Shown: one piece after another, positions 1-64,000 of the stretch
Layout: each line of letters starts with the position of its first letter
Position numbering within the stretch: the first letter of the stretch is position 1
Source of the DNA: Pedobacter ginsengisoli
GTDB taxonomy: Bacteria; Bacteroidota; Bacteroidia; Sphingobacteriales; Sphingobacteriaceae
Length of the DNA: 64,000 nucleotides
Reading direction: 5' to 3'
NCBI RefSeq assembly: GCF_030244015.1
Contig: NZ_JASSYX010000003.1
Coordinates: forward strand, 248,001 to 312,000
Program-made: the position numbers and the translations under genes
The notes under the pieces: model-generated
What the model saw: only the letters and a program-made list of their open reading frames with translations
Database searches by the model: none
What the model was told of the DNA's origin: nothing

Positions 1-960
1 GGTAAAATTATCCAGCAACAGGTCACTCATTGTTTCTCTGTAATCTGATTTTAGCCGGGCTACATGTTCGCTCAGAGTATCTCCCCCAGCGAGTTCCTGC
101 AGGTGTTTCTTTAAGTCATAGCCTCTGCGTTTCGAAAATTCTTTAAAAAAAGTGGGCGTCCAGTTCGCACCATAGACCTCATAGCTATCGTTAAAAAAGG
201 CCCTTACTCCCTGCGGTTTGTGGCTAAAAGCATTATCAAACCGGCCCAGATAATCCGTTACTGCACTTTTATCCAGATGATCCAGTGTAAAACCTTGCCC
301 GCCAGGGGCCGCCCGTTTTACCGTTTGGCGGGTCTTGCCGGCAAAAGCAGCGTAGATCTGCCAGTTTCCATGATCCGCTGTCCAGTTTAATATTCCTTTC
401 GCATCAATTTTATTCAATAAATCCAATATCTTGCCATTATTGCTATAGGCTGTAACCGCCTGTAGTGTCGCAGCGTCCTGCTTGGATTCTTTCACTTTAA
501 TGGCTTCACCTGGCTTTTGGTCATATTTAACTTCATACCGCTGTACAATCAGCTTCGTTGCAGCATGTTCGGGCTTTACCAATGGGCCGCCAAAAGGCCA
601 GCCTGTGCCAGTATTCATGTCTACTCCCATTCCAAGTGCATTGGATTTTTGAACGGTATAACGCAACATGTCCATCCATTTGGGTGACAGGAACTCAATA
701 TATCTTTTCTCGAAACCCACCGCTCCATATATTGGAGTAATTTCAACACCTCCAATACCGGCTTGTTGATATTGAGTGAGTACTTTACTGATATTAGCTT
801 CATCTACCGCGTTACCCATCCACCACCAACGGGTCCAGGGTTTCATCTGTTTCTCCACTACGGGCCATGGCCCGGCTGGTTCAGTTTTATCTTGTGCAAT
901 TGCGGAGTTTAGTAAAAATGCAAAGACGCCAAGTGCAATTAAAGCTGATCTAATCTTCAT
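1..960 (-). CDS. GH106-like alpha-L-rhamnosidase, 5' part (runs off left edge)
   Basis: The first 320 codons of a large secreted glycoside hydrolase; the 3' part lies left of the window. A Sec signal peptide covers about residues 1-23. The mature N-terminus carries the KPWTRWWWMGNA motif (residues 40-51) and a later NTGTGWPFGGP motif, both typical of glycosyl hydrolase family 106 and related Bacteroidota proteins, usually 900-1100 aa long. Members cleave terminal L-rhamnose from plant polysaccharides such as pectin or from flavonoid glycosides, in the periplasm. The start is the ATG at 958-960, directly before the signal peptide. No SusC/D pair is visible beside it, so membership of a polysaccharide-utilisation locus cannot be judged. 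The family call is firm; the exact substrate is inferred. Confidence 0.85.
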   Translation of the reverse strand, partial: MKIRSALIALGVFAFLLNSAIAQDKTEPAGPWPVVEKQMKPWTRWWWMGNAVDEANISKVLTQYQQAGIGGVEITPIYGAVGFEKRYIEFLSPKWMDMLRYTVQKSNALGMGVDMNTGTGWPFGGPLVKPEHAATKLIVQRYEVKYDQKPGEAIKVKESKQDAATLQAVTAYSNNGKILDLLNKIDAKGILNWTADHGNWQIYAAFAGKTRQTVKRAAPGGQGFTLDHLDKSAVTDYLGRFDNAFSHKPQGVRAFFNDSYEVYGANWTPTFFKEFSKRRGYDLKKHLQELAGGDTLSEHVARLKSDYRETMSDLLLDNFT

Positions 961-1148
961 TATTTAAAATACAATTTAGTCATATCTAATTTAATTGTCG
1001 TTCTCGTTCAAAACTTTTGCCGGAACTCTATTTCTTTGGCGGCCATTCTACTGAGTTCTTCACTGAGACCGGATATACCCATCCTACCTTGAAACAACTG
1101 GCGGATGCCCAGGGAACTTCAATGGCTGGCATATTAGTAAACTAACTC

Positions 1149-1339
1149 AATATAGGGGCAAGTATGCGACAAGTATAAGACAAAGTCAGAATAAAATCGG
1201 TCATAGCTCATATAAAATTCAGGTAAATAACAAGATTAGAATACCCTTGAATTACCCTTGACTTACTGTTGCATTACCCTATATGGTATATCAATGGTAA
1301 CTCAAGGGTAGGCAAAGGGTAATTTAACAGTAATTTAAT
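1149..1339. repeat. Degenerate 11-bp-period repeat with a long inverted repeat
   Basis: Three blocks share an 11-bp step. CAAnnnn-type units start at 1149, 1160, 1171 and 1182 (for example CAAGTATGCGA then CAAGTATAAGA). TACCCTTGAAT-type units start at 1242, 1253, 1264 and 1275. Complement-type units GGTAACTCAAG start at 1285, 1296, 1307, 1318 and 1329. The second and third blocks form an imperfect palindrome: arms 1242-1278 and 1285-1321 match at 27 of 37 positions around a 6-base spacer. All of this is directly visible. Function is unknown; a protein-binding or curved DNA array and a cruciform or RNA hairpin are all possible. Confidence 0.8.
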
Positions 1340-1618
1340 TCAGGTATTTATATGAACTTTATTAATAAATATATTGTTGTTATTAACAACTGTATCTATA
1401 CTGATATTTGATGATTTAAGCTAACGATTACTGGATTCTGCTTGTTTACTTGTCCGATGCTGAATGGATGGAGCTATTTCCTCATAGGAAACAGCGGCTG
1501 TCCTTGATGCTATATTTTCTTGGATGCCCCGGACATAAATACTTATTTGTTGAAAAAAATAGCATTATAATAGCCTGGCACAGTCCAAAACCGTATATAA
1601 TTCATTTATTTTGATGAT

Positions 1619-1637
1619 ATCCGTAAAATTTACGGAT
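1619..1637. promoter_or_regulatory. 19-bp perfect inverted repeat upstream of the M16 genes
   Basis: ATCCGTAAA-A-TTTACGGAT is a perfect 9-bp inverted repeat around one base, centred about 86 bases before the first M16 start codon. It has no T-run, so an operator is more likely than a terminator. No cognate regulator is identifiable. Confidence 0.45.
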
Positions 1638-1713
1638 TTAATTATCTTCATTGCTATTATAAACTGAAATATTGATTTTTACCTTATTAAATTCCATCAA
1701 TTGGTTATAGAAA

Positions 1714-3027
1714 ATGAAAAATAAATTCTTGTGTACTCTCGTTCTTTCGGGATTGTGCCTGGCTGTGAATGCCCAACAGGTAAAGTTTACCGAATATGAC
1801 CTGGACAATGGCTTGCATGTAATTCTTCACCAGGACAAAACAGCTCCGGTGGTGGCCGTCTCGGTAATGTACCATGTCGGCTCTAAGGATGAAGATCCTG
1901 AAAGAACAGGCTTTGCCCACTTTTTTGAACATCTTTTATTTGAAGGCAGTGAAAACATGAAGCGCGGAGATTTTATGAAGATCGTAAGCAGCAACGGTGG
2001 GCAGAACAATGCCAACACTTCACAGGACAGGACTTTTTACTATGAGGTTTTCCCTTCAAATCAGCTCGAGCTTGGGCTATGGCTGGAAAGCGAACGTATG
2101 CTTCACCCGAAAATTGACAATGCCGGTGTTAAAACTCAAAATGAGGTGGTTAAAGAAGAAAAACGCATGCGTATCGACAACAAACCCTATGGTAAGTTTG
2201 CAGAAAACATCTTCGCTCATTTATTTGATGGGCACCCGTACAGCTGGCAGCCGATAGGCTCAATGGCCCATCTCGATGCTGCGAAACTGGATGAATTTAT
2301 TGCTTTTTTTAAAAAATATTATGCGCCTAACAACGCTGTACTGACAATTGCCGGGGATCTGGATATAGAAAAAACAAAGGCTCTGGTCGCTAAATATTTT
2401 AACGAAGTGCCAAAAGGTATCCCGGTGGTTAAGGGAACTTTCGGGTTAAAACCGGTTACCAGACAAATTGTGGACACGGTATATGATGCAAATATCCAAA
2501 TTCCGGCAATATTTGCAGCCTATCGTGTTCCGGGAATGAAAAGCCGTGAAAATAAAGTACTGGAAATGGTCAGCACCATTTTGTCCGGCGGTGGAAGTTC
2601 AAGACTGAGCACAAAAATGGTCGATGAGAAAAAGACCGCTTTACAGGTTGCTGCTTTCAATTATACCCTGGAAGACTACGGTGCATACATTACACTGGCA
2701 CTTCCCAACAACAACACCCCTTTAAATGATCTATTGACTGATATCGATGCCGAAGTTGTGCGCCTGCAGACTGATCTGATCAGCGAATCTGAATTTAAAA
2801 AGCTGCAGAACCAGTTTGAGAACGGGTATGTAAGTGCCAATACGAAAATGATCGGCGTAGCCGAAAATCTTTCCAATGGCTATACATTTCATAACAAGAA
2901 TACGAATGATCTCAACGAACAGCTCGCACAAATTAAATCGATCACCCGCGAAGAGATCAGAGATGTAGCCAAAAAATACCTCAACAAAGATCAGCGCGTA
3001 GTACTTTATTACCTGCCAAAGAAATAA
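1714..3027 (+). CDS. M16 zinc metallopeptidase, catalytic subunit
   Basis: A 437-aa secreted peptidase of the insulinase/pitrilysin (M16) family. A signal peptide (about residues 1-20, ending VNA-QQ) sends it to the periplasm. The inverted zinc motif HFFEH is at residues 69-73, and Glu149 lies 76 residues downstream of His73, where the third zinc ligand is expected. The length fits the half-size M16B type, which works as a pair of about 50-kDa subunits forming a closed chamber that degrades short peptides. The next gene starts 3 bases after this stop and encodes the partner without the zinc motif. The substrate is unknown. Confidence 0.93.
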   Translation: MKNKFLCTLVLSGLCLAVNAQQVKFTEYDLDNGLHVILHQDKTAPVVAVSVMYHVGSKDEDPERTGFAHFFEHLLFEGSENMKRGDFMKIVSSNGGQNNANTSQDRTFYYEVFPSNQLELGLWLESERMLHPKIDNAGVKTQNEVVKEEKRMRIDNKPYGKFAENIFAHLFDGHPYSWQPIGSMAHLDAAKLDEFIAFFKKYYAPNNAVLTIAGDLDIEKTKALVAKYFNEVPKGIPVVKGTFGLKPVTRQIVDTVYDANIQIPAIFAAYRVPGMKSRENKVLEMVSTILSGGGSSRLSTKMVDEKKTALQVAAFNYTLEDYGAYITLALPNNNTPLNDLLTDIDAEVVRLQTDLISESEFKKLQNQFENGYVSANTKMIGVAENLSNGYTFHNKNTNDLNEQLAQIKSITREEIRDVAKKYLNKDQRVVLYYLPKK

Positions 3028-3029
3028 AC

Positions 3030-4451
3030 ATGAAGAAGATATTTACATTTGCTATAGCTGCCCTGTTTGTTCAGGCAGTATCAGCACAGAAATTAGACAG
3101 GAGCCAGAAACCAAAACCAGGACCTGCACCGACCATCACATTTGCCGATCCTGTGATCTATAAATTACCCAACGGCATTACTGTTCTGGTTGTAGAAAAC
3201 CATAAATTACCGAAGATTTCCGCAAGTTACAGTATTGATGCAGGCCCGATCACTGAGGGTTCAAAAGCCGGTGTTACCGGATTACTGAGCGGCATGCTCA
3301 ATGAGGGTACGACTACAAAAACCAAGGCCCAGTTCGATGAGGCTGTCGATCAAATCGGTGCAGAAGTAGGTGTATCGGCAGGCGGAGGACAGGCTTCTGC
3401 CCTGACCCGCTATTTTAGCGACGCTTTTTTATTAATGGCTGAAGCCTTGAGAAATCCTTCTTTTCCGCAGGAATCATTTGACAAGTTAAAATCACAAAGC
3501 CTTACCAATTTAAAATCCAGCGAGCGCAGTGCAACCGCCATTTCCGGACGCGTGGTCAATGCCCTTTCATTTGGACTGAACCATCCTTATGGAGAGTTTG
3601 AAACCGAGCAAAGCATCAATTCCATTGCCCTGGACGATGTGAAAGCCGCTTATAAAAAATATGTGACACCTTCAAGAGGCTATCTAACCTTTGTCGGTGA
3701 TATTAAACCGGAAGTGGCAAAGGCGCTGGCGATCAAAGCATTTGGTGACTGGAAGGGCACTGTTCTTACTTTCCCTGTTTTGGCCAAAGTGAGTAACCCG
3801 GCCAAAACCGAGGTGGATGTTGTGGATTTACCGAGTGCAGTTCAGTCGGAGATAACAGTGACCAATCTTATAGAATTGCCATTGAGCAGCCCCGATTATC
3901 ATGCGGTACTGCTTGCAAATCAAATTCTGGGAGGCGGGGCGGATGCAAAACTTTTTAGAAACCTGCGCGAAAAACATGGCTTTACTTATGGTGCTTATTC
4001 CAATACGGGCTCAGGAAGACTGCAATCGACTTTCAGCGCTTCCGCTTCCGTGCGGAATGAAAAAGTGGATAGTGCCGTGGTTGAATTTCTAAAAGAAATC
4101 AATGTGATGCGTACGGAAAAAGTTAGCCCCGAGGTGCTTCAGGATGCAAAAAACTTATACAATGGTTCTTTCGCGCTGGGTCTGGAAAACCCAGCCCGCG
4201 GTGCGGGGTTTGCGAGCAGCATACTTATCAATAACCTTCCAAAGGATTTTTACCGTACATATTTGCAAAAACTAAATGCGGTTACTGCAGATGATATTCT
4301 TCGCGTCAGCAAAAAGTACTTTTTGCATGACAACGCCAGGGTAGTTATTGTAGGAAGAACTGATCAGTTTTTGCCGGGACTTAAAAAATCAGGATTTGAT
4401 ATCAAACAATTTGACAACTATGCCACACCATTAGCGGCAGGCAAAGAATAA
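3030..4451 (+). CDS. M16 peptidase homologue, non-catalytic partner
   Basis: A 473-aa M16 family protein with a signal peptide (about residues 1-19, ending VSA-Q). Where the zinc motif should be it reads GLLSGMLNEG, so His and Glu ligands are absent and it should not bind catalytic zinc. The C-terminal half keeps the RNLREKHGFTYG segment, the arginine/tyrosine substrate-contact region typical of the partner subunit. It is translationally coupled to the preceding active subunit, which supports a heteromeric peptidase in the periplasm. The missing zinc motif is normal for this partner class and does not indicate decay. Confidence 0.9.
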   Translation: MKKIFTFAIAALFVQAVSAQKLDRSQKPKPGPAPTITFADPVIYKLPNGITVLVVENHKLPKISASYSIDAGPITEGSKAGVTGLLSGMLNEGTTTKTKAQFDEAVDQIGAEVGVSAGGGQASALTRYFSDAFLLMAEALRNPSFPQESFDKLKSQSLTNLKSSERSATAISGRVVNALSFGLNHPYGEFETEQSINSIALDDVKAAYKKYVTPSRGYLTFVGDIKPEVAKALAIKAFGDWKGTVLTFPVLAKVSNPAKTEVDVVDLPSAVQSEITVTNLIELPLSSPDYHAVLLANQILGGGADAKLFRNLREKHGFTYGAYSNTGSGRLQSTFSASASVRNEKVDSAVVEFLKEINVMRTEKVSPEVLQDAKNLYNGSFALGLENPARGAGFASSILINNLPKDFYRTYLQKLNAVTADDILRVSKKYFLHDNARVVIVGRTDQFLPGLKKSGFDIKQFDNYATPLAAGKE

Positions 4452-4493
4452 AAAGAAAATTCCCGGATCTTTTTATCGTAATTTAGGTTATCA

Positions 4494-4524
4494 CAGCAGA
4501 ACAGCCAGGATTGGGGTTCTGCTG
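4494..4524 (+). terminator. Hairpin downstream of the M16 pair
   Basis: CAGCAGAAC (4494-4502) pairs perfectly with GTTCTGCTG (4516-4524) around a 13-base loop, 40 bases after the M16 stop codon. Only TTT follows, so termination strength is uncertain. Confidence 0.5.
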
Positions 4525-4588
4525 TTTGGCAGAATACCATCATTATTGGTGAAAATAGAGTCATATTGGATAAGTAACTAGTTGTAAA

Positions 4589-4619
4589 TTGCATATCCAA
4601 CCAGTTTTATATAAGTTTG
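4589..4619 (+). promoter_or_regulatory. Bacteroidota-type promoter of the transketolase genes
   Basis: TAAGTTTG (4612-4619) fits the Bacteroidota -7 consensus TAnnTTTG exactly. A TTG lies at 4589-4591, 20 bases upstream, within the usual spacing for the -33 element. Transcription would begin near 4624, about 18 bases before the start codon at 4642. Confidence 0.6.
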
Positions 4620-4641
4620 TCATAATAAACAACCCCAATTA

Positions 4642-5487
4642 ATGAAACATACAATTAATGAATTAGAAGATATCGCTGCTCAGGTAAGAAGGGATATTGT
4701 TAGAATGGTACATGCCTGCCAGTCAGGCCATCCGGGAGGATCCCTGGGCTGTGCTGACTTCTTTACCGCGCTTTATTTTGAAGTGATGAACCACAACACT
4801 GACTTCAAAATGGACGGAAAAGGCGAGGATCTTTTCTTCCTTTCAAACGGACATATTTCGCCTGTTTTTTATAGTGTATTAGCCAGATCAGGCTATTTTG
4901 ATGTAAGCGAACTCGCTACTTTCAGGAAATTAAATTCAAGATTGCAAGGCCATCCAACCACTCATGAAGGACTTCCTGGCATCAGGATCGCTTCGGGTTC
5001 TCTGGGACAGGGCATGTCTGTGGCAATTGGCGCTGCACAAGCAAAGAAATTAAATAATGATCATTCTATTGTGTACTCTTTACATGGTGATGGTGAACTG
5101 CAGGAAGGACAAAACTGGGAAGCCATTATGTACGCGCCTTTCAATAAAGTGGATAACCTAATCTCTACTGTCGATTATAACGGACAGCAAATTGACGGAC
5201 CAACGGAAAAGGTCCTTTCACTCGAAAATCTGCAGGCTAAATTTGAAGCTTTCGGATGGCAGGTAATCAACTCTGACGGTAATGATATGGATAGTACCGT
5301 GAAAGCACTTCACTACGCAAAATCATTGACGGGTAAAGGCAAGCCAATCCTTAATTTAATGAGCACCCAGATGGGTTATGGTGTTGATTTCATGATGGGA
5401 TCGCACAAATGGCACGGCGTTGCACCAAATAACGAGCAACTTGCAACAGCTTTAGCTCAATTAACCTCTACCCACAAAGATTATTAA
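4642..5487 (+). CDS. Transketolase, N-terminal (ThDP-binding) subunit
   Basis: A 281-aa protein covering only the thiamine-diphosphate PP domain. The conserved ACQSGHPGGSLGCADF segment is near residue 30, followed by the ThDP/metal motif GDGELQEGQNWE. Transketolase moves two-carbon ketol units between sugar phosphates in the pentose phosphate pathway. Single-chain enzymes are about 660 aa; here the protein is split and the C-terminal partner follows after 14 bases. The split form is widespread in bacteria. The related split enzymes of the 1-deoxyxylulose-5-phosphate synthase and dehydrogenase E1 families are less likely given the transketolase-type N-terminus. Confidence 0.92.
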   Translation: MKHTINELEDIAAQVRRDIVRMVHACQSGHPGGSLGCADFFTALYFEVMNHNTDFKMDGKGEDLFFLSNGHISPVFYSVLARSGYFDVSELATFRKLNSRLQGHPTTHEGLPGIRIASGSLGQGMSVAIGAAQAKKLNNDHSIVYSLHGDGELQEGQNWEAIMYAPFNKVDNLISTVDYNGQQIDGPTEKVLSLENLQAKFEAFGWQVINSDGNDMDSTVKALHYAKSLTGKGKPILNLMSTQMGYGVDFMMGSHKWHGVAPNNEQLATALAQLTSTHKDY

Positions 5488-5501
5488 GATAGAAGAAACT
5501 A

Positions 5502-6461
5502 ATGAAAAAGTATACATACACTGAAAAAAAAGATACCCGCTCTGGTTTCGGAGCCGGACTATTGGAAGCCGGGCAGAAAAATCCTGAGGTAGTGGCGCTT
5601 TGTGCTGACCTGGTGGGCTCTTTGAAAATGGATGCGTTCATCAAGGAATTTCCTGAGCGATTTTTCCAGATCGGTATCGCCGAGGCAAATATGATCGGTA
5701 TTGCAGCCGGGCTGACCATTGGCGGGAAAATCCCTTTCACTGGGACATTTGCCAACTTCTCTACAGGAAGGGTTTATGACCAGATCCGCCAATCCGTTGC
5801 TTATTCTGATAAAAATGTGAAGATCTGTGCTTCTCATGCTGGATTGACTTTAGGAGAAGATGGCGCTACCCACCAGATTCTTGAAGATATAGGTTTGATG
5901 AAAATGCTTCCGGGTATGACCGTGATCAATACTTGTGATTACAACCAGACCAAGGCAGCGACTATTGCCATTGCTGAGCATCATGGCCCCGTTTACCTGC
6001 GCTTTGGCCGTCCGGTGATCCCTGTGTTTACAGATCCTGATCAGAAATTTGAGATCGGTAAAGCCTGGATGGTCAATGAAGGTACAGATGTAACCATCAT
6101 TGCTACCGGACACATGGTTTGGAAAGCAATTGAAGCAGGTGAAAAACTTGCTGAATTGGGTATCGATGCCGAGATCATCAACATCCACACCATAAAACCT
6201 CTGGATGAAGAGGCCATTTTAAAATCAGTAAAGAAAACCGGCTGTGTAGTGACTTGCGAAGAGCACAACAAATATGGCGGACTGGGTGAAAGCGTAGCTA
6301 GATTGCTTTCAACTGAGCTGCCTGCTCCACAGGAATTTGTTGCCGTAAATGACAGCTTTGGCGAAAGCGGAACTCCTGATCAGCTAATGACCAAATACGG
6401 ACTGGATAGCGTAAATATTGTGGAAGCCGCACAAAAAGTAATAAAAAGGGCTAAAAAATAG
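5502..6461 (+). CDS. Transketolase, C-terminal subunit
   Basis: A 319-aa protein with the pyrimidine-binding domain (about residues 5-170, including the FQIGIAEANMIGIAAGLT segment with the catalytic glutamate that activates ThDP) and the transketolase C-terminal domain (about 185-310, with the GHMVWKAIEAGEKL and CEEHNKYGGLGE segments). With the preceding subunit it forms the complete cytoplasmic enzyme. Co-transcription from the promoter at 4589-4619 is likely. The sigma-factor gene follows 27 bases later. Confidence 0.92.
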   Translation: MKKYTYTEKKDTRSGFGAGLLEAGQKNPEVVALCADLVGSLKMDAFIKEFPERFFQIGIAEANMIGIAAGLTIGGKIPFTGTFANFSTGRVYDQIRQSVAYSDKNVKICASHAGLTLGEDGATHQILEDIGLMKMLPGMTVINTCDYNQTKAATIAIAEHHGPVYLRFGRPVIPVFTDPDQKFEIGKAWMVNEGTDVTIIATGHMVWKAIEAGEKLAELGIDAEIINIHTIKPLDEEAILKSVKKTGCVVTCEEHNKYGGLGESVARLLSTELPAPQEFVAVNDSFGESGTPDQLMTKYGLDSVNIVEAAQKVIKRAKK

Positions 6462-6488
6462 TATTAAAACGCCCCGATTACATCGCTT

Positions 6489-7049
6489 ATGAAGCAGGTT
6501 GAAGATTCAGAGATTTTAGAGAAATTCTCAAATATAAAAACTCGGGATGAAGCCTTCAACCTGCTTTTAAACAAATACCAGCAAAAGATCTACTGGCACA
6601 TACGCCGGCTGGTCATTGATCACGACGATACAGATGATCTGGTTCAGGATGTATTCATTAAGGTTTGGAAGAACCTCGAAAACTTCCGCAGCGACTCCCA
6701 GCTTTATACCTGGATCTATCGCATTGCGACAAATGAATCCATCACTTTTCTGAATAAACAGAAACAGCGAAACAATACACCACTCGACGAGGTCTCCGGA
6801 GAACTGGAAGAAACACTTGTCGCCTCCTCCTATTTTGACGGCGACAAGATCCAGATGAAATTGCAAAAGGCTCTTCTGAAGCTCCCTGAAAAACAACGCC
6901 TTATTTTCAACATGAAATACTTTGATGACCTTAAATATGAGGAAATTGCAGCCATCACAGGCACTAGTGTGGGTGCGCTGAAAGCCTCTTTCCACATTGC
7001 GGTGAAGAAAATTGAAACTTTTATGCTAAATGAGGACATCACTTTTTAA
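6489..7049 (+). CDS. ECF-type RNA polymerase sigma factor
   Basis: A 186-aa sigma-70 family protein. Region 2 lies at about residues 25-95 (DDLVQDVFIKVWKNLENF, then YTWIYRIATNES) and region 4 at about 120-180 (LPEKQRLIFNMKYFDDLKYEEIA followed by the GTSVGALKASFH recognition helix). It lacks regions 1 and 3, as ECF sigma factors do. It is followed by a single-pass membrane protein of the kind that often restrains such sigma factors, and by a small secreted Spy-like protein. The trio looks like one envelope-stress signalling unit. No autoregulatory promoter could be identified with confidence. Confidence 0.92.
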   Translation: MKQVEDSEILEKFSNIKTRDEAFNLLLNKYQQKIYWHIRRLVIDHDDTDDLVQDVFIKVWKNLENFRSDSQLYTWIYRIATNESITFLNKQKQRNNTPLDEVSGELEETLVASSYFDGDKIQMKLQKALLKLPEKQRLIFNMKYFDDLKYEEIAAITGTSVGALKASFHIAVKKIETFMLNEDITF

Positions 7050-7083
7050 ACCTTTTGCCAATTAATATATCAATATATTTGAA

Positions 7084-7614
7084 ATGGAAGAAAATTTAGA
7101 AAATAGTGAATGGATGAAGGGGATTAAAGAGGCTGGATTTACTACTCCTTCCAATTATTTTGAGGAATTGAACGATAGTATCCGGGCGAGAATGATTACT
7201 GAAAGGCTCAGAGCGTCAGTGCCTGTGGACGGCCATACGGTACCTCCAAATTACTTTGAGCAATTGCAGTTGAATATTCTTGCTAAAACAGCTAAACAGA
7301 TTACAGCGTCAAGGCAAACAAAGATCGTTCGTTTATGGCGTTCAAATGTACTGAAATATGCGTCGGCAGCATGTTTCGTAATCATTGCGGGTATGGGTGT
7401 TTATTTCAACATCAATGAGCAGAAGGCAACTCAAAATAACAATTATACGGAGACGGCTACCGAGCAAATGCTATTTGATATTGATGAAGAAGTGATCATT
7501 GAACACATTGAGGCCAATTATAAGGATCAACAAAAACCCACAGCTAAAGAGACGGCACTGGAAAACTATATCCTCAACAACTACTCTCAAAACGATCTGA
7601 CCGGGAATTTATAA
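7084..7614 (+). CDS. Single-pass membrane protein, putative anti-sigma factor
   Basis: A 176-aa protein with two N-terminal repeats of the form TPSNYFEEL (about residue 21) and VPPNYFEQL (about residue 56), one membrane helix at about residues 95-112 (YASAACFVIIAGMGVY) and an acidic C-terminal tail of about 65 residues, predicted outside the membrane. There is no signal peptide and no zinc-binding anti-sigma motif. The position 35 bases after an ECF sigma gene and the topology suggest an anti-sigma or sigma-regulating protein; this is inferred from context only. Confidence 0.65.
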   Translation: MEENLENSEWMKGIKEAGFTTPSNYFEELNDSIRARMITERLRASVPVDGHTVPPNYFEQLQLNILAKTAKQITASRQTKIVRLWRSNVLKYASAACFVIIAGMGVYFNINEQKATQNNNYTETATEQMLFDIDEEVIIEHIEANYKDQQKPTAKETALENYILNNYSQNDLTGNL

Positions 7615-7625
7615 TTTAATCGAAA

Positions 7626-8075
7626 ATGAAGAATCTAATTATTGTAACGCTACTTTTTTTACCTTTTTTTGTTTCGGCGCAAGGTCATAGTGACAGACAT
7701 AATGAGATTGAAACTTATAAAATTGCTTACCTTACAGAAAAACTTGGTCTTTCTTCGGAGGAAGCAAAAATATTCTGGCCGATTTACAACGACTGGGAGA
7801 AAGAGCAGGGTGCGCTGCGTAAGGAACGTTTTCAGAAAATGATCAGCTTCAAAAAGATCACTGAGATCGAAACGTTGTCAGACAGTCAGATCCAGACGCT
7901 CATTGCCAATGATTTTAACATGAAACAAAAGGAGCTGAACCTTGAAAGGAAATATTACAATAAACTGAAGGCCAGTCTGCCCATTAAAATTGTAGGGAAA
8001 TACTACCGCGCGCAGGAAGCTTTTAAACGTGAGATCTTATCGAGATACAGAAACGGAAGGCCGGGAAGGAATTAA
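7626..8075 (+). CDS. Small secreted Spy/CpxP-like helical protein
   Basis: A 149-aa protein with a signal peptide (about residues 1-19, ending VSA-Q). The mature part is highly charged and probably all-helical. LTEKLGLSSEEAKIFWPIYNDW resembles the LTxxQ-type repeat of periplasmic Spy/CpxP-like chaperones that sense envelope stress. It is the third gene of the sigma/membrane protein/Spy-like set, 12 bases behind the previous stop. A role in periplasmic folding stress or feedback on the sigma factor is plausible; similarity to Spy is loose. Confidence 0.6.
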   Translation: MKNLIIVTLLFLPFFVSAQGHSDRHNEIETYKIAYLTEKLGLSSEEAKIFWPIYNDWEKEQGALRKERFQKMISFKKITEIETLSDSQIQTLIANDFNMKQKELNLERKYYNKLKASLPIKIVGKYYRAQEAFKREILSRYRNGRPGRN

Positions 8076-8092
8076 TTTGTAATTTTGCGTTC

Positions 8093-9298
8093 ATGCTTAC
8101 ACAACGCCAGTTATTTCTTCAGCATAACGCGCAGACTACTTTAGAGCCACTCCTTTTAGAATTCGTTAAAGCCAGCGGGATGTATCTTTATGATCCCGAC
8201 GGCAGAAAATACATGGACCTCATCGCGGGAATTGGTGTCAGCAATGTAGGTCATTGTCACCCTGCAGTAGTGAAGGCCGTGAAGGATCAGGCGGAAAGCT
8301 ATATGCACATCATGGTGTACGGAGAATTTGTACAGAGTCCCCAGGTGAACTTTGCAAAGGCCCTGGCAGATGTGTTGCCTGCAGGACTGGACTGCACTTA
8401 CTTTGTAAACTCAGGTACTGAAGCAGTTGAAGGGGCGATGAAGCTGGCCAAAAGGCATACTCACCGGACCGAGATCATATCCTGTCACAACTCCTATCAC
8501 GGGAGTACACAAGGTGCTTTGAGCCTGATGGGCAGTGAAGAATTCAAGCAGGCCTACCGGCCGTTGCTGCCAGATATCAAATTCATTAATTATAATGCGG
8601 TTGGTGATCTTGATCTTATCACCGCAAAAACTGCAGCAGTATTCATTGAGACTATACAGGGCGAAGCAGGGATCAGGGTTGCGGATAAAGCATACTTTAA
8701 GGCTTTAAGACACCGGTGTTCGGAAACAGGTACTTTACTGGTGCTTGATGAGATCCAGTGTGGATTCGGGCGTACGGGCAGATTGTTCGGTTTTGAAGAT
8801 CTTGACATTATTCCGGATATACTTTTATTGGCTAAGGGAATTGGTGGTGGAATGCCGATAGGTGCATTTATAAGCTCCATGGAGATTATGTCTGCTTTTA
8901 CAACAAATCCTATTTTGGGGCACATCACCACCTTTGGTGGCCACCCCGTAAGCTGTGCCGCCGGACTGGCTACACTGCAAACCATTCAGTCAGAAAACAT
9001 AATAGCAGAAGTGGCAGCCAAAGGCCAGCTTTTCAAAATGCTATTGAAACATCCTGCAATCAAAGAAGTTAGGGGAAAAGGACTGATGATTGCTGTAGAG
9101 TTTGACACCTTTGAGACCAATAAAAAGGTCATTGATGCTTGCATAAAGGATGGGCTGATCAGCGACTGGTTCCTGCACTGCAGCAATTCCATGCGGATTG
9201 CCCCGCCATTGATCATTAGCAAAGAAGAGATCGGGTGGGCTTGTGGGGTTATCCTGAAAAATGTGAGTGAAGTTACTAACTCATTTTCTGCCTCTTGA
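8093..9298 (+). CDS. Class III PLP-dependent aminotransferase
   Basis: A 401-aa fold-type I aminotransferase of the acetylornithine/ornithine/4-aminobutyrate group. Features include the phosphate-binding NSGTEAVEGAMKLAKR segment, the LVLDEIQCGFGRTGRLF aspartate motif that contacts the PLP pyridine ring, and LLLAKGIGGGMPIGAF, whose lysine forms the Schiff base. The enzyme moves the omega-amino group of a diamine or amino acid to 2-oxoglutarate. No arginine or proline genes are adjacent, so the substrate (N-acetylornithine, ornithine or another) cannot be fixed. The 3' end overlaps the convergent DUF58 gene by 23 bases, leaving no room for an intergenic terminator. Confidence 0.88.
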   Translation: MLTQRQLFLQHNAQTTLEPLLLEFVKASGMYLYDPDGRKYMDLIAGIGVSNVGHCHPAVVKAVKDQAESYMHIMVYGEFVQSPQVNFAKALADVLPAGLDCTYFVNSGTEAVEGAMKLAKRHTHRTEIISCHNSYHGSTQGALSLMGSEEFKQAYRPLLPDIKFINYNAVGDLDLITAKTAAVFIETIQGEAGIRVADKAYFKALRHRCSETGTLLVLDEIQCGFGRTGRLFGFEDLDIIPDILLLAKGIGGGMPIGAFISSMEIMSAFTTNPILGHITTFGGHPVSCAAGLATLQTIQSENIIAEVAAKGQLFKMLLKHPAIKEVRGKGLMIAVEFDTFETNKKVIDACIKDGLISDWFLHCSNSMRIAPPLIISKEEIGWACGVILKNVSEVTNSFSAS

Positions 9299-10196
9299 TC
9301 AGGTACCCCTGCAGCACGGAGTAAAAACCTGCGGCAATATCTGCATCGATCATATCTACCTTATACTGAATACATTTCAGTCTTATGGCTTCCCTGTAGC
9401 CGCTCATTCTGGAAAGATATTCCTGTTTTACTTTTGAAGTATGCGCCTTTAATGTTACTCCGGTTTCCATATCCACAAACTCATATGGACGGCTGTCAAA
9501 ATCGAAATTTACTTCTCTTGATTTATCTGTAACATTGAAGATCACCACCTCGTGCTTGTTAAATTTTAGATGCTGAAGTGCGGAAAACAATGCCTCTGTA
9601 TGGCTCTCATTGTCGAAGGTGCTTAACATATCACTAAAGATAACCACCAGCGAACGTTTGTGGATCAGCTCTGCGATCTGGTGTAAAGCCTGCTCTAAAT
9701 TGGTCTTAACATCCATTTTCTTTGAGTTCAGTACCTGCTCCAGATGACTGAACAAGAGTTTCTGATGGGTGGCCGTAGATTTTGCAGGAGTATTCAATAC
9801 CAGATGATCAGTAAAAAGGCTCAAACCAAATGCATCCCGCTGCCTTTTCAAAAGATAGATCAGCGCCGCTACCGCCTGGACGGAAAAGTTGAGTTTGCTG
9901 TACTCACCCACAGGAAAATACATAGAAGATGAGACATCAATGATAAACTGGCAGCGCAGATTAGTTTCCTCTTCGTACCTTTTACTGAACAGTTTATCTG
10001 TTCTCGCAAACAATTTCCAGTCCACATTTTTTACACTATCGCCTTTATTATAGAGCCTGTGCTCTGCAAACTCTACAGAAAAACCATGGAAAGGGCTTTT
10101 ATGAAGGCCCGTAATGAAGCCCTCTACTACCTGTCTGGCCAGAAGTTCCAGATTACTACTAAAGTGTAAAGCTTGTTCATCAATGGGCGACTGCAT
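9276..10196 (-). CDS. DUF58 domain protein (VWA-like)
   Basis: A 306-aa cytoplasmic protein. The N-terminal part carries the DUF58 signature (FSVEFAEHRLYNKGDSVKNVDWKLFART, about residues 40-67), and the middle has a von Willebrand A-like fold with the metal-site motif DVSSSMYFP. DUF58 proteins usually sit in operons with a MoxR AAA ATPase and BatA/BatB-like VWA membrane proteins. Here those partners are absent; the next gene upstream is trxA, separated by a strong hairpin. Function is not established; a chaperone-like role for membrane or secreted proteins is often proposed. Confidence 0.88.
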   Translation of the reverse strand: MQSPIDEQALHFSSNLELLARQVVEGFITGLHKSPFHGFSVEFAEHRLYNKGDSVKNVDWKLFARTDKLFSKRYEEETNLRCQFIIDVSSSMYFPVGEYSKLNFSVQAVAALIYLLKRQRDAFGLSLFTDHLVLNTPAKSTATHQKLLFSHLEQVLNSKKMDVKTNLEQALHQIAELIHKRSLVVIFSDMLSTFDNESHTEALFSALQHLKFNKHEVVIFNVTDKSREVNFDFDSRPYEFVDMETGVTLKAHTSKVKQEYLSRMSGYREAIRLKCIQYKVDMIDADIAAGFYSVLQGYLIKRQKMS

Positions 10197-10207
10197 CCTG
10201 TAAATAT

Positions 10208-10241
10208 AAAAAAAGCGTTCATAACTTATGAACGCTTTTTT
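10208..10241 (-). terminator. Intrinsic terminator after trxA
   Basis: AAAAAGCGTTCATAA (10210-10224) and TTATGAACGCTTTTT (10226-10240) form a perfect 15-bp inverted repeat around a single base, ending in a T-run in either direction. It lies 20 bases after the trxA stop on the minus strand, so it terminates trxA and could also act bidirectionally. Confidence 0.85.
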
Positions 10242-10260
10242 ACCTGTATATATCGGGTTA

Positions 10261-10578
10261 TTATAACTGCTTATCTAATTTACCTGCCAATACTGATTTT
10301 GGTACAGCACCAACCTGTTTGTCAACTACCTGACCATCTTTAAAATACAATAAAGCGGGGATGTTGCGGATTCCGAACTGAGTAGAGATCTGTGGGTTAT
10401 TGTCTACATTCACTTTACCTACAATTGCTTTTCCTTCATATTCTCTTGATATCTCGTCTACTGACGGGCCTACCATTCGACAAGGACCACACCACTCTGC
10501 CCAAAAATCAACCAAAACGGGTTTATCTGATTTTAACACAACTTCCTCGAAGTTTGCATCTGTAATTTCCAATGCCAT
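10261..10578 (-). CDS. trxA: Thioredoxin
   Basis: A 105-aa complete thioredoxin with the redox motif WCGPC at residues 29-33, the cis-proline segment RNIPALLYF, and no signal peptide, so it is cytoplasmic. It reduces protein disulfides using electrons from thioredoxin reductase, which is not in the window. It appears to be monocistronic: its own promoter lies at 10598-10627 and a strong terminator follows. Confidence 0.96.
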
Positions 10579-10597
10579 AATTTCTATTTTTTATTTA

Positions 10598-10627
10598 CAA
10601 ATATATAATCAATTGTAATGCCATCAA
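10598..10627 (-). promoter_or_regulatory. Bacteroidota-type promoter of trxA
   Basis: On the minus strand TATATTTG (10598-10605) matches the -7 consensus TAnnTTTG, with TTG at 10625-10627, 19 bases upstream, as the -33 element. The start codon is at 10578, giving a leader of about 15 bases. Confidence 0.65.
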
Positions 10628-10649
10628 GCGGAGCCGTGCCAAAATGACA

Positions 10650-13600
10650 TTAGTTCAACTTAGGATTAACGTTCAGTGCGATCAACTGTTCGAGGAAGTG
10701 GTTATTAGGGTTGATTTTCACAGACTTAGAGGGCATTTTTATATTGACATTCTGTTCCCTGTCATAAATATCAAAGAGCAGCTGGCAGTTTTGCTGATCT
10801 GTAGTTGCCTTATTGTCTTCTAATATGGCATGGATCTGGCGCATAAAATCATCGTTGATCCTTTCTATAGGAACCTGGATAGTTACACATTTGGCCAGCT
10901 TATCCCTGAGCTCAGAAAGCAGGTTTATAGAAGTGATCTTAAACTCCCAGTCACCCTCTTTTCTAAACCTTTCCGCTACCCTGCCCCTGATCTGCAGAAA
11001 ATATCCGTCGGTCAGGAACTGTTTGAATTTGATAAAGTCATCACCAAACAAAGCCAGTTCACAAGTATCGTCATAATCCTCAAAAACTATGGTTCCAAAA
11101 GGTTTTCCAGTCTTGGTCATACGCTGTGCAGCTACGACCACCAATCCGCCTACAACCAGCTCCCGGTTCTTTATGCTTTCAAATTCAGCGAGCACCTCTT
11201 CATTGGTGTCTCCCGTCCTTATTTTATTGACAATAGTCAAATGCCTCACCTTCTGCTGACAGAACTCTCTCAGCTCCAGCCGATAATTGTCCAGCGGATG
11301 CCCGCTCAAAAAGATTCCTATGGCATCTTTCTCATATTTCAGGCGATCTATAAGACTCCATTCAGGAGCCACCGGAAGCGCCGGTTCGAGTATGAGGTCT
11401 GCTACCGATCCGCCAAACAGTGAAGACTGCGATGATGATTCATTGTTCTGAAAATCGTTCGCATATTTGATCAGTTTCTCGGTACCATTCATTTTATCAT
11501 TAGGCCCAACGAAGAAATACTGCGCCCTGTGATGCCCAAAACCATCAAATGCACCACTGTAAACAAAGCTTTCATAAGCCTTTTTATTTACAGTACGTGT
11601 GTTAGACCGTCGGGCAAAATCGTATACATCCTTATACAATCCATTCGTCACCCTGTCCTCGATGATACTTTCTACCGCCTTTTCTCCCACACCTTTGATA
11701 CCGGACAATCCAAAACGAACCTCACCCTGTGCATTTACAGAAAACTTGATGTCCGATTCATTGACATCCGGGCCGAGGACCTGTACACCCATCTGCTTAC
11801 ATTCTTCCATAAAGAAGGCCACCTGTTTGATGTCGCTCATGTTATTGGACAGGACCGCAGCCATATATTCAGCAGGGTAATGGGCCTTTAAATAGGCAGT
11901 CTGGTAAGCAATCCAGGCGTAGCAGGTAGAGTGTGATTTATTGAACGCATAAGAAGCAAAAGCTTCCCAGTCTTTCCAGATTTTTTCCAGGGTCACCGGA
12001 TCATGACCCTTTTCCGCAGCCTGGGCGACAAATTTAGGTTTCATTTTATCCAGCACATCCTTTTGTTTTTTACCCATGGCCTTACGCAGTACATCAGCCT
12101 CGCCCTTTGTAAATCCAGCCAGTTTCTGCGATAAAAGCATCACCTGCTCCTGATATACAGTGATCCCATAGGTCTCCTTAAGGTATTCCTCGCAGGCATC
12201 CAGGTCATACTTGATCTCTTCCTCACCGTTCTTTCTGCGGACAAAGCTCGGAATATACTCCAGCGGACCCGGTCTGTACAATGCATTCATGGCAATCAGG
12301 TCACCAAATACAGTCGGTTTCAGTTCCTTCATGTATTTCTGCATCCCGTTACTCTCATACTGAAATATCCCGATTGTTTCACCGCGCTGGAACAACTCAT
12401 AGGTTTTCACATCATCAATAGGAAAATTATCAGGATCAAGATCTATATGATGGCCCAGTTTCACCAGTTTTACGGTATCCTTAATCAGGGTCAGGGTCTT
12501 TAGCCCCAAAAAGTCCATCTTTAACAATCCGGCACTCTCTACCACAGAGTTGTCAAACTGGGTGACGTACAGATCAGAATCCTTAGCGGTAGCCACAGGA
12601 ACAAAGTTGGTGATATCGCTTGGGGTAATGATCACCCCACAGGCATGGATCCCAGTGTTCCGCAGGGACCCTTCCAGGATCTGCGCCTGCAATATGGTTT
12701 CGGCACTCAGGTTTTTAATACCTGCCATAGCCTTCAATTCCACGACCTTTTCGTATTCATCCGCACGCAGGGCCTCTTTCAAAACCTTTTCCTCCAGGTT
12801 GAAGATCTTGGCCAGTTTCATATTGGGGATCAGCTTGGCAATCTTATCAGCCTCAAATAAGGGAAGATCCAATACCCGGGCAGTATCGCGGATAGATGAT
12901 TTGGCTGCCATGGTACCATAAGTAATAATCTGCGCAACCTGGTTTGAGCCATACTTGCTGATCACATAATCCATTACACGCCCGCGGCCCTCATCATCAA
13001 AGTCAATGTCAATATCGGGCATCGATACCCTGTCCGGATTCAGGAAACGCTCAAAAAGCAGGTCGTATCTGATAGGATCAATATTAGTGATCCATAAGCA
13101 ATAAGCCACTACGGAGCCCGCCGCCGAACCACGGCCCGGGCCAACGGAAACATCAAGCTGCCTGGCCATTGCTATAAAATCCTGAACAATCAGGAAATAC
13201 CCCGGGTAACCGGTCTTTTCAATGGTCTGCAGTTCAAAATCCAGCCGTTCAATAATTTCAGGGGTCAGTTCCCCGTATCTCTTCTTAGCTCCCTCATAAG
13301 TCAGATGGCGAAGATATTTGTTCTCTCCTCTTTTGCCCCCATCTTTGTCATCCTCCGGGACGATGAATTCCTCCGGAATATCAAATTTAGGCAGCAATAC
13401 CTCGCGGGCCAGTTTATAGCTCTCCGTTTTGTCAATGATCTCCCGGATATTCACAATCGCCTCCGGAAGATCAGCAAACAGCGCCTTCATCTCCTCAGCC
13501 GATTTATAATAATATTCCTGATTGGGAAGACCGTACCTGTATCCGCGTCCACGGCCAATCTGGGTAGCCTGCTTCTCACCATCCTTTACACACAATAAAA

Positions 13601-15074
13601 TATCATGCGCATTGGCATCCTTCTTATTGATATAATACGTATTATTGGTAGCGACCAGTTTCACCTCATGCCTGCGGGCAAGAGAGATCAGGGAAGCATT
13701 AACAATATTTTCATCATCCTGGTTGTGACGCATGATCTCTATGTAGAAATCTGCCCCAAACTTGTCTTTCCACCACAACAATGCCTCTTCAGCCTGACGC
13801 TCGCCAATGTTCAGCAATTTGCTGGACACCTCGCCGTACAGGTTCCCGGACAGCACAATAATGTCATCCTTGTACTGCTCAACAACATCTTTATCAATAC
13901 GGGGCACATAATAAAAGCCCTTGGTATAAGCAATCGACGACAGCTTTGCCAGGTTATGGTAGCCGTTCTTATTTTTGGCCAAAAATACCATCTGATACCC
14001 GTCATCCTTTCTCTTTTTATCCGTATGATTTTCACAAACAAAGAACTCACAACCTACAATGGGCTTAATGACCGTCTCCGTTGGTTCTTCACCTCTTTCA
14101 ATCGCAGCAGCGTTTTTGGCCTCTGCCCCTTTGTTGTGATTGAGTACCTGTGTCACGAAATGAAAAGCCCCCATCATATTTGCGTGATCCGTCATGGCTA
14201 CAGCGGGCATTTTCATTGCCGCTGTGGCTTTGATCAGGTCAGGAATATTGATGGTAGACTGCAGTACTGAAAATTGTGTATGGTTATGCAAATGCGCAAA
14301 GACCGCATTTTTAAGTTCTTCCTTGTTGCCCTGAAGTGTTTGTTTGGAAATTCCATCACCCTTGTTCAGACGTTTTCTGATGTCATCAGATGCCGCTTTC
14401 AGGTTGATATGTGTCAAACCAGCCCGGCCAATTATACCGGGGTTCTTTTCCCTGAAAAGCTTCAGGTAGTTTTGATCGGCAAGCAACTGCTCAGGCCTGA
14501 AAACATCAGTTTTTAAAAGCTGTAAAAAGCAACGTGTAGTAGCCTCCACATCTGCAGTAGCATTGTGTGCCTCAGCAAAGGGCTCTCCAAAAAGATATTG
14601 ATGCAATTCAGTAAGATTGGGCAATTTAAACCTTCCCCCTCTTCCTCCCGGAAGCTTCAACAGTTCCGCCGTAACCTCAGTGCAGGTATCCAGCACAGGC
14701 ATTTGCGACATCGGGCTTTCGATGCCCATCCTGTGAAACTCACAACCCATAATGTTTACATCAAAGCCTATGTTCTGGCCCACAATAAACTTCGCCCTGG
14801 ACAAGACCGTATTGAATTTTTCAAGAACCTCGGCAAGCCCTATTCCCTGCTCATCCGCCAGCTCAGTACAAATACCGTGGATCCGTTCGGCATCATAAGG
14901 GATATTGAAACCATCAGGCTTTACCAGATAATCCTGGTTCTCTATCAGATTTCCGAATTCATCATGAAGCTGCCAGGCAATCTGTATGCACCTTGGCCAA
15001 TTGTCTGTATCGGTAACGGGAGCATTATAGTTGCGGGGCAAGCCTGTCGTCTCGGTATCAAAAATCAAATACAT
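10650..15074 (-). CDS. dnaE: DNA polymerase III alpha subunit with fused N-terminal 3'-5' exonuclease
   Basis: A replicative polymerase of 1474 aa. Residues about 1-185 form a DnaQ-type DEDDh exonuclease (FDTETTG at the N-terminus, NATADVEATTRCF near 175). A PHP domain begins near residue 261 (HLHNHTQFS), and the C-family polymerase core has GPGRGSAAGS near 645 and the catalytic aspartates in PDIDIDFDD near 687. A C-terminal OB/tau-binding region follows. Ordinary DnaE is about 1160 aa; the extra 300 residues are the proofreading domain, normally a separate protein. An upstream TTG at 15078-15080 would add two residues, but the ATG at 15074 is the more natural start. The gene forms one chain with the following convergent-free region and no obvious operon partner. 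Confidence 0.95.
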   Translation of the reverse strand: MYLIFDTETTGLPRNYNAPVTDTDNWPRCIQIAWQLHDEFGNLIENQDYLVKPDGFNIPYDAERIHGICTELADEQGIGLAEVLEKFNTVLSRAKFIVGQNIGFDVNIMGCEFHRMGIESPMSQMPVLDTCTEVTAELLKLPGGRGGRFKLPNLTELHQYLFGEPFAEAHNATADVEATTRCFLQLLKTDVFRPEQLLADQNYLKLFREKNPGIIGRAGLTHINLKAASDDIRKRLNKGDGISKQTLQGNKEELKNAVFAHLHNHTQFSVLQSTINIPDLIKATAAMKMPAVAMTDHANMMGAFHFVTQVLNHNKGAEAKNAAAIERGEEPTETVIKPIVGCEFFVCENHTDKKRKDDGYQMVFLAKNKNGYHNLAKLSSIAYTKGFYYVPRIDKDVVEQYKDDIIVLSGNLYGEVSSKLLNIGERQAEEALLWWKDKFGADFYIEIMRHNQDDENIVNASLISLARRHEVKLVATNNTYYINKKDANAHDILLCVKDGEKQATQIGRGRGYRYGLPNQEYYYKSAEEMKALFADLPEAIVNIREIIDKTESYKLAREVLLPKFDIPEEFIVPEDDKDGGKRGENKYLRHLTYEGAKKRYGELTPEIIERLDFELQTIEKTGYPGYFLIVQDFIAMARQLDVSVGPGRGSAAGSVVAYCLWITNIDPIRYDLLFERFLNPDRVSMPDIDIDFDDEGRGRVMDYVISKYGSNQVAQIITYGTMAAKSSIRDTARVLDLPLFEADKIAKLIPNMKLAKIFNLEEKVLKEALRADEYEKVVELKAMAGIKNLSAETILQAQILEGSLRNTGIHACGVIITPSDITNFVPVATAKDSDLYVTQFDNSVVESAGLLKMDFLGLKTLTLIKDTVKLVKLGHHIDLDPDNFPIDDVKTYELFQRGETIGIFQYESNGMQKYMKELKPTVFGDLIAMNALYRPGPLEYIPSFVRRKNGEEEIKYDLDACEEYLKETYGITVYQEQVMLLSQKLAGFTKGEADVLRKAMGKKQKDVLDKMKPKFVAQAAEKGHDPVTLEKIWKDWEAFASYAFNKSHSTCYAWIAYQTAYLKAHYPAEYMAAVLSNNMSDIKQVAFFMEECKQMGVQVLGPDVNESDIKFSVNAQGEVRFGLSGIKGVGEKAVESIIEDRVTNGLYKDVYDFARRSNTRTVNKKAYESFVYSGAFDGFGHHRAQYFFVGPNDKMNGTEKLIKYANDFQNNESSSQSSLFGGSVADLILEPALPVAPEWSLIDRLKYEKDAIGIFLSGHPLDNYRLELREFCQQKVRHLTIVNKIRTGDTNEEVLAEFESIKNRELVVGGLVVVAAQRMTKTGKPFGTIVFEDYDDTCELALFGDDFIKFKQFLTDGYFLQIRGRVAERFRKEGDWEFKITSINLLSELRDKLAKCVTIQVPIERINDDFMRQIHAILEDNKATTDQQNCQLLFDIYDREQNVNIKMPSKSVKINPNNHFLEQLIALNVNPKLN

Positions 15075-15120
15075 GCTCAAAAATACGTATTTTTAAAGCG
15101 ATCACGGGAGAGGTTGAAAA

Positions 15121-15579
15121 CTAATTTTTATGATGACCCTGAGAAACCAGGCGCTCTGTATCATAACCTTTTTTTGCACAGCGTGCTATGATCTTTTCCA
15201 GCAGGTCCTTGTCCAGTTCCGGCTTTCGTGCCATGATACAAAGGTGCTTTTGTTTAGGATGTCCAATCACAACGTAGGAGTAATCATCGGCCAGTTCGAT
15301 GACCCAGTAGTCGACCCTAAACGGCCATATATACTGTGCCTTAAACTCTGCATTTCCAGTACCGCGAATTACAAACAGTTTTGACCTGACGAACTTTTGC
15401 TGATCCTGGCCCTGTATTTTATAATTAGTAAAAACAGCATAAAAACCATCGGGATGGATTACATAGGTCTCTGTAGTCTGACGCCAGTGTTTATCCATGA
15501 AAGTCGGTATAGAATATAATGAATACCATTTACCAGCGTAAGACATAATATCAACTTTTTTTACCGGTTTGTTATCCAT
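15121..15579 (-). CDS. Lipocalin family protein (Blc-like)
   Basis: A 152-aa protein beginning with the lipocalin hallmark segment YAGKWYSLYSIP (about residues 15-26), followed by predicted beta strands (ETYVIHPDGFYAVFTNYKI) and a WVIELADDYSYVVIG strand pair typical of the bacterial lipocalin Blc. Unlike Blc there is no lipoprotein signal, so it is probably cytoplasmic, or the start is elsewhere. Bacterial lipocalins bind lysophospholipids or fatty acids. It lies 47 bases upstream of dnaE on the same strand. Confidence 0.8.
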   Translation of the reverse strand: MDNKPVKKVDIMSYAGKWYSLYSIPTFMDKHWRQTTETYVIHPDGFYAVFTNYKIQGQDQQKFVRSKLFVIRGTGNAEFKAQYIWPFRVDYWVIELADDYSYVVIGHPKQKHLCIMARKPELDKDLLEKIIARCAKKGYDTERLVSQGHHKN

Positions 15580-15795
15580 GACAGTCTTCAGCTTTTTGCG
15601 TTAAGCAAATGTAAATTCTTTATTATAAAAACCCCCAACATACAATAAAGTTTTCAAAAGCATTTTTTAAAACGCAAAAATCTCTAACTTAGGCAGGCAG
15701 AGATTCAATTTAATTACCTAGCCAAAAATAGCCCGTTCGATAAAAAATCGCCAGGTTTATTGCAGATTTTAGTAACCCTTAAAAGAATTAACACT

Positions 15796-16734
15796 ATGAA
15801 GATTACGGTTGTAGGTGCAGGTGCTGTTGGCGCTACATGTGCAGATAATATCGCCAGAAAAGAGCTGGCACAAGAGCTAATTTTGCTGGACATCAAAGAA
15901 GGTTTTGCTGAAGGCAAATCTATAGACATGATGCAAACCGCAGCCTTACTGGGCTTTGATACTAAAATAAAAGGAGTAACCAACGACTACGCCAGTACAG
16001 CAGGATCCGAAGTAGTGGTCATCACTTCAGGCCTTCCGCGCAAGCCGGGCATGACCCGCGAAGAACTCATCGGCACAAATGCCAATATCGTAAAAGGAGT
16101 TACAGAAAATATCCTGAAGTACTCACCAGATACAATCATTATAGTGGTTTCAAACCCTATGGACACCATGAACTACCTGACCCTGAAAACATCAGGTCTT
16201 CCAAAAAACCGCATCATCGGTATGGGCGGTGCGCTGGATTCAGCAAGGTTCAAATATTACCTGAGTCAGGAACTGGACTGCTCACCCGGCGATCTGAATG
16301 CAGTTGTTATCGGCGGACACGGCGACACTACTATGATCCCACTGATCAACCACGCCACCTGGAACAGTATTCCCGTTACCCAGTTTCTCAGCAAAGAGCA
16401 GCAGGATAAAATCGTGAAAGCTACTATGGTAGGCGGAGCCACATTGACCGGACTGATCGGCACTTCAGCATGGTACGCTCCCGGAGCCGGCACCGCTGCG
16501 ATGGTCGAAAGCATTGTTCGTGACGAAAAGAAACTGATCTCCTCAGGAGTATACCTGGACGGTGAATACGGACAAAGCGACATCTCCCTGGTTGTGCCAA
16601 TTATCATTGGCAAGAACGGAGTAGAAAAGATCCTTGACTTCAAACTAAGTGATGAAGAACAGACCACATTCAATAAAAGTGCAGACGCAGTGCGCAGTAT
16701 GAATAACGTACTTACAGAAATGAAGCTAATTTAA
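15796..16734 (+). CDS. mdh: Malate dehydrogenase (lactate dehydrogenase-like type)
   Basis: A 312-aa NAD-dependent malate dehydrogenase that interconverts malate and oxaloacetate in the TCA cycle. The Rossmann motif is GAGAVGA (residues 7-13), the substrate-binding arginine loop is GLPRKPGMTREEL, and the catalytic histidine lies in GGHGDT. The start is the ATG at 15796, because the glycine-rich loop must sit close to the N-terminus; an upstream in-frame ATG at 15760 would add 12 unlikely residues. The stop overlaps the start of the next gene by one base (TAATG). Confidence 0.95.
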   Translation: MKITVVGAGAVGATCADNIARKELAQELILLDIKEGFAEGKSIDMMQTAALLGFDTKIKGVTNDYASTAGSEVVVITSGLPRKPGMTREELIGTNANIVKGVTENILKYSPDTIIIVVSNPMDTMNYLTLKTSGLPKNRIIGMGGALDSARFKYYLSQELDCSPGDLNAVVIGGHGDTTMIPLINHATWNSIPVTQFLSKEQQDKIVKATMVGGATLTGLIGTSAWYAPGAGTAAMVESIVRDEKKLISSGVYLDGEYGQSDISLVVPIIIGKNGVEKILDFKLSDEEQTTFNKSADAVRSMNNVLTEMKLI

Positions 16735-17159
16735 TGTGGCCGATCACAGTTCCAATAATCTTAGTGAACTTACAAGACGACGGTTTCCACCTGCTGGTGG
16801 AAATCGTTGCTTTTGGACAAAAGTCATTTGCCGTGGTTGACACAGGCGCATCAAGGTCCGTATTTGATGAAACCTGGCTCAGAGATCGCCTGCCTGAACT
16901 CATTCCTAGTGACGAGGTTCTTGCCACCACATTGTTTACTACCTCCAGCAGCCTGCAGGCAGTTATCCCGAAACTAGAAATCGGGCGGCTGGTCCTTAAC
17001 GATTATGAAACAGTCTCCCTTGACCTGGAAGGCGTAAACGAGGCTTATGAAAGTTTCGGCCACCCGCCTGTCATCGGCATCATCGGCAGCGACCTGCTGC
17101 TAAAATACAACGCAGTCATCAATTATAAAAAACTTAAACTCTACTTGTACAGAAGGTAA
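16734..17159 (+). CDS. Retropepsin-like aspartic protease family protein
   Basis: A 141-aa single-domain protein of the clan AA (retropepsin-like) fold. The catalytic loop is DTGAS at residues 36-40, and the second hallmark is the hydrophobic GIIGSDLLL turn near residue 117. There is no signal peptide or membrane segment. One-domain members must dimerise to form an active site. Its start overlaps the mdh stop (TAATG), implying translational coupling. The substrate and biological role are unknown; similar small soluble members occur in Bacteroidota genomes. Confidence 0.8.
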   Translation: MWPITVPIILVNLQDDGFHLLVEIVAFGQKSFAVVDTGASRSVFDETWLRDRLPELIPSDEVLATTLFTTSSSLQAVIPKLEIGRLVLNDYETVSLDLEGVNEAYESFGHPPVIGIIGSDLLLKYNAVINYKKLKLYLYRR

Positions 17160-17190
17160 AACATTTCGAAAAGTTAATGGTTGTGCTAAT

Positions 17191-17655
17191 ATGGAAGCAA
17201 TAATCTCATCTCTGCTTGAATTGCTTGACGAACTTTATATTGGTTCAGCAGGCAAGCATGCCTGGGTGATCGACATGAAACCAGGACATGGTTTTACCAA
17301 AACGATCGAACAGATCGATGCCCTTCAGGCCTCCGCGCCAACCGTTGAAGGCGGATCAACAATCGCGGCACACACCGAACACCTTAGATGGAGTATACGT
17401 GTGGCGCTGGAATTCTTCGATGGAAAAATGCCTTCGCCCGACTGGTCCGAAAGCTGGAAAATCCATAAAGTAAACGATGACGAGTGGCGGAAATTGCAAC
17501 AAGACCTGCTTAGCGCCTATAAAGACCTCAGAGCAGCAATTGCCGAAAGAAAAGACTGGTCAAATGAACAGTTCAGACAAGGTACCCTGGCGTTAATCCC
17601 ACATGCGGCATACCATTTAGGCGCTATTAAACAATTGATCATAGCAACGCGTTAA
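17191..17655 (+). CDS. DinB-like four-helix-bundle protein
   Basis: A 154-aa predicted all-helical protein. Histidines in HTEHLRWS (about residue 61) and HAAYHLGAIKQ (about residue 139) sit where DinB/YfiT-like proteins bind a divalent metal. The family includes thiol-dependent transferases, but most members are uncharacterised. It follows the retropepsin-like gene by 31 bases and may be the end of an mdh operon. It stops 11 bases before the convergent beta-helix gene. Confidence 0.75.
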   Translation: MEAIISSLLELLDELYIGSAGKHAWVIDMKPGHGFTKTIEQIDALQASAPTVEGGSTIAAHTEHLRWSIRVALEFFDGKMPSPDWSESWKIHKVNDDEWRKLQQDLLSAYKDLRAAIAERKDWSNEQFRQGTLALIPHAAYHLGAIKQLIIATR

Positions 17656-17666
17656 ACCATTATTCA

Positions 17667-19748
17667 TTATCCCCCCTCTTTAAGCCTCCGCTCCACCATT
17701 TCACTAAATTGCCGGGCCAGGCCGGGATCAAACATCGCCAGCTCTTTCCAGGAACTGCTCCCGTACACTCCCGCCTTAGTATAATCAAAGGGTTCAAAGC
17801 CAACACTCCTTATTGCCTTTTTGTTCCTGATCGTAAAGTCGGCGGCAGGGAGATCGGCAAACATAGGGTCTGCCACCAATGAATTTTTCTCCTTATCCAT
17901 CTTCATATCCGGATTCCGGCTGTCCCAATAAATATTGCTATCTAAAACTGCATTTACCTTAGCCCAGTTATTCTCCCCGAGTTTTCCACTGTTGAAATAA
18001 ACAATGTTATTCATAAATGAAAAAGAGCGGTGCTCCTCCACCCGTGTAGCCTGCAGCTGCGCTTTGATCTGCGTGGCGAAAATATTATTGCGAATCATAT
18101 TGTCCTTGCCATAATGCTGATGAAAACCGGAACTTTTGCAGTTATAGACCAGATTGTTTTCTTCCAGTATGCCCGTAGAGCCCTCATCAGTATACAGGCC
18201 CCAGCCCCCATATCCGTAAGAATAAATATCATGGATCGTATTGTTGCTCACTACCGTACCCTCGGAGGGTCCCAATGTATACACTCCGCCCATATCACTC
18301 AGCTCGCCCCAGCCCAAATGATGGATATGGTTGAAAATAATCTTATTGCGTTTAGCCGGACTATTACCATATCCCCATACCCAGCCTACCGAGATACCCG
18401 TATACCGGAAATCTGCAATTTCATTATGAGAAACGGTATTGTCGCCCGACTGAAAGATAAGCACCCCTACCCCCGTAGGGATCACATGCCCGCCCGAGCG
18501 GATGATGTTGTTGTCAATCGTGATGCCACCAGTGGCACTTTTTTCGTCGGCCGGGGCCTTCATCTCCCCGATCTTGATGCCACCTATACCCAAGTCATAA
18601 ATATAGCACCTTTCCATCTTAATATCCCTGCATCCCGCCCTGAACCACACTGCGTTATTAGACACATGAGCAATCCGGCAATCTTTGAATGAAATGCTGG
18701 CGGCATAGTCCAGCATCAAAGCCGCTTCTGTAGATGCAGCAGCCTGGCTGGGCTCTTCTCCTGATGCCGGCATAATATGATTGGTATACACAAAAGAAAG
18801 ATCCTGGAACCGGATATGTTCCACTTTCTTCTGGTCGGTACCACTAATGACTAAAATCTGCTGAATGACCGGCACCAGGGCAATACTGTTCTCTATATTC
18901 TCACCGTCTCTTGGTACATAAAACAGAATCCCCTCCCGGTCTTTAAAAAATTCACCACCCTCATCCAAAAAATCCCTTTCTCCTTCAAAAAAGAACTGTG
19001 CGCTGTTGTCCAGCTTATTCCATGGCTGCATCGGCCTGCCGCCAATGTAAACAGCAGATTCGAAAAAAGAGACCCTGCGAACATGCTTTTTAGTCCTGTC
19101 CCATGCATGGTTTACAGAAATGACCAGATCCTCCAAAGGCTTGTTTACCGGCAATACACTCAACTGTTCGGCGGTCAGTGTTATCTTTTGAACCGCAGAC
19201 CTCTTACTGGCATCCACATCAATTTCAGAAACGCTTTTTACCTTAAAATTAGTACCTTCATTGGGCGTCCTGGCCCTTACCGCTCTTTTACCATTCACGA
19301 AAAGCTGCTGAATATCACCACCATACTTACTTATATCACCCAATTCAACTTTCCATAAATGATCTGATACTTTTTGGAATATGGGAAGGCGGACAGCACC
19401 GGTAAAAACACATTTCGAGCCCTTTTTGCCACGGACGATTAATGGTGCAGCAGCCGTACCGGAATCCTCGGCGGTAAATTCAAGAGGGGCTGTCAGGTAA
19501 TAAATTCCGGGTGCAACAATGATTTCGGCAGGTTCGGCAAGCGGCTGCTTTTTACGCAGCTGGCTGATATAGGCCTTCGCAGCATTTAAACTGGCAAAAG
19601 GAGCTTTTGAGGTCCCTGGGTTATTGTCCTTGCCGTCAGGCGAGACATACACAGTAAGTGAAAAAGCACTGACGCTATGCATCAATGAGATCAGCACAAT
19701 TAGCGTCGACCTCATCGAGCTCAGACAGAGAGACCTATATTTGTTCAT
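17667..19748 (-). CDS. Secreted right-handed beta-helix protein (polysaccharide lyase or hydrolase-like)
   Basis: A 693-aa protein with a signal peptide; translation may start at the listed codon or at the internal ATG 11 codons later, directly before the hydrophobic stretch. The mature N-terminus has [19 protein letters not shown], the usual opening of parallel beta-helix carbohydrate-active proteins. Residues about 330-600 show repeated strand-turn units rich in N and G ([33 protein letters not shown]). Such proteins degrade or bind acidic polysaccharides in the periplasm or at the cell surface. No lyase catalytic residues could be assigned, so the activity is left open. Confidence 0.8.
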
Positions 19749-19833
19749 TACCTGCGTTTTAGAACTTTAGTTAAATTTATAAATCTTATACCCAAGTCTA
19801 AGTAACAACACTATTACCAAACACAGTATTGAT

Positions 19834-21024
19834 TTATTTTCCGGCCACAATCTTATACAGTGCACCCTTGCCGCTCTCCATCAGCACAGAAAGGATGTAC
19901 AGTTCGCCAGCCTGATCTTCGCCAAAACTATAAATCTGCCAGCTTCCCGGATCACGGGAAATGGAAAGCTTTTCTTTACTCCAGAGTTCCTTTTTGACAT
20001 CAGTCAAAGCCCAGACCGGCCCCATCAGATCCCCGAATATATATTTCCCGTACAACGAAGGAATCTGTTTTCCCCTGTATACGTAACCCCCGGTCACGCT
20101 GATGCCTTCCTGCCTGCCGTAATCAATGATTGGGTTGATCCAGTTCTTTGGATCCGGATCACCAGGTGTTTTAACATGAGTGCCCTCCCTCAGCCTCCAG
20201 CCATAATTGCCACCTTTAGTTACCAGGTCTATTTCTTCCCAGTTTTTCTGCCCGACATCCCCGGCAAATAGCCTCCCGTCAACCTTGTCAAAACTGATGC
20301 GCCATGGATTTCTGAAACCATAAGCAAAGATCTCAGGCCGTGTGTTTTCCTTCCCGACAAAAGGATTATCAGCAGGAATTCCGTAAGGCGGCTTATCAAT
20401 ATCGATCCGCAAAATTTTACCAAATACGACATTAAGATTCTGTCCGTTCCCAAACTCTCCATGAAGATCATTATAGGCCCCGCCATCACCAATACCGATA
20501 TATAAAAAGCCGTCAGGCCCAAACTTGATGTCACCGCCATTGTGGTTAGATTCCGGCTCATCATAAGACATTACCTCCCGCGCAGTTGTCTTGTCGGCCA
20601 GATTGGGGTCCGTTTTGGACACACTATACTCACGGATCACACTTCGGTGGTCCAATCCTGGTTTCCTGGCCACACGTTTACTGAAAAAAACATAAAATTT
20701 GCCGTTTTTCGCAAACAGCGGATGAAACGCAAAACCGAGCAGGCCCATTTCATCGCCACTGTTCATCATCAGCACATCCTCCGTAATGTCCAGAAAGGGC
20801 CGTTCAAGGAGCACACCTTTACTGATGATCCTGATCTTGCCTTTTTGCTCAGAAACAAACAGCCTTCCTGACCTGTCCTTTGGTTCGGCAAAAGCAGTAG
20901 GGTAAGCGAGCTGATCAGAAATCAACCTGACGTCAATTTTAATAGCCGGAGCGCTGTTCTGACCGTAAGACAGGGCAAAAGAAAAAATAACCAGCAAAGC
21001 AGAAAAAACAACTTTCTTATTCAT
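19834..21024 (-). CDS. PQQ-dependent sugar dehydrogenase (soluble aldose/sorbosone type)
   Basis: A 396-aa periplasmic protein with a signal peptide (about residues 1-21). It has the six-bladed beta-propeller features of the glucose/sorbosone dehydrogenase family: the ESNHNGGDIKFGPDGFLYIG segment with the catalytic-site histidine, GYGFRNPWRISFD (as YGFRNPWRISFD), and WEEIDLVTKGGNYGWRLREG. Family members oxidise aldoses with pyrroloquinoline quinone, although many Bacteroidota members are untested and no PQQ biosynthesis genes are nearby. It lies 85 bases upstream of the beta-helix gene on the same strand and may be co-transcribed, which would suit carbohydrate use. Confidence 0.85.
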   Translation of the reverse strand: MNKKVVFSALLVIFSFALSYGQNSAPAIKIDVRLISDQLAYPTAFAEPKDRSGRLFVSEQKGKIRIISKGVLLERPFLDITEDVLMMNSGDEMGLLGFAFHPLFAKNGKFYVFFSKRVARKPGLDHRSVIREYSVSKTDPNLADKTTAREVMSYDEPESNHNGGDIKFGPDGFLYIGIGDGGAYNDLHGEFGNGQNLNVVFGKILRIDIDKPPYGIPADNPFVGKENTRPEIFAYGFRNPWRISFDKVDGRLFAGDVGQKNWEEIDLVTKGGNYGWRLREGTHVKTPGDPDPKNWINPIIDYGRQEGISVTGGYVYRGKQIPSLYGKYIFGDLMGPVWALTDVKKELWSKEKLSISRDPGSWQIYSFGEDQAGELYILSVLMESGKGALYKIVAGK

Positions 21025-21537
21025 GTCATCAATTTACTATTTAATTGACAACATGAATAAAAAATCTACAATCATTTCAACCCCGCATCCTGCCCGCTTT
21101 TGTCCGGGATCGGCCATAGCTGTTCAGAACCGTACACCAGGTGATTCAAAAAATCGCTCTGATCATCTAAAAACAGACATTTCCGAGTGGCATGCCGCTT
21201 GTATAATTCCAGCAGTTTTAGTTTAGTTTAGTTAGAGTAAGGAAAGCCAGGCACATCGGATGATGTGCCTGTTTTTTATAATGACGCATCCTTTCTCTTT
21301 ATTTGTTTTAAAGCGATCGTTTATATAACCAAAGAACCGTTCCACGGTCAGGGATTGGGAAGTCCATCTTACAGGAATTTAAGAAGGTCCCATACGCTAT
21401 AGGGTGCCGGCCGCCAGGTGCAACATAAACAACCAGAGATCCAAAGCTACGTTGCTTAAAGCAGGCCTTAACATTTGCGGGTACAGACTGAAAGGAAAGG
21501 TAAAAAACGCTATATTTAAGCGCTTAATCTATGGACC
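21025..21537. other. 513-base gap between divergent genes, terminator but no gene
   Basis: No convincing coding region is seen. A strong plus-strand terminator-like hairpin lies at 21249-21277, which is odd because no plus-strand gene precedes it; a small RNA starting somewhere after 21050 is possible. On the minus strand, 21239-21382 can be read as a short open stretch containing LTVERFFGYINDRF, faintly like a DDE transposase C-terminus, but it is too short to call. A small inverted repeat ACCGT-TCC-ACGGT lies near 21336-21348. Confidence 0.5.
21249..21277 (+). terminator. Orphan intrinsic terminator
   Basis: AGGCACATC (21249-21257) pairs with GATGTGCCT (21262-21270) around GGAT and is followed by GTTTTTT. 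It is a textbook rho-independent terminator for plus-strand transcription, with no recognised gene upstream of it on that strand. Confidence 0.75.
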
Positions 21538-22248
21538 ATGAAAAAATTAACAGCCATTGTCTGCCTGCTCCTCTTTTTATTTACAGGATGTAATACCGAT
21601 TGCATTGAAGATTCCGGACACCATATAGAAAAGAATACCGTCGTCAAACCTTTTGATAAGATCAGTGTGACAGGTTCGGTCATATTGATCCTTAGACAGG
21701 ACAGCAGCTATGCAGTCAGGATAGCGACAGATTCTAACTTAATGAAATATGTGAAGGTTGATGTGAGCGGCTCCGAGCTCAATATTAAAGCAAAAGAAGA
21801 AGCGTATTGCGGCAAAGATTCCATTGTTGTGGAAGCCGGAATAGGTGCACTGAAAGAATTAAAAGGAGACGGGACCGTAAAGGTATCGGGTAGAGAGCGC
21901 ATTTATGCAGGTGATCTGAAACTGAGCATGGCCGGTTCATCCGAAGTAACCATGGACCTGTCAGCCGGAAACCTGAGCACTAACTTAGATGGAACCGGAA
22001 CGCTTAAACTGACCGGACAGACGGGCTCGCATACACTTATGGTCACAGGCATCGCAGAAGTAGAAGCTTTCGACTTCATTTCAGGTCTTTATAAAATTGA
22101 CATCACCGGAACTGCAAAGGCCAACATCAATGTCCTTAATGAACTGAATATCAACACCGAAGGATCAAGCGAGATCAGTTATAAGGGCAATCCGGCGAAG
22201 GTGAATGAAAAGAAATCCGGCGCGGCCGTACTGAAAAAAGTAAACTAG
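21538..22248 (+). CDS. DUF2807 (head GIN domain) lipoprotein
   Basis: A 236-aa protein with a lipoprotein signal ending in FTGC (Cys18 would be lipidated), so it is probably anchored to the outer or inner membrane. The mature chain is a DUF2807 beta-solenoid: it opens with VVKPFDKISVTGSVILILRQ and continues through repeated short strands rich in G, T and S (GDGTVKVSG, LSMAGSSEVTMDLSAG, LDGTGTLKLTG, DITGTAKANI). This domain is very common in Bacteroidota; its function is not known. It stands alone, with about 100 bases before the next gene. Confidence 0.88.
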   Translation: MKKLTAIVCLLLFLFTGCNTDCIEDSGHHIEKNTVVKPFDKISVTGSVILILRQDSSYAVRIATDSNLMKYVKVDVSGSELNIKAKEEAYCGKDSIVVEAGIGALKELKGDGTVKVSGRERIYAGDLKLSMAGSSEVTMDLSAGNLSTNLDGTGTLKLTGQTGSHTLMVTGIAEVEAFDFISGLYKIDITGTAKANINVLNELNINTEGSSEISYKGNPAKVNEKKSGAAVLKKVN

Positions 22249-22351
22249 ATATTTGTCTCATTCACCCCCTGAAATTGTCGTTCTTAAGGCGGACTGTGGT
22301 CTGATTTACCTGGTAACTTTACCATTGTAAAGAACGCAAAAAAATACAGCT

Positions 22352-22918
22352 ATGAGAAAAATAATATTACTGATGCACGTTTCCCTCGATGGATTTGTTG
22401 CAGGCCCTAACGGAGAAATGGACTGGATCCGCATCAACGACGAAATGTTTGAGGCTGTAGGCGGATTGACTGCTGATGCCGATGCCGCACTTTACGGCAG
22501 GGTAACTTACCAGATGATGGATGCTTATTGGCCAACGGCTGCCGATAAGCCAAATGCGTCAAAGCACGATATTGAACACGGGCAATGGTACAATAAAGTG
22601 GAAAAAATTGTCGTGTCGAACTCGATGAAGGATACAAGCCGGGCAAACACACGTTTCATTGGCGGAGATATTGTGGCAGAAATTGAAGAGATCAAACAAC
22701 AGCCCGGCGGGACTATTCTAATGATTGGCAGCCCATCTGCCTATCACGGGCTGGCAGCAGGCAATCTGGTGGATGAATACTGGCTGTTTGTAAATCCTGT
22801 ACTGCTCGGCACCGGAATTCTTTTGTTCAAAAACATCCAGAGTAAAGTCGGGCTGAAACTTAGTGAGACAAAAGCATTTTCTCCCGGAGTAATCGGTCTT
22901 CATTATGAAAAGGAATGA
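22352..22918 (+). CDS. Dihydrofolate reductase-like (RibD C-terminal) family protein
   Basis: A 188-aa protein of the RibD C-terminal/DHFR-like family. It begins MRKIILLMHVSLDGFVAGPNGEMDWI, the family hallmark, and has an NADPH-binding region around IGGDIVAEIEEIKQQPGG and a GSPSAYHGLAAGNLVDEYWLFVNPVLLG segment. It is probably an NADPH-dependent reductase in the cytoplasm; these stand-alone members are not usually true folate or riboflavin enzymes. The MFS gene follows on the same strand after 52 bases. Confidence 0.88.
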   Translation: MRKIILLMHVSLDGFVAGPNGEMDWIRINDEMFEAVGGLTADADAALYGRVTYQMMDAYWPTAADKPNASKHDIEHGQWYNKVEKIVVSNSMKDTSRANTRFIGGDIVAEIEEIKQQPGGTILMIGSPSAYHGLAAGNLVDEYWLFVNPVLLGTGILLFKNIQSKVGLKLSETKAFSPGVIGLHYEKE

Positions 22919-22970
22919 CCCCCACAGGACATGAAAACAGCTAAACCAGGGAACATTGACGCATGCTTAA

Positions 22971-24275
22971 ATGGCTGAGCAAATCTCGGTAAAGAGACTC
23001 AAAGCCATCTTAGGCGGTTCGATAGGCAATCTCGTCGAATGGTACGACTGGTACGCCTATTCTGCGTTTGCGATCTACTTTTCGGCATCTTTTTTTCCAA
23101 AGGGCAACCCTACTGTGCAACTGCTCAATACCGCGGGCATATTCGCTTTAGGGTTTTTAATGCGTCCTTTAGGCGGTTATATTTTTGGCCGGGTCGCTGA
23201 CCGTTCCGGACGTAAACAATCGATGACCCTTTCTGTGCTGCTAATGTCTTTAGGTTCCCTGGTCATCGCCCTGACTCCAACTTACCATGCCATCGGTATC
23301 GTTGCTCCTATTCTGCTGCTTAGTGCCAGACTACTGCAAGGATTGAGCGTTGGCGGCGAATACGGTGTTTCAGCAACTTATCTAAGCGAAATGGCCACCA
23401 AAAACCGCCGCGGTTTTTATTCCAGCTTTCAGTATGTAACCTTAATAGGCGGCCAGCTGCTGGCACTTGGCATTCAACTGATCCTGCAAAGGCTGCTGCT
23501 TTCCGAAGCCCAGTTACTGGAATGGGGATGGCGTATTCCCTTTGTTTTTGGTGCAATACTTTCTATAGTGGCGCTATACCTGAGAAATAACCTGGAAGAA
23601 ACACAGGCGTTTAAAAGTCAAAAAGAACATCAGTCTGTCAGAAAAGGAACAATAAAAGAATTGCTAAAGCATCCTAAAGCTGTAATTAAGGTAATAGGGC
23701 TTACCTTAGGCGGCACACTTGCATTTTATACCTATACCACTTACATGCAAAAGTTTCTGGTCAACACGGTCCATCTTACTAAAGAACAGTCTACTTTGAT
23801 GTCGTTTGTTACCCTGCTGATCTTTGCGGCGCTCCAGCCCTTATTTGGTGCCTTGTCCGATAAGATCGGCCGCAAGCCTTTACTGATCGGCTTCGGCATA
23901 CTGGGCACAGTGTGTACCGTGCCCTTGCTGACAACTTTAAGCCATACCACCTCACAATGGCAGGCATTCTTTCTCTTATTGGCTGCGCTGATCATTGTCA
24001 GCGGTTATACCAGTATCAACGCGATAGTAAAAGCTGAGTTGTTTCCGGCACAGATAAGGGCACTGGGTGTCGGCCTGCCATACGCCCTGACCGTAGCTAT
24101 TTTTGGAGGTACTGCTGAATATATCGCGTTATGGATGAAAGACTGGCATCACGAATCTTACTATTATTGGTACATCACCATTTGCATCTTCATTTCCTTA
24201 ACGGTTTATGTAACGATGAAAGATACAAAAGACAATTCCAGCCTCAATCAGGATAGCGATCATAAGTACAACTGA
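22971..24275 (+). CDS. MFS transporter, metabolite:H+ symporter type
   Basis: A 434-aa transporter with about 12 membrane helices. It shows the metabolite:H+ symporter (KgtP/ProP-like) signatures: the N-terminal GGSIGNLVEWYDWYAYSAFA segment, the loop 2-3 motif GRVADRSGRKQSM, LQGLSVGGEYG in helix 4, and a second copy GALSDKIGRKPLL. Substrates in this family include 2-oxoglutarate, citrate, proline and betaine; the sequence alone does not say which. The 3' end overlaps the convergent HTTM gene by 16 bases. Confidence 0.9.
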   Translation: MAEQISVKRLKAILGGSIGNLVEWYDWYAYSAFAIYFSASFFPKGNPTVQLLNTAGIFALGFLMRPLGGYIFGRVADRSGRKQSMTLSVLLMSLGSLVIALTPTYHAIGIVAPILLLSARLLQGLSVGGEYGVSATYLSEMATKNRRGFYSSFQYVTLIGGQLLALGIQLILQRLLLSEAQLLEWGWRIPFVFGAILSIVALYLRNNLEETQAFKSQKEHQSVRKGTIKELLKHPKAVIKVIGLTLGGTLAFYTYTTYMQKFLVNTVHLTKEQSTLMSFVTLLIFAALQPLFGALSDKIGRKPLLIGFGILGTVCTVPLLTTLSHTTSQWQAFFLLLAALIIVSGYTSINAIVKAELFPAQIRALGVGLPYALTVAIFGGTAEYIALWMKDWHHESYYYWYITICIFISLTVYVTMKDTKDNSSLNQDSDHKYN

Positions 24276-25201
24276 TGCGGGTACCTGTCTTCAAAGGCTT
24301 TAAATCCTGGCTGACGGTCTCTGATTTTAGCGCTTTCTTTTCTAAATATACCGCCAAATGCGCTCAGGTCAAACACGATCATGATCCAGGCAAACAGTTG
24401 AAGCCCCATTACCGCACCGATAAATACGTGCATCAGCACGATCCCCACAAGTATAACCATCCGGATTTTGCCCCATTTGACCCAGATCAGTAGAGGAAAC
24501 AGGGTTTCCGCAAACAGTGTTCCCCAGGTCAGTGCGGCACATACTACCGGATTACTGGCTACAGATTTTATCATCGGCGTAAACCAGGTATAAAACTGCG
24601 GTTGATTGATGGCACTCCATATCGCAGTCCCGTTCATCCATTCCTGGCCACCCAGTTTTGAATAACCTGCCACAAAATATACAATGCACAAATGAACCTG
24701 CAATATCCTTACGTAAAAGCGATAAGTTTCTGGTAAGATCTCCTCGTCTTCCTGTTTGCTGATATAGCGGTCTACTGAAAATACTTTCTGTACAGGGAAG
24801 ATCAAAGTATAGAACAATAGGGAAAATAAAAAGCCGTCAAAACCAAATGTCAGCAGGTTATACCCGTTAAAGACAATCATATGTATGAAAAGACATATCC
24901 CTGCATTTATCTTTGTTTTAAAACCAATGAGCAGCATCACTGCAGAAATCCCAAACAATGTATATAGTACATTCAGGAAAAGGTGTTCGTTCTGGATACC
25001 CAGGAAAACGACTACGTCCGGCAACGAAACTGAATAGGTAACTTTCAGGGGTTCAGACAAAAAAGCCTGAATAATACCTTTCTGACTGTACAACAGATCA
25101 GTATAGCTGAACTCTACAGCTATTTTTGAGAGTATGGTAATGGCCACTCCAACACGAAGGATGGCAAACTCTAAGTGTTTGTTTAACGCTAAAGTCTTCA
25201 T
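24260..25201 (-). CDS. HTTM domain membrane protein (vitamin K carboxylase-like)
   Basis: A 313-aa polytopic membrane protein with about 6-8 helices. It has the HTTM pattern: an early arginine in helix 1 (FAILRVGVAITIL), a YSQKGII turn, the AGYSKLGGQEWMNGTAIW segment, and a late FAETLFPLLIW...MHVFIGAVMGLQLF stretch. HTTM proteins are related to vitamin K-dependent gamma-glutamyl carboxylase, but the activity of the short bacterial forms is unknown. The start is set at the ATG at 25201 (MKTLALNKHLEF), 7 bases after the upstream gene's stop; a longer reading frame to 25297 overlaps that gene. The two genes look like one unit. Confidence 0.82.
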   Translation of the reverse strand: MKTLALNKHLEFAILRVGVAITILSKIAVEFSYTDLLYSQKGIIQAFLSEPLKVTYSVSLPDVVVFLGIQNEHLFLNVLYTLFGISAVMLLIGFKTKINAGICLFIHMIVFNGYNLLTFGFDGFLFSLLFYTLIFPVQKVFSVDRYISKQEDEEILPETYRFYVRILQVHLCIVYFVAGYSKLGGQEWMNGTAIWSAINQPQFYTWFTPMIKSVASNPVVCAALTWGTLFAETLFPLLIWVKWGKIRMVILVGIVLMHVFIGAVMGLQLFAWIMIVFDLSAFGGIFRKESAKIRDRQPGFKAFEDRYPHQLYL

Positions 25202-25208
25202 TTTTTTC

Positions 25209-25706
25209 TTATTTAAGCGTATACGTACCATTGTATATTTCCCGGAACTGGCTTTCTTTTTTGAGTGTCCTGTATTCTGCCATACTTTGAGGAACATATT
25301 CGCCTACCGATATAAACGCGGGCCCCGAACCGGGGTACTTGGCAAACAGGTAAGATGCGACTATTCTTGACATGAGCTCGTACGCTTTTTGGTTTCTGAA
25401 AGTGTGGATTACTGCTGAAAAACGACAGTCAAAAAGGTTGTCGCCAGTTCCGAAAGCATCTTGTTTCAGTACATTTCCGTTTGTCATGGTATAAGTCTTT
25501 ATTACTGTCTGATTGCCTACATTGGGAGAAAAGAAACTATAACCAAAGCCTCCGCCTGTCCAGGAAGAATACCTGAACAGGACACCTTCGAGTGTTTTAT
25601 TGCTGATCCTGACCAGCCCGGAGCCTAGTACAACGACCAGCAGATGCCAGATCAGAAAACCCTTTATCAGCTTGGTTTTTACCTGATTTTTTATATTTGA
25701 GCTCAT
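25209..25706 (-). CDS. Single-pass membrane protein paired with the HTTM protein
   Basis: A 165-aa protein with one N-terminal membrane helix (about residues 14-31, GFLIWHLLVVVLGSGLV) and a predicted outside domain. The segment GYSFFSPNVGNQTV resembles the FFxPN-type motif seen in small proteins encoded beside HTTM genes. It lies 7 bases upstream of the HTTM start, so the two are probably translated together. I cannot name a function; a partner or substrate-presenting role for the HTTM protein is a guess from context. Confidence 0.6.
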   Translation of the reverse strand: MSSNIKNQVKTKLIKGFLIWHLLVVVLGSGLVRISNKTLEGVLFRYSSWTGGGFGYSFFSPNVGNQTVIKTYTMTNGNVLKQDAFGTGDNLFDCRFSAVIHTFRNQKAYELMSRIVASYLFAKYPGSGPAFISVGEYVPQSMAEYRTLKKESQFREIYNGTYTLK

Positions 25707-25724
25707 GGTTCCTTTTTATGGGTT

Positions 25725-25757
25725 AAAAAAATGCGGACGGAAATTTCCCGCCCGCAC
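25725..25757 (-). terminator. Terminator or attenuator after the small secreted gene
   Basis: On the minus strand TGCGGGCGGGAA and TTTCCGTCCGCA form a 12-bp stem with two G-U pairs and almost no loop, followed by seven Ts. It separates the small secreted gene at 25777-26175 from the 165-aa gene and should reduce read-through into the HTTM pair. Confidence 0.65.
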
Positions 25758-25776
25758 CATAGGCAGATGATTAGAT

Positions 25777-26175
25777 TTAAAGTGCCCGTCCGCGAAGCGC
25801 GCTTGCTTTTACCGACTTGAATGATTGCTTAGTCAGGCTGCTGTTGAGCTTTGAGATGATGGAGTTTTGGAGATCTTTACCAGTGGTAATGACTTTCACA
25901 GCAAGGATCACATCAGAAGCTGCAACTCCTCCGGCACCAACGGCCACAGAAGAACCGCCAGTCTTGCCGATCGCTGACAATGGTGCTGCACCATAGTTAA
26001 CAGTCAGGCGATAAGTCGCAGGGTCAGCTCCCTTGAGGGATTCTACAATTTTGTCTACCTCAGCCTGTGAACTGGTATTGATGATCAGACCTTTTGCAGT
26101 GTTCTGCGCTTTTGAGGCAGTGGTACCAAACAGTAAAAACAGAGCGGCACACATAGGGATAAATAGATTTTTCAT
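25777..26175 (-). CDS. Small secreted protein of unknown function
   Basis: A 132-aa protein with a clear signal peptide (about residues 1-23, ending SKAQ). The mature part of about 109 residues is rich in Ala, Gly, Ser, Thr and Val, with a hydrophobic glycine-rich middle (GGSSVAVGAGGVAASDV) flanked by two possible helices (SSQAEVDKIVESLKG and LQNSIISKLNSSLTKQ). It has no cysteine after the signal, so it is neither a lipoprotein nor disulfide-bonded, and ends in RGRAL. It lies between the CHAT operon and the HTTM pair. I do not recognise a family; a substrate of one of the neighbouring systems is possible. Confidence 0.6.
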   Translation of the reverse strand: MKNLFIPMCAALFLLFGTTASKAQNTAKGLIINTSSQAEVDKIVESLKGADPATYRLTVNYGAAPLSAIGKTGGSSVAVGAGGVAASDVILAVKVITTGKDLQNSIISKLNSSLTKQSFKSVKASALRGRAL

Positions 26176-26277
26176 TTTTTTGTTTTTTAGGTAAATGATT
26201 TAAAGTTTATTAGTGGTCTAGACTTATTACATTAGTCGTGACATTCCCGGAGAGGGAAACAACATTTATAAACTTTT

Positions 26278-29043
26278 TTATTTTTTTATTTTTACCAGAA
26301 AAAACAAGGTTGAAATGATGATCAGCAAAGCTATTGCGATCCATATGTTCAGATTTATAGCAGGATACTCATTTATGGTGCCTGTATTGCCAATGAGGAT
26401 GGTGGCCGCCCAGAAGTAGGGCATGCTGTGAAGCTTGTCCCCGTCCATAAGGAGACCGAGCTTCGCTTTGTTCAGGGCTTCGTCTTTTGGCAGGCCCTGC
26501 TGCAGGTATTTGTAAAATGACTCGGTGAGCTGGTAAGTGACCTTATCGTCTACCTGCCAGAGATTGGTCAGGCTCGCAGGCACACCGGCTGTCATGAACG
26601 CACGGGACATGCTGAAGACACCTTCTCCGCCCGCATAGCGGCCTATGCCTGTATTGCAGGCAGCCAATACGACCAGGTCGGTATTTGGAAAATTCAGTTG
26701 CTGGACCTCCGACAAATAAACTGCGGAATCGGCCAGGTAAAGACGTGGCTCCATATTGGCGCTGTCTGCATTTGCATGTGCATAGATCTGCAGCAGCTGG
26801 TATTTTGTCAAATTATTTAAAAACCCGGATCTGGAGGCTTCTGCTCCGGTAAGCAGTTTTGACCGCTTAAAGCCCGCTGCAATGTTCATGAGCGACTTGT
26901 CGGAGGCTGGCAGGGACGACAGACCGGAGCCGGGCTTATAATTGACAGGTGCTACTCCCAGGAATGTATTCGCATTTCTGCCGGAACTGCTTTTTTTCAT
27001 CAGTACCCGCATAGAATGGGCATAACTAAAAATGTACCGTTTGGCCAGAAAGCTGGTTTTTGAACCCGCATCTGAAAGCAGCGCATCAAATGGGATAAAA
27101 TGATTATCCGGTGAAATGACGATCCGTCCGGGACTAATGTCCAAAGGTCTGAACAGCTTCATGTATACTTTATGGGCAAGGAAACAATACCGGTCATAAT
27201 TTTGATTGAGCAGGGACTGGTTTGCAGATAGCGCAAGCAGTGAACCCACATCTTTGGGATAATCCGGGTACTTTATCCGCATCAGTTTTTGCCCCGAAGG
27301 GGAAAGCACAAGTGCATAAATCACCGTGTCTCCTGTAAAATACTCAACCAGCGATTGTTTGTTCGCTTCCAGTTTTTTGAGGACAGCTTTATATGGATAT
27401 ACAGAACGGTCATATTTATACTCATAATAAGCGGGGTATCTCTGTTCCAGGTTCCTGATAAAGCCTTCCCATTTATCCTGGGCCTCACGCCATTGAGCTT
27501 TCAACCGTGCGTACTGGCCTGCATTTTGGATCGAAGCCGTTAATTTCTGGCTTAGGGCATAGCTTTTTACCCGCAGCAGCTTTTCCTTGTTCCGGTCTTT
27601 TTCTGAAATGTGTTTTTCGGCCGCCGCCCCGCTCAACTGGTCATTGAGCAATACCGCCCTGCTTTTTTCAAAAAAATAGTAGGCTTTTTCCATGTCCTTC
27701 AGATAGAAGCAAACAGCGATGCATTGTTCGTACATCTCTTTAGTCTTCTGCCGCCAGACCAGCTTGGATTGCTCTCCGTATTGCTTCCAGCGCATCACGT
27801 CTACAGCATGGTCAGCCACTTCAAAAGCTGCCAGCGCCAGTTTCAGATCCTCCTGATGTCCCGATTGCTTATAACGTTCGAGCAGGGCGCTGCCCTTGTT
27901 CGCTACGATAGTCGTTACGAAATAATCATTAGAGACCAGGTTTAGCATATTTACACTCAGATTTGCTTTCAAAGAAGAATCGGTGAAATTCAAAGGCAGT
28001 ACGTTCAGCGCTTTCTGGTAGTAGCTGAGCGCCCGGCTATATTTTCTTTCCTGCCCATAAACTACCCCTATATTGGAGTATAGGGCGGCCAGCTGGTACA
28101 GATCGTTGGTTTTCCTGGCAAGTTTAACACCTTCATAATAACAACGTACCGCCATTGCACCCTGCCCAAGGTCATCTGCATACACACTGCCCAGGTCAAG
28201 GAGATCCCGGGCACATTGCTCCAGGTTTCCATTGGCCCTGTTTAGCTCATAAGCTTTTCTGTAATAAATTAACGAAGCTTTTATATCGCCTTTTTTACCG
28301 AGCAGATCAGCATAGACTGAATAGCTCGTGGCAAGATGTGATGCGTTAGACTCTGCTTTTTCCAATAAGGCGATCGCCTCTTTCACATTTGCCTCTCCTT
28401 CCCGAATGTGTCCCAGTTCGACGGCAGATTGTGCCCTTTGGGCAAGCAAAGGTGCCCTTGCACTCTCATCCCCGGCCTGCTGCGCAAATAACAAACCCTC
28501 ATCAGCTACTTCTACACTTTTTTGATAATCACCGGCCTGATAATATGCGTAGGCATTTTGTTCAAAAGCCATAAATACAATAAAATACTTGGTCTGAAAC
28601 TTACTGCCTGCAGCGATGCAGCGGTCAAAATAATAGTGTGATTCCCTGAGCAGGTTCAGCCGTTTGTAAAATATACCGAGATTAAAATAGCTGTTTGCCA
28701 AAAAAGAGGGGTCTGCCGCCGCATTGCCTGAGGAATTTACAGCAACTGCTTCCTTGGTGTAAAAGATAGCGCGCTCCTGGTCGTCAGTTTTGCTGTAGTA
28801 ATCACCGAGCCGGTGTGCCAGCTGGGCATAGGCACTATTTCTGGACCTGCCGCATTTCAAAAATCCGGTCTGCAGCACCTTGAGCAGCTGGACTTTTTTT
28901 ACGTTAGAAATATCTGTATTGCTGTGTATTGTATTTACCTTCTCTACGAGTTCCGCGTCTGAAATACATTGGGCATGAGCAATTCCTACAGGCATGAAAG
29001 TTACCAGTACGAAAACGGTCAAACACAACAACAAACGCTCCAT
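26278..29043 (-). CDS. TPR-CHAT (caspase-like) protein, exported and membrane-anchored
   Basis: A 921-aa protein. Residues 1-24 form a signal peptide, about 60-370 hold TPR-type helical repeats (such as AQLAHRLGDYYSKTDD and LYSNIGVVYGQERKYSRALSYYQKAL), about 500-560 look coiled, and about 620-895 form a CHAT domain. The catalytic pair is visible: His756 in LLQIYAHANAD and Cys796 in LVVLAACNTG. A C-terminal helix (about 900-917) followed by KIKK should anchor it, leaving the protease in the periplasm. CHAT proteins are caspase-like peptidases, most often in conflict or programmed death systems. It is the last gene of a sigma/TPR/S8/CHAT operon, 8 bases after the S8 stop. Confidence 0.88.
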   Translation of the reverse strand: MERLLLCLTVFVLVTFMPVGIAHAQCISDAELVEKVNTIHSNTDISNVKKVQLLKVLQTGFLKCGRSRNSAYAQLAHRLGDYYSKTDDQERAIFYTKEAVAVNSSGNAAADPSFLANSYFNLGIFYKRLNLLRESHYYFDRCIAAGSKFQTKYFIVFMAFEQNAYAYYQAGDYQKSVEVADEGLLFAQQAGDESARAPLLAQRAQSAVELGHIREGEANVKEAIALLEKAESNASHLATSYSVYADLLGKKGDIKASLIYYRKAYELNRANGNLEQCARDLLDLGSVYADDLGQGAMAVRCYYEGVKLARKTNDLYQLAALYSNIGVVYGQERKYSRALSYYQKALNVLPLNFTDSSLKANLSVNMLNLVSNDYFVTTIVANKGSALLERYKQSGHQEDLKLALAAFEVADHAVDVMRWKQYGEQSKLVWRQKTKEMYEQCIAVCFYLKDMEKAYYFFEKSRAVLLNDQLSGAAAEKHISEKDRNKEKLLRVKSYALSQKLTASIQNAGQYARLKAQWREAQDKWEGFIRNLEQRYPAYYEYKYDRSVYPYKAVLKKLEANKQSLVEYFTGDTVIYALVLSPSGQKLMRIKYPDYPKDVGSLLALSANQSLLNQNYDRYCFLAHKVYMKLFRPLDISPGRIVISPDNHFIPFDALLSDAGSKTSFLAKRYIFSYAHSMRVLMKKSSSGRNANTFLGVAPVNYKPGSGLSSLPASDKSLMNIAAGFKRSKLLTGAEASRSGFLNNLTKYQLLQIYAHANADSANMEPRLYLADSAVYLSEVQQLNFPNTDLVVLAACNTGIGRYAGGEGVFSMSRAFMTAGVPASLTNLWQVDDKVTYQLTESFYKYLQQGLPKDEALNKAKLGLLMDGDKLHSMPYFWAATILIGNTGTINEYPAINLNIWIAIALLIIISTLFFLVKIKK

Positions 29044-29051
29044 TGATAGAT

Positions 29052-30422
29052 CTATTTCACACAGGAACCATTCTTAATGTGCTTTTTTGCAAGTATAATT
29101 TTATTCACGAGTACATTTCCTGTTCCATCATCATTGGGCTGTGCCTGAAGGGCAGACAGGAAATCAGCTTTTTTAATATTGGGTACATAAAGATTCTTTT
29201 TACAATAAGCACCTATAATACCACTGGCAATGGCGGTCGCGAATGATGACCCGCTGATAAATTCGGGTGCTCCGCCCGTTTCAAAAGGCAGCTTAAACTT
29301 CATCCCGGTACGTGATACCTGGTCAGCCAGTACGCCCAGATCAATAAATTTCCTGGAGTAATTTTGAGTCGGAGTCACCATATTTCCATCCGTGGTGGTC
29401 ACGGCGATCACACTGTTGGTAGCTGTACTCAGATGTGCAGGGTAAAAATTGTGAATAGCGATATCCCGTAACTGGTCGTCTGTCAGGGTTACACCATATT
29501 CCATCTGGTAGATCTTTCTTGCTATGGCATCATCTGCATCGATCTTGTTGCCCGCGGCGGTTACAAACAGGATTCCTTTTTTACGCAGGACACCAGTAAT
29601 CAGTGTTTTTAAATAAGGAACAGGTATTTCGAAATAATAATAAAACCCCCAGCTGGCATTGATGATCTGCGCACCTTTGGCGATGGCAAAGTTAATGGCA
29701 CAAATGGTTCCGAAGAGATCGCCTACCCCGTCTTTGTCATGCGTTTTAAGCGGCATGATCTTTACCCCGTTTTCCTTAACATTCTTAAACTGGTTGATGA
29801 TGTACTGGCTGACGATGCTGCCATGTTTATTGGGATTGTCATCATGATAGACTCCATTGTTTCCGGCAAAATTCCAGCCTTCATGTATATGTTTATAACA
29901 TTCGGCAGCAACTGTTTTATCGTTTTCTTTCCATAAGTACTGCGGATCTACCAGGTTAGCATCCACACCGGTATCCAGAACGGCTATTACGATCTCCTGC
30001 TTTTTCCTCTGCTGGATATTTCCTTTGTCCGGCTTTGCCTCAAATCTCTTTTGGGGGTCTGCAGGAAGGAAATTAAAAAAATTGAGCGAATAGGACTCGC
30101 CAACGGTAGTGGAGGCAGGCCCTGAACCTGCTTTAAGCGAATCACCGCTGATCAGGCCGTGGATTCCTTTGGCTGACCAGAGCTGTACTGGTATATCGCA
30201 ATTTCCGCAGGAACTGATCCTGATCGCATCTGTCTTAAACCCTTGTTTTTTAAAAGATTCCTTGATCAACTGAATGTTTTTTTCTGTGGGCTTTTTCTTA
30301 AAAAAGACGAGGATCTGGTCTTTACGGTACGACCTGCTTAGTAAACGCCCGGCTTTCTCACTGCGCTTACTGATCCAAACCGGACCATAATTTCGACTGG
30401 GTTGCTGTTGTTTGCTGTTCAT
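29052..30422 (-). CDS. Subtilisin-like serine protease (S8 family)
   Basis: A 456-aa protease with a complete triad: Asp150 in AVLDTGVD, His200 in NKHGSIV and Ser393 in SGSSFATA, plus the oxyanion Asn292 in VTAAGN. The first 140 residues contain a possible I9-like or adaptor domain (QILVFFKKKPTEKNIQLIKE). No signal peptide is apparent, which is unusual for S8 and suggests cytoplasmic action or an unconventional route. It sits between the TPR membrane protein (12 bases) and the CHAT protein (8 bases). Two protease types in one operon suggest a cascade or a processing step; this is inferred. Confidence 0.9.
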   Translation of the reverse strand: MNSKQQQPSRNYGPVWISKRSEKAGRLLSRSYRKDQILVFFKKKPTEKNIQLIKESFKKQGFKTDAIRISSCGNCDIPVQLWSAKGIHGLISGDSLKAGSGPASTTVGESYSLNFFNFLPADPQKRFEAKPDKGNIQQRKKQEIVIAVLDTGVDANLVDPQYLWKENDKTVAAECYKHIHEGWNFAGNNGVYHDDNPNKHGSIVSQYIINQFKNVKENGVKIMPLKTHDKDGVGDLFGTICAINFAIAKGAQIINASWGFYYYFEIPVPYLKTLITGVLRKKGILFVTAAGNKIDADDAIARKIYQMEYGVTLTDDQLRDIAIHNFYPAHLSTATNSVIAVTTTDGNMVTPTQNYSRKFIDLGVLADQVSRTGMKFKLPFETGGAPEFISGSSFATAIASGIIGAYCKKNLYVPNIKKADFLSALQAQPNDDGTGNVLVNKIILAKKHIKNGSCVK

Positions 30423-30434
30423 GCGAATAGGGTT

Positions 30435-31193
30435 TTATAATTTTTCTAACCAAACTTTAGCTTCTTTGCTTCCCGCCAGGTCCCGGTCTGCTACCTGCTT
30501 AAGATATTTTTTTGCCATCACCCTGTCCCCGTCCTGTCCTCTTTTCATCAATACGACTGCCTTGTAAAACAGTCCCGGATTGACATACAGGTCCATTTTT
30601 GCCAGCACATCAAACTGCCTGATTGCATTGCTGTGATCACCGGTCACCAGGTAAGTGATGCCAAGATTTTTGACTGCTTCGGGCCTGGCCGCCGAATCAG
30701 TACTCAGTGTCTGAAAGACCTGCAAAGCTTTTTTATATTGCTTTTCATTAAAGGCAGCGATGCCTTGCTGCATGTCTTTTTTGCTTCCTGTCACCCCGCC
30801 CATTGTGGTACTCAGTGTGCTAAAGTTTGTCGCCACATATTCCTGTGCCAGATCTTCCGGTTCAGGGCTTCTGAAAAAGATGAGCCAGGTGGCAATCAAA
30901 CCTATGCAGGCTGCTGCCGCATACCATACAAAATTCTTAAACAGATAGTAAGATTTGCGTCCTTCCGCATTTTTCACCTGTTCACCACCCTTAATTTCTT
31001 CATAAAGTCCGGCAAATTCATTTCTTTTTTGCCCGGCCAGTGCTTGCTTCAGGGAATCTCTCATTACTATGTAAGCCGCGACCTCCCTGGCAAATTCAGG
31101 ATCAGATACACACCTTTCTTCAAACAACGCCCGTTCTCCAGCGGTCAGGGAACCTTCAAAATAGGAAGCGATATAAGACATCAGGTCACTCAT
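30435..31193 (-). CDS. Membrane-spanning TPR protein, anti-sigma-like
   Basis: A 252-aa protein. Residues 1-80 resemble a zinc-less anti-sigma N-terminus (SYFEGSLTAGERALFEERCVSDPEFAREV, the usual layout of Bacteroidota anti-sigma proteins). A membrane helix lies at about 87-110 (FVWYAAAACIGLIATWLIFF), and about 135-250 form TPR-like repeats (QQGIAAFNEKQYKKALQVFQTL, NLGITYLVTGDHSNAIRQFDVL). Its start overlaps the sigma gene by 4 bases (ATGA). It probably holds the sigma factor and responds through its outer TPR domain. Confidence 0.8.
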   Translation of the reverse strand: MSDLMSYIASYFEGSLTAGERALFEERCVSDPEFAREVAAYIVMRDSLKQALAGQKRNEFAGLYEEIKGGEQVKNAEGRKSYYLFKNFVWYAAAACIGLIATWLIFFRSPEPEDLAQEYVATNFSTLSTTMGGVTGSKKDMQQGIAAFNEKQYKKALQVFQTLSTDSAARPEAVKNLGITYLVTGDHSNAIRQFDVLAKMDLYVNPGLFYKAVVLMKRGQDGDRVMAKKYLKQVADRDLAGSKEAKVWLEKL

Positions 31194-31777
31194 TTCACAA
31201 TATCATTAGTACCCATCATTTTTCTTAGCTTATCCAGACACCTCAGGCGGCTTGTTTTCACTACCTCTGCTGAATTGTATTCCATAAAACCCGCGATCTC
31301 TTTATCACTGTATCCATCTTCAAAAAAAAGCAGAACCTGTTTACATTTTTCTCCAAGCTCCTGCAGCTTCTGCATCATATTTCTCCACTCGTCTTTTGCT
31401 ATGATCTGCTGAATTGCAGTTCTCGCCTTATCGGGAAGCTCAAACACCAGGCTGTCCAGGGCTGTTCCATGATCAGCTTTCCTCTTATTAGTCGTGTCTT
31501 TTCTAAAAAGGTCAACACATTTGTTCGAAAAAATCTGGTAGGCATAAGATTTTAAGGCAGAACGCCCTTCAAACCGGTTTGCAATGATCTGATCGATAAT
31601 GCTGATTATAGTATCGGAGTATGCGCTGGCGGCATCTTCAGCTGTGATGTTATATTTTTTTATGCCATGGCTGATCAGGTAAAAATATCCCTGATACAAA
31701 TCTCTTTCAAAAATTCGTCTTTGTGACCCACCTCTCTTCAGCCCCTCAATAATTTCAGTATCTGAATGTAAAGCCAT
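31190..31777 (-). CDS. ECF-type RNA polymerase sigma factor
   Basis: A 195-aa sigma-70 family protein. Region 2 is at about residues 25-95 (EDAASAYSDTIISIIDQII, then SYAYQIFSNKCVDLFRK), and region 4 is at about 125-190 (KCKQVLLFFEDGYSDKEIAGFMEYNSAEVVKTSRLRCL). It resembles the sigma factors found with CHAT/caspase and subtilase genes in Bacteroidota more than the SusC-linked type. It is the first gene of the operon with the TPR protein, S8 protease and CHAT protein, and probably controls that operon. The 150 bases upstream hold no recognisable vegetative promoter. Confidence 0.88.
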   Translation of the reverse strand: MALHSDTEIIEGLKRGGSQRRIFERDLYQGYFYLISHGIKKYNITAEDAASAYSDTIISIIDQIIANRFEGRSALKSYAYQIFSNKCVDLFRKDTTNKRKADHGTALDSLVFELPDKARTAIQQIIAKDEWRNMMQKLQELGEKCKQVLLFFEDGYSDKEIAGFMEYNSAEVVKTSRLRCLDKLRKMMGTNDIVK

Positions 31778-31927
31778 TATGTAAACTAATGTACTAGCTA
31801 AGTTACAATAATAGTTATATTTTCATAACCAATCTGCATACTTCACCATACCCTCTTAGGCCCTGCCCTTCTAATGACCACATTACCTCTCTGTTTCCGT
31901 CCTGATGGTTCTGTTTTACGAAGATTG

Positions 31928-32410
31928 CTACCTCGTCAAAACCCAAAACTGATCGTGATAAACATCTTTAAAATCCTCTGTATGTCCGCCCTCCAATGCA
32001 TTCATAAGTTCGGCAAGTGAAGCAGACAACGAATCCTCCAGGTATGGAAATACGACACGTTCTTCATAACGGATATGATCGTTAAGTCTGTCGATCAGCA
32101 CTTGATATGCATTACGATCGTCTTGTTTCGTAGAATTGAGCTGTTCAATCTGGTTAGCTATCATCTGATGATCCAATTTAGCCTGTTTACATACATCTGC
32201 ATCAATTTTGTTAAACAACAAGACCTCTTCACTAAAGAAATGGCCCTTCAAATGGCCTTCCCAAAAGTAGTTGAGATAATCCAGCAGCCGGGATGTCTCC
32301 ACATTTAATTTTAATCCCTGTTTTATTTTCCATGTAAAAAGAAGTCCGAAGTGGTGCTCACGGGATAGTCTTTTTAACGCGTCACTACGCTTAATGGGTC
32401 TGCTTTTCAT
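31928..32410 (-). CDS. Hemerythrin domain protein
   Basis: A 160-aa four-helix bundle with hemerythrin-type ligands: His in SREHHFGLL, HLKGHFFSEE, DHQMIANQ and HIRYEERVVFPYLE. A bound di-iron centre would allow reversible binding of O2 or NO. It is the last gene of the nos cluster, 31 bases after nosY, which suggests a role in NO or oxygen handling during N2O respiration. The gap to the sigma gene behind it (150 bases) shows nothing notable. Confidence 0.85.
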   Translation of the reverse strand: MKSRPIKRSDALKRLSREHHFGLLFTWKIKQGLKLNVETSRLLDYLNYFWEGHLKGHFFSEEVLLFNKIDADVCKQAKLDHQMIANQIEQLNSTKQDDRNAYQVLIDRLNDHIRYEERVVFPYLEDSLSASLAELMNALEGGHTEDFKDVYHDQFWVLTR

Positions 32411-32441
32411 AAATTTTCGTGTTTAAACTATAATTTGACTT

Positions 32442-33209
32442 CTATAAATCCCGCTCATTAAATCTCTTCAGGGACAATAACAATGGAAACAGGATCCAGA
32501 GAAACAGTCCAACAAAAGAAAGTGCAACGCCAATCTCATTTCCAAAAAATTCTCTGAACACAGCCCCTGTGTAGCCCATTAGTGCCGAGATGTCCATTTG
32601 CAGTAAGATCTGGATCCGGGCCAAATCAATAGGGTTAAGAAAACTGAAACATACCATTGCCTTTTCCAGCGGATAGTCCTGGAACTGAAACAGGAAAAAC
32701 AACACAAGAGCATCAAAGATGAGCGAAAAATAAAGCCACAGCAATATAGAAAGCCCTATTCCCTTGGCCTTGTCCCTTGTCATACCAGCCGCCAGCATAG
32801 CAATGCTGACAAAAACCACGGTCAGAAACAGGCCCACTGCAATCATCATGAATCCAGTTGAATCGGCATGATACAACAAAATCGGAATCCCGCCGCCAAT
32901 AAAAAAAGCGAGCGACAATGAGGAAGCTAATCCTCCAAATAAACTGATCCATATAGATTTTCTTTTCAGTGGCTGGCTGACAAGTAATTCTATAAACTCC
33001 GAACTATTATAGATATAAATAGTAGAAAAAATAATACAGATAAGGGGCACCAGGATCAATATAATATTCAGCAGGCTCAACAGGCCCTTAGCTGAATTGC
33101 TTTCCAGGTTAAACACGCTTAATGATATAAGCAACAATAAAAAAGTATATATCAGCACAATCTTATTCTGTACGATATCTACCACTACATATTTTAGTAT
33201 TTTCTTCAT
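32442..33209 (-). CDS. nosY: NosY-like ABC transporter permease
   Basis: A 255-aa protein with about six membrane helices (from IVLIYTFLLLLISLSVF at residue 17 to LSFVGLFLWILFPLLLSL near the C-terminus). The position directly after nosF (4-base overlap, ATGA) and downstream of nosD and nosL identifies it as the permease of the NosDFY complex, which is needed to build the copper-sulfide CuZ centre of nitrous oxide reductase. The sequence alone would only give an ABC-2 type permease. Confidence 0.85.
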   Translation of the reverse strand: MKKILKYVVVDIVQNKIVLIYTFLLLLISLSVFNLESNSAKGLLSLLNIILILVPLICIIFSTIYIYNSSEFIELLVSQPLKRKSIWISLFGGLASSLSLAFFIGGGIPILLYHADSTGFMMIAVGLFLTVVFVSIAMLAAGMTRDKAKGIGLSILLWLYFSLIFDALVLFFLFQFQDYPLEKAMVCFSFLNPIDLARIQILLQMDISALMGYTGAVFREFFGNEIGVALSFVGLFLWILFPLLLSLKRFNERDL

Positions 33210-33925
33210 ATCAGAATGGATTGGAACATTAAGACTTGAGGAATAGCCTTTGAAAGTTTATCTTCACCGGTCTCTGCCTTGAGATCATCCAGCTTTTTGT
33301 GAAAAGCAAGTTGTCCTTCCTGCATATAGCACACCTCCGTGATCAGGTCATCGAGCTCACTCAGCACATGTGAGGTAATTAATACCAGTTTGCCCTTCTC
33401 TTTCTCACTTGCTATCTTTTCTTTAAGTCTTTCTGAAGCCAGCGGATCAAGTCCTGCCGTAGGCTCGTCCAGTATGAGCACGTCCGGGTTAAACAGGAAA
33501 GCCAAAGCCGCACTGACCTTCTGGCGTGTGCCACCTGATAATGTATGCATTTTCTTATGCATTAAATCATTCAGGTTAAAACTGCTGATCAGGTCTTCAT
33601 CCAATATTCTCCGGCTGTCCCTCCTGATGTCCTTCATCATCTCGAAAACATTGGCGATCGTCATATTTTCCGGATACCGGCCTATTTGAGGCATATAGCC
33701 AATAAGATTACGGTATTGCCACTGGCCAAGTATGGATTGCCCTTTAAATTCGATGCTTCCGGTGTTGGGCACTACCATTCCCAGGATGGCTTTGATCAAA
33801 GTGGTTTTCCCGCAGCCATTTGGCCCTAGTAAAGCAATACACTCACCGCTTTGAAAAGAAAGCGAGATGTCATTTAAAGCTTTTAATTTAACGAAGGTTT
33901 TTGTAAGGTCTCTTACAGTGATCAT
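33206..33925 (-). CDS. nosF: NosF, ATPase subunit of the N2O reductase maturation transporter
   Basis: A 239-aa ABC ATPase with Walker A GPNGCGKTT (about residues 35-43), the signature LSGGTRQK and Walker B VLILDEPTAGLD. It pairs with NosY and NosD to feed sulfur for CuZ assembly. It overlaps nosD upstream and nosY downstream by 4 bases each, so the three are translationally coupled. Confidence 0.92.
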   Translation of the reverse strand: MITVRDLTKTFVKLKALNDISLSFQSGECIALLGPNGCGKTTLIKAILGMVVPNTGSIEFKGQSILGQWQYRNLIGYMPQIGRYPENMTIANVFEMMKDIRRDSRRILDEDLISSFNLNDLMHKKMHTLSGGTRQKVSAALAFLFNPDVLILDEPTAGLDPLASERLKEKIASEKEKGKLVLITSHVLSELDDLITEVCYMQEGQLAFHKKLDDLKAETGEDKLSKAIPQVLMFQSILI

Positions 33926-35160
33926 AGCTTGATTTGTTTCATTACAGGTTTATTATCCCTTAAATTTTCAGGGGTTACCCCGGGTAATATCTTTTCTGTC
34001 TTATCCAGTAGTCCTACAATCAGGCTCCTGAAGAGCATCAGGGCTGCCGGATTGCTGTCGATGATCATAGAATACATGCTTACCGGATGGTAAGGGATAT
34101 CGCCCACATTATCTTTATGCAGGTCATAACCTTCGTATTTGTCCCAATAATTGCCTGTAAAAGTATTGAGCACTAAGGAACCGTTAGTGCCTATATCGAA
34201 TGTGTTTCCCAGGAAATTATTCCGGGTAAAATCATTATTGTCACAGCTTGCCTGAATTTTTACAGCCCAGCCATTACTATTAAAAATGTTTTTATAGAGT
34301 TCAATTCTGCTACAACCTTCCATATGCAGTCCAACCGTATTTTTCCTGAAATAATTGCCTGAGATGTCACTGTCGGTAATGTCTTTCAGCAGAATCCCGT
34401 AAGCTGCGTCCCCCCAGTTATTTAAAAAATGGTTATTGTACATATGAATATTTTTGCTGTACATGACCGCAACCCCTGCTTCATTTCGCTCGAAAATATT
34501 GGAAACATAGGTATTGCGGTTAGAAAACATAAAGTGAATCCCATAACGCACATTTCTGGTGCTTACGTTTCTCCAGATCAGGGAATTTTTGACAAACTCA
34601 AAATAAAGCCCGTCACGGTGTCCCTTTATTTTATTCCCTATGATCACCAGGCTGTCCGATCGCCAGCAATGAATACCATTTCCGCTTTGGACCTCATCTT
34701 TCCCGTAAGCGGTTATCGAATTGTCCTTTATCGTGCACCTTTTACTGTTCTGAACATACACGCCAAAATTGGTATCCTCTAAAATGTTATTTAACACACA
34801 CACCTTGTAGCTGTCATAGATCATAATAGCCCCAAGATCCCTGATCTCCGAGCGACCGGTATGCTGCAACCTAAAGCCCTCTATTGTTGCATTACTGGTC
34901 TTTACTGAAATGATGGCAAACTCGTTTTCACCATCAAGCACCGGGTAATTAATGCCCTTCAAAGTAATTGATTTTTGAATGATGATGTTTTTCTCCATAT
35001 AAGTACCGGGATCAACCAGGACAGTATCTCCATTTTGGGAAAGATCAACCGCTTGCTGGATTGACCTTATGCTTTTTGTATACCCGACCCTGATGACTTT
35101 AGACTGGGCCGTCATTGCAACAGCACAAATGATTGTCATTACGCTCAGTACCCTTTTCAT
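33922..35160 (-). CDS. nosD: NosD, periplasmic copper-site maturation protein
   Basis: A 412-aa protein with a signal peptide (MKRVLSVMTIICAVAMTAQS) and a right-handed beta-helix of CASH/NosD repeats (such as ISGNYFRKNTVGLHMEGC, FTRNNFLGNTFDIG and FTGNYWDKYEGYDL). NosD is the periplasmic partner of NosFY. The start is set at the ATG at 35160, which overlaps the NosL-fusion stop (ATGA); a longer frame to 35187 would run into that gene and lacks a signal-peptide charge at its N-terminus. Confidence 0.92.
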   Translation of the reverse strand: MKRVLSVMTIICAVAMTAQSKVIRVGYTKSIRSIQQAVDLSQNGDTVLVDPGTYMEKNIIIQKSITLKGINYPVLDGENEFAIISVKTSNATIEGFRLQHTGRSEIRDLGAIMIYDSYKVCVLNNILEDTNFGVYVQNSKRCTIKDNSITAYGKDEVQSGNGIHCWRSDSLVIIGNKIKGHRDGLYFEFVKNSLIWRNVSTRNVRYGIHFMFSNRNTYVSNIFERNEAGVAVMYSKNIHMYNNHFLNNWGDAAYGILLKDITDSDISGNYFRKNTVGLHMEGCSRIELYKNIFNSNGWAVKIQASCDNNDFTRNNFLGNTFDIGTNGSLVLNTFTGNYWDKYEGYDLHKDNVGDIPYHPVSMYSMIIDSNPAALMLFRSLIVGLLDKTEKILPGVTPENLRDNKPVMKQIKL

Positions 35161-36191
35161 TTTTCTACAGGCATTAATGTTTCCCACAAGACCCGCTCTC
35201 CTTTTAAAGACCGCATAGTTAATTTCAGCTGTTTTTCTGCAGAAAAAGTGGCAACATTACTCCCCATCGGAGACCTTAAATCTTCACTTTTCAGCAAAAA
35301 GGCTTTATGTAAATCTATCAATGCATGTGGTGCTTCATAATCCACAGTATATGTACACTGAATATCATCTTTTTTAATCACCTTTTGTTTCAGAAATTCC
35401 ATCAGGCAGTGAAGATCATCAAACTTATAGATTTTGCCTTTTTTTGTAATCAATTCTGCGCCAAAATGCTTGTCCGCAACCACCATTTTGCAAAAGCTAC
35501 AGGCATCAGCGCCAACTTTCAATGGTTGTGGTTCAACATTACATGAAGCAACTAGTAAGATTAAGGTTAAAAACAAGAGAATCGGGGTTTTTCCATTTCC
35601 ATAGCTGAGCTTTTTTTGATGCTTATAGTTTAGAAACATTGCTGCTAGCAGAGCCAATCCTACTCCAATAAAAAGCCACCCTCCTACATCGGGAAAAGAA
35701 TAAGCGCCAAAATTCAGCAATTGTTTATAGCCAATAAGCGGAGGCTGATAACTCATCCCCGGAACATTTATGGCCGCATTTGGATCCAGGTCATGTCCAT
35801 ATTGGTATTCCCACCTCCAAAAATCGGTCATCGCAACAATACCAAAGATTACAAAAACAGAAAATAAACCCAGAAGCCATTTAAACGTACGCAAGAATAT
35901 GGCAACAGCGAACGAAAACACCGCAAAAAAAGTAATAAAGTAAGGCAATATGGTGAATTCCACGAAATCCTCTGTGTGGAGTGTCTTCATGCCGATATAA
36001 TGATTCAGTCCATTGATGATGTCAACATTACCCGCCAGCTTATGAGGATACATTTTTAATACAAGTCCTTCTGGGTATTGCGGTGCCGCCAGTTCTATTT
36101 GCCATAAAGGAACAAACAGAACAACAAGTAAAGCAAGCCCGCAAACCAACACGATGATTCTATTTGTGGTGGTTAAATCTGTAGATTTCAT
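35157..36191 (-). CDS. nosL: Membrane protein fused to NosL copper chaperone
   Basis: A 344-aa protein. Residues about 1-190 contain four membrane helices (RIIVLVCGLALLVVLFVPLW, ILPYFITFFAVFSFAVAIF, LLGLFSVFVIFGIVAM, GGWLFIGVGLALLAAMFL). Residues about 200-217 form a further hydrophobic stretch ending in a lipobox-like LVASC, and the rest is NosL with the copper-binding CSFCKM motif (Cys231, Cys234, Met236). Ordinary NosL is a lipoprotein of about 150-180 aa, so its old lipoprotein signal appears kept inside the fusion. NosL delivers Cu(I) to NosZ. An upstream in-frame ATG at 36236 is less likely than 36191. Confidence 0.85.
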   Translation of the reverse strand: MKSTDLTTTNRIIVLVCGLALLVVLFVPLWQIELAAPQYPEGLVLKMYPHKLAGNVDIINGLNHYIGMKTLHTEDFVEFTILPYFITFFAVFSFAVAIFLRTFKWLLGLFSVFVIFGIVAMTDFWRWEYQYGHDLDPNAAINVPGMSYQPPLIGYKQLLNFGAYSFPDVGGWLFIGVGLALLAAMFLNYKHQKKLSYGNGKTPILLFLTLILLVASCNVEPQPLKVGADACSFCKMVVADKHFGAELITKKGKIYKFDDLHCLMEFLKQKVIKKDDIQCTYTVDYEAPHALIDLHKAFLLKSEDLRSPMGSNVATFSAEKQLKLTMRSLKGERVLWETLMPVEK

Positions 36192-36254
36192 AAGTGTAGC
36201 ATGAGATAAAACAGCCCGGACTATGCCAAAAAGCACGGCCCGAGCTATTGGGTA

Positions 36255-38249
36255 TTATTTTTTCAGTATTTCGTCAGCAGCTTCAGAATTTTTACCAAGA
36301 CTGAAAGAAATCGGAACCTTTGAGCCTTTTACCGAAACCCGGACATAGCCCTGCATCTCCTGGTGCAAAGCACTACAGAAATCTGTACAATAAATCGGGA
36401 ATATTCCAGCCTTCTCGGGCACCCATTTAAGCGTTGTGGTTTCGCCCGGCATAACCAGCAGTTCTGCATTTCTATTACCTTTTACCCCAAAACCATGCGG
36501 TACATCCCAATCCTGCTCCAGGTTAGTAACATGAAAGTAGACTTCATCCCCGACTTTTACACCCTCAATATTATCAGGAGAAAAGTGTGAGCGCATTGCG
36601 GTCATGTAAACATGTACTTTGCTGCCCACTCTTACTACTTTCGAATTTTTCTCGCCCATAGTCACGTAAGGATGCTTGTTTTCGTCCAATCTGAAAATCT
36701 TTTGTGAGTTTTTAGAAATCAATTCTGCAGGAACCATTTGGGCGTAATGCGGTTCACCAATAGTCGGGTAATCCAGCAGCAATTTCATCTTATCACCACT
36801 AATGTCAAAAAGCTGCGCACTCTGAGAAAGTTCAGGTCCGGTAGGTAAAAAACGGTCTTTAGTGATCTTGTTATAAGCGATAAGGTATTTACCATATGGC
36901 TTTCTGGTATCGCCACCAGGAATGGTCAGGTGTCCTGGAGAATAGTAGGTAGACTGCCTATCTAAAACCTTGAGATCTTTAACATTCCATTTTACAATCT
37001 CCGAAGAGATAAAGAAAGTGGTGTATGCATTTCCCTTGCCATCAAACTCCGTATGCAAAGGTCCAAGTCCTGGTTTTTTAACCTCACCGTACAAGGCAGC
37101 TTCGTATTTTAATACCGGTATGCCACCATAGCTGCCATCATATGTCTTGTTTGCAATGGCATTCTGAATTTTACTGAAAGAAAAGACCGGGATAAGCGCC
37201 GCTAATTTTCCGCTGCCCACTATGTATTCACCGGTTGGGTCCACATCACATCCATGCGGAGATTTTGGACATGGTATCATATATACCAGATCCGGAAAGT
37301 CTCTGACGTCTATAAGCGTCACTTCTGACTCCATTTTCGAGGTAGCGGTATGTGTAGACTCACTATAAGTATTGTGTACAAAATTGGCTTTAACCTTTTT
37401 ACCTTCACCCTGTTTCACGTATTCCGCCGCTTTTTTCCAGTTCACTGCAAGGATATAATCCTTATCTCTTTTGGAAGCGTTCACTTCCAATAAAGTGTGG
37501 GCTTGTTCGGAATTGTAACAACTAAAGAAAAACCATCCGCTGCTTGGTCCTTTTCCGCTGTGGCTCAGGTCGAAATTCATACCCGGTAACAGCATCTGGA
37601 AAGCTATTTTCATTTCGCCGTTTGCAGGGGCAACACTTACAAAACTTAAAGTACCTTTAAAATTCTTTTTATAGGAACTGATCGGCACATCCCCATTTTC
37701 ATTGTCCATTGGGACACTGAAACGTGTTCCCGCTACTACATATTCCGTATTCTCGGTAATAAAAGGAGAAGAGTGGTTTCCTGCACTGTTCGGGATCTCA
37801 ATGATTTCAGCAGTCCGAAAGGTCTTTAAATCAATCCTCGCGATACGTGGGGTATTATTCTCATTGGCAAATAGCCAACGTCCATCCAGCTCTCCATTGG
37901 TTTGCGAAAGATCAAGATGGTGCTGGTCACCCCATGGAATTTCTCCGTGAGAAGTATTTAACATTGGTTTTGTTTCCTCGCTGTATCCCCAACCTTTTTC
38001 CGCGTCTGTTGAAAAAACCGGGATCACCCGCAATAAACGTCCGGAAGGAATACCATAGACGCTTACCTGGCCGCTAAAACCCCCGGAAACAAAATTGTAC
38101 AGCTCATCGTATTTTCCAGGCGCCACGTAGACCTTACCAGCAGCATCACTACCAATGGCGTCACCTGCGTTTTTTGGCTTGCAGCCAGAAAGGTTCATGA
38201 GTAACAGTACTGCTGTGTATGAACATAATATGTATAGAGTCTTTTTCAT
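36255..38249 (-). CDS. nosZ: Nitrous oxide reductase, Sec-dependent (clade II type)
   Basis: A 664-aa enzyme that reduces N2O to N2 in the periplasm. The N-terminus is a Sec lipoprotein-like signal ending LSGC (Cys23) without a twin-arginine motif, as in clade II NosZ. The seven-bladed propeller holding CuZ precedes a cupredoxin domain with the CuA ligands Cys621, Cys625, His629 and Met632 in YCTDFCSALHQEMQGYV, and HGFGV upstream. The start at 38249 gives the signal peptide directly; an ATG at 38258 adds three residues. Neighbours are a cytochrome c upstream (19 bases) and nosL, D, F, Y downstream. No nosR is present, which is also usual for clade II. Confidence 0.96.
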   Translation of the reverse strand: MKKTLYILCSYTAVLLLMNLSGCKPKNAGDAIGSDAAGKVYVAPGKYDELYNFVSGGFSGQVSVYGIPSGRLLRVIPVFSTDAEKGWGYSEETKPMLNTSHGEIPWGDQHHLDLSQTNGELDGRWLFANENNTPRIARIDLKTFRTAEIIEIPNSAGNHSSPFITENTEYVVAGTRFSVPMDNENGDVPISSYKKNFKGTLSFVSVAPANGEMKIAFQMLLPGMNFDLSHSGKGPSSGWFFFSCYNSEQAHTLLEVNASKRDKDYILAVNWKKAAEYVKQGEGKKVKANFVHNTYSESTHTATSKMESEVTLIDVRDFPDLVYMIPCPKSPHGCDVDPTGEYIVGSGKLAALIPVFSFSKIQNAIANKTYDGSYGGIPVLKYEAALYGEVKKPGLGPLHTEFDGKGNAYTTFFISSEIVKWNVKDLKVLDRQSTYYSPGHLTIPGGDTRKPYGKYLIAYNKITKDRFLPTGPELSQSAQLFDISGDKMKLLLDYPTIGEPHYAQMVPAELISKNSQKIFRLDENKHPYVTMGEKNSKVVRVGSKVHVYMTAMRSHFSPDNIEGVKVGDEVYFHVTNLEQDWDVPHGFGVKGNRNAELLVMPGETTTLKWVPEKAGIFPIYCTDFCSALHQEMQGYVRVSVKGSKVPISFSLGKNSEAADEILKK

Positions 38250-38268
38250 AAAAATCACATTTAATTTG

Positions 38269-38748
38269 TTATTTCACACCATCATTTTTCCTGAGGAATT
38301 CCAGGATATCTCTCGCATCAGCGTCACTTAAATTTTGATTAGGCATACGTACCATACAGATTTCAAGCATAGCCTGAACCTTTGGATCTTTGTCGATCAT
38401 CGCATCCGTATTGGTCATAAAATTCATGATCCACTCAGGCTTATGGCGCTTGGTCACACCCGACCAGCCCGGTCCTACCAGCTTTTCGTCAGTAAGCTTA
38501 TGACAGGAAATGCATTTCAGGTCTGCAATTTTCTCGCCTCTGCCAGCCATAACCCCGTCCAGCCGGTCGCCAACTTTTACATCGGTAAATTTACCCTCAC
38601 CCCGATTTGGATCGTAAGTGTCGGTACCTGGTGCCTTTGTTTCGCCCGTGGCAGGCTGACCGGAGGTGCCGCTCGCATCAGAATTGCCTTCACTTGCGCA
38701 TCCGGAAACAAATAAGGCCATTGAAAGTATAAAAAACAGCTTTTTCAT
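38269..38748 (-). CDS. Mono-haem cytochrome c lipoprotein of the nos cluster
   Basis: A 159-aa protein with a lipoprotein signal (FVSGC, Cys17) and one haem-binding motif CISCH at residues 79-83; a methionine in MVRMPNQNLS is a candidate sixth ligand. It is the first gene of the nosZ operon and is likely the electron donor to NosZ, in a position typical of clade II clusters. A divergent regulatory region (38749-38883) lies upstream. Confidence 0.9.
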   Translation of the reverse strand: MKKLFFILSMALFVSGCASEGNSDASGTSGQPATGETKAPGTDTYDPNRGEGKFTDVKVGDRLDGVMAGRGEKIADLKCISCHKLTDEKLVGPGWSGVTKRHKPEWIMNFMTNTDAMIDKDPKVQAMLEICMVRMPNQNLSDADARDILEFLRKNDGVK

Positions 38749-38797
38749 AACATGTTGTTGATTTTATTTATGATGTAATGATACGGCTGTAATTCTT

Positions 38798-38827
38798 TTA
38801 TTAATATGATTTAAATCATATTAATAA
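38798..38827. promoter_or_regulatory. 30-bp perfect palindrome, candidate Crp/Fnr operator of the nos operon
   Basis: A perfect 30-bp palindrome with the centre ATATGATTTAAATCATAT. The core is TGA-TTTAAA-TCA, the TGA-N6-TCA pattern also found at norB, ric and other promoters here. Its centre (38812.5) is 36.5 bp from the end of a poor -7 match, TATCATTA (38776-38783, minus strand), and 64 bp from the cytochrome c start codon. Confidence 0.75.
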
Positions 38828-38837
38828 GCGAAAAAAC

Positions 38838-38851
38838 GTGATTCTTATCAA
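38838..38851. promoter_or_regulatory. FNR-box-like site in the nos divergent region
   Basis: GTGAT-TCTT-ATCAA matches the classical FNR consensus TTGAT-N4-ATCAA at 9 of 10 defined positions. It lies 33 bases before the plus-strand gene at 38884, and is the second TGA-N6-TCA site of this divergent region. No good -7 box was found at the spacing seen elsewhere. Confidence 0.6.
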
Positions 38852-38883
38852 ATTACATATAATCCAAATTACCTTAATTCACA

Positions 38884-40143
38884 ATGATTAAAACAGTGAA
38901 ACATCCATCTCCGCTATTTATGCAAACCATTCAGTTCAACAGTATTAAGTGGATCAGAATTGCCCTGATCAATTTTTTTATCGTCGCCCTGGCAGGCGTC
39001 GTTTTACGGTACAAGATAAATTTCCCGTTACCACTGATTAACCAAAAATATTTATTGCACGGTCATTCACATTTCGCATTTGCAGGCTGGGTATCCCTGG
39101 CACTAATGGCCTTGATGGTAAATTACCTCATCAAATCCGGACAGACAACCAATTGCAAAAAATACCATTGGATACTCATGGCCAATACAGTTACTGCATA
39201 TGGTATGCTAATTACGTTCATTTTCCAGGGATACGCAGCGCTTTCCATTGCATTTTCCACGCTATCGATTTTCGTTTCCTATTTCTTCATCTTCTATTGC
39301 TGGAAAGATCTGAGATGCATAAAGGAAGGTCAGCATATAACAATCTGGTTTAAATCCGCGCTGATACTTTTAGGGGTTTCTTCAATCGGGCCCTTTGCAT
39401 TGGCTTATTTAATGGCCAGCCATATCGTTGTTCAGGATCTTTATTTTTCAGCCATTTATTTTTTTCTCCACTTTCAGTACAATGGCTGGTTTATATTTGC
39501 ATGTCTGGGACTGCTATTCTCCTTACTCAAAGGAGAAAGTCAGCTAAATTTATCAAAGATCAGTAAGAACCTTTTCTATATCCTGGCATTGACCGTTGTT
39601 CCCACCTATTTGCTGTCTATCCTGGGACTAAAAGTACCATCCTATTTATTTTGGATTGCAGCGATCTCAGCAGTACTTCAATTGGGTGTACTTTTTTATA
39701 ATTACAGACTTTTACAAGTAATTCACAACAGCCCTGACATCCGATTGAACAAAATGACAAATTATTTATGGGCACTGGCATATGCTTCATTTTGCCTGAA
39801 AATCATTTTACAGAGCTTATCCATTATCCCATATCTTAGTGACTTCGCTTTTAGCCTCAGACCTGTAATTATAGGTTACCTGCATCTGTGCTTTCTGGGT
39901 GTTATTTCCTTCTTCATTCTTGGCGTTTTTGTCGAGATCCTGGCAAAAGGAGGCATGGAGTTGAGCAAATCAGGGCTTTTTATTTTTATTCTCGGGGTAT
40001 TATTGCAGGAAGGTATGTTAATGTTACAGGCTTTCGATGCCATTATATTCCAAACACCATTTAACACAAATATAATTTTATTCCTGAGTGCCATTGTAAT
40101 GGCAACCGGGCTTGCGAGAATATTCCTGAAAAATAACTTTTAG
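38884..40143 (+). CDS. Polytopic membrane protein related to haem-copper oxidase subunit I
   Basis: A 419-aa protein with about 11-12 membrane helices. HGHSHFAFAGWVSLALMAL (about residue 59) and GYLHLCFLGVISFFILG (about residue 330) place histidines in helices in the manner of haem-copper oxidase subunit I relatives. It lacks a full set of recognisable copper and haem ligands. An internal ATG at 38920 is an alternative start. It diverges from the nosZ operon with FNR-like sites in between, so it probably belongs to the NO/N2O regulon. A similar protein is encoded at 41598-42890. The function is unknown. Confidence 0.65.
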   Translation: MIKTVKHPSPLFMQTIQFNSIKWIRIALINFFIVALAGVVLRYKINFPLPLINQKYLLHGHSHFAFAGWVSLALMALMVNYLIKSGQTTNCKKYHWILMANTVTAYGMLITFIFQGYAALSIAFSTLSIFVSYFFIFYCWKDLRCIKEGQHITIWFKSALILLGVSSIGPFALAYLMASHIVVQDLYFSAIYFFLHFQYNGWFIFACLGLLFSLLKGESQLNLSKISKNLFYILALTVVPTYLLSILGLKVPSYLFWIAAISAVLQLGVLFYNYRLLQVIHNSPDIRLNKMTNYLWALAYASFCLKIILQSLSIIPYLSDFAFSLRPVIIGYLHLCFLGVISFFILGVFVEILAKGGMELSKSGLFIFILGVLLQEGMLMLQAFDAIIFQTPFNTNIILFLSAIVMATGLARIFLKNNF

Positions 40144-40154
40144 AAAGCAACAAA

Positions 40155-40183
40155 AAACCACTGTAATTCGATTACAGTGGTTT
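40155..40183. terminator. Bidirectional terminator between convergent genes
   Basis: AAACCACTGTAAT (40155-40167) and ATTACAGTGGTTT (40171-40183) form a perfect 13-bp stem with A-runs on the left and Ts on the right. It separates the plus-strand membrane protein from ric on the minus strand. Confidence 0.85.
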
Positions 40184-40208
40184 CATTCTAACCTGATGAT
40201 TCTGAGCG

Positions 40209-41171
40209 TTAATTTGTAGGCATTTGCAATTCCTTCTCAGCCAATAGTGCTTTAGGGAATAAGATATTATTTTCCAAATGTACATGCTTATGCAGATCAT
40301 TCTCGTACTCATCAAGCTTTTTATACAGAATTGTGTAGGAATTACAAGCGTCCGCCGGTAATGTAAAATCGTTTGTAATTTCCCGTATCGCATGCAATAT
40401 CTCACCAGCTTGCTCATGCTCCGATTCCATCATATGAATTGGATTGGAAACATTCCCAAAGGCAGTTTCAGGAAGCAATCCTCCATTGCGCTGAACAATG
40501 GCCAATTCCTTGATAAAGGGAAAAAGCACCTTTTCCTCCTTACTCAGGTGCAAGATCAGATCCGCACCAACCTCATTAAACAATCTGGCAACCTCAATGG
40601 CTTCAGGGTGCTGCTCACCATGTACTCTTGCCACCTTATTTGCCAGTTCCGCAATAAATGAAGTATTGTCCTTTACATATTGGTGATGAGTGTTGATGAT
40701 ATAATCAGTTAAAAATCCGATATCCCATTTCAAATAATCGTTTTCACCAGCCGGTGTGTCACTGTTGATCTGCTCCAGCGCGCTTGTTACCTCCGTCAAA
40801 TCAATTCCCTTCTTGTCGCAAACCTCTTTGATGGTCTTTTTTCCTCCGCAGCAAAAATCAATACCGAAGCGTTTAAAGACCTGAGCTTTACGGAAGTCCC
40901 GGGTTACGATTTCCCCGATTGTCTCTTCCTGTCTGCTGCTTTCATTTTTAGAAATCTTAACTTTCCATAATTCCGGACCATTCTCCAGATATTCCCATGA
41001 AAAACCTGTTCCGCGTTCTGCGAGCAGCTGGTAATACAGTGGTTTAGGGTCATGATCATTATAAATTATAAAGGATCCTCCGGGATTTAATCCATCATAT
41101 ATTTCAAAAATCCTGGGATGTTTTAGGCGTGGCTCCAAAGCAGTCACATCTAGTGTGTTTATAGTTTCCAT
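40209..41171 (-). CDS. ric: Di-iron Fe-S repair protein Ric/ScdA with N-terminal DUF2249
   Basis: A 320-aa protein. Residues about 1-78 are a DUF2249 domain (LDVTALEPRLKHPRIFEIYDGLNPGG), about 85-150 the ScdA N-terminal domain with RFGIDFCCGGKKTI, and about 150-315 a hemerythrin-like di-iron domain (NTHHQYVKDN, HLSKEEKVLFPFI, MMESEHEQAGEIL, HVHLENNILFPKA). Ric proteins repair iron-sulfur clusters damaged by NO and oxidants. The DUF2249 extension is not part of E. coli YtfE and is shared with the DUF2249 protein at 42887-43702. An operator and -7 box precede the gene (41206-41250). Confidence 0.92.
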   Translation of the reverse strand: METINTLDVTALEPRLKHPRIFEIYDGLNPGGSFIIYNDHDPKPLYYQLLAERGTGFSWEYLENGPELWKVKISKNESSRQEETIGEIVTRDFRKAQVFKRFGIDFCCGGKKTIKEVCDKKGIDLTEVTSALEQINSDTPAGENDYLKWDIGFLTDYIINTHHQYVKDNTSFIAELANKVARVHGEQHPEAIEVARLFNEVGADLILHLSKEEKVLFPFIKELAIVQRNGGLLPETAFGNVSNPIHMMESEHEQAGEILHAIREITNDFTLPADACNSYTILYKKLDEYENDLHKHVHLENNILFPKALLAEKELQMPTN

Positions 41172-41205
41172 TTTTTTTTATTTTAATTGACCGTATATAT
41201 TAAGA

Positions 41206-41250
41206 CAAATTTACCCGCAGGGATGTCCGGTCTTTATGATCTCAATCACA
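41206..41250 (-). promoter_or_regulatory. ric promoter with Crp/Fnr-type operator
   Basis: On the minus strand TAAATTTG (41206-41213) is an exact TAnnTTTG -7 box. Upstream, TATGA-TCTCAA-TCACA (41235-41250) is a TGA-N6-TCA site whose centre (41242.5) is 36.5 bp from the G of the box. The same spacing is seen at norB, crp and the ldh-like/hemN promoter, as expected of a class II-type activator position near -41.5. Confidence 0.8.
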
Positions 41251-41275
41251 TTGAAAATAATATTTCTGCTCAATA

Positions 41276-41611
41276 CTAGTACCCTTCCAGTGCCCTTATT
41301 CCTTCAGCGGATATGAATTCGTAGTTCCATTCCGGCTCCCAAACAAGGGCGACCTCTGTTATAAAATCAGGAAAATTCCGCTCCATACAATTTTTAACAG
41401 CCGATAAAATACTTTCTCCCATAGGACAGAATTTTGAGGACAAGGTCATTTCCAGTACAATGCACATTTTAGCCGCATCGAGTTTTATCCTATAGATCAA
41501 ACCCAGGTCAACAATGTTGACGTCCAATTCCGGATCAATAACGGTTTTTAAGGCATTTATAAAATCGCCTCTCTTACTGGATAAATGTGACGGAACATCA
41601 AATGTGATCAT
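41276..41611 (-). CDS. SufT/MIP18-like Fe-S assembly factor (DUF59)
   Basis: A 111-aa protein with the DUF59 signature VIDPELDVNIVDLGLIYRI and a conserved SKFCPMGESI cysteine segment. Members help load iron-sulfur clusters onto target proteins. It overlaps the end of the membrane-protein gene at 41598 by 14 bases and is the last gene of the norB operon, which suits repair or assembly of clusters under NO stress. Confidence 0.85.
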   Translation of the reverse strand: MITFDVPSHLSSKRGDFINALKTVIDPELDVNIVDLGLIYRIKLDAAKMCIVLEMTLSSKFCPMGESILSAVKNCMERNFPDFITEVALVWEPEWNYEFISAEGIRALEGY

Positions 41612-42890
41612 AATCTTCAGTCTTAGTTTTATGCAAAAGCAGGCAAATGATCTGCGTACAGTAACTCAAAGCTGTTATGATGAGGCTACATACACCTATA
41701 AATTTCAGCGTAGAGGAAACGAGAATAAAACCTACAGTAAATGCCAGTAAAAACGAAATAAATGCAGCAAACTGGATATATAGCAGTAAGCTATTTATGA
41801 GTTCCGCGGGAACTGGGGTTTTAACCTTCCCTGTTAAATGTCCATAATGCTTCAGCCAAACAACAAAGGGCAATGTTTTGAAAGTCTGCCCCAACACCAA
41901 AGTACTGATCCATCCCATAAAGACTAGAATTCCATAAAGCATGGACATATTTACTGTAAAGGGATCATTTCTTAAATGGTAATACAATATAAAAGGCAGG
42001 ATCAATATACCAGCGGTGAGAAAGACAAATGAAAACAAAGTCTTCATCATCGGAAGGTCGACTTCCTTCCGGATACGTGATTTAAAACAACGGAAAATAT
42101 AAAACAGATAAAAAGACACGCCTGCAGCACCCAGCAGGACAATAAAATAAGTCATAAAACCAATCCCCTGAAAATATCCGTCTATGAGAAACGATAAAAG
42201 CGCTGCATTTATAAAATAATAACTTAGAGAAAGGGGATATTTCCTTTGATATTTAGAGACCAGGAACATAGGGACCAACTTTGCGCTGACCCCAACAATG
42301 AGCATCAGAAACCATCCCGCAATCCCCATGTGCGCGTGTAATCTGAGAAAGTGCAGGTGATCCTTTTGAAAAAAGGAAAACCGGAAATTAAATACCATTA
42401 AAGTACCTAGCAGAGCCGTTAAAGTTAGCCATAGACAAGATGTAATGATAAATTCCTGAAAAATAGACTCCTGCTTTTTATGCTTAACCGTAAAGAAAAC
42501 ATTGACATTAAATAATATAATCCCTGTAAGGACCAGCACACTGCCTGTCTGCATATATAATCCCGGATCAAAAATCCAAAAGCAATAAATAAGGAGAATT
42601 ATCCCGGGGACAAAGAAAGCCAGGCTGAACCAGGAAAGTCTGAGGCTGTATAATTCCGTTTCCAGTATAACAGGAAGCAATTGATACAATGCACCAAATA
42701 TGATCATTGTTCCCCATCCTAATGCCGCTGTATGGGTCAGTGCCAGGACCTTTGGCTGAAAATAATGTCCGGATAAAGCTCCAACAGAAAACAAGAGCAT
42801 TATGGTCAGTGTCAGAAAAAATAAGCCTGCGAGCAAATAATGGGTTACAACAATTTTATAAAGCGGGTTATGATGACTGACAGCGCTCAT
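41598..42890 (-). CDS. Polytopic membrane protein related to haem-copper oxidase subunit I
   Basis: A 430-aa protein with about 12 helices. Histidines lie in LALTHTAALGWGTMIIFGALYQLLPVI (about residue 52) and HFLRLHAHMGIAGWFLMLIVG (about residue 193), the pattern found in oxidase subunit I relatives that accompany NO reductases in Bacteroidota. It is translationally coupled to the DUF2249 gene (ATGA at 42887-42890) and overlaps the SufT-like gene. It may bind haem or sense or transport something linked to NO; no function is established. It resembles the protein at 38884-40143. Confidence 0.65.
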   Translation of the reverse strand: MSAVSHHNPLYKIVVTHYLLAGLFFLTLTIMLLFSVGALSGHYFQPKVLALTHTAALGWGTMIIFGALYQLLPVILETELYSLRLSWFSLAFFVPGIILLIYCFWIFDPGLYMQTGSVLVLTGIILFNVNVFFTVKHKKQESIFQEFIITSCLWLTLTALLGTLMVFNFRFSFFQKDHLHFLRLHAHMGIAGWFLMLIVGVSAKLVPMFLVSKYQRKYPLSLSYYFINAALLSFLIDGYFQGIGFMTYFIVLLGAAGVSFYLFYIFRCFKSRIRKEVDLPMMKTLFSFVFLTAGILILPFILYYHLRNDPFTVNMSMLYGILVFMGWISTLVLGQTFKTLPFVVWLKHYGHLTGKVKTPVPAELINSLLLYIQFAAFISFLLAFTVGFILVSSTLKFIGVCSLIITALSYCTQIICLLLHKTKTEDYDHI

Positions 42891-43702
42891 AGTCCATAAA
42901 TTAACATATCCACCTCTGTGGCCGATTTATGGTTCAGCAAGAATATTAAATCTTTCTTTTTCAATTCAGGAAGTAGATATACAGGCACTTTCTTATGATA
43001 AACGTACAACAACTCACCATCATTCAATGCATTAGCACTTTCTAAGATTTGCATCATTGGCAGAGGCATTTCAAGATGGCGAACGTCTATGTATTTAATT
43101 TTTTCATGAGGGAATTGTTGCAATACCATATCAAATGCATGTTGTTCATTAGCCCCATAATCTTCAGATGGCAATTCTGCCAAGACAGTGTCACCATTTG
43201 TTTTTTCAAACCAGGTCACTACCAAATCTTTTTCAACGACCTCTGTGTGATGCAGGAAACCTTTATCCGCCAGTAAGCTGATCAAAGGTACTGGCTCAAA
43301 CGAATTGATGACCTTCAACCGCTCTCCAATACCAGCCCGATTCGCCATCTGAAGAATCTCCCTGAGCGGATCCTTTTTTTGGTTAAGAAAGGTGCGGGCG
43401 TCCAGTTCAAGCACTGTTGTCTGATGGTTAAAATCAATGGGGTTTTCTTTTGGTATTATTGGCTCACTGATAGCCTCATCAATAACGAAGCCGATTTGTT
43501 GCATACTGGACAGGAAATCTTCAATCTCACATTTACCCATTTTGCAGGCATCGGCGATAGTCACTCGACGCGCCAGCAGATTCTGCAGTATTGGATTCCG
43601 CAGTTTGGAAAAATTGCTCTTTAATTTTATAAGACTGTCAATTACCCGGACCTGGTCTTGATCCAACAACACTTTTATCCGCGTATGTGCATTGATTTTC
43701 AT
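42887..43702 (-). CDS. DUF2249-containing protein of the norB operon
   Basis: A 271-aa cytoplasmic protein. Residues about 5-75 resemble DUF1858 (LQNLLARRVTIADACKMGKCEIEDFL, a disulfide-hydrolase-like N-terminal domain). About 95-165 is a DUF2249 unit (VLELDARTFLNQKKDPLREILQ), and about 190-265 looks like a second one (IKYIDVRHLEMPLPMMQILE). DUF2249 is TusA/SirA-related and often found with Ric and NO genes. It lies 12 bases after norB. A role in sulfur or cluster chemistry is inferred. Confidence 0.7.
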   Translation of the reverse strand: MKINAHTRIKVLLDQDQVRVIDSLIKLKSNFSKLRNPILQNLLARRVTIADACKMGKCEIEDFLSSMQQIGFVIDEAISEPIIPKENPIDFNHQTTVLELDARTFLNQKKDPLREILQMANRAGIGERLKVINSFEPVPLISLLADKGFLHHTEVVEKDLVVTWFEKTNGDTVLAELPSEDYGANEQHAFDMVLQQFPHEKIKYIDVRHLEMPLPMMQILESANALNDGELLYVYHKKVPVYLLPELKKKDLIFLLNHKSATEVDMLIYGL

Positions 43703-43714
43703 AAAACAACCTGT

Positions 43715-45973
43715 TTATTTAGTTTGAGAATTAACCTTTTTATTTTTTCTTCTAAATGCAATTTCGAAAACAAAATAACACAGTGCCAAAATGCCCAATC
43801 CAAAAATAGCGTCACCTATGGCCCTAAGCCATTTTAAAGTAACCATTGCCGGTTCCTGCATAAGCTCACTGGAACGCGCATACCACATGCCGTGTTCTAT
43901 ACTGGCTATGGCCTGCCAAATACCGACCGGCAAAAGGCTTAACAGCGCCATCGCCAGCAAACCAATATTTGTGGCCCAAAAGATAAACTTCATCAGTTTT
44001 TCATTCCAGACCTCATGCCTGTAAAGACTTCTCAAAACAAACAGCATCAAACCGATACCCAGCATTCCGTAAACCCCGAACAAAGCGGTGTGTCCATGTA
44101 GTGGAGTGGTATTCAATCCCTGTACATAATACAACGCGATCGGCGGATTAATGATAAATCCAAATATACCGGCACCCAGAAAATTCCAGAAAGCAACAGC
44201 GATCATAAAGTAAATAGGCCATTTGTAATCCCTGATCCAAACTGTGGATTTGGACAGCCTGTAATTGTGATACGCCTCATAGCCGATAAGCACCAGGGGG
44301 ACAATCTCCAGTGCACTAAAGGTCGCGCCAAATGCCATTACTCCAACCGGGGTTCCCGAAAAGTATAAATGGTGGCAAGTCCCCAGTATCCCGCCTGACA
44401 TGAAAATAATGGTCGAAAATATTACATTTATAGTGGCGGTTTTAGTTTTCAGCAGACCCAGACGCACAAAGAGAAATGCAATAACGACAGTAGCGAACAC
44501 TTCAAAAAAGCCCTCCACCCAAAGATGTACCACCCACCACCGCCAGTATTCAGCAATGGCAAGATTGGTTTGCCGTCCCCACATCAGCCCCGCAGCATAA
44601 AACATTGCAATTGCCGTACAGGAGATCAGGAACATTACAATCAGATTCTTTTCAGCCGTTTTCTTCCTGAGTACCGGAAGCAAAGGTCTGATCATCAGTG
44701 ATAACCACAAAAACAACCCGATAAGCAAAAAGACCTGCCAGAATCTGCCCAGATCTACATACTCGTAACCTTGATGGCCAAACCAAAAGTTCTGTATTAA
44801 ATTGAGCTTTTGCATAACACCCATCCACTGTCCAGCCATTGACCCCAATACGATGATCAGCAGGGCAAAGAATAGAAAATCCACTCCAAACACCTGAAAT
44901 TTAGGGTCTTTTCCTGATACCGCAGGAGCAATGTATAACCCGGTAGCAAGCCACGCTGTTGCGATCCAGAAGATAGCGAGCTGCGTGTGCCAGGTCCTGG
45001 TGACCGCATATGGCAGGAACTGATCCAATGGAATCCCATAAAAACCGTTTCCTTCCACCCCGTAATGTGCCGTGATCACACCCATGATTACCTGCAGTAC
45101 AATCAGTAAACTGACGACCAGAAAATACTTTTTAATCCGGAACATCGAAGGAGTCATGCCTTGTTTCAAAAGCGGATCTTCAGCCGGTACCTCAAGCGTT
45201 TCCTCTTCACCTGATTTCACATGGTAAAAAATCAGCACCCCGATACAGAATATCAACAGAATGATACTTATGCCTGACCAGATCAACAAATTTGATGTCG
45301 GCACATTTCCAACCAGTTCCTCAGACGGCCAGTTGTGCGTATAGGATATTTTGGACCCCGGTCTCTCGGTTACCGTCGCCCATGTTGCCCAAAAGAAAAA
45401 AGCATTCATTTTATGCATTCTCTGCTGATCCGTTATGGACATTTTAGGAATGGCATAATCTTGGCGTAACTGATCAAATTTCGGATCATCCATAAACAGC
45501 CCTTTGTAATAATTGCTCAAATAAACAATAGCTGCGATGCGTTCTTTTGAAATCGTTATGGTATTGGTTTTCTTATCAAAAGTATTTTTTCTGATGTCAT
45601 TTTGAAGCCTGATCTTCAGACCTGCTTTTTGTTCCTCAGACAGCGCACTGAAACTAGTATTGAAGTCCTTTTTTGCATAATTATCTAAAATAAAGACCGC
45701 TTCCCTGTGCAGCCAGTCCGCCGTCCAGTCCGGAGCCACGTAAGCACCGTGTCCCCAGATAGATCCTACCTCCTGCCCACCCATACTTTGCCAGATGTTC
45801 TGGCCATCTTTTATTTCTGTCCCGGTAAAAATAGTCTGATGGTCGGCCGAAATGATCCTGGCAGGTACAGGCGGGGCCTGCTGGTAAATTTCATAACCGA
45901 AATAGCCCAGTATGGCAAAAGAAATGCTCATTACCAATGCAAATCCTATCCAAAGTTTTCTTTCCCTATTCAT
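43715..45973 (-). CDS. norB: Quinol-dependent nitric oxide reductase (qNor)
   Basis: A 752-aa single-chain NO reductase. The N-terminal periplasmic domain unique to qNor is present (IWQSMGGQEVGSIWGHGAYVAPDWTADWLHREA), followed by the 12-helix NorB core with haem and FeB histidines (THWHTQLAIFW as RTWHTQLAIFW, WWVVHLWVEG, CHHLYFSG, HGHTALFGVYG). It reduces 2 NO to N2O using quinol, with no cytochrome c subunit. It heads an operon with the DUF2249 protein, membrane protein and SufT-like gene, and has a Crp/Fnr-type operator (46041-46058). Confidence 0.95.
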   Translation of the reverse strand: MNRERKLWIGFALVMSISFAILGYFGYEIYQQAPPVPARIISADHQTIFTGTEIKDGQNIWQSMGGQEVGSIWGHGAYVAPDWTADWLHREAVFILDNYAKKDFNTSFSALSEEQKAGLKIRLQNDIRKNTFDKKTNTITISKERIAAIVYLSNYYKGLFMDDPKFDQLRQDYAIPKMSITDQQRMHKMNAFFFWATWATVTERPGSKISYTHNWPSEELVGNVPTSNLLIWSGISIILLIFCIGVLIFYHVKSGEEETLEVPAEDPLLKQGMTPSMFRIKKYFLVVSLLIVLQVIMGVITAHYGVEGNGFYGIPLDQFLPYAVTRTWHTQLAIFWIATAWLATGLYIAPAVSGKDPKFQVFGVDFLFFALLIIVLGSMAGQWMGVMQKLNLIQNFWFGHQGYEYVDLGRFWQVFLLIGLFLWLSLMIRPLLPVLRKKTAEKNLIVMFLISCTAIAMFYAAGLMWGRQTNLAIAEYWRWWVVHLWVEGFFEVFATVVIAFLFVRLGLLKTKTATINVIFSTIIFMSGGILGTCHHLYFSGTPVGVMAFGATFSALEIVPLVLIGYEAYHNYRLSKSTVWIRDYKWPIYFMIAVAFWNFLGAGIFGFIINPPIALYYVQGLNTTPLHGHTALFGVYGMLGIGLMLFVLRSLYRHEVWNEKLMKFIFWATNIGLLAMALLSLLPVGIWQAIASIEHGMWYARSSELMQEPAMVTLKWLRAIGDAIFGLGILALCYFVFEIAFRRKNKKVNSQTK

Positions 45974-46012
45974 TTAAATGCACTTTAATTTATTGTATAA
46001 TTAATTTATCGT

Positions 46013-46058
46013 CAAAGTTATCGCTATATCAGCCGGGCTTTTATGAGTGAAATCATAA
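46013..46058 (-). promoter_or_regulatory. norB promoter with Crp/Fnr-type operator
   Basis: On the minus strand TAACTTTG (46013-46020) is an exact TAnnTTTG -7 box, 40 bases before the norB start. The operator TTATGA-GTGAAA-TCATAA (46041-46058) is a perfect inverted repeat with a 6-base spacer; its centre (46049.5) is 36.5 bp from the G of the box, matching a class II-type activator position. Confidence 0.82.
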
Positions 46059-46083
46059 AGGCAGAAAGCAATTTCAGTCCCCT

Positions 46084-46680
46084 TTATCTGAAAACTTTGC
46101 GGTTACTGATCTGCAGTTCACCTTTTTTTTCAAGAGATTTTATAGATCGAATGACGGTTTCAACTCTCAATCCGGTCAGGTCCGCAATCTGCTGCCTGGT
46201 AACTTCAACCTTATACCTGCTGTCTGCAGGTGTTTTACTGAGTTTGGTTTTGAAATAATCTATTAATTTTAAAACCCGGTGTTCCGGTTCCTGGGTAGAA
46301 ATTTCTGAAGCGATAATAGATTTATAATAAAGTCTCCGGGCAAGGTTGGTCGTCATGCTGAGGTGGGCCGCCGGATTGCTTACCAGCAGCTCCATAAATC
46401 TTTCTTTCGGCAAGAGGATAATCTCTGAATCAGTAACGGCGACAGCATTTGCCGGGTAGCTGTCTTTAAGAAACAACGGAGGTTCTCCAAAACTATCACC
46501 GGCTGTAAAAAGTCCCTGTACAAACTCCTTACCCTCATCATTGAAATTGTTCATCTTAACTGTCCCATCAAGGATCTGAAAATAATACCTTGGCATATCC
46601 CCTTGATTAAATAAAACTTCACCTTTATCAAATCTGGAGATTTTGGATCCGAACTCAATTAACAGGTCTTTCTCAATCAT
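46084..46680 (-). CDS. Crp/Fnr family transcriptional regulator
   Basis: A 198-aa regulator with a cNMP-binding-like sensor barrel (about residues 10-125, FNQGDMPRYYFQILDGTVKM), a long dimer helix and a winged helix (about 145-198). The recognition helix RVETVIRSIKSLEKKG carries the E-x-x-x-R pair that reads TGA half-sites. There is no N-terminal cysteine set for a cluster, so it is closer to the Dnr/NnrR-like NO regulators than to Fnr, although this grouping is only a guess. It lies directly upstream of norB and has an operator of its own type in front (46747-46762), suggesting autoregulation. Confidence 0.9.
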   Translation of the reverse strand: MIEKDLLIEFGSKISRFDKGEVLFNQGDMPRYYFQILDGTVKMNNFNDEGKEFVQGLFTAGDSFGEPPLFLKDSYPANAVAVTDSEIILLPKERFMELLVSNPAAHLSMTTNLARRLYYKSIIASEISTQEPEHRVLKLIDYFKTKLSKTPADSRYKVEVTRQQIADLTGLRVETVIRSIKSLEKKGELQISNRKVFR

Positions 46681-46717
46681 GTCATCAGATAATTATATTG
46701 TAGCTTTGATTATTGGC

Positions 46718-46762
46718 CGAAGTTAGTACCTGCGGCCTTTATCACCCGTGACGTTAATCACA
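46718..46762 (-). promoter_or_regulatory. Autoregulatory operator of the Crp/Fnr gene
   Basis: CGTGA-CGTTAA-TCACA (46747-46762) matches the CRP consensus TGTGA-N6-TCACA at 9 of 10 positions. TAACTTCG (46718-46725, minus strand) is a one-off -7 box; the centre-to-G distance is again 36.5 bp. The start codon is at 46680. Confidence 0.7.
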
Positions 46763-46946
46763 CATACACCTGATTTTTATCATCCATTGAGCCTATCTTT
46801 TTTTGAATAGTTAAATAAAGGCTTAGCTAATTTCCGGATCAGGACATGTACGCGACTTATTTGTGGAAAATATCTTTTTGACTCCCCCGTCATCTGATAT
46901 AATATGATCGGAATCACTTTTTTAGCTTCTTAATATCAGGCCAATT

Positions 46947-46962
46947 GATGATAGCTATCATC
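46947..46962 (+). promoter_or_regulatory. Candidate Crp/Fnr operator of the stress-protein operon
   Basis: GATGATAGCTATCATC is a perfect 16-bp palindrome containing TGAT-AGCT-ATCA, 8 of 10 of the FNR consensus, with a TGA-N6-TCA core. It is centred 55 bases before the universal stress protein start. The 8 bases at the 36.5-bp position (GAAATTTA, 46984-46991) fit the -7 box poorly. The rest of the 330-base gap shows nothing else of note. Confidence 0.6.
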
Positions 46963-47009
46963 GGCCGGAATCAGATTAATCAGGAAATTTAGGGTGTCAA
47001 AATAAAGTT

Positions 47010-47888
47010 ATGAAACCAATTTTAGTACCTACTGATTTTTCCGACTCTGCTGAAAATGCAGCCTGGTATGCATTGCATATTGCCAGATATATGAAAACTA
47101 ATATTGAGCTCTGCCATGCCTTCCTGGTGCCAGCGGAATATTCAATGGCGGGGCAGGCGGCCTTTCCCGCTTATGATTACTCAACACTTAAGGCCGAAAC
47201 TTCGGCACAGCTGGTCGATTTAGCCAGGAAACTGGATGAAAAAAATCATACTGCTGCGAGTAAGTATTCTTTTCATCCCGGCATTAAATGCGTCAGTGAG
47301 GCCGGCGTGGTACCAGAAATCGTGGGTAAACTGGTTGAAGAAAATCCGAAACAGCTGGTGGTACTTGGAATGTCGGACATAGGTGCCACTGCTAAGTTTA
47401 TACTGGGCAGCAGCAGCCGCAACCTGATTGAAAAGGGTGGTTTCCCTTTACTGCTGATCCCTTCGGGCTTTGCGTTTAATGAGGTCAGAAAGATTGCTTT
47501 CGCTACTGATCTGAGAGCAGAGGACATTAAGGTACTGCATTCGCTTGCTGGATTTGCGCGGTACTTTGACGCGGAAATTGTTGTAACACATGTCAGCGAT
47601 GAAAAACGGCAATCTAATAAGCACCTTAAAAGAGAAGACGAGTTTTTGAGTAACATTACTTCTAAGGTCGATTACGATAAGATCTTTTTCAGGCGTATCA
47701 ACAATTCCCGGGTGAGCGAAGGTCTTGATTGGTTAAGTTCGCATGGACATATTGATATACTGGTCATGATACACCGTCCGCTTGGATTTCTGGACCGCTT
47801 GTTTAAAGGCAGTTACACGAAGAATCAGGCTGACCATATCAATATTCCTTTACTGGTCTTCCCTGAGGGCCTGCATCCTCTCTTTTAA
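47010..47888 (+). CDS. Tandem-domain universal stress protein
   Basis: A 292-aa protein with two UspA domains (about residues 1-150 and 155-290). The first keeps an ATP-binding-type glycine loop ([24 protein letters not shown]); the second is more diverged ([20 protein letters not shown]). Cytoplasmic Usp proteins are induced in growth arrest and low oxygen. It is the first gene of a set with an alcohol dehydrogenase and a CoA-transferase, behind a candidate Crp/Fnr operator. Confidence 0.88.
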
Positions 47889-47905
47889 TATTTACAAATA
47901 AAAAC

Positions 47906-48946
47906 ATGAATGTTATGATTCCTAAAACAATGAAGGCCGCTGTGCTGCATGAGTTTGGCAAGCCCTTAAAAATAGAACAGGTGCCGGTGAAAAGTCCCGG
48001 TGAAAACCAGGTATTGGTAAAAGTAGTTTCAAGCGGGGTCTGTCATACAGATCTTCATGCCTGTATGGGCGACTGGCCGGTAAAACCGAAACTGCCACTG
48101 ATTCCCGGACATGAAGCAGTCGGTCATGTAGTGGCATTGGGCCGGGGTGTTACCAATCTTAAAGAGGGAGATATTGTAGGCGCTCCCTGGCTGTTTAGTG
48201 CCTGCGGTTGCTGTGAATACTGCATTACAGGCTGGGAGACTTTATGTGAGTCCCAGCAAAATGGCGGGTATAGCGTGGATGGCGGCTATGCGGAATACGT
48301 AGTGGCCGATGCGCGTTATGTGGCCCGTTTTCCTGAAGGCATTAATTTTCAGGAAATGGCACCTATTACCTGTGCGGGAGTGACCGTGTATAAGGGGCTC
48401 AAGGAAACGGAAGCTAAGCCCGGTGAATGGGTTGCCATTTCGGGAATCGGTGGATTGGGCCATCTTGCTGTGCAGTATGCGAAGGCAATGGGCATGCATG
48501 TTGCAGCTATTGATGTCTCTGACGAAAAGCTTGCATTGGCCAAAAGGCTGGGTGCCGACCTGACAGTGAATGCCAGAGAACAGGCACCTGGTGCCTTTCT
48601 CAAAGAAGAGACTGGCGGCATGCACGGCGCACTGGTTACTGCGGTTTCACCGATCGCCTTTGAGCAGGCCCTCTCTACTTTGAGGAGGAAGGGTACTATT
48701 GCGCTGAACGGGCTTCCGGCAGGAAGTTTTGGCCTGCCTATTTTTGATACTGTACTTAACCGCTTTACGGTTCGGGGCTCAATAGTAGGAACACGCAAGG
48801 ACATGCAGGAGGCGATTGGCTTTGCAGTGGAAGGCAAAGTAAAAGCGACCATTCATATCGCAAAGCTGGAAGACATCAACGATGTGCTTGAACAAATGAA
48901 AAAGGGAGAAGTCGAGGGAAGAATAGTTTTGGATATTGCAGGATAA
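47906..48946 (+). CDS. Zinc-dependent alcohol dehydrogenase (AdhP-like)
   Basis: A 346-aa medium-chain dehydrogenase. Catalytic zinc ligands are in GVCHTDLHA and GHEAVGHV, the structural zinc is held by [15 protein letters not shown], and NAD is bound at [17 protein letters not shown]. It interconverts primary alcohols and aldehydes, ethanol and acetaldehyde being the likely pair. The annotated ATG gives seven extra residues before [12 protein letters not shown]. Next to a CoA-transferase and stress protein it suggests fermentative redox balancing at low oxygen. Confidence 0.92.
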
Positions 48947-48958
48947 AAGAATTTAAGG

Positions 48959-50236
48959 ATGAATAATACGAAAATAATGAATGCCAATGAGGCAGTGAGA
49001 CTAATCAGATCGGACAGCAGGGTCTTTATCCATGGCAGCGCGGCAACACCAGTCTGCCTGGTAAAGGCCATGCAAAAAAGGCATGCGGAGCTGACGAATG
49101 TAGAGCTGGTGAGCATCACCACGCTTGGAGATGTGAATTTTGACCTGCCGGAACACCGCAGGTCTTTTTTTGTCAACTCGTTGTTCGTTTCTGCTGCTAC
49201 GCGCGCAGTTGTGAATAGTGAGCGGGGCGACTATGTGCCGATCTTTTTAAGCCAGATCCCGCAATTGTTCCTTAAAAAAATCCTGCCGATTGATGTGGCA
49301 CTGGTGCAGGTGTCTGCACCTGACCTGCATGGTTACTGTTCGCTGGGTACCTCGGTGGATATCGCACGGGCTGCCGTGGATACGGCCAGGATCATCATTG
49401 CCCAGGTAAACCGGCGAATGCCCAGAACCCATGGAGAGAGTTTCATCCACATCAGTAAAATTACCGCAATGGTCTATCAGGAAGCGGAATTGCCAGTAAT
49501 AGACTATGCTGCCGAAACTAACGATATTGTGAGCAAGATCGGCCATCATGTTGCTTCTCTTGTCGAGGATGGAGCGACCTTACAGCTGGGTATTGGCAGT
49601 ATTCCGGATCAGGTGCTGAAAAATCTGGAGGGCCATAAAAATCTCGGCCTCCATACGGAGATGTTTTCTGATGGGGTGATCGAGCTGATCAACAGAGGCG
49701 TGATCGACAATAGCCTGAAGAAACTAAACAGGGGCAGGTCTGTGACTGCTTTTATGGCAGGCACCAGAAAACTTTATGATTTTGTGGATGATAACCCAGC
49801 TGTCCGGGTAATGGATATCAGTTACGTAAATGATACCAGCATCATCAGACAAAATCCAAAGGTAGTAGCTATAAATAGTGCAATTGAGCTGGATCTGACA
49901 GGTCAGGTCTGTGCAGATTCCATAGGAACCTATCAGTTTTCGGGAATAGGCGGGCAGATGGATTTTATGCGTGGCGCGTCTTTATCGGAAGGCGGAAAAC
50001 CTATTATTGCTCTTCCGTCTCAGACCAATAAAGGCATTAGCAGGATTGTTCCTTTTCTTAAAGAGGGCGCAGGTGTTGTAACTACCCGCGGACACGTTCA
50101 TTGGGTAGTGACTGAATATGGCATTGTGAATCTGTTTGGCAAGAACCTGAGGCAAAGAGCCGAGGCACTGACAGCTATTGCACATCCTGATCACAGGGAG
50201 ATGCTAGAAAAGGCTTGTTTCAATAGGTTTGGATAG
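48959..50236 (+). CDS. Acetyl-CoA hydrolase/transferase family protein
   Basis: A 425-aa CoA-transferase of the class that includes 4-hydroxybutyrate CoA-transferase and acetyl-CoA hydrolase. The catalytic glutamate lies in LGLHTEMFSDG (about residue 238), and a GIGGQMDFMRGA segment follows near residue 331. It moves CoA between acetate and other acids or hydrolyses acetyl-CoA. It ends the Usp-Adh operon 12 bases after adh. A strong terminator follows. Confidence 0.88.
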   Translation: MNNTKIMNANEAVRLIRSDSRVFIHGSAATPVCLVKAMQKRHAELTNVELVSITTLGDVNFDLPEHRRSFFVNSLFVSAATRAVVNSERGDYVPIFLSQIPQLFLKKILPIDVALVQVSAPDLHGYCSLGTSVDIARAAVDTARIIIAQVNRRMPRTHGESFIHISKITAMVYQEAELPVIDYAAETNDIVSKIGHHVASLVEDGATLQLGIGSIPDQVLKNLEGHKNLGLHTEMFSDGVIELINRGVIDNSLKKLNRGRSVTAFMAGTRKLYDFVDDNPAVRVMDISYVNDTSIIRQNPKVVAINSAIELDLTGQVCADSIGTYQFSGIGGQMDFMRGASLSEGGKPIIALPSQTNKGISRIVPFLKEGAGVVTTRGHVHWVVTEYGIVNLFGKNLRQRAEALTAIAHPDHREMLEKACFNRFG

Positions 50237-50257
50237 GGATCAACGAGTTGACTTTAT

Positions 50258-50301
50258 TAAATAAAACAGGGGGAGCTTTTCAGCTCCCCCTGTTTTATTT
50301 A
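50258..50301. terminator. Very long perfect bidirectional terminator
   Basis: Two 20-base arms (50258-50277 and 50282-50301) pair perfectly around TTTC, with GGGGGAGCT in the stem core and A/T tracts at the base. It separates the convergent CoA-transferase and outer-membrane-protein genes and works in both directions. Confidence 0.92.
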
Positions 50302-50323
50302 TGTACTATCGAACGGCTTCGTT

Positions 50324-51706
50324 TTAAAATCCAACGACCGCTTCTATTACGTAACCATTGAATTTACCACCGGCACGATAATCCTGGGTTGGGAAGTCCT
50401 TATATTTTTGCACTACATACTCCCCTTTTAACAGAATATTCTTAGTAAGAAACCATCCGGCTGCCCCCGCAACGCGATCAACTTTGACATCGTCAGTATA
50501 AGTTATTGCCGCGGTATTTGCTAAATGCGCGGTAACTGCATTGTATTTTGCGCCGACAAAAAAGTTCTCTGTTTTACCGAATCTGTAAACTGCATCACCT
50601 GCGAACTGTTGCATTTTCCTGGTATCTGTTTCTTTCGCTGTTCTCCCTGAGGCGGTTTCGTAAGTACCGAAAAGCTCCAGCCCTTTTACTTTTAGAAAGC
50701 CGTTCAGCATAATGGTATTTACTTTTTTACTGAATCCCGGATTGAAACGGCCGGAGAACGCCAGCGGAGTACCGGCTCCTGTTGTGCTGCTTGGATTGGC
50801 GGAGTTCAATTCCATGATATACTGATAATTGGACCCTGAACGGTCACCCCCAAAAATGGTATTGCTGCCTGAACTTTGGTTGCCATAATATGACCCGCTG
50901 ACTCTAAGGCGGACATCTTTCATAACCTGTTTGTCAAACCCGCCTTTTAATAGTATCGAAGGGGATTTATGGTACTTTCCGTCAGGGTTTGAAGCGGCAT
51001 ACAAAGAATCTACATTACCTTTGATCATTCCATTGGTTGCACCTAACAGCCCAAAGAAACCGTTTCTCCTTAACATAACCTGTCCACCGATTTCAGTGGC
51101 AAATTCATCAACGATATTACCTTCCATAAACGGGTTATAAATAGCGTTACCGCCGTCACTTCTCCTGAAGTGCTGATCACCGTAATCAACTTCAAAGTGA
51201 CCTATTTTAATGGTTGCGATCTCCATGATATCGTCCCAGATCTTGCCATTAAACGGGAGTTTGTCAAACTGGATGTATCCGCCTTTGACCCAGGTCTCGT
51301 TGTGGTGTTTTGTAGAAAGGTAACTGGTGATATTTAATCTGATCCCATCGGCCAGCTGGACATCCATGTACAGGTTGGCCTGTGCAGTCTGGAAGCCAGG
51401 GGTAATGACTTTTAGCCTGTTCCCTGCTACTGCCGGATTAAATGAACCGATGGTATTGTTTAATGCGTCCGGATTTTTGTGTTTCAGGTTTTGGAACTGC
51501 TGCGTAAAGCCTGCACCGAATTTTAATTTTAAACCGTCAAATGCAGAGGCCGAGTCTTTCGGATCTTCAAAAACATTGATGCCTGTTTTATCATAAGGCC
51601 TGAGGTTATCTACTTTCTGAAATTGGGCGGCACTTGTTAAAGGACTAATCATACAGGCCATAAGAAGTACGCCTGTGAAACCGGCAAATGGTATATTTGT
51701 TTTCAT
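50324..51706 (-). CDS. Outer-membrane beta-barrel protein
   Basis: A 460-aa protein with a signal peptide (about residues 1-27) and alternating amphipathic strands across its length (such as ANLYMDVQLADGIRLNITSYLS, VRLRVSGSYYGNQ, FFVGAKYNAVTAHL), ending in aromatic VIEAVVGF, as barrels recognised by BAM do. It resembles porin-like proteins of Bacteroidota without a defined substrate. It follows a yceI gene by 25 bases and probably shares its promoter (52407-52472), linking it to the low-oxygen regulon. Confidence 0.75.
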   Translation of the reverse strand: MKTNIPFAGFTGVLLMACMISPLTSAAQFQKVDNLRPYDKTGINVFEDPKDSASAFDGLKLKFGAGFTQQFQNLKHKNPDALNNTIGSFNPAVAGNRLKVITPGFQTAQANLYMDVQLADGIRLNITSYLSTKHHNETWVKGGYIQFDKLPFNGKIWDDIMEIATIKIGHFEVDYGDQHFRRSDGGNAIYNPFMEGNIVDEFATEIGGQVMLRRNGFFGLLGATNGMIKGNVDSLYAASNPDGKYHKSPSILLKGGFDKQVMKDVRLRVSGSYYGNQSSGSNTIFGGDRSGSNYQYIMELNSANPSSTTGAGTPLAFSGRFNPGFSKKVNTIMLNGFLKVKGLELFGTYETASGRTAKETDTRKMQQFAGDAVYRFGKTENFFVGAKYNAVTAHLANTAAITYTDDVKVDRVAGAAGWFLTKNILLKGEYVVQKYKDFPTQDYRAGGKFNGYVIEAVVGF

Positions 51707-51731
51707 GATTATTGGTTATTGTTGTGAATAT

Positions 51732-52361
51732 TTATTTTGAATTTTGTGTTGCTTTTTTAAAGGTAAGGCCGTACTGAATTGTCAGGTCGTCGCCTACTTT
51801 CATAGCGCCCATCAAAAAACTCGGGGGCTGGATATTAAAGTCTGTGAGTTTTATTTTTTGCTGTCCTGAACAAGTGATTGAATTGTCGTCATTCATGCTT
51901 CCGTTTACCTGCATTACAATGGTTTTGGAAGTACCTGCGATGCTTAAAGTGCCTGTAGACTTGATGAGAAAGGTATTTTTCTTCACCGGAGTTATGACTG
52001 AGCTGATCAGCTTAAAGGTTATTGTCGGATAAGTTTCTGCTTTGATGGTTTTGTAAGCTCTGTTGTCCATTGATGTATGTTCACTTTTCAAACCTTTGGC
52101 ACTTACACTGAAACTCAATGTATATAGGTTTTTTGGCACTCCCTCATCACCAGCCGGGGCACTAAACGATGCTTCGGCAATAGGGTTTTGGGCGTACATG
52201 ATCCAGTCATGTACGTTGGAAGTACCAAGGACTTTAATGCTGTTTTCTTTTGAACCGCTCAGTTTATAAAAATCCTGCGCGCGGAGTCCGGTGACAGAGA
52301 CTGCGGTAATTAGCGTGGTACAATATAAAAATTGTAAAAGGTAATGTGTTTTCATAACCAT
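51732..52361 (-). CDS. YceI family periplasmic protein (first copy)
   Basis: A 209-aa protein with a signal peptide ending RAQ; translation starts at 52361 or, two codons later, at 52355. The YceI fold is an extended lipocalin-like barrel that binds polyisoprenoids in characterised members; here it is visible as INVHDWIMYAQNPIAEASF (as SNVHDWIMYAQNPIAEASF) and YPTITFKLISS. Its exact role is unknown. A second yceI copy lies at 52899-53510. A Crp/Fnr-type operator precedes it. Confidence 0.82.
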   Translation of the reverse strand: MVMKTHYLLQFLYCTTLITAVSVTGLRAQDFYKLSGSKENSIKVLGTSNVHDWIMYAQNPIAEASFSAPAGDEGVPKNLYTLSFSVSAKGLKSEHTSMDNRAYKTIKAETYPTITFKLISSVITPVKKNTFLIKSTGTLSIAGTSKTIVMQVNGSMNDDNSITCSGQQKIKLTDFNIQPPSFLMGAMKVGDDLTIQYGLTFKKATQNSK

Positions 52362-52406
52362 GTAATTAAGTAAATACTAGATCGGCCGTTAATTCGAACC
52401 GTTAGT

Positions 52407-52472
52407 CAAAAGTACCTGGTATTGGAAGCACGACGCATGATGGCACACATGCTTAAAAATGATGCTGATCAT
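52407..52472 (-). promoter_or_regulatory. yceI promoter with distal Crp/Fnr-type operator
   Basis: On the minus strand TACTTTTG (52407-52414) is an exact TAnnTTTG -7 box. ATGAT-GCTG-ATCAT (52459-52472, TGA-N6-TCA core) is centred at 52465.5, 58.5 bp from the G of the box. The fixL-like promoter has the same 58.5-bp spacing, 22 bp (two helical turns) more than the 36.5-bp sites. Confidence 0.72.
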
Positions 52473-52486
52473 CTATTGATGAGAAT

Positions 52487-52894
52487 TTACGGGTTGATTT
52501 TAGCAAATATGATCCCAGCGACAATCGCCTGCATTAAGCCATAAGAAAACCAACTTAAAACCATTAAAACAGTGATATCCAATGCGCTGAACGTAATCCA
52601 CATCACAGGTAGTAAAGCCACAATAGCATATACAAAACCAAATTCCAGACCCCTCAAAAGAAAGGAACCGTGAAACAGGCTTTTGAATCTTTCCCAGAAC
52701 CAGGAAAGCGCCAGGCTAATGATAAATGCGTGGAGGTAGAACAGCAGGTCCCTGTTGCCATCAGAATTGAAAAGGGGGTTATTGTATTCGATAAATAAAC
52801 CAGGAAATAACCTGACCGCCATATACAGCCCGCCGTAACATATTATAAATAATATTGTCCCTGCTATGAGTCCGGGAAAGATGACTTTTTTCAT
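52487..52894 (-). CDS. Small polytopic membrane protein
   Basis: A 135-aa protein with four predicted membrane helices (FPGLIAGTILFIICYGGLYMA, LLFYLHAFIISLALSWFW, FGFVYAIVALLPVMWITF, VLMVLSWFSYGLMQAIVAGIIF). It follows the second yceI gene by 4 bases and ends the operon that begins with the 596-aa protein. I do not recognise the family beyond general resemblance to small hypothetical membrane proteins of Bacteroidota. Confidence 0.7.
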   Translation of the reverse strand: MKKVIFPGLIAGTILFIICYGGLYMAVRLFPGLFIEYNNPLFNSDGNRDLLFYLHAFIISLALSWFWERFKSLFHGSFLLRGLEFGFVYAIVALLPVMWITFSALDITVLMVLSWFSYGLMQAIVAGIIFAKINP

Positions 52895-52898
52895 TTTA

Positions 52899-53510
52899 CT
52901 AATTTAAAATATTCACTTTAAGTACAAATTCTGCGCTCAGCATATCGTTGGTTTTAATCATGCCCCCTAATCTTCTTGGTGGAACGATATCAAAATCTGA
53001 GAAGTTTATGGTTTGACTTCCGATCAACGTGAGCTTTGCCTTCCCGCTTGGAATAGTCCTGTAATTTATACTGTACCTTTTTTTAATCCCTGCAAGCTCT
53101 ATGTTAACTGTTCCTTTAATAAGTTCGGCTTCTCCACCCTTGTCAGGGTATTTGCTAAGGTTTATAAAACTGATCCGGATTTTTGGAAATTCCTTTTGCT
53201 TCAATGTTCTCCTTAAATCTTTAGTCATCATTAGATTGTGGCAATCAAAGCTTTGTACATCAAGTACCATGGAGCCTGTGATTTGTACGGGTTCATTCTG
53301 ATCCGGTCCATAGATGGTTAAAGTGTCGGGTTTAGGATAATCAGGAATTATACAGCTAAACTTATTGATGTTGGTGCTTCCGTTAACTTTTAGTGTGCAG
53401 TCTTTACCCAGTACCCACTTAACTGCAGGAGATTTAACTGCGGGTCTCCAGAACGCTGTGTAAAGGCTGACGAATAAAAGAAGTGATTTGAGTAAAGCAC
53501 TCATGATCAT
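52899..53510 (-). CDS. YceI family periplasmic protein (second copy)
   Basis: A 203-aa YceI-like protein with a signal-like N-terminus (LLKSLLLFVSLYTAFWRP) and strands such as CTLKVNGSTNINKFSCIIPDY, where other members read NVHD, and SQTINFSDFDIVPPRRLGGMI. It overlaps the 596-aa gene by 4 bases (ATGA), so it is translationally coupled. It is diverged from the copy at 51732. Confidence 0.78.
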   Translation of the reverse strand: MIMSALLKSLLLFVSLYTAFWRPAVKSPAVKWVLGKDCTLKVNGSTNINKFSCIIPDYPKPDTLTIYGPDQNEPVQITGSMVLDVQSFDCHNLMMTKDLRRTLKQKEFPKIRISFINLSKYPDKGGEAELIKGTVNIELAGIKKRYSINYRTIPSGKAKLTLIGSQTINFSDFDIVPPRRLGGMIKTNDMLSAEFVLKVNILN

Positions 53511-55297
53511 ATAAGGGCGGGCCGGACTGAACTCACAAGTTTATTGCTGATCATTTCGAACCGGTGTAACTGATCATGATCCCAGATCTGCTTTGCCAGA
53601 TCTGATTGAATAATAAGATCTTTATAATACTTGACACCGGCGGTTAGCTGATCATAGAATTTGCTGAAATATTTTGCCTTTTTAGCGCTAATCTCTAGTG
53701 TACCCTCAATTTCTTTCCTGAGATAGTCTACATATAATCCAAATTCCTTAACAAACAGGTTTGGCCTGTTTACTCCACCAAGCACGTTCTCTCTGCCATA
53801 AATATGTCCAACCATTTCTTTCAGACTGTATTCACCAGAGAAATAAGCAAGATTGGGCCCGGGGCAGATACTGACTGCCTGGTTTTCCCTGGGCTTCAGT
53901 ATATTGTACTTTAGATAGGCTGAATTACATAAACCTACACATAAACACAATTTTTCTGTAATTTTACTTATTTCACGGGTCAGCTGTTCCTGAGGAATGG
54001 CTGATGATTTCAGCTGCCTGATCTTCAGATGCTGATACTCCCTTGAGGCAGTGCAAATTGGTTCATCGGTAAATTCTGTATTGCTGCACAGGTATTTCTT
54101 AGTGCAGGGACTCCCGGGGCGCCCGCGTTCTATCCTTTCCAGCCGTTGCCGCTCGGATGTGCTCTTGCGAAAATTGTTGAAGGGGATACCCAAAGGAGAA
54201 GCATTACTCAGATAAAAGTCATTTTCATCTGCTTGTTTAAGATCACTGAGTGTGTTCACATCTACGCTGGTTGCTTCTGGAACGAGTAAGAACGGGCTTC
54301 CCCAGCCAGTGGCGTCGAGTTGGTAGTAATTGATCAGGAATTCGTGTTCTTCTGATGTACCTATCCCCCCCTGTACAGTGATCAGCTGTACGGGGTTTAA
54401 ACTAGGAACAGGCATGTTTTTTATCTCCAGCGTTTGCTGATAAAGGTCGAGCAGTTCCTGGTATAGTGTTTTTCTGTTGTCTTTAAATTCCTGAAGTATT
54501 GGACCAAGCAGCAGGCCCTCAGTCGCAAATGCATGTCCTCCGCAGTTAAGCCCCGACTCAATTCTGAATTCGGAAACCCATAATCCTTTTTTGGCCAGTA
54601 CTTTTGCCTGTATTATTGCCGATCGGTAATCACTCACTTTTAGGATGATCTTTTTCAGGAAGTGGCCGTCTGCCGAGGGTAGAAAACACTCCAGTTCTTC
54701 CATATAGCTGAAAAGCCTTGGGTTTAAACCAGCTGAAATAACTACTGATGTGTTAAGATTGCTCGCGGCGAATCCCCGGATCGCGGCCAGTGCGTCGGTA
54801 TTTTTGTCGCCGGTATAAATTCCATTCTGATAGTTTGCCTTATCAACTTTGGACATGATATTTACATTGATGTCACCCGCTTTAATTCCTTCCTTTAGTT
54901 CTTTAATTAGCCTGTCTTTACCGATACCTTCAGGCATTTGGAGCATGATATTATATTTGGACCTCAATCCCGAGCTTGACGGGAGCAGGTCAAAATACTT
55001 GCAAAGATCATTGGGTTCATCGAAGCTTAGTGCTTTTAATGCAGTAATTTGACCGGATACCAGTTTTTGCAAAAGATTCAGGTAAGCTGTAATTCTCAGG
55101 GCTCTTCCATCATGGTCGGTTTTGCTGATCGGATGGTAAGGTTCATGATTCAATGCTGCGTGATATTTTCTCATTCTTTCAGTCAGTTCATCGTCTACAA
55201 TGGAGACTACGGAAGAGATACCGTATCTGGCTACTTTTAAAGGAGTATCTATGGAATAGCCTAAGCCAAGTACAGGGATATGAAAAGTATGTTGCAT
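53507..55297 (-). CDS. Cys-rich conserved protein of unknown function, TIM-barrel enzyme-like
   Basis: A 596-aa cytoplasmic protein. The first half has barrel-like features resembling FMN enzymes such as nitronate monooxygenase: VLGLGYSIDTPLKVARYGISSV at the N-terminus, ESGLNCGGHAFATEG near residue 253 and GGIGTSEEHEFLINYYQLDA near residue 313. The second half has clustered cysteines (CTKKYLC near 404, C at 417, CLCVGLC near 455, and CPGPN near 480), which could bind a cluster. No complete known catalytic motif was found. It is the first gene of an operon with yceI and a small membrane protein, and diverges from the fixL-like gene with a shared Crp/Fnr operator. Confidence 0.6.
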   Translation of the reverse strand: MQHTFHIPVLGLGYSIDTPLKVARYGISSVVSIVDDELTERMRKYHAALNHEPYHPISKTDHDGRALRITAYLNLLQKLVSGQITALKALSFDEPNDLCKYFDLLPSSSGLRSKYNIMLQMPEGIGKDRLIKELKEGIKAGDINVNIMSKVDKANYQNGIYTGDKNTDALAAIRGFAASNLNTSVVISAGLNPRLFSYMEELECFLPSADGHFLKKIILKVSDYRSAIIQAKVLAKKGLWVSEFRIESGLNCGGHAFATEGLLLGPILQEFKDNRKTLYQELLDLYQQTLEIKNMPVPSLNPVQLITVQGGIGTSEEHEFLINYYQLDATGWGSPFLLVPEATSVDVNTLSDLKQADENDFYLSNASPLGIPFNNFRKSTSERQRLERIERGRPGSPCTKKYLCSNTEFTDEPICTASREYQHLKIRQLKSSAIPQEQLTREISKITEKLCLCVGLCNSAYLKYNILKPRENQAVSICPGPNLAYFSGEYSLKEMVGHIYGRENVLGGVNRPNLFVKEFGLYVDYLRKEIEGTLEISAKKAKYFSKFYDQLTAGVKYYKDLIIQSDLAKQIWDHDQLHRFEMISNKLVSSVRPALI

Positions 55298-55342
55298 TAT
55301 CTTTTTTTAATCGCAAAGTAGCTCAGATTACTGCTGAAAATT

Positions 55343-55409
55343 TGTGATCTTTATCACTATTGGCGATGATCCTTATTATCTAATTTTAAAACCGGGGTCA
55401 TTACATTTG
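55343..55409. promoter_or_regulatory. Shared Crp/Fnr operator and fixL-side -7 box
   Basis: TGTGA-TCTTTA-TCACT (55343-55358) matches the CRP consensus at 9 of 10 positions. On the plus strand TACATTTG (55402-55409) is an exact -7 box, 58.5 bp from the operator centre (55350.5). On the minus strand a TTTG ends exactly 36.5 bp away (at 55314), preceded by CTAC rather than TAnn. The site may thus serve both the fixL-like gene and the 596-aa protein operon. Confidence 0.75.
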
Positions 55410-55431
55410 TACTCATCAGTAAAAAGACCAT

Positions 55432-56616
55432 ATGGAACCTGCTAAACTGCTTAAAGCTATTATTGAAACTGCGATCGACGGTATACTCACTATTGACAAC
55501 CGGGGCATAGTCGAAAGTTTAAATCCGGCTGCGCTGAAGCTCTTTGGATATACTGAAGAGGAAGTAATCGGAAACAACGTTTCTATGCTGATGCCGGAAC
55601 CAGATAAAAGCAGTCATGATGATTATCTTCACAGGTACCAGAGTACCGGCGAAAAACGCATCATTGGAAAAGGCAGGGAAGTCAGGGGATTGCGCAAAGA
55701 TGGAACAACTTTTCCGTTCCGCCTTGCAGTGAGTGAGGTACAATATGATGACCGTACCATTTACACGGGGTTCATTCATGACCTGTCAAGGGAAAAGGAA
55801 GCTGAACAGCGTCTGAAGGAATATGCATCGGAATTGGAGGAACTGGTTGAGGAGCGCACAAAATCTTTAAAAAAGATGGTAAATGCCTTGAGTGAGGCTA
55901 AAGAAGAGGTAAGCTTGTCTCTGGAAAAGGAAAAAGAGCTGAACCAGATGAAGAGCCGGTTTGTTTCCATGGCTTCCCATGAATTCAGGACTCCGCTAAG
56001 TTCGGTACAGCTTTCTTCGGTGCTGATTGAGAAGTATGCGGAACCTTATGACAATGTTCACATTAAAAAACATGTAAGCAAGATCAAGAATGCTGTAGGA
56101 AACCTCACTACAATCCTAAATGATTTTCTTTCACTGGAGCGCCTGGAAGCTGGCAAGGTAGAGCCTGCCTTTACTCCTTTTGATCTGGTAAAACTTTCTG
56201 AAGAAGTAACGGAGGAAATGCAGATGATTGCGAAGGAAGACCAGAATATTATCTATCAGCATACTGGTTTGGAAAGCATGGTAAATCTGGACCAGAATTT
56301 ATTGAGGAACTGCATGATCAACCTGATCTCCAATTCGATCAAGTATTCTGGTGAACATACTTTTATTGAATTTAACACAGAAATCAGTGATTCGAAATGC
56401 ACAGTGATGATCAGGGACAATGGCATTGGTATTCCGCAGTCAGAACACAAGAATATGTTTCAGCCCTTTTTCAGGGCCAATAATACGGGCAACATTCCGG
56501 GAACAGGTCTCGGACTCAACATTGTATTGCGCTATGCCAGGCTGATGCACGGTGAGCTGCATTTTGAAAGTGAAATTAATAAGGGAGCTAAGTTTATCCT
56601 TTCATTTACTAAATAA
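55432..56616 (+). CDS. FixL-like haem-PAS oxygen-sensing histidine kinase
   Basis: A 394-aa kinase without membrane helices. Residues about 5-120 form a PAS domain very like that of rhizobial FixL: NVSMLMPEPDKSSHDDYLHRYQ, then IIGKGREVRGLRKDGTTFPF. His62 and Arg82 have the same sequence context and 20-residue spacing as the proximal haem histidine (His200) and distal arginine (Arg220) of Bradyrhizobium FixL. A coiled coil follows (about 118-172), then the H-box MASHEFRTPLSS with His183 and an ATPase domain (about 285-394, DNGIGIP and GTGLGLNIVLRYA). It probably switches on when O2 is low. The receiver-Crp hybrid follows 18 bases later. Confidence 0.88.
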   Translation: MEPAKLLKAIIETAIDGILTIDNRGIVESLNPAALKLFGYTEEEVIGNNVSMLMPEPDKSSHDDYLHRYQSTGEKRIIGKGREVRGLRKDGTTFPFRLAVSEVQYDDRTIYTGFIHDLSREKEAEQRLKEYASELEELVEERTKSLKKMVNALSEAKEEVSLSLEKEKELNQMKSRFVSMASHEFRTPLSSVQLSSVLIEKYAEPYDNVHIKKHVSKIKNAVGNLTTILNDFLSLERLEAGKVEPAFTPFDLVKLSEEVTEEMQMIAKEDQNIIYQHTGLESMVNLDQNLLRNCMINLISNSIKYSGEHTFIEFNTEISDSKCTVMIRDNGIGIPQSEHKNMFQPFFRANNTGNIPGTGLGLNIVLRYARLMHGELHFESEINKGAKFILSFTK

Positions 56617-56634
56617 AACCAAACGACAGAAATT

Positions 56635-57693
56635 ATGAAAAAACACAGTATTCTAATCATTGAAGACAATGAGGACATCCGTGAAAGTACAGCGGAGATA
56701 CTTGAGTTGGGAAATTATGCTGTGATCAAAGCATCTAATGGCAAACAAGGTGTTGAGCTGGCTTTAAAGCATATTCCCGACCTTATACTTTGTGACATCA
56801 TGATGCCTGAACTGGATGGTTTTGGTGTGCTTCATCTTCTGGCCAAAAATCCGGAGACCTCTGTGATTCCCTTTATTTTTCTGACGGCTAAGACTGAAAG
56901 GATCGACATGCGCAAGGGCATGGAGATGGGCGCAGATGATTACCTTACGAAGCCGTTCGATGAAGTGGAGTTGTTCAATGCTATTGAATGCAGGCTCAAT
57001 AAAAAAGATATACAAAAAAAGATCTACAGTCAGTCACTGGAAAAGCTGGGTACGCTTTTGCAAGGGAATAAAGGAAATGACGAACTAAAAAAACTGGTAT
57101 CTGAACGCAAAGTAAGACATATCAAAAAAAAACAGATCATTTATTATGAGGGAGATTCAGTCAATGGCATCTATCTGGTAGTTTCAGGAAATGTTAAAAC
57201 GCTGAAAATTGCTGCTGACGGCCGGGAACTGCTGACAGGCATGTATGGTGCTGAGGAGTATTTTGGCGTTCCGGCCTTGCTCGCCGGTGAAAATTACAGG
57301 GACACGGCAGAGGCTATGGAAGATACCGCATTGTGCTTGCTGCCTAAAGAACCTGTTGAAGAATTATTGAGTAAATACCCCGACGTTGCCGGTCAGTTTA
57401 TAAAGATGCTGGCCAATAACGTGCTGATCAGGGAAGAACAATTGCTGCAACTGGCTTATAATTCAGTAAGGAAGAGAATGGCTGAGGTATTACTGCGTTT
57501 ATTTAAGCAGAATCTTGTCGGTGACACTCAAAGTCTGAGTGTTTCCCGTGATAACCTTGCGGGTATGGCGGGTATGGCGACAGAAACCGTAAGCCGGATC
57601 TTAAGCGATTTTAAAGATGAAGGCCTCATCGAAAGGAAGGCCAGCCAGATTACTATACTCGACCGGATAAAACTGCAAAACATGAAAAACTGA
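56635..57693 (+). CDS. Receiver-Crp/Fnr hybrid response regulator
   Basis: A 352-aa protein joining a CheY-like receiver (about residues 1-120; acidic pocket Glu10/Asp11, phosphoacceptor Asp54 in LILCDIMMPE, Lys in YLTKPFD) to a cNMP-type barrel (about 145-265, IIYYEGDSVNGIYLVVSGNVKTL) and a Crp/Fnr winged helix (about 280-345). The recognition helix ATETVSRILSDFKDEG has the E-x-x-S-R pattern of Fnr. It is the likely partner of the FixL-like kinase and would combine in one chain what FixJ and FixK do in rhizobia. There is no cysteine set for an Fe-S cluster. Confidence 0.9.
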   Translation: MKKHSILIIEDNEDIRESTAEILELGNYAVIKASNGKQGVELALKHIPDLILCDIMMPELDGFGVLHLLAKNPETSVIPFIFLTAKTERIDMRKGMEMGADDYLTKPFDEVELFNAIECRLNKKDIQKKIYSQSLEKLGTLLQGNKGNDELKKLVSERKVRHIKKKQIIYYEGDSVNGIYLVVSGNVKTLKIAADGRELLTGMYGAEEYFGVPALLAGENYRDTAEAMEDTALCLLPKEPVEELLSKYPDVAGQFIKMLANNVLIREEQLLQLAYNSVRKRMAEVLLRLFKQNLVGDTQSLSVSRDNLAGMAGMATETVSRILSDFKDEGLIERKASQITILDRIKLQNMKN

Positions 57694-57711
57694 TGAACGT
57701 CACGAATCTTG

Positions 57712-57756
57712 TGTGACGAACCTCATTCTTTACCTGTCTGGCTACAGCTAACTTTG
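57712..57756 (+). promoter_or_regulatory. ldh-like/hemN promoter with Crp/Fnr-type operator
   Basis: TGTGA-CGAACC-TCATT (57712-57727, TGA-N6-TCA core) is centred at 57719.5, and TAACTTTG (57749-57756) is an exact -7 box whose G is 36.5 bp away. The box is identical to that of norB. The start codon follows at 57773. Confidence 0.8.
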
Positions 57757-57772
57757 ATGTAAAATCAATAGA

Positions 57773-58225
57773 ATGAGAGTTGTTGCGTATAGTATAAAAT
57801 CGGCCGAGAAAGAGCCACTGGCCATAGCAAATCATAAAAAACACGAGATCACCCTGATTTCCAATTCACTGTCAGCTGAAACCGCTTTTTATGCGAAGGG
57901 GAAAGAGGCTGTTGTGGTCTTTACAGATGACCTTGTTTGTGCATCAGTTATTGAAAAGCTTGCGGATCTGGGTGTAAAATATATTGCGACAAGGTCTACT
58001 GACACTTCACATATAGATCACCTGGCCGCCCGTAAGCATAACATAAAGATCGGCAACGTCCCGCACTCAGTTTTAATGCCCCTGAACCTGGAAGATCTTC
58101 CAATGGCTCTGGCTATTGAAACCATTAGGAATCTGGACAAATGGCAGATGAACAAGTGCCTTGGCGATGCCTGTGTCTGTTCAAATTCCTGTGATCAGCT
58201 CCCGGACAAAAAGATTAAAAAATAA
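57773..58225 (+). CDS. Short D-2-hydroxyacid dehydrogenase-like protein with Cys tail
   Basis: A 150-aa protein equivalent to the first catalytic-domain part of D-lactate dehydrogenase (MRVVAYSIKSAEKEPL; VVVFTDDLVCASVIEKLADLGVKYIATRSTDT; NIKIGNVP). It stops where the NAD-binding domain would begin, so it cannot be an ordinary dehydrogenase. The last 24 residues hold a tight cysteine group, C-x4-C-x-C-x3-C (NKCLGDACVCSNSC). It lies 13 bases before hemN, behind a well-formed regulon promoter, so it is probably a functional small protein rather than debris. The function is unknown. Confidence 0.75.
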   Translation: MRVVAYSIKSAEKEPLAIANHKKHEITLISNSLSAETAFYAKGKEAVVVFTDDLVCASVIEKLADLGVKYIATRSTDTSHIDHLAARKHNIKIGNVPHSVLMPLNLEDLPMALAIETIRNLDKWQMNKCLGDACVCSNSCDQLPDKKIKK

Positions 58226-58238
58226 GAACTACCTGGTT

Positions 58239-59597
58239 ATGTACATTAAACCGCTTTCAGAAAAATATCGCGTTGCGGCGCCGAGATACACAAGTTATCC
58301 GACAGTTCCATATTGGGATGAACAAAGTTTTGATCAACAAAAATGGCTGGAGGCATTGGTTTCCTCTTTTGAAAATGAACAAGGGGAACTGAGTTTGTAC
58401 GTTCACCTGCCTTTCTGTGAAAGCCTATGTACCTATTGCGGATGTAACACCCGAATTACCAAAAATCATGGCGTAGAAAAACCTTATATAGAAGCAGTGC
58501 TTAAGGAATGGAAACAGTATGTCGTCCTGATGGGCAGAAAACCGGTCATTAGAGAGATCCACCTGGGTGGTGGCACCCCTACTTTTTTTAGTCCGGAAAA
58601 CCTGGCCTTGTTAATCAACGGCCTTACCAGTATTGCTGATGTCCATCAGGATGCTGAGTTTAGTATAGAGGGTCACCCCAACAATACTACTGAGAAGCAT
58701 TTGTTCACACTATATGGATTGGGTTTTCGAAGGATCAGCCTGGGTATACAGGATTTTGATGTTAAGGTACAGCAGATCATTAACCGGATGCAGTCGTACG
58801 AATCCGTGAAGACAGTTACGGATCAGGCAAGAGCGCTGGGTTACGTGTCCGTCAATTATGACCTGATCTACGGCCTGCCATTGCAAACACTGGAAGGCCT
58901 CGGGAATACCATAGATAAGGTACTACGGTTGCGTCCGGACAGGATCGCTTTTTACAGCTATGCTCACGTGCCCTGGATAAAACCGGGACAACGGAGATAC
59001 ACGGAAGCACATTTGCCTTCATCAGAATTAAAAAATAAGCTATATGAACTCGGGAGAGAAAGATTTATTGCGGCTGGCTATGTTGAGATTGGAATGGATC
59101 ACTTTACCTTGAAGACGGACAGTCTTTATCAATCGGAACTTAATAGGACCCTCCACCGGAATTTTATGGGATATACAGAGCATGCAGGCAATGTTCTGAT
59201 TGGTCTTGGTGTATCTGCCATAAGTGACTGCTGGACCGCATTCTCACAAAATGTCAAGACAGTCGAGGGTTATCTGAAACTAGTTAACGAGAGTAAATTT
59301 CCTGTTTTCAGGGGCCATATTCTTAGCGAAACAGACCTGGTCATAAGACGACATATTTTGAACATTATGTGCCGGGCTTACACCTCCTGGGATCTTGCAG
59401 AGGGACAGCAGCCGGAAATGAAAGACACCATGGAAAGACTGAAGACTCTCACCGATGACGGGCTGGTTGAACTCGGTGAGTATGAACTTAAAGTCACGCC
59501 TTTGGGTAAGCGTTTTCTAAGGAATATCTGTATGGCTTTTGATGCCAGGTTGTGGGCAAGGCAACCAGAAACACAAAAATTTAGTGTAACTGATTGA
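58239..59597 (+). CDS. hemN: Oxygen-independent coproporphyrinogen III oxidase
   Basis: A 452-aa radical SAM enzyme that decarboxylates coproporphyrinogen III to protoporphyrinogen IX without O2. The cluster cysteines are Cys60, Cys64 and Cys67 in FCESLCTYCGC, and the HLGGGTPTFF motif follows. The start is the ATG at 58239 (MYIKPLSEKYRVAAPRYTSYPT), which overlays the family N-terminus; an upstream frame to 58161 overlaps the previous gene. It keeps haem synthesis running at low oxygen, which the cbb3 oxidase, qNor and cytochromes need. It ends two bases before the convergent SafE-like gene. Confidence 0.95.
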   Translation: MYIKPLSEKYRVAAPRYTSYPTVPYWDEQSFDQQKWLEALVSSFENEQGELSLYVHLPFCESLCTYCGCNTRITKNHGVEKPYIEAVLKEWKQYVVLMGRKPVIREIHLGGGTPTFFSPENLALLINGLTSIADVHQDAEFSIEGHPNNTTEKHLFTLYGLGFRRISLGIQDFDVKVQQIINRMQSYESVKTVTDQARALGYVSVNYDLIYGLPLQTLEGLGNTIDKVLRLRPDRIAFYSYAHVPWIKPGQRRYTEAHLPSSELKNKLYELGRERFIAAGYVEIGMDHFTLKTDSLYQSELNRTLHRNFMGYTEHAGNVLIGLGVSAISDCWTAFSQNVKTVEGYLKLVNESKFPVFRGHILSETDLVIRRHILNIMCRAYTSWDLAEGQQPEMKDTMERLKTLTDDGLVELGEYELKVTPLGKRFLRNICMAFDARLWARQPETQKFSVTD

Positions 59598-59598
59598 A

Positions 59599-60285
59599 TT
59601 ATTTGCATACCTGAGTTTGTGAATCAGGTGCTTGCGGGCTTAAATAAGGAATGTTCAGTTCGAGTCCGCGTAAGATAAACCATATACCCAACACCAGCAT
59701 CAGGTAAGGGGTGGCTTTATTTAACTTATTCCTGAAAGATAGACCTGAGAATCCGACAATGATGGTTGCAGCAAACATTAACGGTGTAGTGCCTGCTCCA
59801 AACCAGAACATGTAAGAGACCGAGCCTTGAATGCTGCCGGTATTTATTGCTCCTGCCAAAGCCAGGTAGACAAAGCCACAAGGCAGCAAACCATTTATCA
59901 CCCCGATGAACAGATGATTTGCCTTGTGCCGAAGCGCAAAGTCAAATAAGTAGTTAAAGGGCTTCAGGACTATAGCAGGGTTTTTGAAACGGGAGTGCCA
60001 TTTGAATAACCTTGAAGATGCAGCAAGCAGAATGAACAGGCCGGTAAGTACGCTGGTCCCCTGCTGGACGCCCGATGACCAGAACTGCCTGCCAAGAATG
60101 CCCACCAGGACGCCGAAGGCACAGTAAGAAACAATTCGACCAAGCTGATAGATCAATTTGTTCCACAACAGATAAAACCAGCCTGGCTGATTTACCGGCA
60201 CTGCGAAAGCCAGCGGACCGCACATTCCAATACAGTGGAGTGAACCCAGCAAACCTATAAAAAAAGCCAGTCTGTCATTGCTCAT
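59599..60285 (-). CDS. TauE/SafE-like (DsbD-type) membrane protein of the cbb3 cluster
   Basis: A 228-aa protein with about six helices, beginning LAFFIGLLGSLHCIGMCGPLAFAVP and containing GVINGLLPCGFVYLALAGAI, the paired GxHCxGMCG and LPCG motifs of the SafE/DsbD-like family encoded in cbb3 oxidase operons. It probably moves electrons or copper across the membrane for oxidase assembly. It overlaps fixH by 4 bases. Confidence 0.85.
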   Translation of the reverse strand: MSNDRLAFFIGLLGSLHCIGMCGPLAFAVPVNQPGWFYLLWNKLIYQLGRIVSYCAFGVLVGILGRQFWSSGVQQGTSVLTGLFILLAASSRLFKWHSRFKNPAIVLKPFNYLFDFALRHKANHLFIGVINGLLPCGFVYLALAGAINTGSIQGSVSYMFWFGAGTTPLMFAATIIVGFSGLSFRNKLNKATPYLMLVLGIWFILRGLELNIPYLSPQAPDSQTQVCK

Positions 60286-60707
60286 GGAATAATTACCTCC
60301 TGTTCATTTAAATAAAACTTTCCACCGCTCCTCCAGTTTAAGATCAGTTTCCATTGTCCACCTGGTAATGAATTTAAAGGTATTTCTACCTTATTTTCTT
60401 CACTGGTTTTGAACGGCAGAATCCTGTCCTGGCGTTGATCAGCAGTACGTACAAGCTTAATTGTTCCCTCTGAAATTGTTTGAAAAGTAATGATAACTGA
60501 TTCTTTTCCAACAAATATATCCGGGATGACACTGTCCAGCAGAACCTGCTCTTTCAACCGGTACGTTTCATCATATTTTAATCCTTTTTCATAATAGTCC
60601 TTGTCCACCAATGCGTCGGTATCGCTGCGAAACATCAGGATCGACAGGATCAGGATGAAGGACATAAACGTAAGCATTCCGATAATTATCTTTGTTCCCC
60701 AGTTCAT
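60282..60707 (-). CDS. fixH: FixH family protein
   Basis: A 141-aa membrane-anchored protein with one N-terminal helix (IIIGMLTFMSFILILSILMF) and a periplasmic domain starting at KDYYEKGLKYDETYRL, the FixH/CcoH signature, ending in a WKLILNWRSGGKFYLNEQEV strand region. It is an assembly factor for the cbb3 oxidase. Its start is 3 bases after the ccoG stop. Confidence 0.88.
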   Translation of the reverse strand: MNWGTKIIIGMLTFMSFILILSILMFRSDTDALVDKDYYEKGLKYDETYRLKEQVLLDSVIPDIFVGKESVIITFQTISEGTIKLVRTADQRQDRILPFKTSEENKVEIPLNSLPGGQWKLILNWRSGGKFYLNEQEVIIP

Positions 60708-60710
60708 AAT

Positions 60711-62108
60711 TTAATCATTTGGCGGTGCAATAAAAGTGGTTTCAAATCTACCTGCAATTTTTTTCTGAGAAATCAGTGAAAAGCTGATCCTGGTCTTATA
60801 CTGTTTTACAGCATCTTGTGGCATGACTACAAAAAAGGTAATCTTTGTGCTTGCCCCATATCTGATCACCGCTGATTTTTGGACATACTGGATTTTTAAC
60901 CTGCGGTCATCTGCGGTCAGTTCAAACCTGATATCTTTTCCGCTCTTATTTATAAGTTCGGCAGTATAGAGGTTACTTACCGTATGGTCCTTGTCCCGAA
61001 ACTGATACAGAGTGCCGCTTGCGCGCAAGACAGTAGTTTCTATTGGTGTTCGACGAATCAACAAAAATGACATCAGGCTCAACAGTATCAGCAATACGGC
61101 AGAATAACCGTACATTTTCCTGCTGATCCTAAATGGAGCATTGTTTTTAATCTGACTTTCTGATTTGAAACCAATGAGTCGCAATGGTCTGTTGACCCTG
61201 GTCATCACCATGTCGCAGGCATCGATGCACGCGGTACAATTTACACATTCCAATTGTGTCCCATTTCTGATGTCTATTCCCGTGGGACATACGTGTACAC
61301 AGAGTTTACAGTCTATACAATCTCCATGCTGGTTTTCCAGTTCTCTGCTGATCTTATTGCGCGGTTCACCACGCTTGTAGTCATAAGCAACGATAATACT
61401 TTCATCGTCCAGCAATACACCTTGCAAACGTCCGTAAGGGCATATGACCGTGCAGACGAGTTCCCGGACCCTGGAAAACACGATATAAAACGCGAATGAA
61501 AACACCCAGATAGATATGAAGCCAGACACATGCTGTCTTACTGGTTCCGTAATGATCTGCACCAGTGTCCCGGAACCAATAATGTAAGCCAGGAAGATGT
61601 TGGCGATCAAAAAAGAAATCAGGAAAAACAAGCTGTGCTTTAAAGTTTTTTTGAAGAATTTTGAAGTAGTCAGCGGTCCTTCATCTAGTTTCTTCTGGTG
61701 AAGATGATCGCCCTCAATCCAATTCTCAATCTTGCGGAATACCATTTCCAAAAATATGGTCTGCGGACAGATCCATCCGCAAAACACCCTGCCAAAAATC
61801 ACGGTGAAAAGCACAATGAATACCAAAAAAATAAGCAGGGCCAATGCAAAAAGGTAAAAGTCCTGCGGCCAGAAGATCAAGCCAAAAAAAACAAATTTTC
61901 TTTCCAGTACATTGAACAGGACGAGCTGTTCGCCCTTTAATTTTATAAAAGGAGCTGAAAACAGCAATAAAAGCAGAAAATAGCTTAAGATAGAACGGTA
62001 TTTGTAAAGTTTGCCTTTTATGATCCTGGGATAGATCCATTTGCGCTTGCCGCCGTCGTCAGTAAGTGTTGAAAGCTGGTCCCTGAAATGTGCTGGTGTC
62101 TGTGACAT
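60711..62108 (-). CDS. ccoG: Cytochrome oxidase accessory protein CcoG (FixG/RdxA)
   Basis: A 465-aa membrane protein with about five helices. It has two 4Fe-4S motifs, CIDCKLCVHVCPTGIDI and CVNCTACIDACD, and an FGRVFCGWICPQTIFLE segment. The C-terminal periplasmic domain is Ig-like. CcoG is a cupric reductase needed for cbb3 assembly. It lies 2 bases downstream of ccoP. Confidence 0.94.
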   Translation of the reverse strand: MSQTPAHFRDQLSTLTDDGGKRKWIYPRIIKGKLYKYRSILSYFLLLLLFSAPFIKLKGEQLVLFNVLERKFVFFGLIFWPQDFYLFALALLIFLVFIVLFTVIFGRVFCGWICPQTIFLEMVFRKIENWIEGDHLHQKKLDEGPLTTSKFFKKTLKHSLFFLISFLIANIFLAYIIGSGTLVQIITEPVRQHVSGFISIWVFSFAFYIVFSRVRELVCTVICPYGRLQGVLLDDESIIVAYDYKRGEPRNKISRELENQHGDCIDCKLCVHVCPTGIDIRNGTQLECVNCTACIDACDMVMTRVNRPLRLIGFKSESQIKNNAPFRISRKMYGYSAVLLILLSLMSFLLIRRTPIETTVLRASGTLYQFRDKDHTVSNLYTAELINKSGKDIRFELTADDRRLKIQYVQKSAVIRYGASTKITFFVVMPQDAVKQYKTRISFSLISQKKIAGRFETTFIAPPND

Positions 62109-62110
62109 TT

Positions 62111-62905
62111 TTATAATTTGTTACCCTGCGGCGCTTTTGCGCCGGCAGGTTTAGTTCCCTGCAGTGACAAAATGTAGTTTGACAGTTCAGAAATCTGTTT
62201 TGGTCTCAATGTTTTTTCCCATGCTATCATTCCTTTTTCAGGAACTCCATATTTAATGGTCTTGAAGATGTCACTTATAGTACCTCCATGAAGCCAGTAC
62301 TCGTCTGTGAGATTGGGGCCAACCAAACCTTCTGCATGTTCACCATGACAAGGTGTGCAGGCACCTTTAAATATTGCCGCGCCAGACTGCAGCACTGCCG
62401 GTTCTTTCGATAGTGTTACATTGTTTTCGTTAACCTTTGCTGATGCATTGCCGGGTTTCAGGAGCATGGCAGTTTTGGCTTCATCAGCTTGTTTAAGCTC
62501 TACTGCATATTCTTCATCCTGCAGCATTCCAATACCAAATACATGATAGCTTAACAGGTATACCATCGCAAAGATGACTGTTCCGTAAAACAGGACCATA
62601 AACCAGGCCGGTGTGGGGTTATCCAGTTCTGCTATCCCATCGAAAGTGTGTTCCATGACCAGGTCTTTCTCCTCGGAGATCGGCTTCAAACCCATCAATT
62701 TGGTCCAGAGAGCAGGTTTTTTGGGTTTTTCAGCTTCGGCTCTTTCTGCTGCCAGCCGGGCTGCTTCCTTTTCTTCTGCGGTTGCAAAAGGGCGCGGATA
62801 CATTGACTCCTGCACATAAATCCTGATCACTTTCAAAATCAGCAGGGAAACTGCTAATACCACAATAACTGCGATCAGCAAAACGCCTATAAATATGTCT
62901 GTCAT
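62111..62905 (-). CDS. ccoP: cbb3 oxidase subunit CcoP, single-haem form
   Basis: A 264-aa protein with two membrane helices (about residues 5-28 and 101-122), an N-terminal CcoP domain (HTFDGIAELDNPTPAWFMVLFY) and one cytochrome c domain with CTPCH at residues 183-187. Proteobacterial CcoP usually has two haem motifs; only one is present here. It passes electrons to the catalytic subunit. Its start overlaps the ccoQ-like stop by 4 bases. Confidence 0.92.
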   Translation of the reverse strand: MTDIFIGVLLIAVIVVLAVSLLILKVIRIYVQESMYPRPFATAEEKEAARLAAERAEAEKPKKPALWTKLMGLKPISEEKDLVMEHTFDGIAELDNPTPAWFMVLFYGTVIFAMVYLLSYHVFGIGMLQDEEYAVELKQADEAKTAMLLKPGNASAKVNENNVTLSKEPAVLQSGAAIFKGACTPCHGEHAEGLVGPNLTDEYWLHGGTISDIFKTIKYGVPEKGMIAWEKTLRPKQISELSNYILSLQGTKPAGAKAPQGNKL

Positions 62906-63069
62906 AGCCGGTCTTCTGTTAGGGGTAATTCACTCATGTATTTGATCTGATCCTTCTTCATCATGAACAGCAACACGGTTACTATCACGAAAAAGATCAT
63001 AAAAATGGCAAGGGAGGTGATCAGGTATACCTGGCTGCCATTTACCTCATTTAAAAATTGCTTAAACAT
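62902..63069 (-). CDS. Small CcoQ-like membrane protein
   Basis: A 55-aa protein (start MFKQFLNEVNGSQVYLI, end LPLTEDRL) with one membrane helix (about residues 16-38) and a basic KKDQIKY stretch after it. It sits between the CcoNO and CcoP genes in the place of ccoQ/fixQ, and its stop overlaps the ccoP start (ATGA). The position and topology support CcoQ; the sequence is too short for a stronger claim. Confidence 0.75.
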   Translation of the reverse strand: MFKQFLNEVNGSQVYLITSLAIFMIFFVIVTVLLFMMKKDQIKYMSELPLTEDRL

Positions 63070-63087
63070 CTTTTATATTTTTAAGTA

Positions 63088-64000
63088 TTACTTTGCTTTA
63101 ATGTCGGTTCCTAATCTTTGCAGATAGGCGATGATGGCGATGATCTCTTTGTCGCTTTTTACCTTAACCCTGTTAGCCTCCAGGTCGGCTGCTATCGTCC
63201 TGGCCTGCTTTTGGAGATCAGCATTTGCCTGCTTTTCATACCCCGCTTCATACGGCACTCCCAAGCTGCGCATGGCATTAATCTTAGATGCTGTGGTTGT
63301 GGTGTCGAGCTTTTGGCTGATCAGCCATTCGTAAGGAGGCATGATGCTTCCAGGCGACATGGTCTCTGGGTCCATTAAGTGATTGAAATGCCAGGCATTA
63401 GAGTATTTGGCTCCTTCTCTGGCCAGATCTGGGCCAGTCCGTTTGGAGCCCCATAAATGCGGATGGTCATAAACAAACTCACCGGCCTTGCTGTATTCCC
63501 CGTAACGTTCAGTTTCAGAGCGGAATGGACGTACCATCTGAGAATGGCAGTTGACACATCCTTCCCTGATGTACAGATCACGCCCCTGTAGTTCCAAAGC
63601 AGAATACGGTTTCACACTACTGATTGTAGGGATATTTGATTTGATGGTAAAAGTGGGCATCATTTCCACCATGCCACCTATAAGGATTACGACGAGTGAT
63701 AGCACCATAAATATGAACGGCTTGCGTTCGAGCATCCGGTGAACCTTTTTATCCGACCCGACAGGCTGATAGCCCGGTTCCAGGGCCAGTGCTTCAGCGG
63801 GTTCGTTGGCCAGAAGCTTGCCCCGGTTCACTGTTTTGATCAGGTTGTAGGTCATGACCAATACTCCTGCGAGATACAACACGCCACCAGCTGAGCGAAG
63901 CATGTACATCGGGATGATCTGGATCACCGTTTCCAGAAAGTTAGGATAGCGGAGCATCCCTTCTTCTGTGAAATCTTTCCACATCATTCCCTGAGTGAAA
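63088..64000 (-). CDS. cbb3 oxidase CcoN-CcoO fusion, 3' part (runs off right edge)
   Basis: The last 304 codons of a longer frame that stays open to the window edge. The first residues visible, QGMMWKDFTEEGMLRYPNFLETV, and the helix LRSAGGVLYLAGVLVMTYNL match the C-terminus of CcoN. These continue without a stop into CcoO (helix PFIFMVLSLVVILIGGMVEM, then the haem motif CVNCH and SQMVRPF). Fused CcoNO subunits are known in Bacteroidota. The subunits reduce O2 with high affinity. The 5' part with the haem-copper centre is outside the window. Confidence 0.9.
   Translation of the reverse strand, partial: FTQGMMWKDFTEEGMLRYPNFLETVIQIIPMYMLRSAGGVLYLAGVLVMTYNLIKTVNRGKLLANEPAEALALEPGYQPVGSDKKVHRMLERKPFIFMVLSLVVILIGGMVEMMPTFTIKSNIPTISSVKPYSALELQGRDLYIREGCVNCHSQMVRPFRSETERYGEYSKAGEFVYDHPHLWGSKRTGPDLAREGAKYSNAWHFNHLMDPETMSPGSIMPPYEWLISQKLDTTTTASKINAMRSLGVPYEAGYEKQANADLQKQARTIAADLEANRVKVKSDKEIIAIIAYLQRLGTDIKAK

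Follow-up and report, generated by a model that had tools for sequence, protein, structure and literature searches.

What kind of enzyme is Q596, a 596-residue protein encoded in Pedobacter ginsengisoli close to genes of low-oxygen respiration, and what does it do for the cell? We consider this from the gene itself, from its predicted structure and from its surroundings in a 64,000-nucleotide stretch of DNA (hereafter, the window), to which all positions below refer. An earlier note on this DNA had described the protein as fitting no family, and had suggested profile searches and structure prediction as checks. The gene and its parts are as follows.

53507..55297, minus strand: Q596 coding sequence, 596 aa, a divergent FabX-like FMN TIM-barrel enzyme (reading frame, relatives, AlphaFold2 model, FabX match)
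54164..55297, minus strand: predicted TIM barrel, residues 1-378, with a helical insert at about 36-136 after strand 2 (secondary structure of the model)
54533..54565, minus strand: RIESGLNCGGH, residues 245-255, with the proposed catalytic His255 (FabX H182) and invariant C252 (invariance, hhalign register)
54359..54370, minus strand: GGIG, residues 310-313, a proposed FMN contact (FabX G220-G221); G310, G311 and G313 are invariant
54188..54199, minus strand: SPLG, residues 367-370, corresponding to FabX S273-P-V-G and invariant in 87 relatives
53792..54163, minus strand: cysteine-rich lid, residues 379-502, with invariant C398, C415, C451, C453 and C478
54053..54106, minus strand: C398-x16-C415, the first two proposed cluster ligands (invariance, alignment to groups N and X, described below)
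53939..53947, minus strand: C451-L-C453 (CLC), further proposed cluster ligands (invariance, alignment to groups N and X)
53834..53866, minus strand: C478-PGPNLAYFSG488, a family-specific cysteine followed by YFSG, which resembles the FMN-contacting YF339-T340-G341 of FabX
53510..53791, minus strand: C-terminal helices, residues 503-596, beyond the part aligned with FabX (AlphaFold2 model, structural alignment)

A conserved gene of FabX-like architecture

The reading frame is present as first described, and comparison with its relatives shows it to be a genuine gene conserved from end to end. Open relatives that cover most or all of its length are found in 41 of 59 near genomes and in 112 of the 296 Bacteroidota genomes sampled, representing 67 of 139 genera; identity is mostly 46-67%, and nearly every carrier has a single copy. 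Their named hosts are Pedobacter, Sphingobacterium, Dyadobacter, Pontibacter, Niastella, Botryobacter and one Ignavibacteria MAG, and 86 positions are invariant among the 87 relatives compared. One genome has a decayed second copy with internal stops (G150:C1:4371179-4372862).

For direct sequence searches, the description of a protein without a family holds. Neither Q596 (against Pfam, NCBIfam and PDB sequences) nor an alignment of 30 family members (against Pfam and PDB) gave a useful match, and a PHROGs search with Q596 returned nothing useful. The nitronate monooxygenase (NMO) family PF03060 was not matched by Q596 at E<=10, nor was an NMO match found among the 30 members; TIGR02814 (PfaD) and TIGR03151 (FabK) are likewise unmatched, Q596 having no NCBIfam hit at E<=10. 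A match to an apolipoprotein A-I profile (E 0.016) was dismissed because it is a helical, low-complexity match, over residues 518-587.

Structure and profile comparison, however, do place the protein. From the 30-member alignment AlphaFold2 predicted an FMN-type TIM barrel, then a lid, then C-terminal helices (pTM 0.88, pLDDT 84), and we regard the barrel fold as well supported. The best VIA-align match is FabX of Helicobacter pylori (Z 20.8 over 320 residues, rmsd 3.7), followed by PfaD (19.9), the mycobacterial FAS enoyl reductase (17.8), FabK (17.8) and NMO (17.2). The FabX-like architecture is thus shown by computation, with the lid itself poorly modelled (pLDDT 44 at residues 401-410; pTM 0.51 when the lid and C-terminus were modelled in isolation).

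For the profile comparisons we used two FabX-like groups drawn from other genomes of the phylum, group N (L132, L167-L178) and group X (L126-L129, L137-L166), the latter matching FabX at E 7e-28. Against a merged profile of groups N and X, FabX and FabK, the Q596 profile gave an hhalign E of 8.7e-9 (probability 95.7%), where reversed profiles, serving as background control, gave E 0.19-0.56. Against single FabX-like groups the match was weak (E 0.0058 and 0.012), yet the same landmarks aligned; of these comparisons, we find only that with the merged profile convincing. Together, structure and profiles show that Q596 almost certainly belongs to the NMO/FabK/FabX/PfaD superfamily of FMN TIM-barrel enzymes, and the best reading is that it represents an unnamed subfamily within it. 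Both N and X match PF03060, which Q596 does not. FabK and the nitronate monooxygenases share the barrel (Z about 17), but they are without a cysteine-rich lid and have no direct sequence match to Q596.

In the Foldseek ranking PfaD and the trans-acting enoyl reductases (4z9r, 4cw5) come first and second, PfaD with E 6.6e-7, which raises the alternative that Q596 reduces rather than dehydrogenates, as a FabK/PfaD-type enoyl reductase working with a polyketide or PUFA-type synthase. The host genome does encode a PfaA-like multidomain synthase, in an open frame of 2348 aa; its NMO-type reductase domain carries ECGGH (G000:C3, about 151827-153416; L091). This synthase thus has a reductase domain of its own, to which the Q596 profile has no significant match, and the host already encodes FabK. 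No synthase partner was recognised in the neighbourhood of Q596 and none of 66 related loci showed linkage to such a synthase, so that we hold this alternative to be improbable.

Predicted active site and cysteine-rich lid

FabX (HP0773; PDB 7e1q) binds both FMN and a [4Fe-4S] cluster; its catalytic residue is H182 and its cluster ligands are C300, C304, C308 and C320 (PMC8626469). It acts as an acyl-ACP dehydrogenase/isomerase that needs O2 as acceptor, its S273 hydrogen-bonds the catalytic histidine, and no other characterised member of the family has such a cluster (PMC8626469). Like FabX, Q596 combines a TIM barrel with a cysteine-rich lid and shares the GGH histidine, the SPxG serine and the N-I-(L/M), GG and YF(S/T)G landmarks. 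Unlike FabX, it is 596 rather than 363 residues long, with helices inserted after strand 2 and an extra helical segment at the C-terminus.

The two turns that the earlier note had singled out as flavin-like, GLNCGGHAFATEG around residues 249-261 and GGIGTSEEHEF at 310-320, are indeed there, and both hold invariant residues. In the first, whose FabX counterpart is VEGPLSGGH182, H255 is invariant in the 87 relatives and aligned with the GGH of groups N and X; in the second, GGIG is aligned with GGIF/GGFG of relatives. Residue by residue, FabX N99 aligns with N146, H182 with H255, G220/G221 with G310/G311, T243 with S334, S273 with S367 and F339-T340-G341 with F486-S487-G488; in the comparison with a FabX-like group profile, SPLGIPF lines up with SPTGFPF. 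One FMN contact of FabX, Q240, is replaced by the invariant Gly331. These conserved residues make it very likely that Q596 binds FMN.

The lid pattern of Q596 differs from that of FabX. Where at least seven clustered cysteines had been counted in the second half of the protein, there are exactly seven (398, 404, 415, 451, 453, 457 and 478), five of them invariant among the 87 relatives; C404 (34%) and C457 (46%) are not conserved, and C252, inside the first motif, is invariant as well. The CX3CX3CX11C arrangement of FabX is replaced by C-x16-C..CLC..CPGPN, and in comparison with FabX and two further proteins (L179 and L180) no CX3CX3CX8-11C was found in Q596. Judged by its sequence, Q596 is a superfamily member that would fall outside FabX proper, because this ligand motif, a defining feature of that enzyme, is absent. 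L179 and L180, from two genomes of the phylum, are probably true FabX proteins with CX3CX3CX8C ligands (L179 against FabX, E 3e-71).

The four-cysteine pattern of Q596 is common to the two FabX-like groups, in which C..C..CLC aligns one for one with C398, C415, C451 and C453. To our knowledge, no cluster has been described in either group (L167-L178, L137-L166). C252 and the CPGPN cysteine C478 are additions of Q596's own, the latter having no counterpart in N or X. We consider it probable, from these conserved residues, that the lid holds an Fe-S cluster. The cysteines could instead bind zinc or act as redox thiols, which would be compatible with any substrate; the C-x16-C-x35-CxC spacing, unlike the FabX ligand motif, and the poor lid model would suit such a reading. 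We nevertheless judge it unlikely, the same cysteines being found in FabX-like relatives within the region that matches the FabX cluster domain.

Low-oxygen setting of the gene

The earlier note had placed Q596 at the head of an operon with yceI and a small membrane protein, under an operator shared with a fixL-like gene, which we recognise as encoding a generic PAS histidine kinase. The surrounding features are as follows.

52487..52894, minus strand: 135-aa membrane protein, no Pfam match
52899..53510, minus strand: YceI-like protein (Pfam E 4.5e-5), its start overlapping the Q596 stop
55343..55357, no strand assigned: Crp/Fnr-type dyad TGTGATCTTTATCAC, between Q596 and the divergent PAS histidine kinase gene and shared by both
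55432..56616, plus strand: PAS histidine kinase, divergent from Q596, sharing the dyad
56635..57693, plus strand: response regulator fused to a Crp-type sensor/HTH, a candidate regulator of the dyad

The gene order is as described, with a 4-nt overlap between the Q596 stop and the yceI-like start and the small membrane protein gene 4 nt further on. As a clue to function the operon was dropped, since neither the yceI-like gene nor the 135-aa membrane protein gene lies near any of 66 related loci (0/66); these partners are local. The PAS kinase, by comparison, recurs near Q596 relatives in Pedobacter, Dyadobacter and Pontibacter. A 150-aa protein encoded at 57773-58225, which has a cysteine-rich tail (DACVCSNSC), matches 2-hydroxyacid dehydrogenases over their N-terminal part alone; in Pedobacter it is conserved in its place between the regulator and hemN.

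The shared operator stands. A dyad of the form TGAY-N4-RTCA lies 47-115 bp upstream of the start at 36 of 45 Sphingobacteriaceae loci, against 0.5 expected from shuffles, and upstream of relatives in other families at only 6 of 42. The window holds 20 copies against 5.1 expected. Some of them precede nos genes, the divergent Usp-ADH-acetyl-CoA hydrolase genes, an ScdA/DUF2249 (Ric-type) operon, a Crp gene or a yceI gene, and those that lie between genes seem to mark out a low-oxygen/denitrification regulon. Sites in the window were noted at 38807, 38839, 41237, 46749-46960, 52460 and 55345. Besides the response regulator-Crp fusion, a separate Crp-type protein encoded near Q596 is a second candidate regulator of the dyad. 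A scan for sigma-70 promoters and terminators did no better than shuffles.

Linkage to low-oxygen genes is likewise shown by computation. In 26 of the 66 related loci hemN, cbb3, nos, nor-type or hemerythrin genes or the kinase/regulator pair lie within about 8 kb. With counts that ignore phylogenetic relatedness, nosZ is present in 55 of 111 genomes with Q596 against 44 of 184 without it (p 8e-6), and cbb3 oxidase co-occurrence is weak by the same kind of count (89/111 against 127/184, p 0.04). Of the 55 genomes with both nosZ and Q596, 16 have the two genes no more than 20 kb apart. In the nos/nor region, two proteins are without a clear Pfam match (38884-40140 and 41601-42890, the second matching only COX1 at E 0.004), and at 9 of the 66 loci the first of them is again a neighbour of the Q596 relative. 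Operator and linkage support the inclusion of Q596 in a low-oxygen/denitrification regulon, and it is from these that we infer the oxygen control itself.

The link to nosZ invites two readings closer to denitrification. A role in NosZ maturation is unlikely because half of the carriers of Q596 are without nosZ. The same half of carriers speaks against a nitronate-monooxygenase-like detoxification of nitro or nitrosated compounds arising from denitrification, a reading to which the strong link to nosZ and NO/N2O genes and the common superfamily of Q596 and NMO would lend themselves. NMO consumes O2, which would be scarce under the proposed regulon, and characterised NMOs have no cysteine-rich lid, so we give this detoxifying role little credence.

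Proposed function

The flavin-type fold, the cysteine-rich second domain and the low-oxygen gene setting all bear out the earlier description of a candidate redox enzyme of low-oxygen physiology, whose cofactors and oxygen control are predicted. By analogy, we propose that Q596 is an FMN-dependent and probably Fe-S-containing acyl-thioester oxidoreductase for conditions of scarce O2, possibly serving O2-independent synthesis of unsaturated fatty acids, and put the probability of this reading at about 0.4. The barrel (residues 1-378) would bind FMN, and His255, above the flavin, would take a proton from the alpha carbon of the substrate while a hydride passes to FMN. C398, C415, C451 and C453 of the lid would bind a [4Fe-4S] cluster for onward electron transfer, with C478, close in sequence to the FMN-contact turn, as part of the proposed cluster lid. 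The analogy with FabX, and with the UfaA protein of Neisseria gonorrhoeae, suggests as substrate an acyl thioester carried on ACP or CoA, whose dehydrogenation and isomerisation would supply unsaturated fatty acids once desaturases that depend on O2 come to a halt. Expression of the enzyme would follow that of the low-oxygen/denitrification regulon, by way of the Crp/Fnr-type site.

UfaA (NGO1024), an NMO-type protein of the gonococcus, itself a denitrifier, is induced 8-10-fold anaerobically (PMC3032703), and a further paper calls it essential for making unsaturated fatty acids anaerobically (PMC11300592). Going by these descriptions, UfaA would resemble Q596 as an NMO-type protein linked to denitrification genes; it differs in being annotated as 2-nitropropane dioxygenase-like, a family to which Q596 has no match. 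FabX too has a low-oxygen context. The gene content of carriers points the same way. FabA is found in only 3 of 296 genomes of the phylum, none of them with Q596, and in a hand-chosen comparison that ignores relatedness, a fatty acid desaturase is missing from 9 of 29 genomes that carry Q596 and from 2 of 30 that do not (p 0.02). Q596 and group N occur together in none of 12 genomes (p 0.003, relatedness ignored), with one genus holding one of each; nor do Q596 and group X share a genome, group X being confined to other lineages. We take this distribution, with the parallel to UfaA, to favour an acyl-desaturating role at low O2.

Several observations count against a FabX-like acyl role: the absent ligand motif, glycine in place of Q240, the acceptor of FabX being O2, and the finding that no fatty-acid synthesis genes were recognised among the recurrent neighbours at the 66 loci. 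Many Bacteroidota rely on branched fatty acids, and unsaturated ones may therefore be dispensable. With the same fold and cofactors, Q596 could act on a non-acyl substrate, as an FMN/Fe-S oxidoreductase that replaces some other O2-requiring step (e.g. in heme, quinone or amino acid metabolism); its recognised neighbours (hemN, cbb3, nos, nor-type and two-component genes) and a lid pattern unlike that of FabX would be in keeping with this. We think such a substrate rather unlikely, given that the structure is nearest to the acyl-ACP enzymes FabX, PfaD and FabK and that the distribution of Q596 is complementary to that of FabX-like proteins. The acyl-thioester reading can also be put in a fuller form, in which Q596 would be the missing O2-independent route to unsaturated fatty acids in facultative Bacteroidota, an FMN/[4Fe-4S] dehydrogenase/isomerase with a new cluster lid and a non-O2 acceptor (the respiratory chain or a ferredoxin), within the denitrification/low-oxygen regulon; this is a tentative and somewhat doubtful proposal.

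Annotation pipelines miss Q596 because it has no Pfam or NCBIfam name, although, mostly in single copy, it is present in more than a third of the Bacteroidota genomes sampled. Should Q596 indeed make unsaturated fatty acids in the absence of O2, this would account for the membrane fluidity of facultative Bacteroidota in soil and water poor in oxygen, FabA being missing from nearly all of these bacteria; FabX chemistry would then also extend to another arrangement of the metal site and another electron acceptor. Even with another substrate, Q596, tied as it is to N2O-reducing gene clusters, would mark low-oxygen life in the bacteria that carry it, and might even be required for it.
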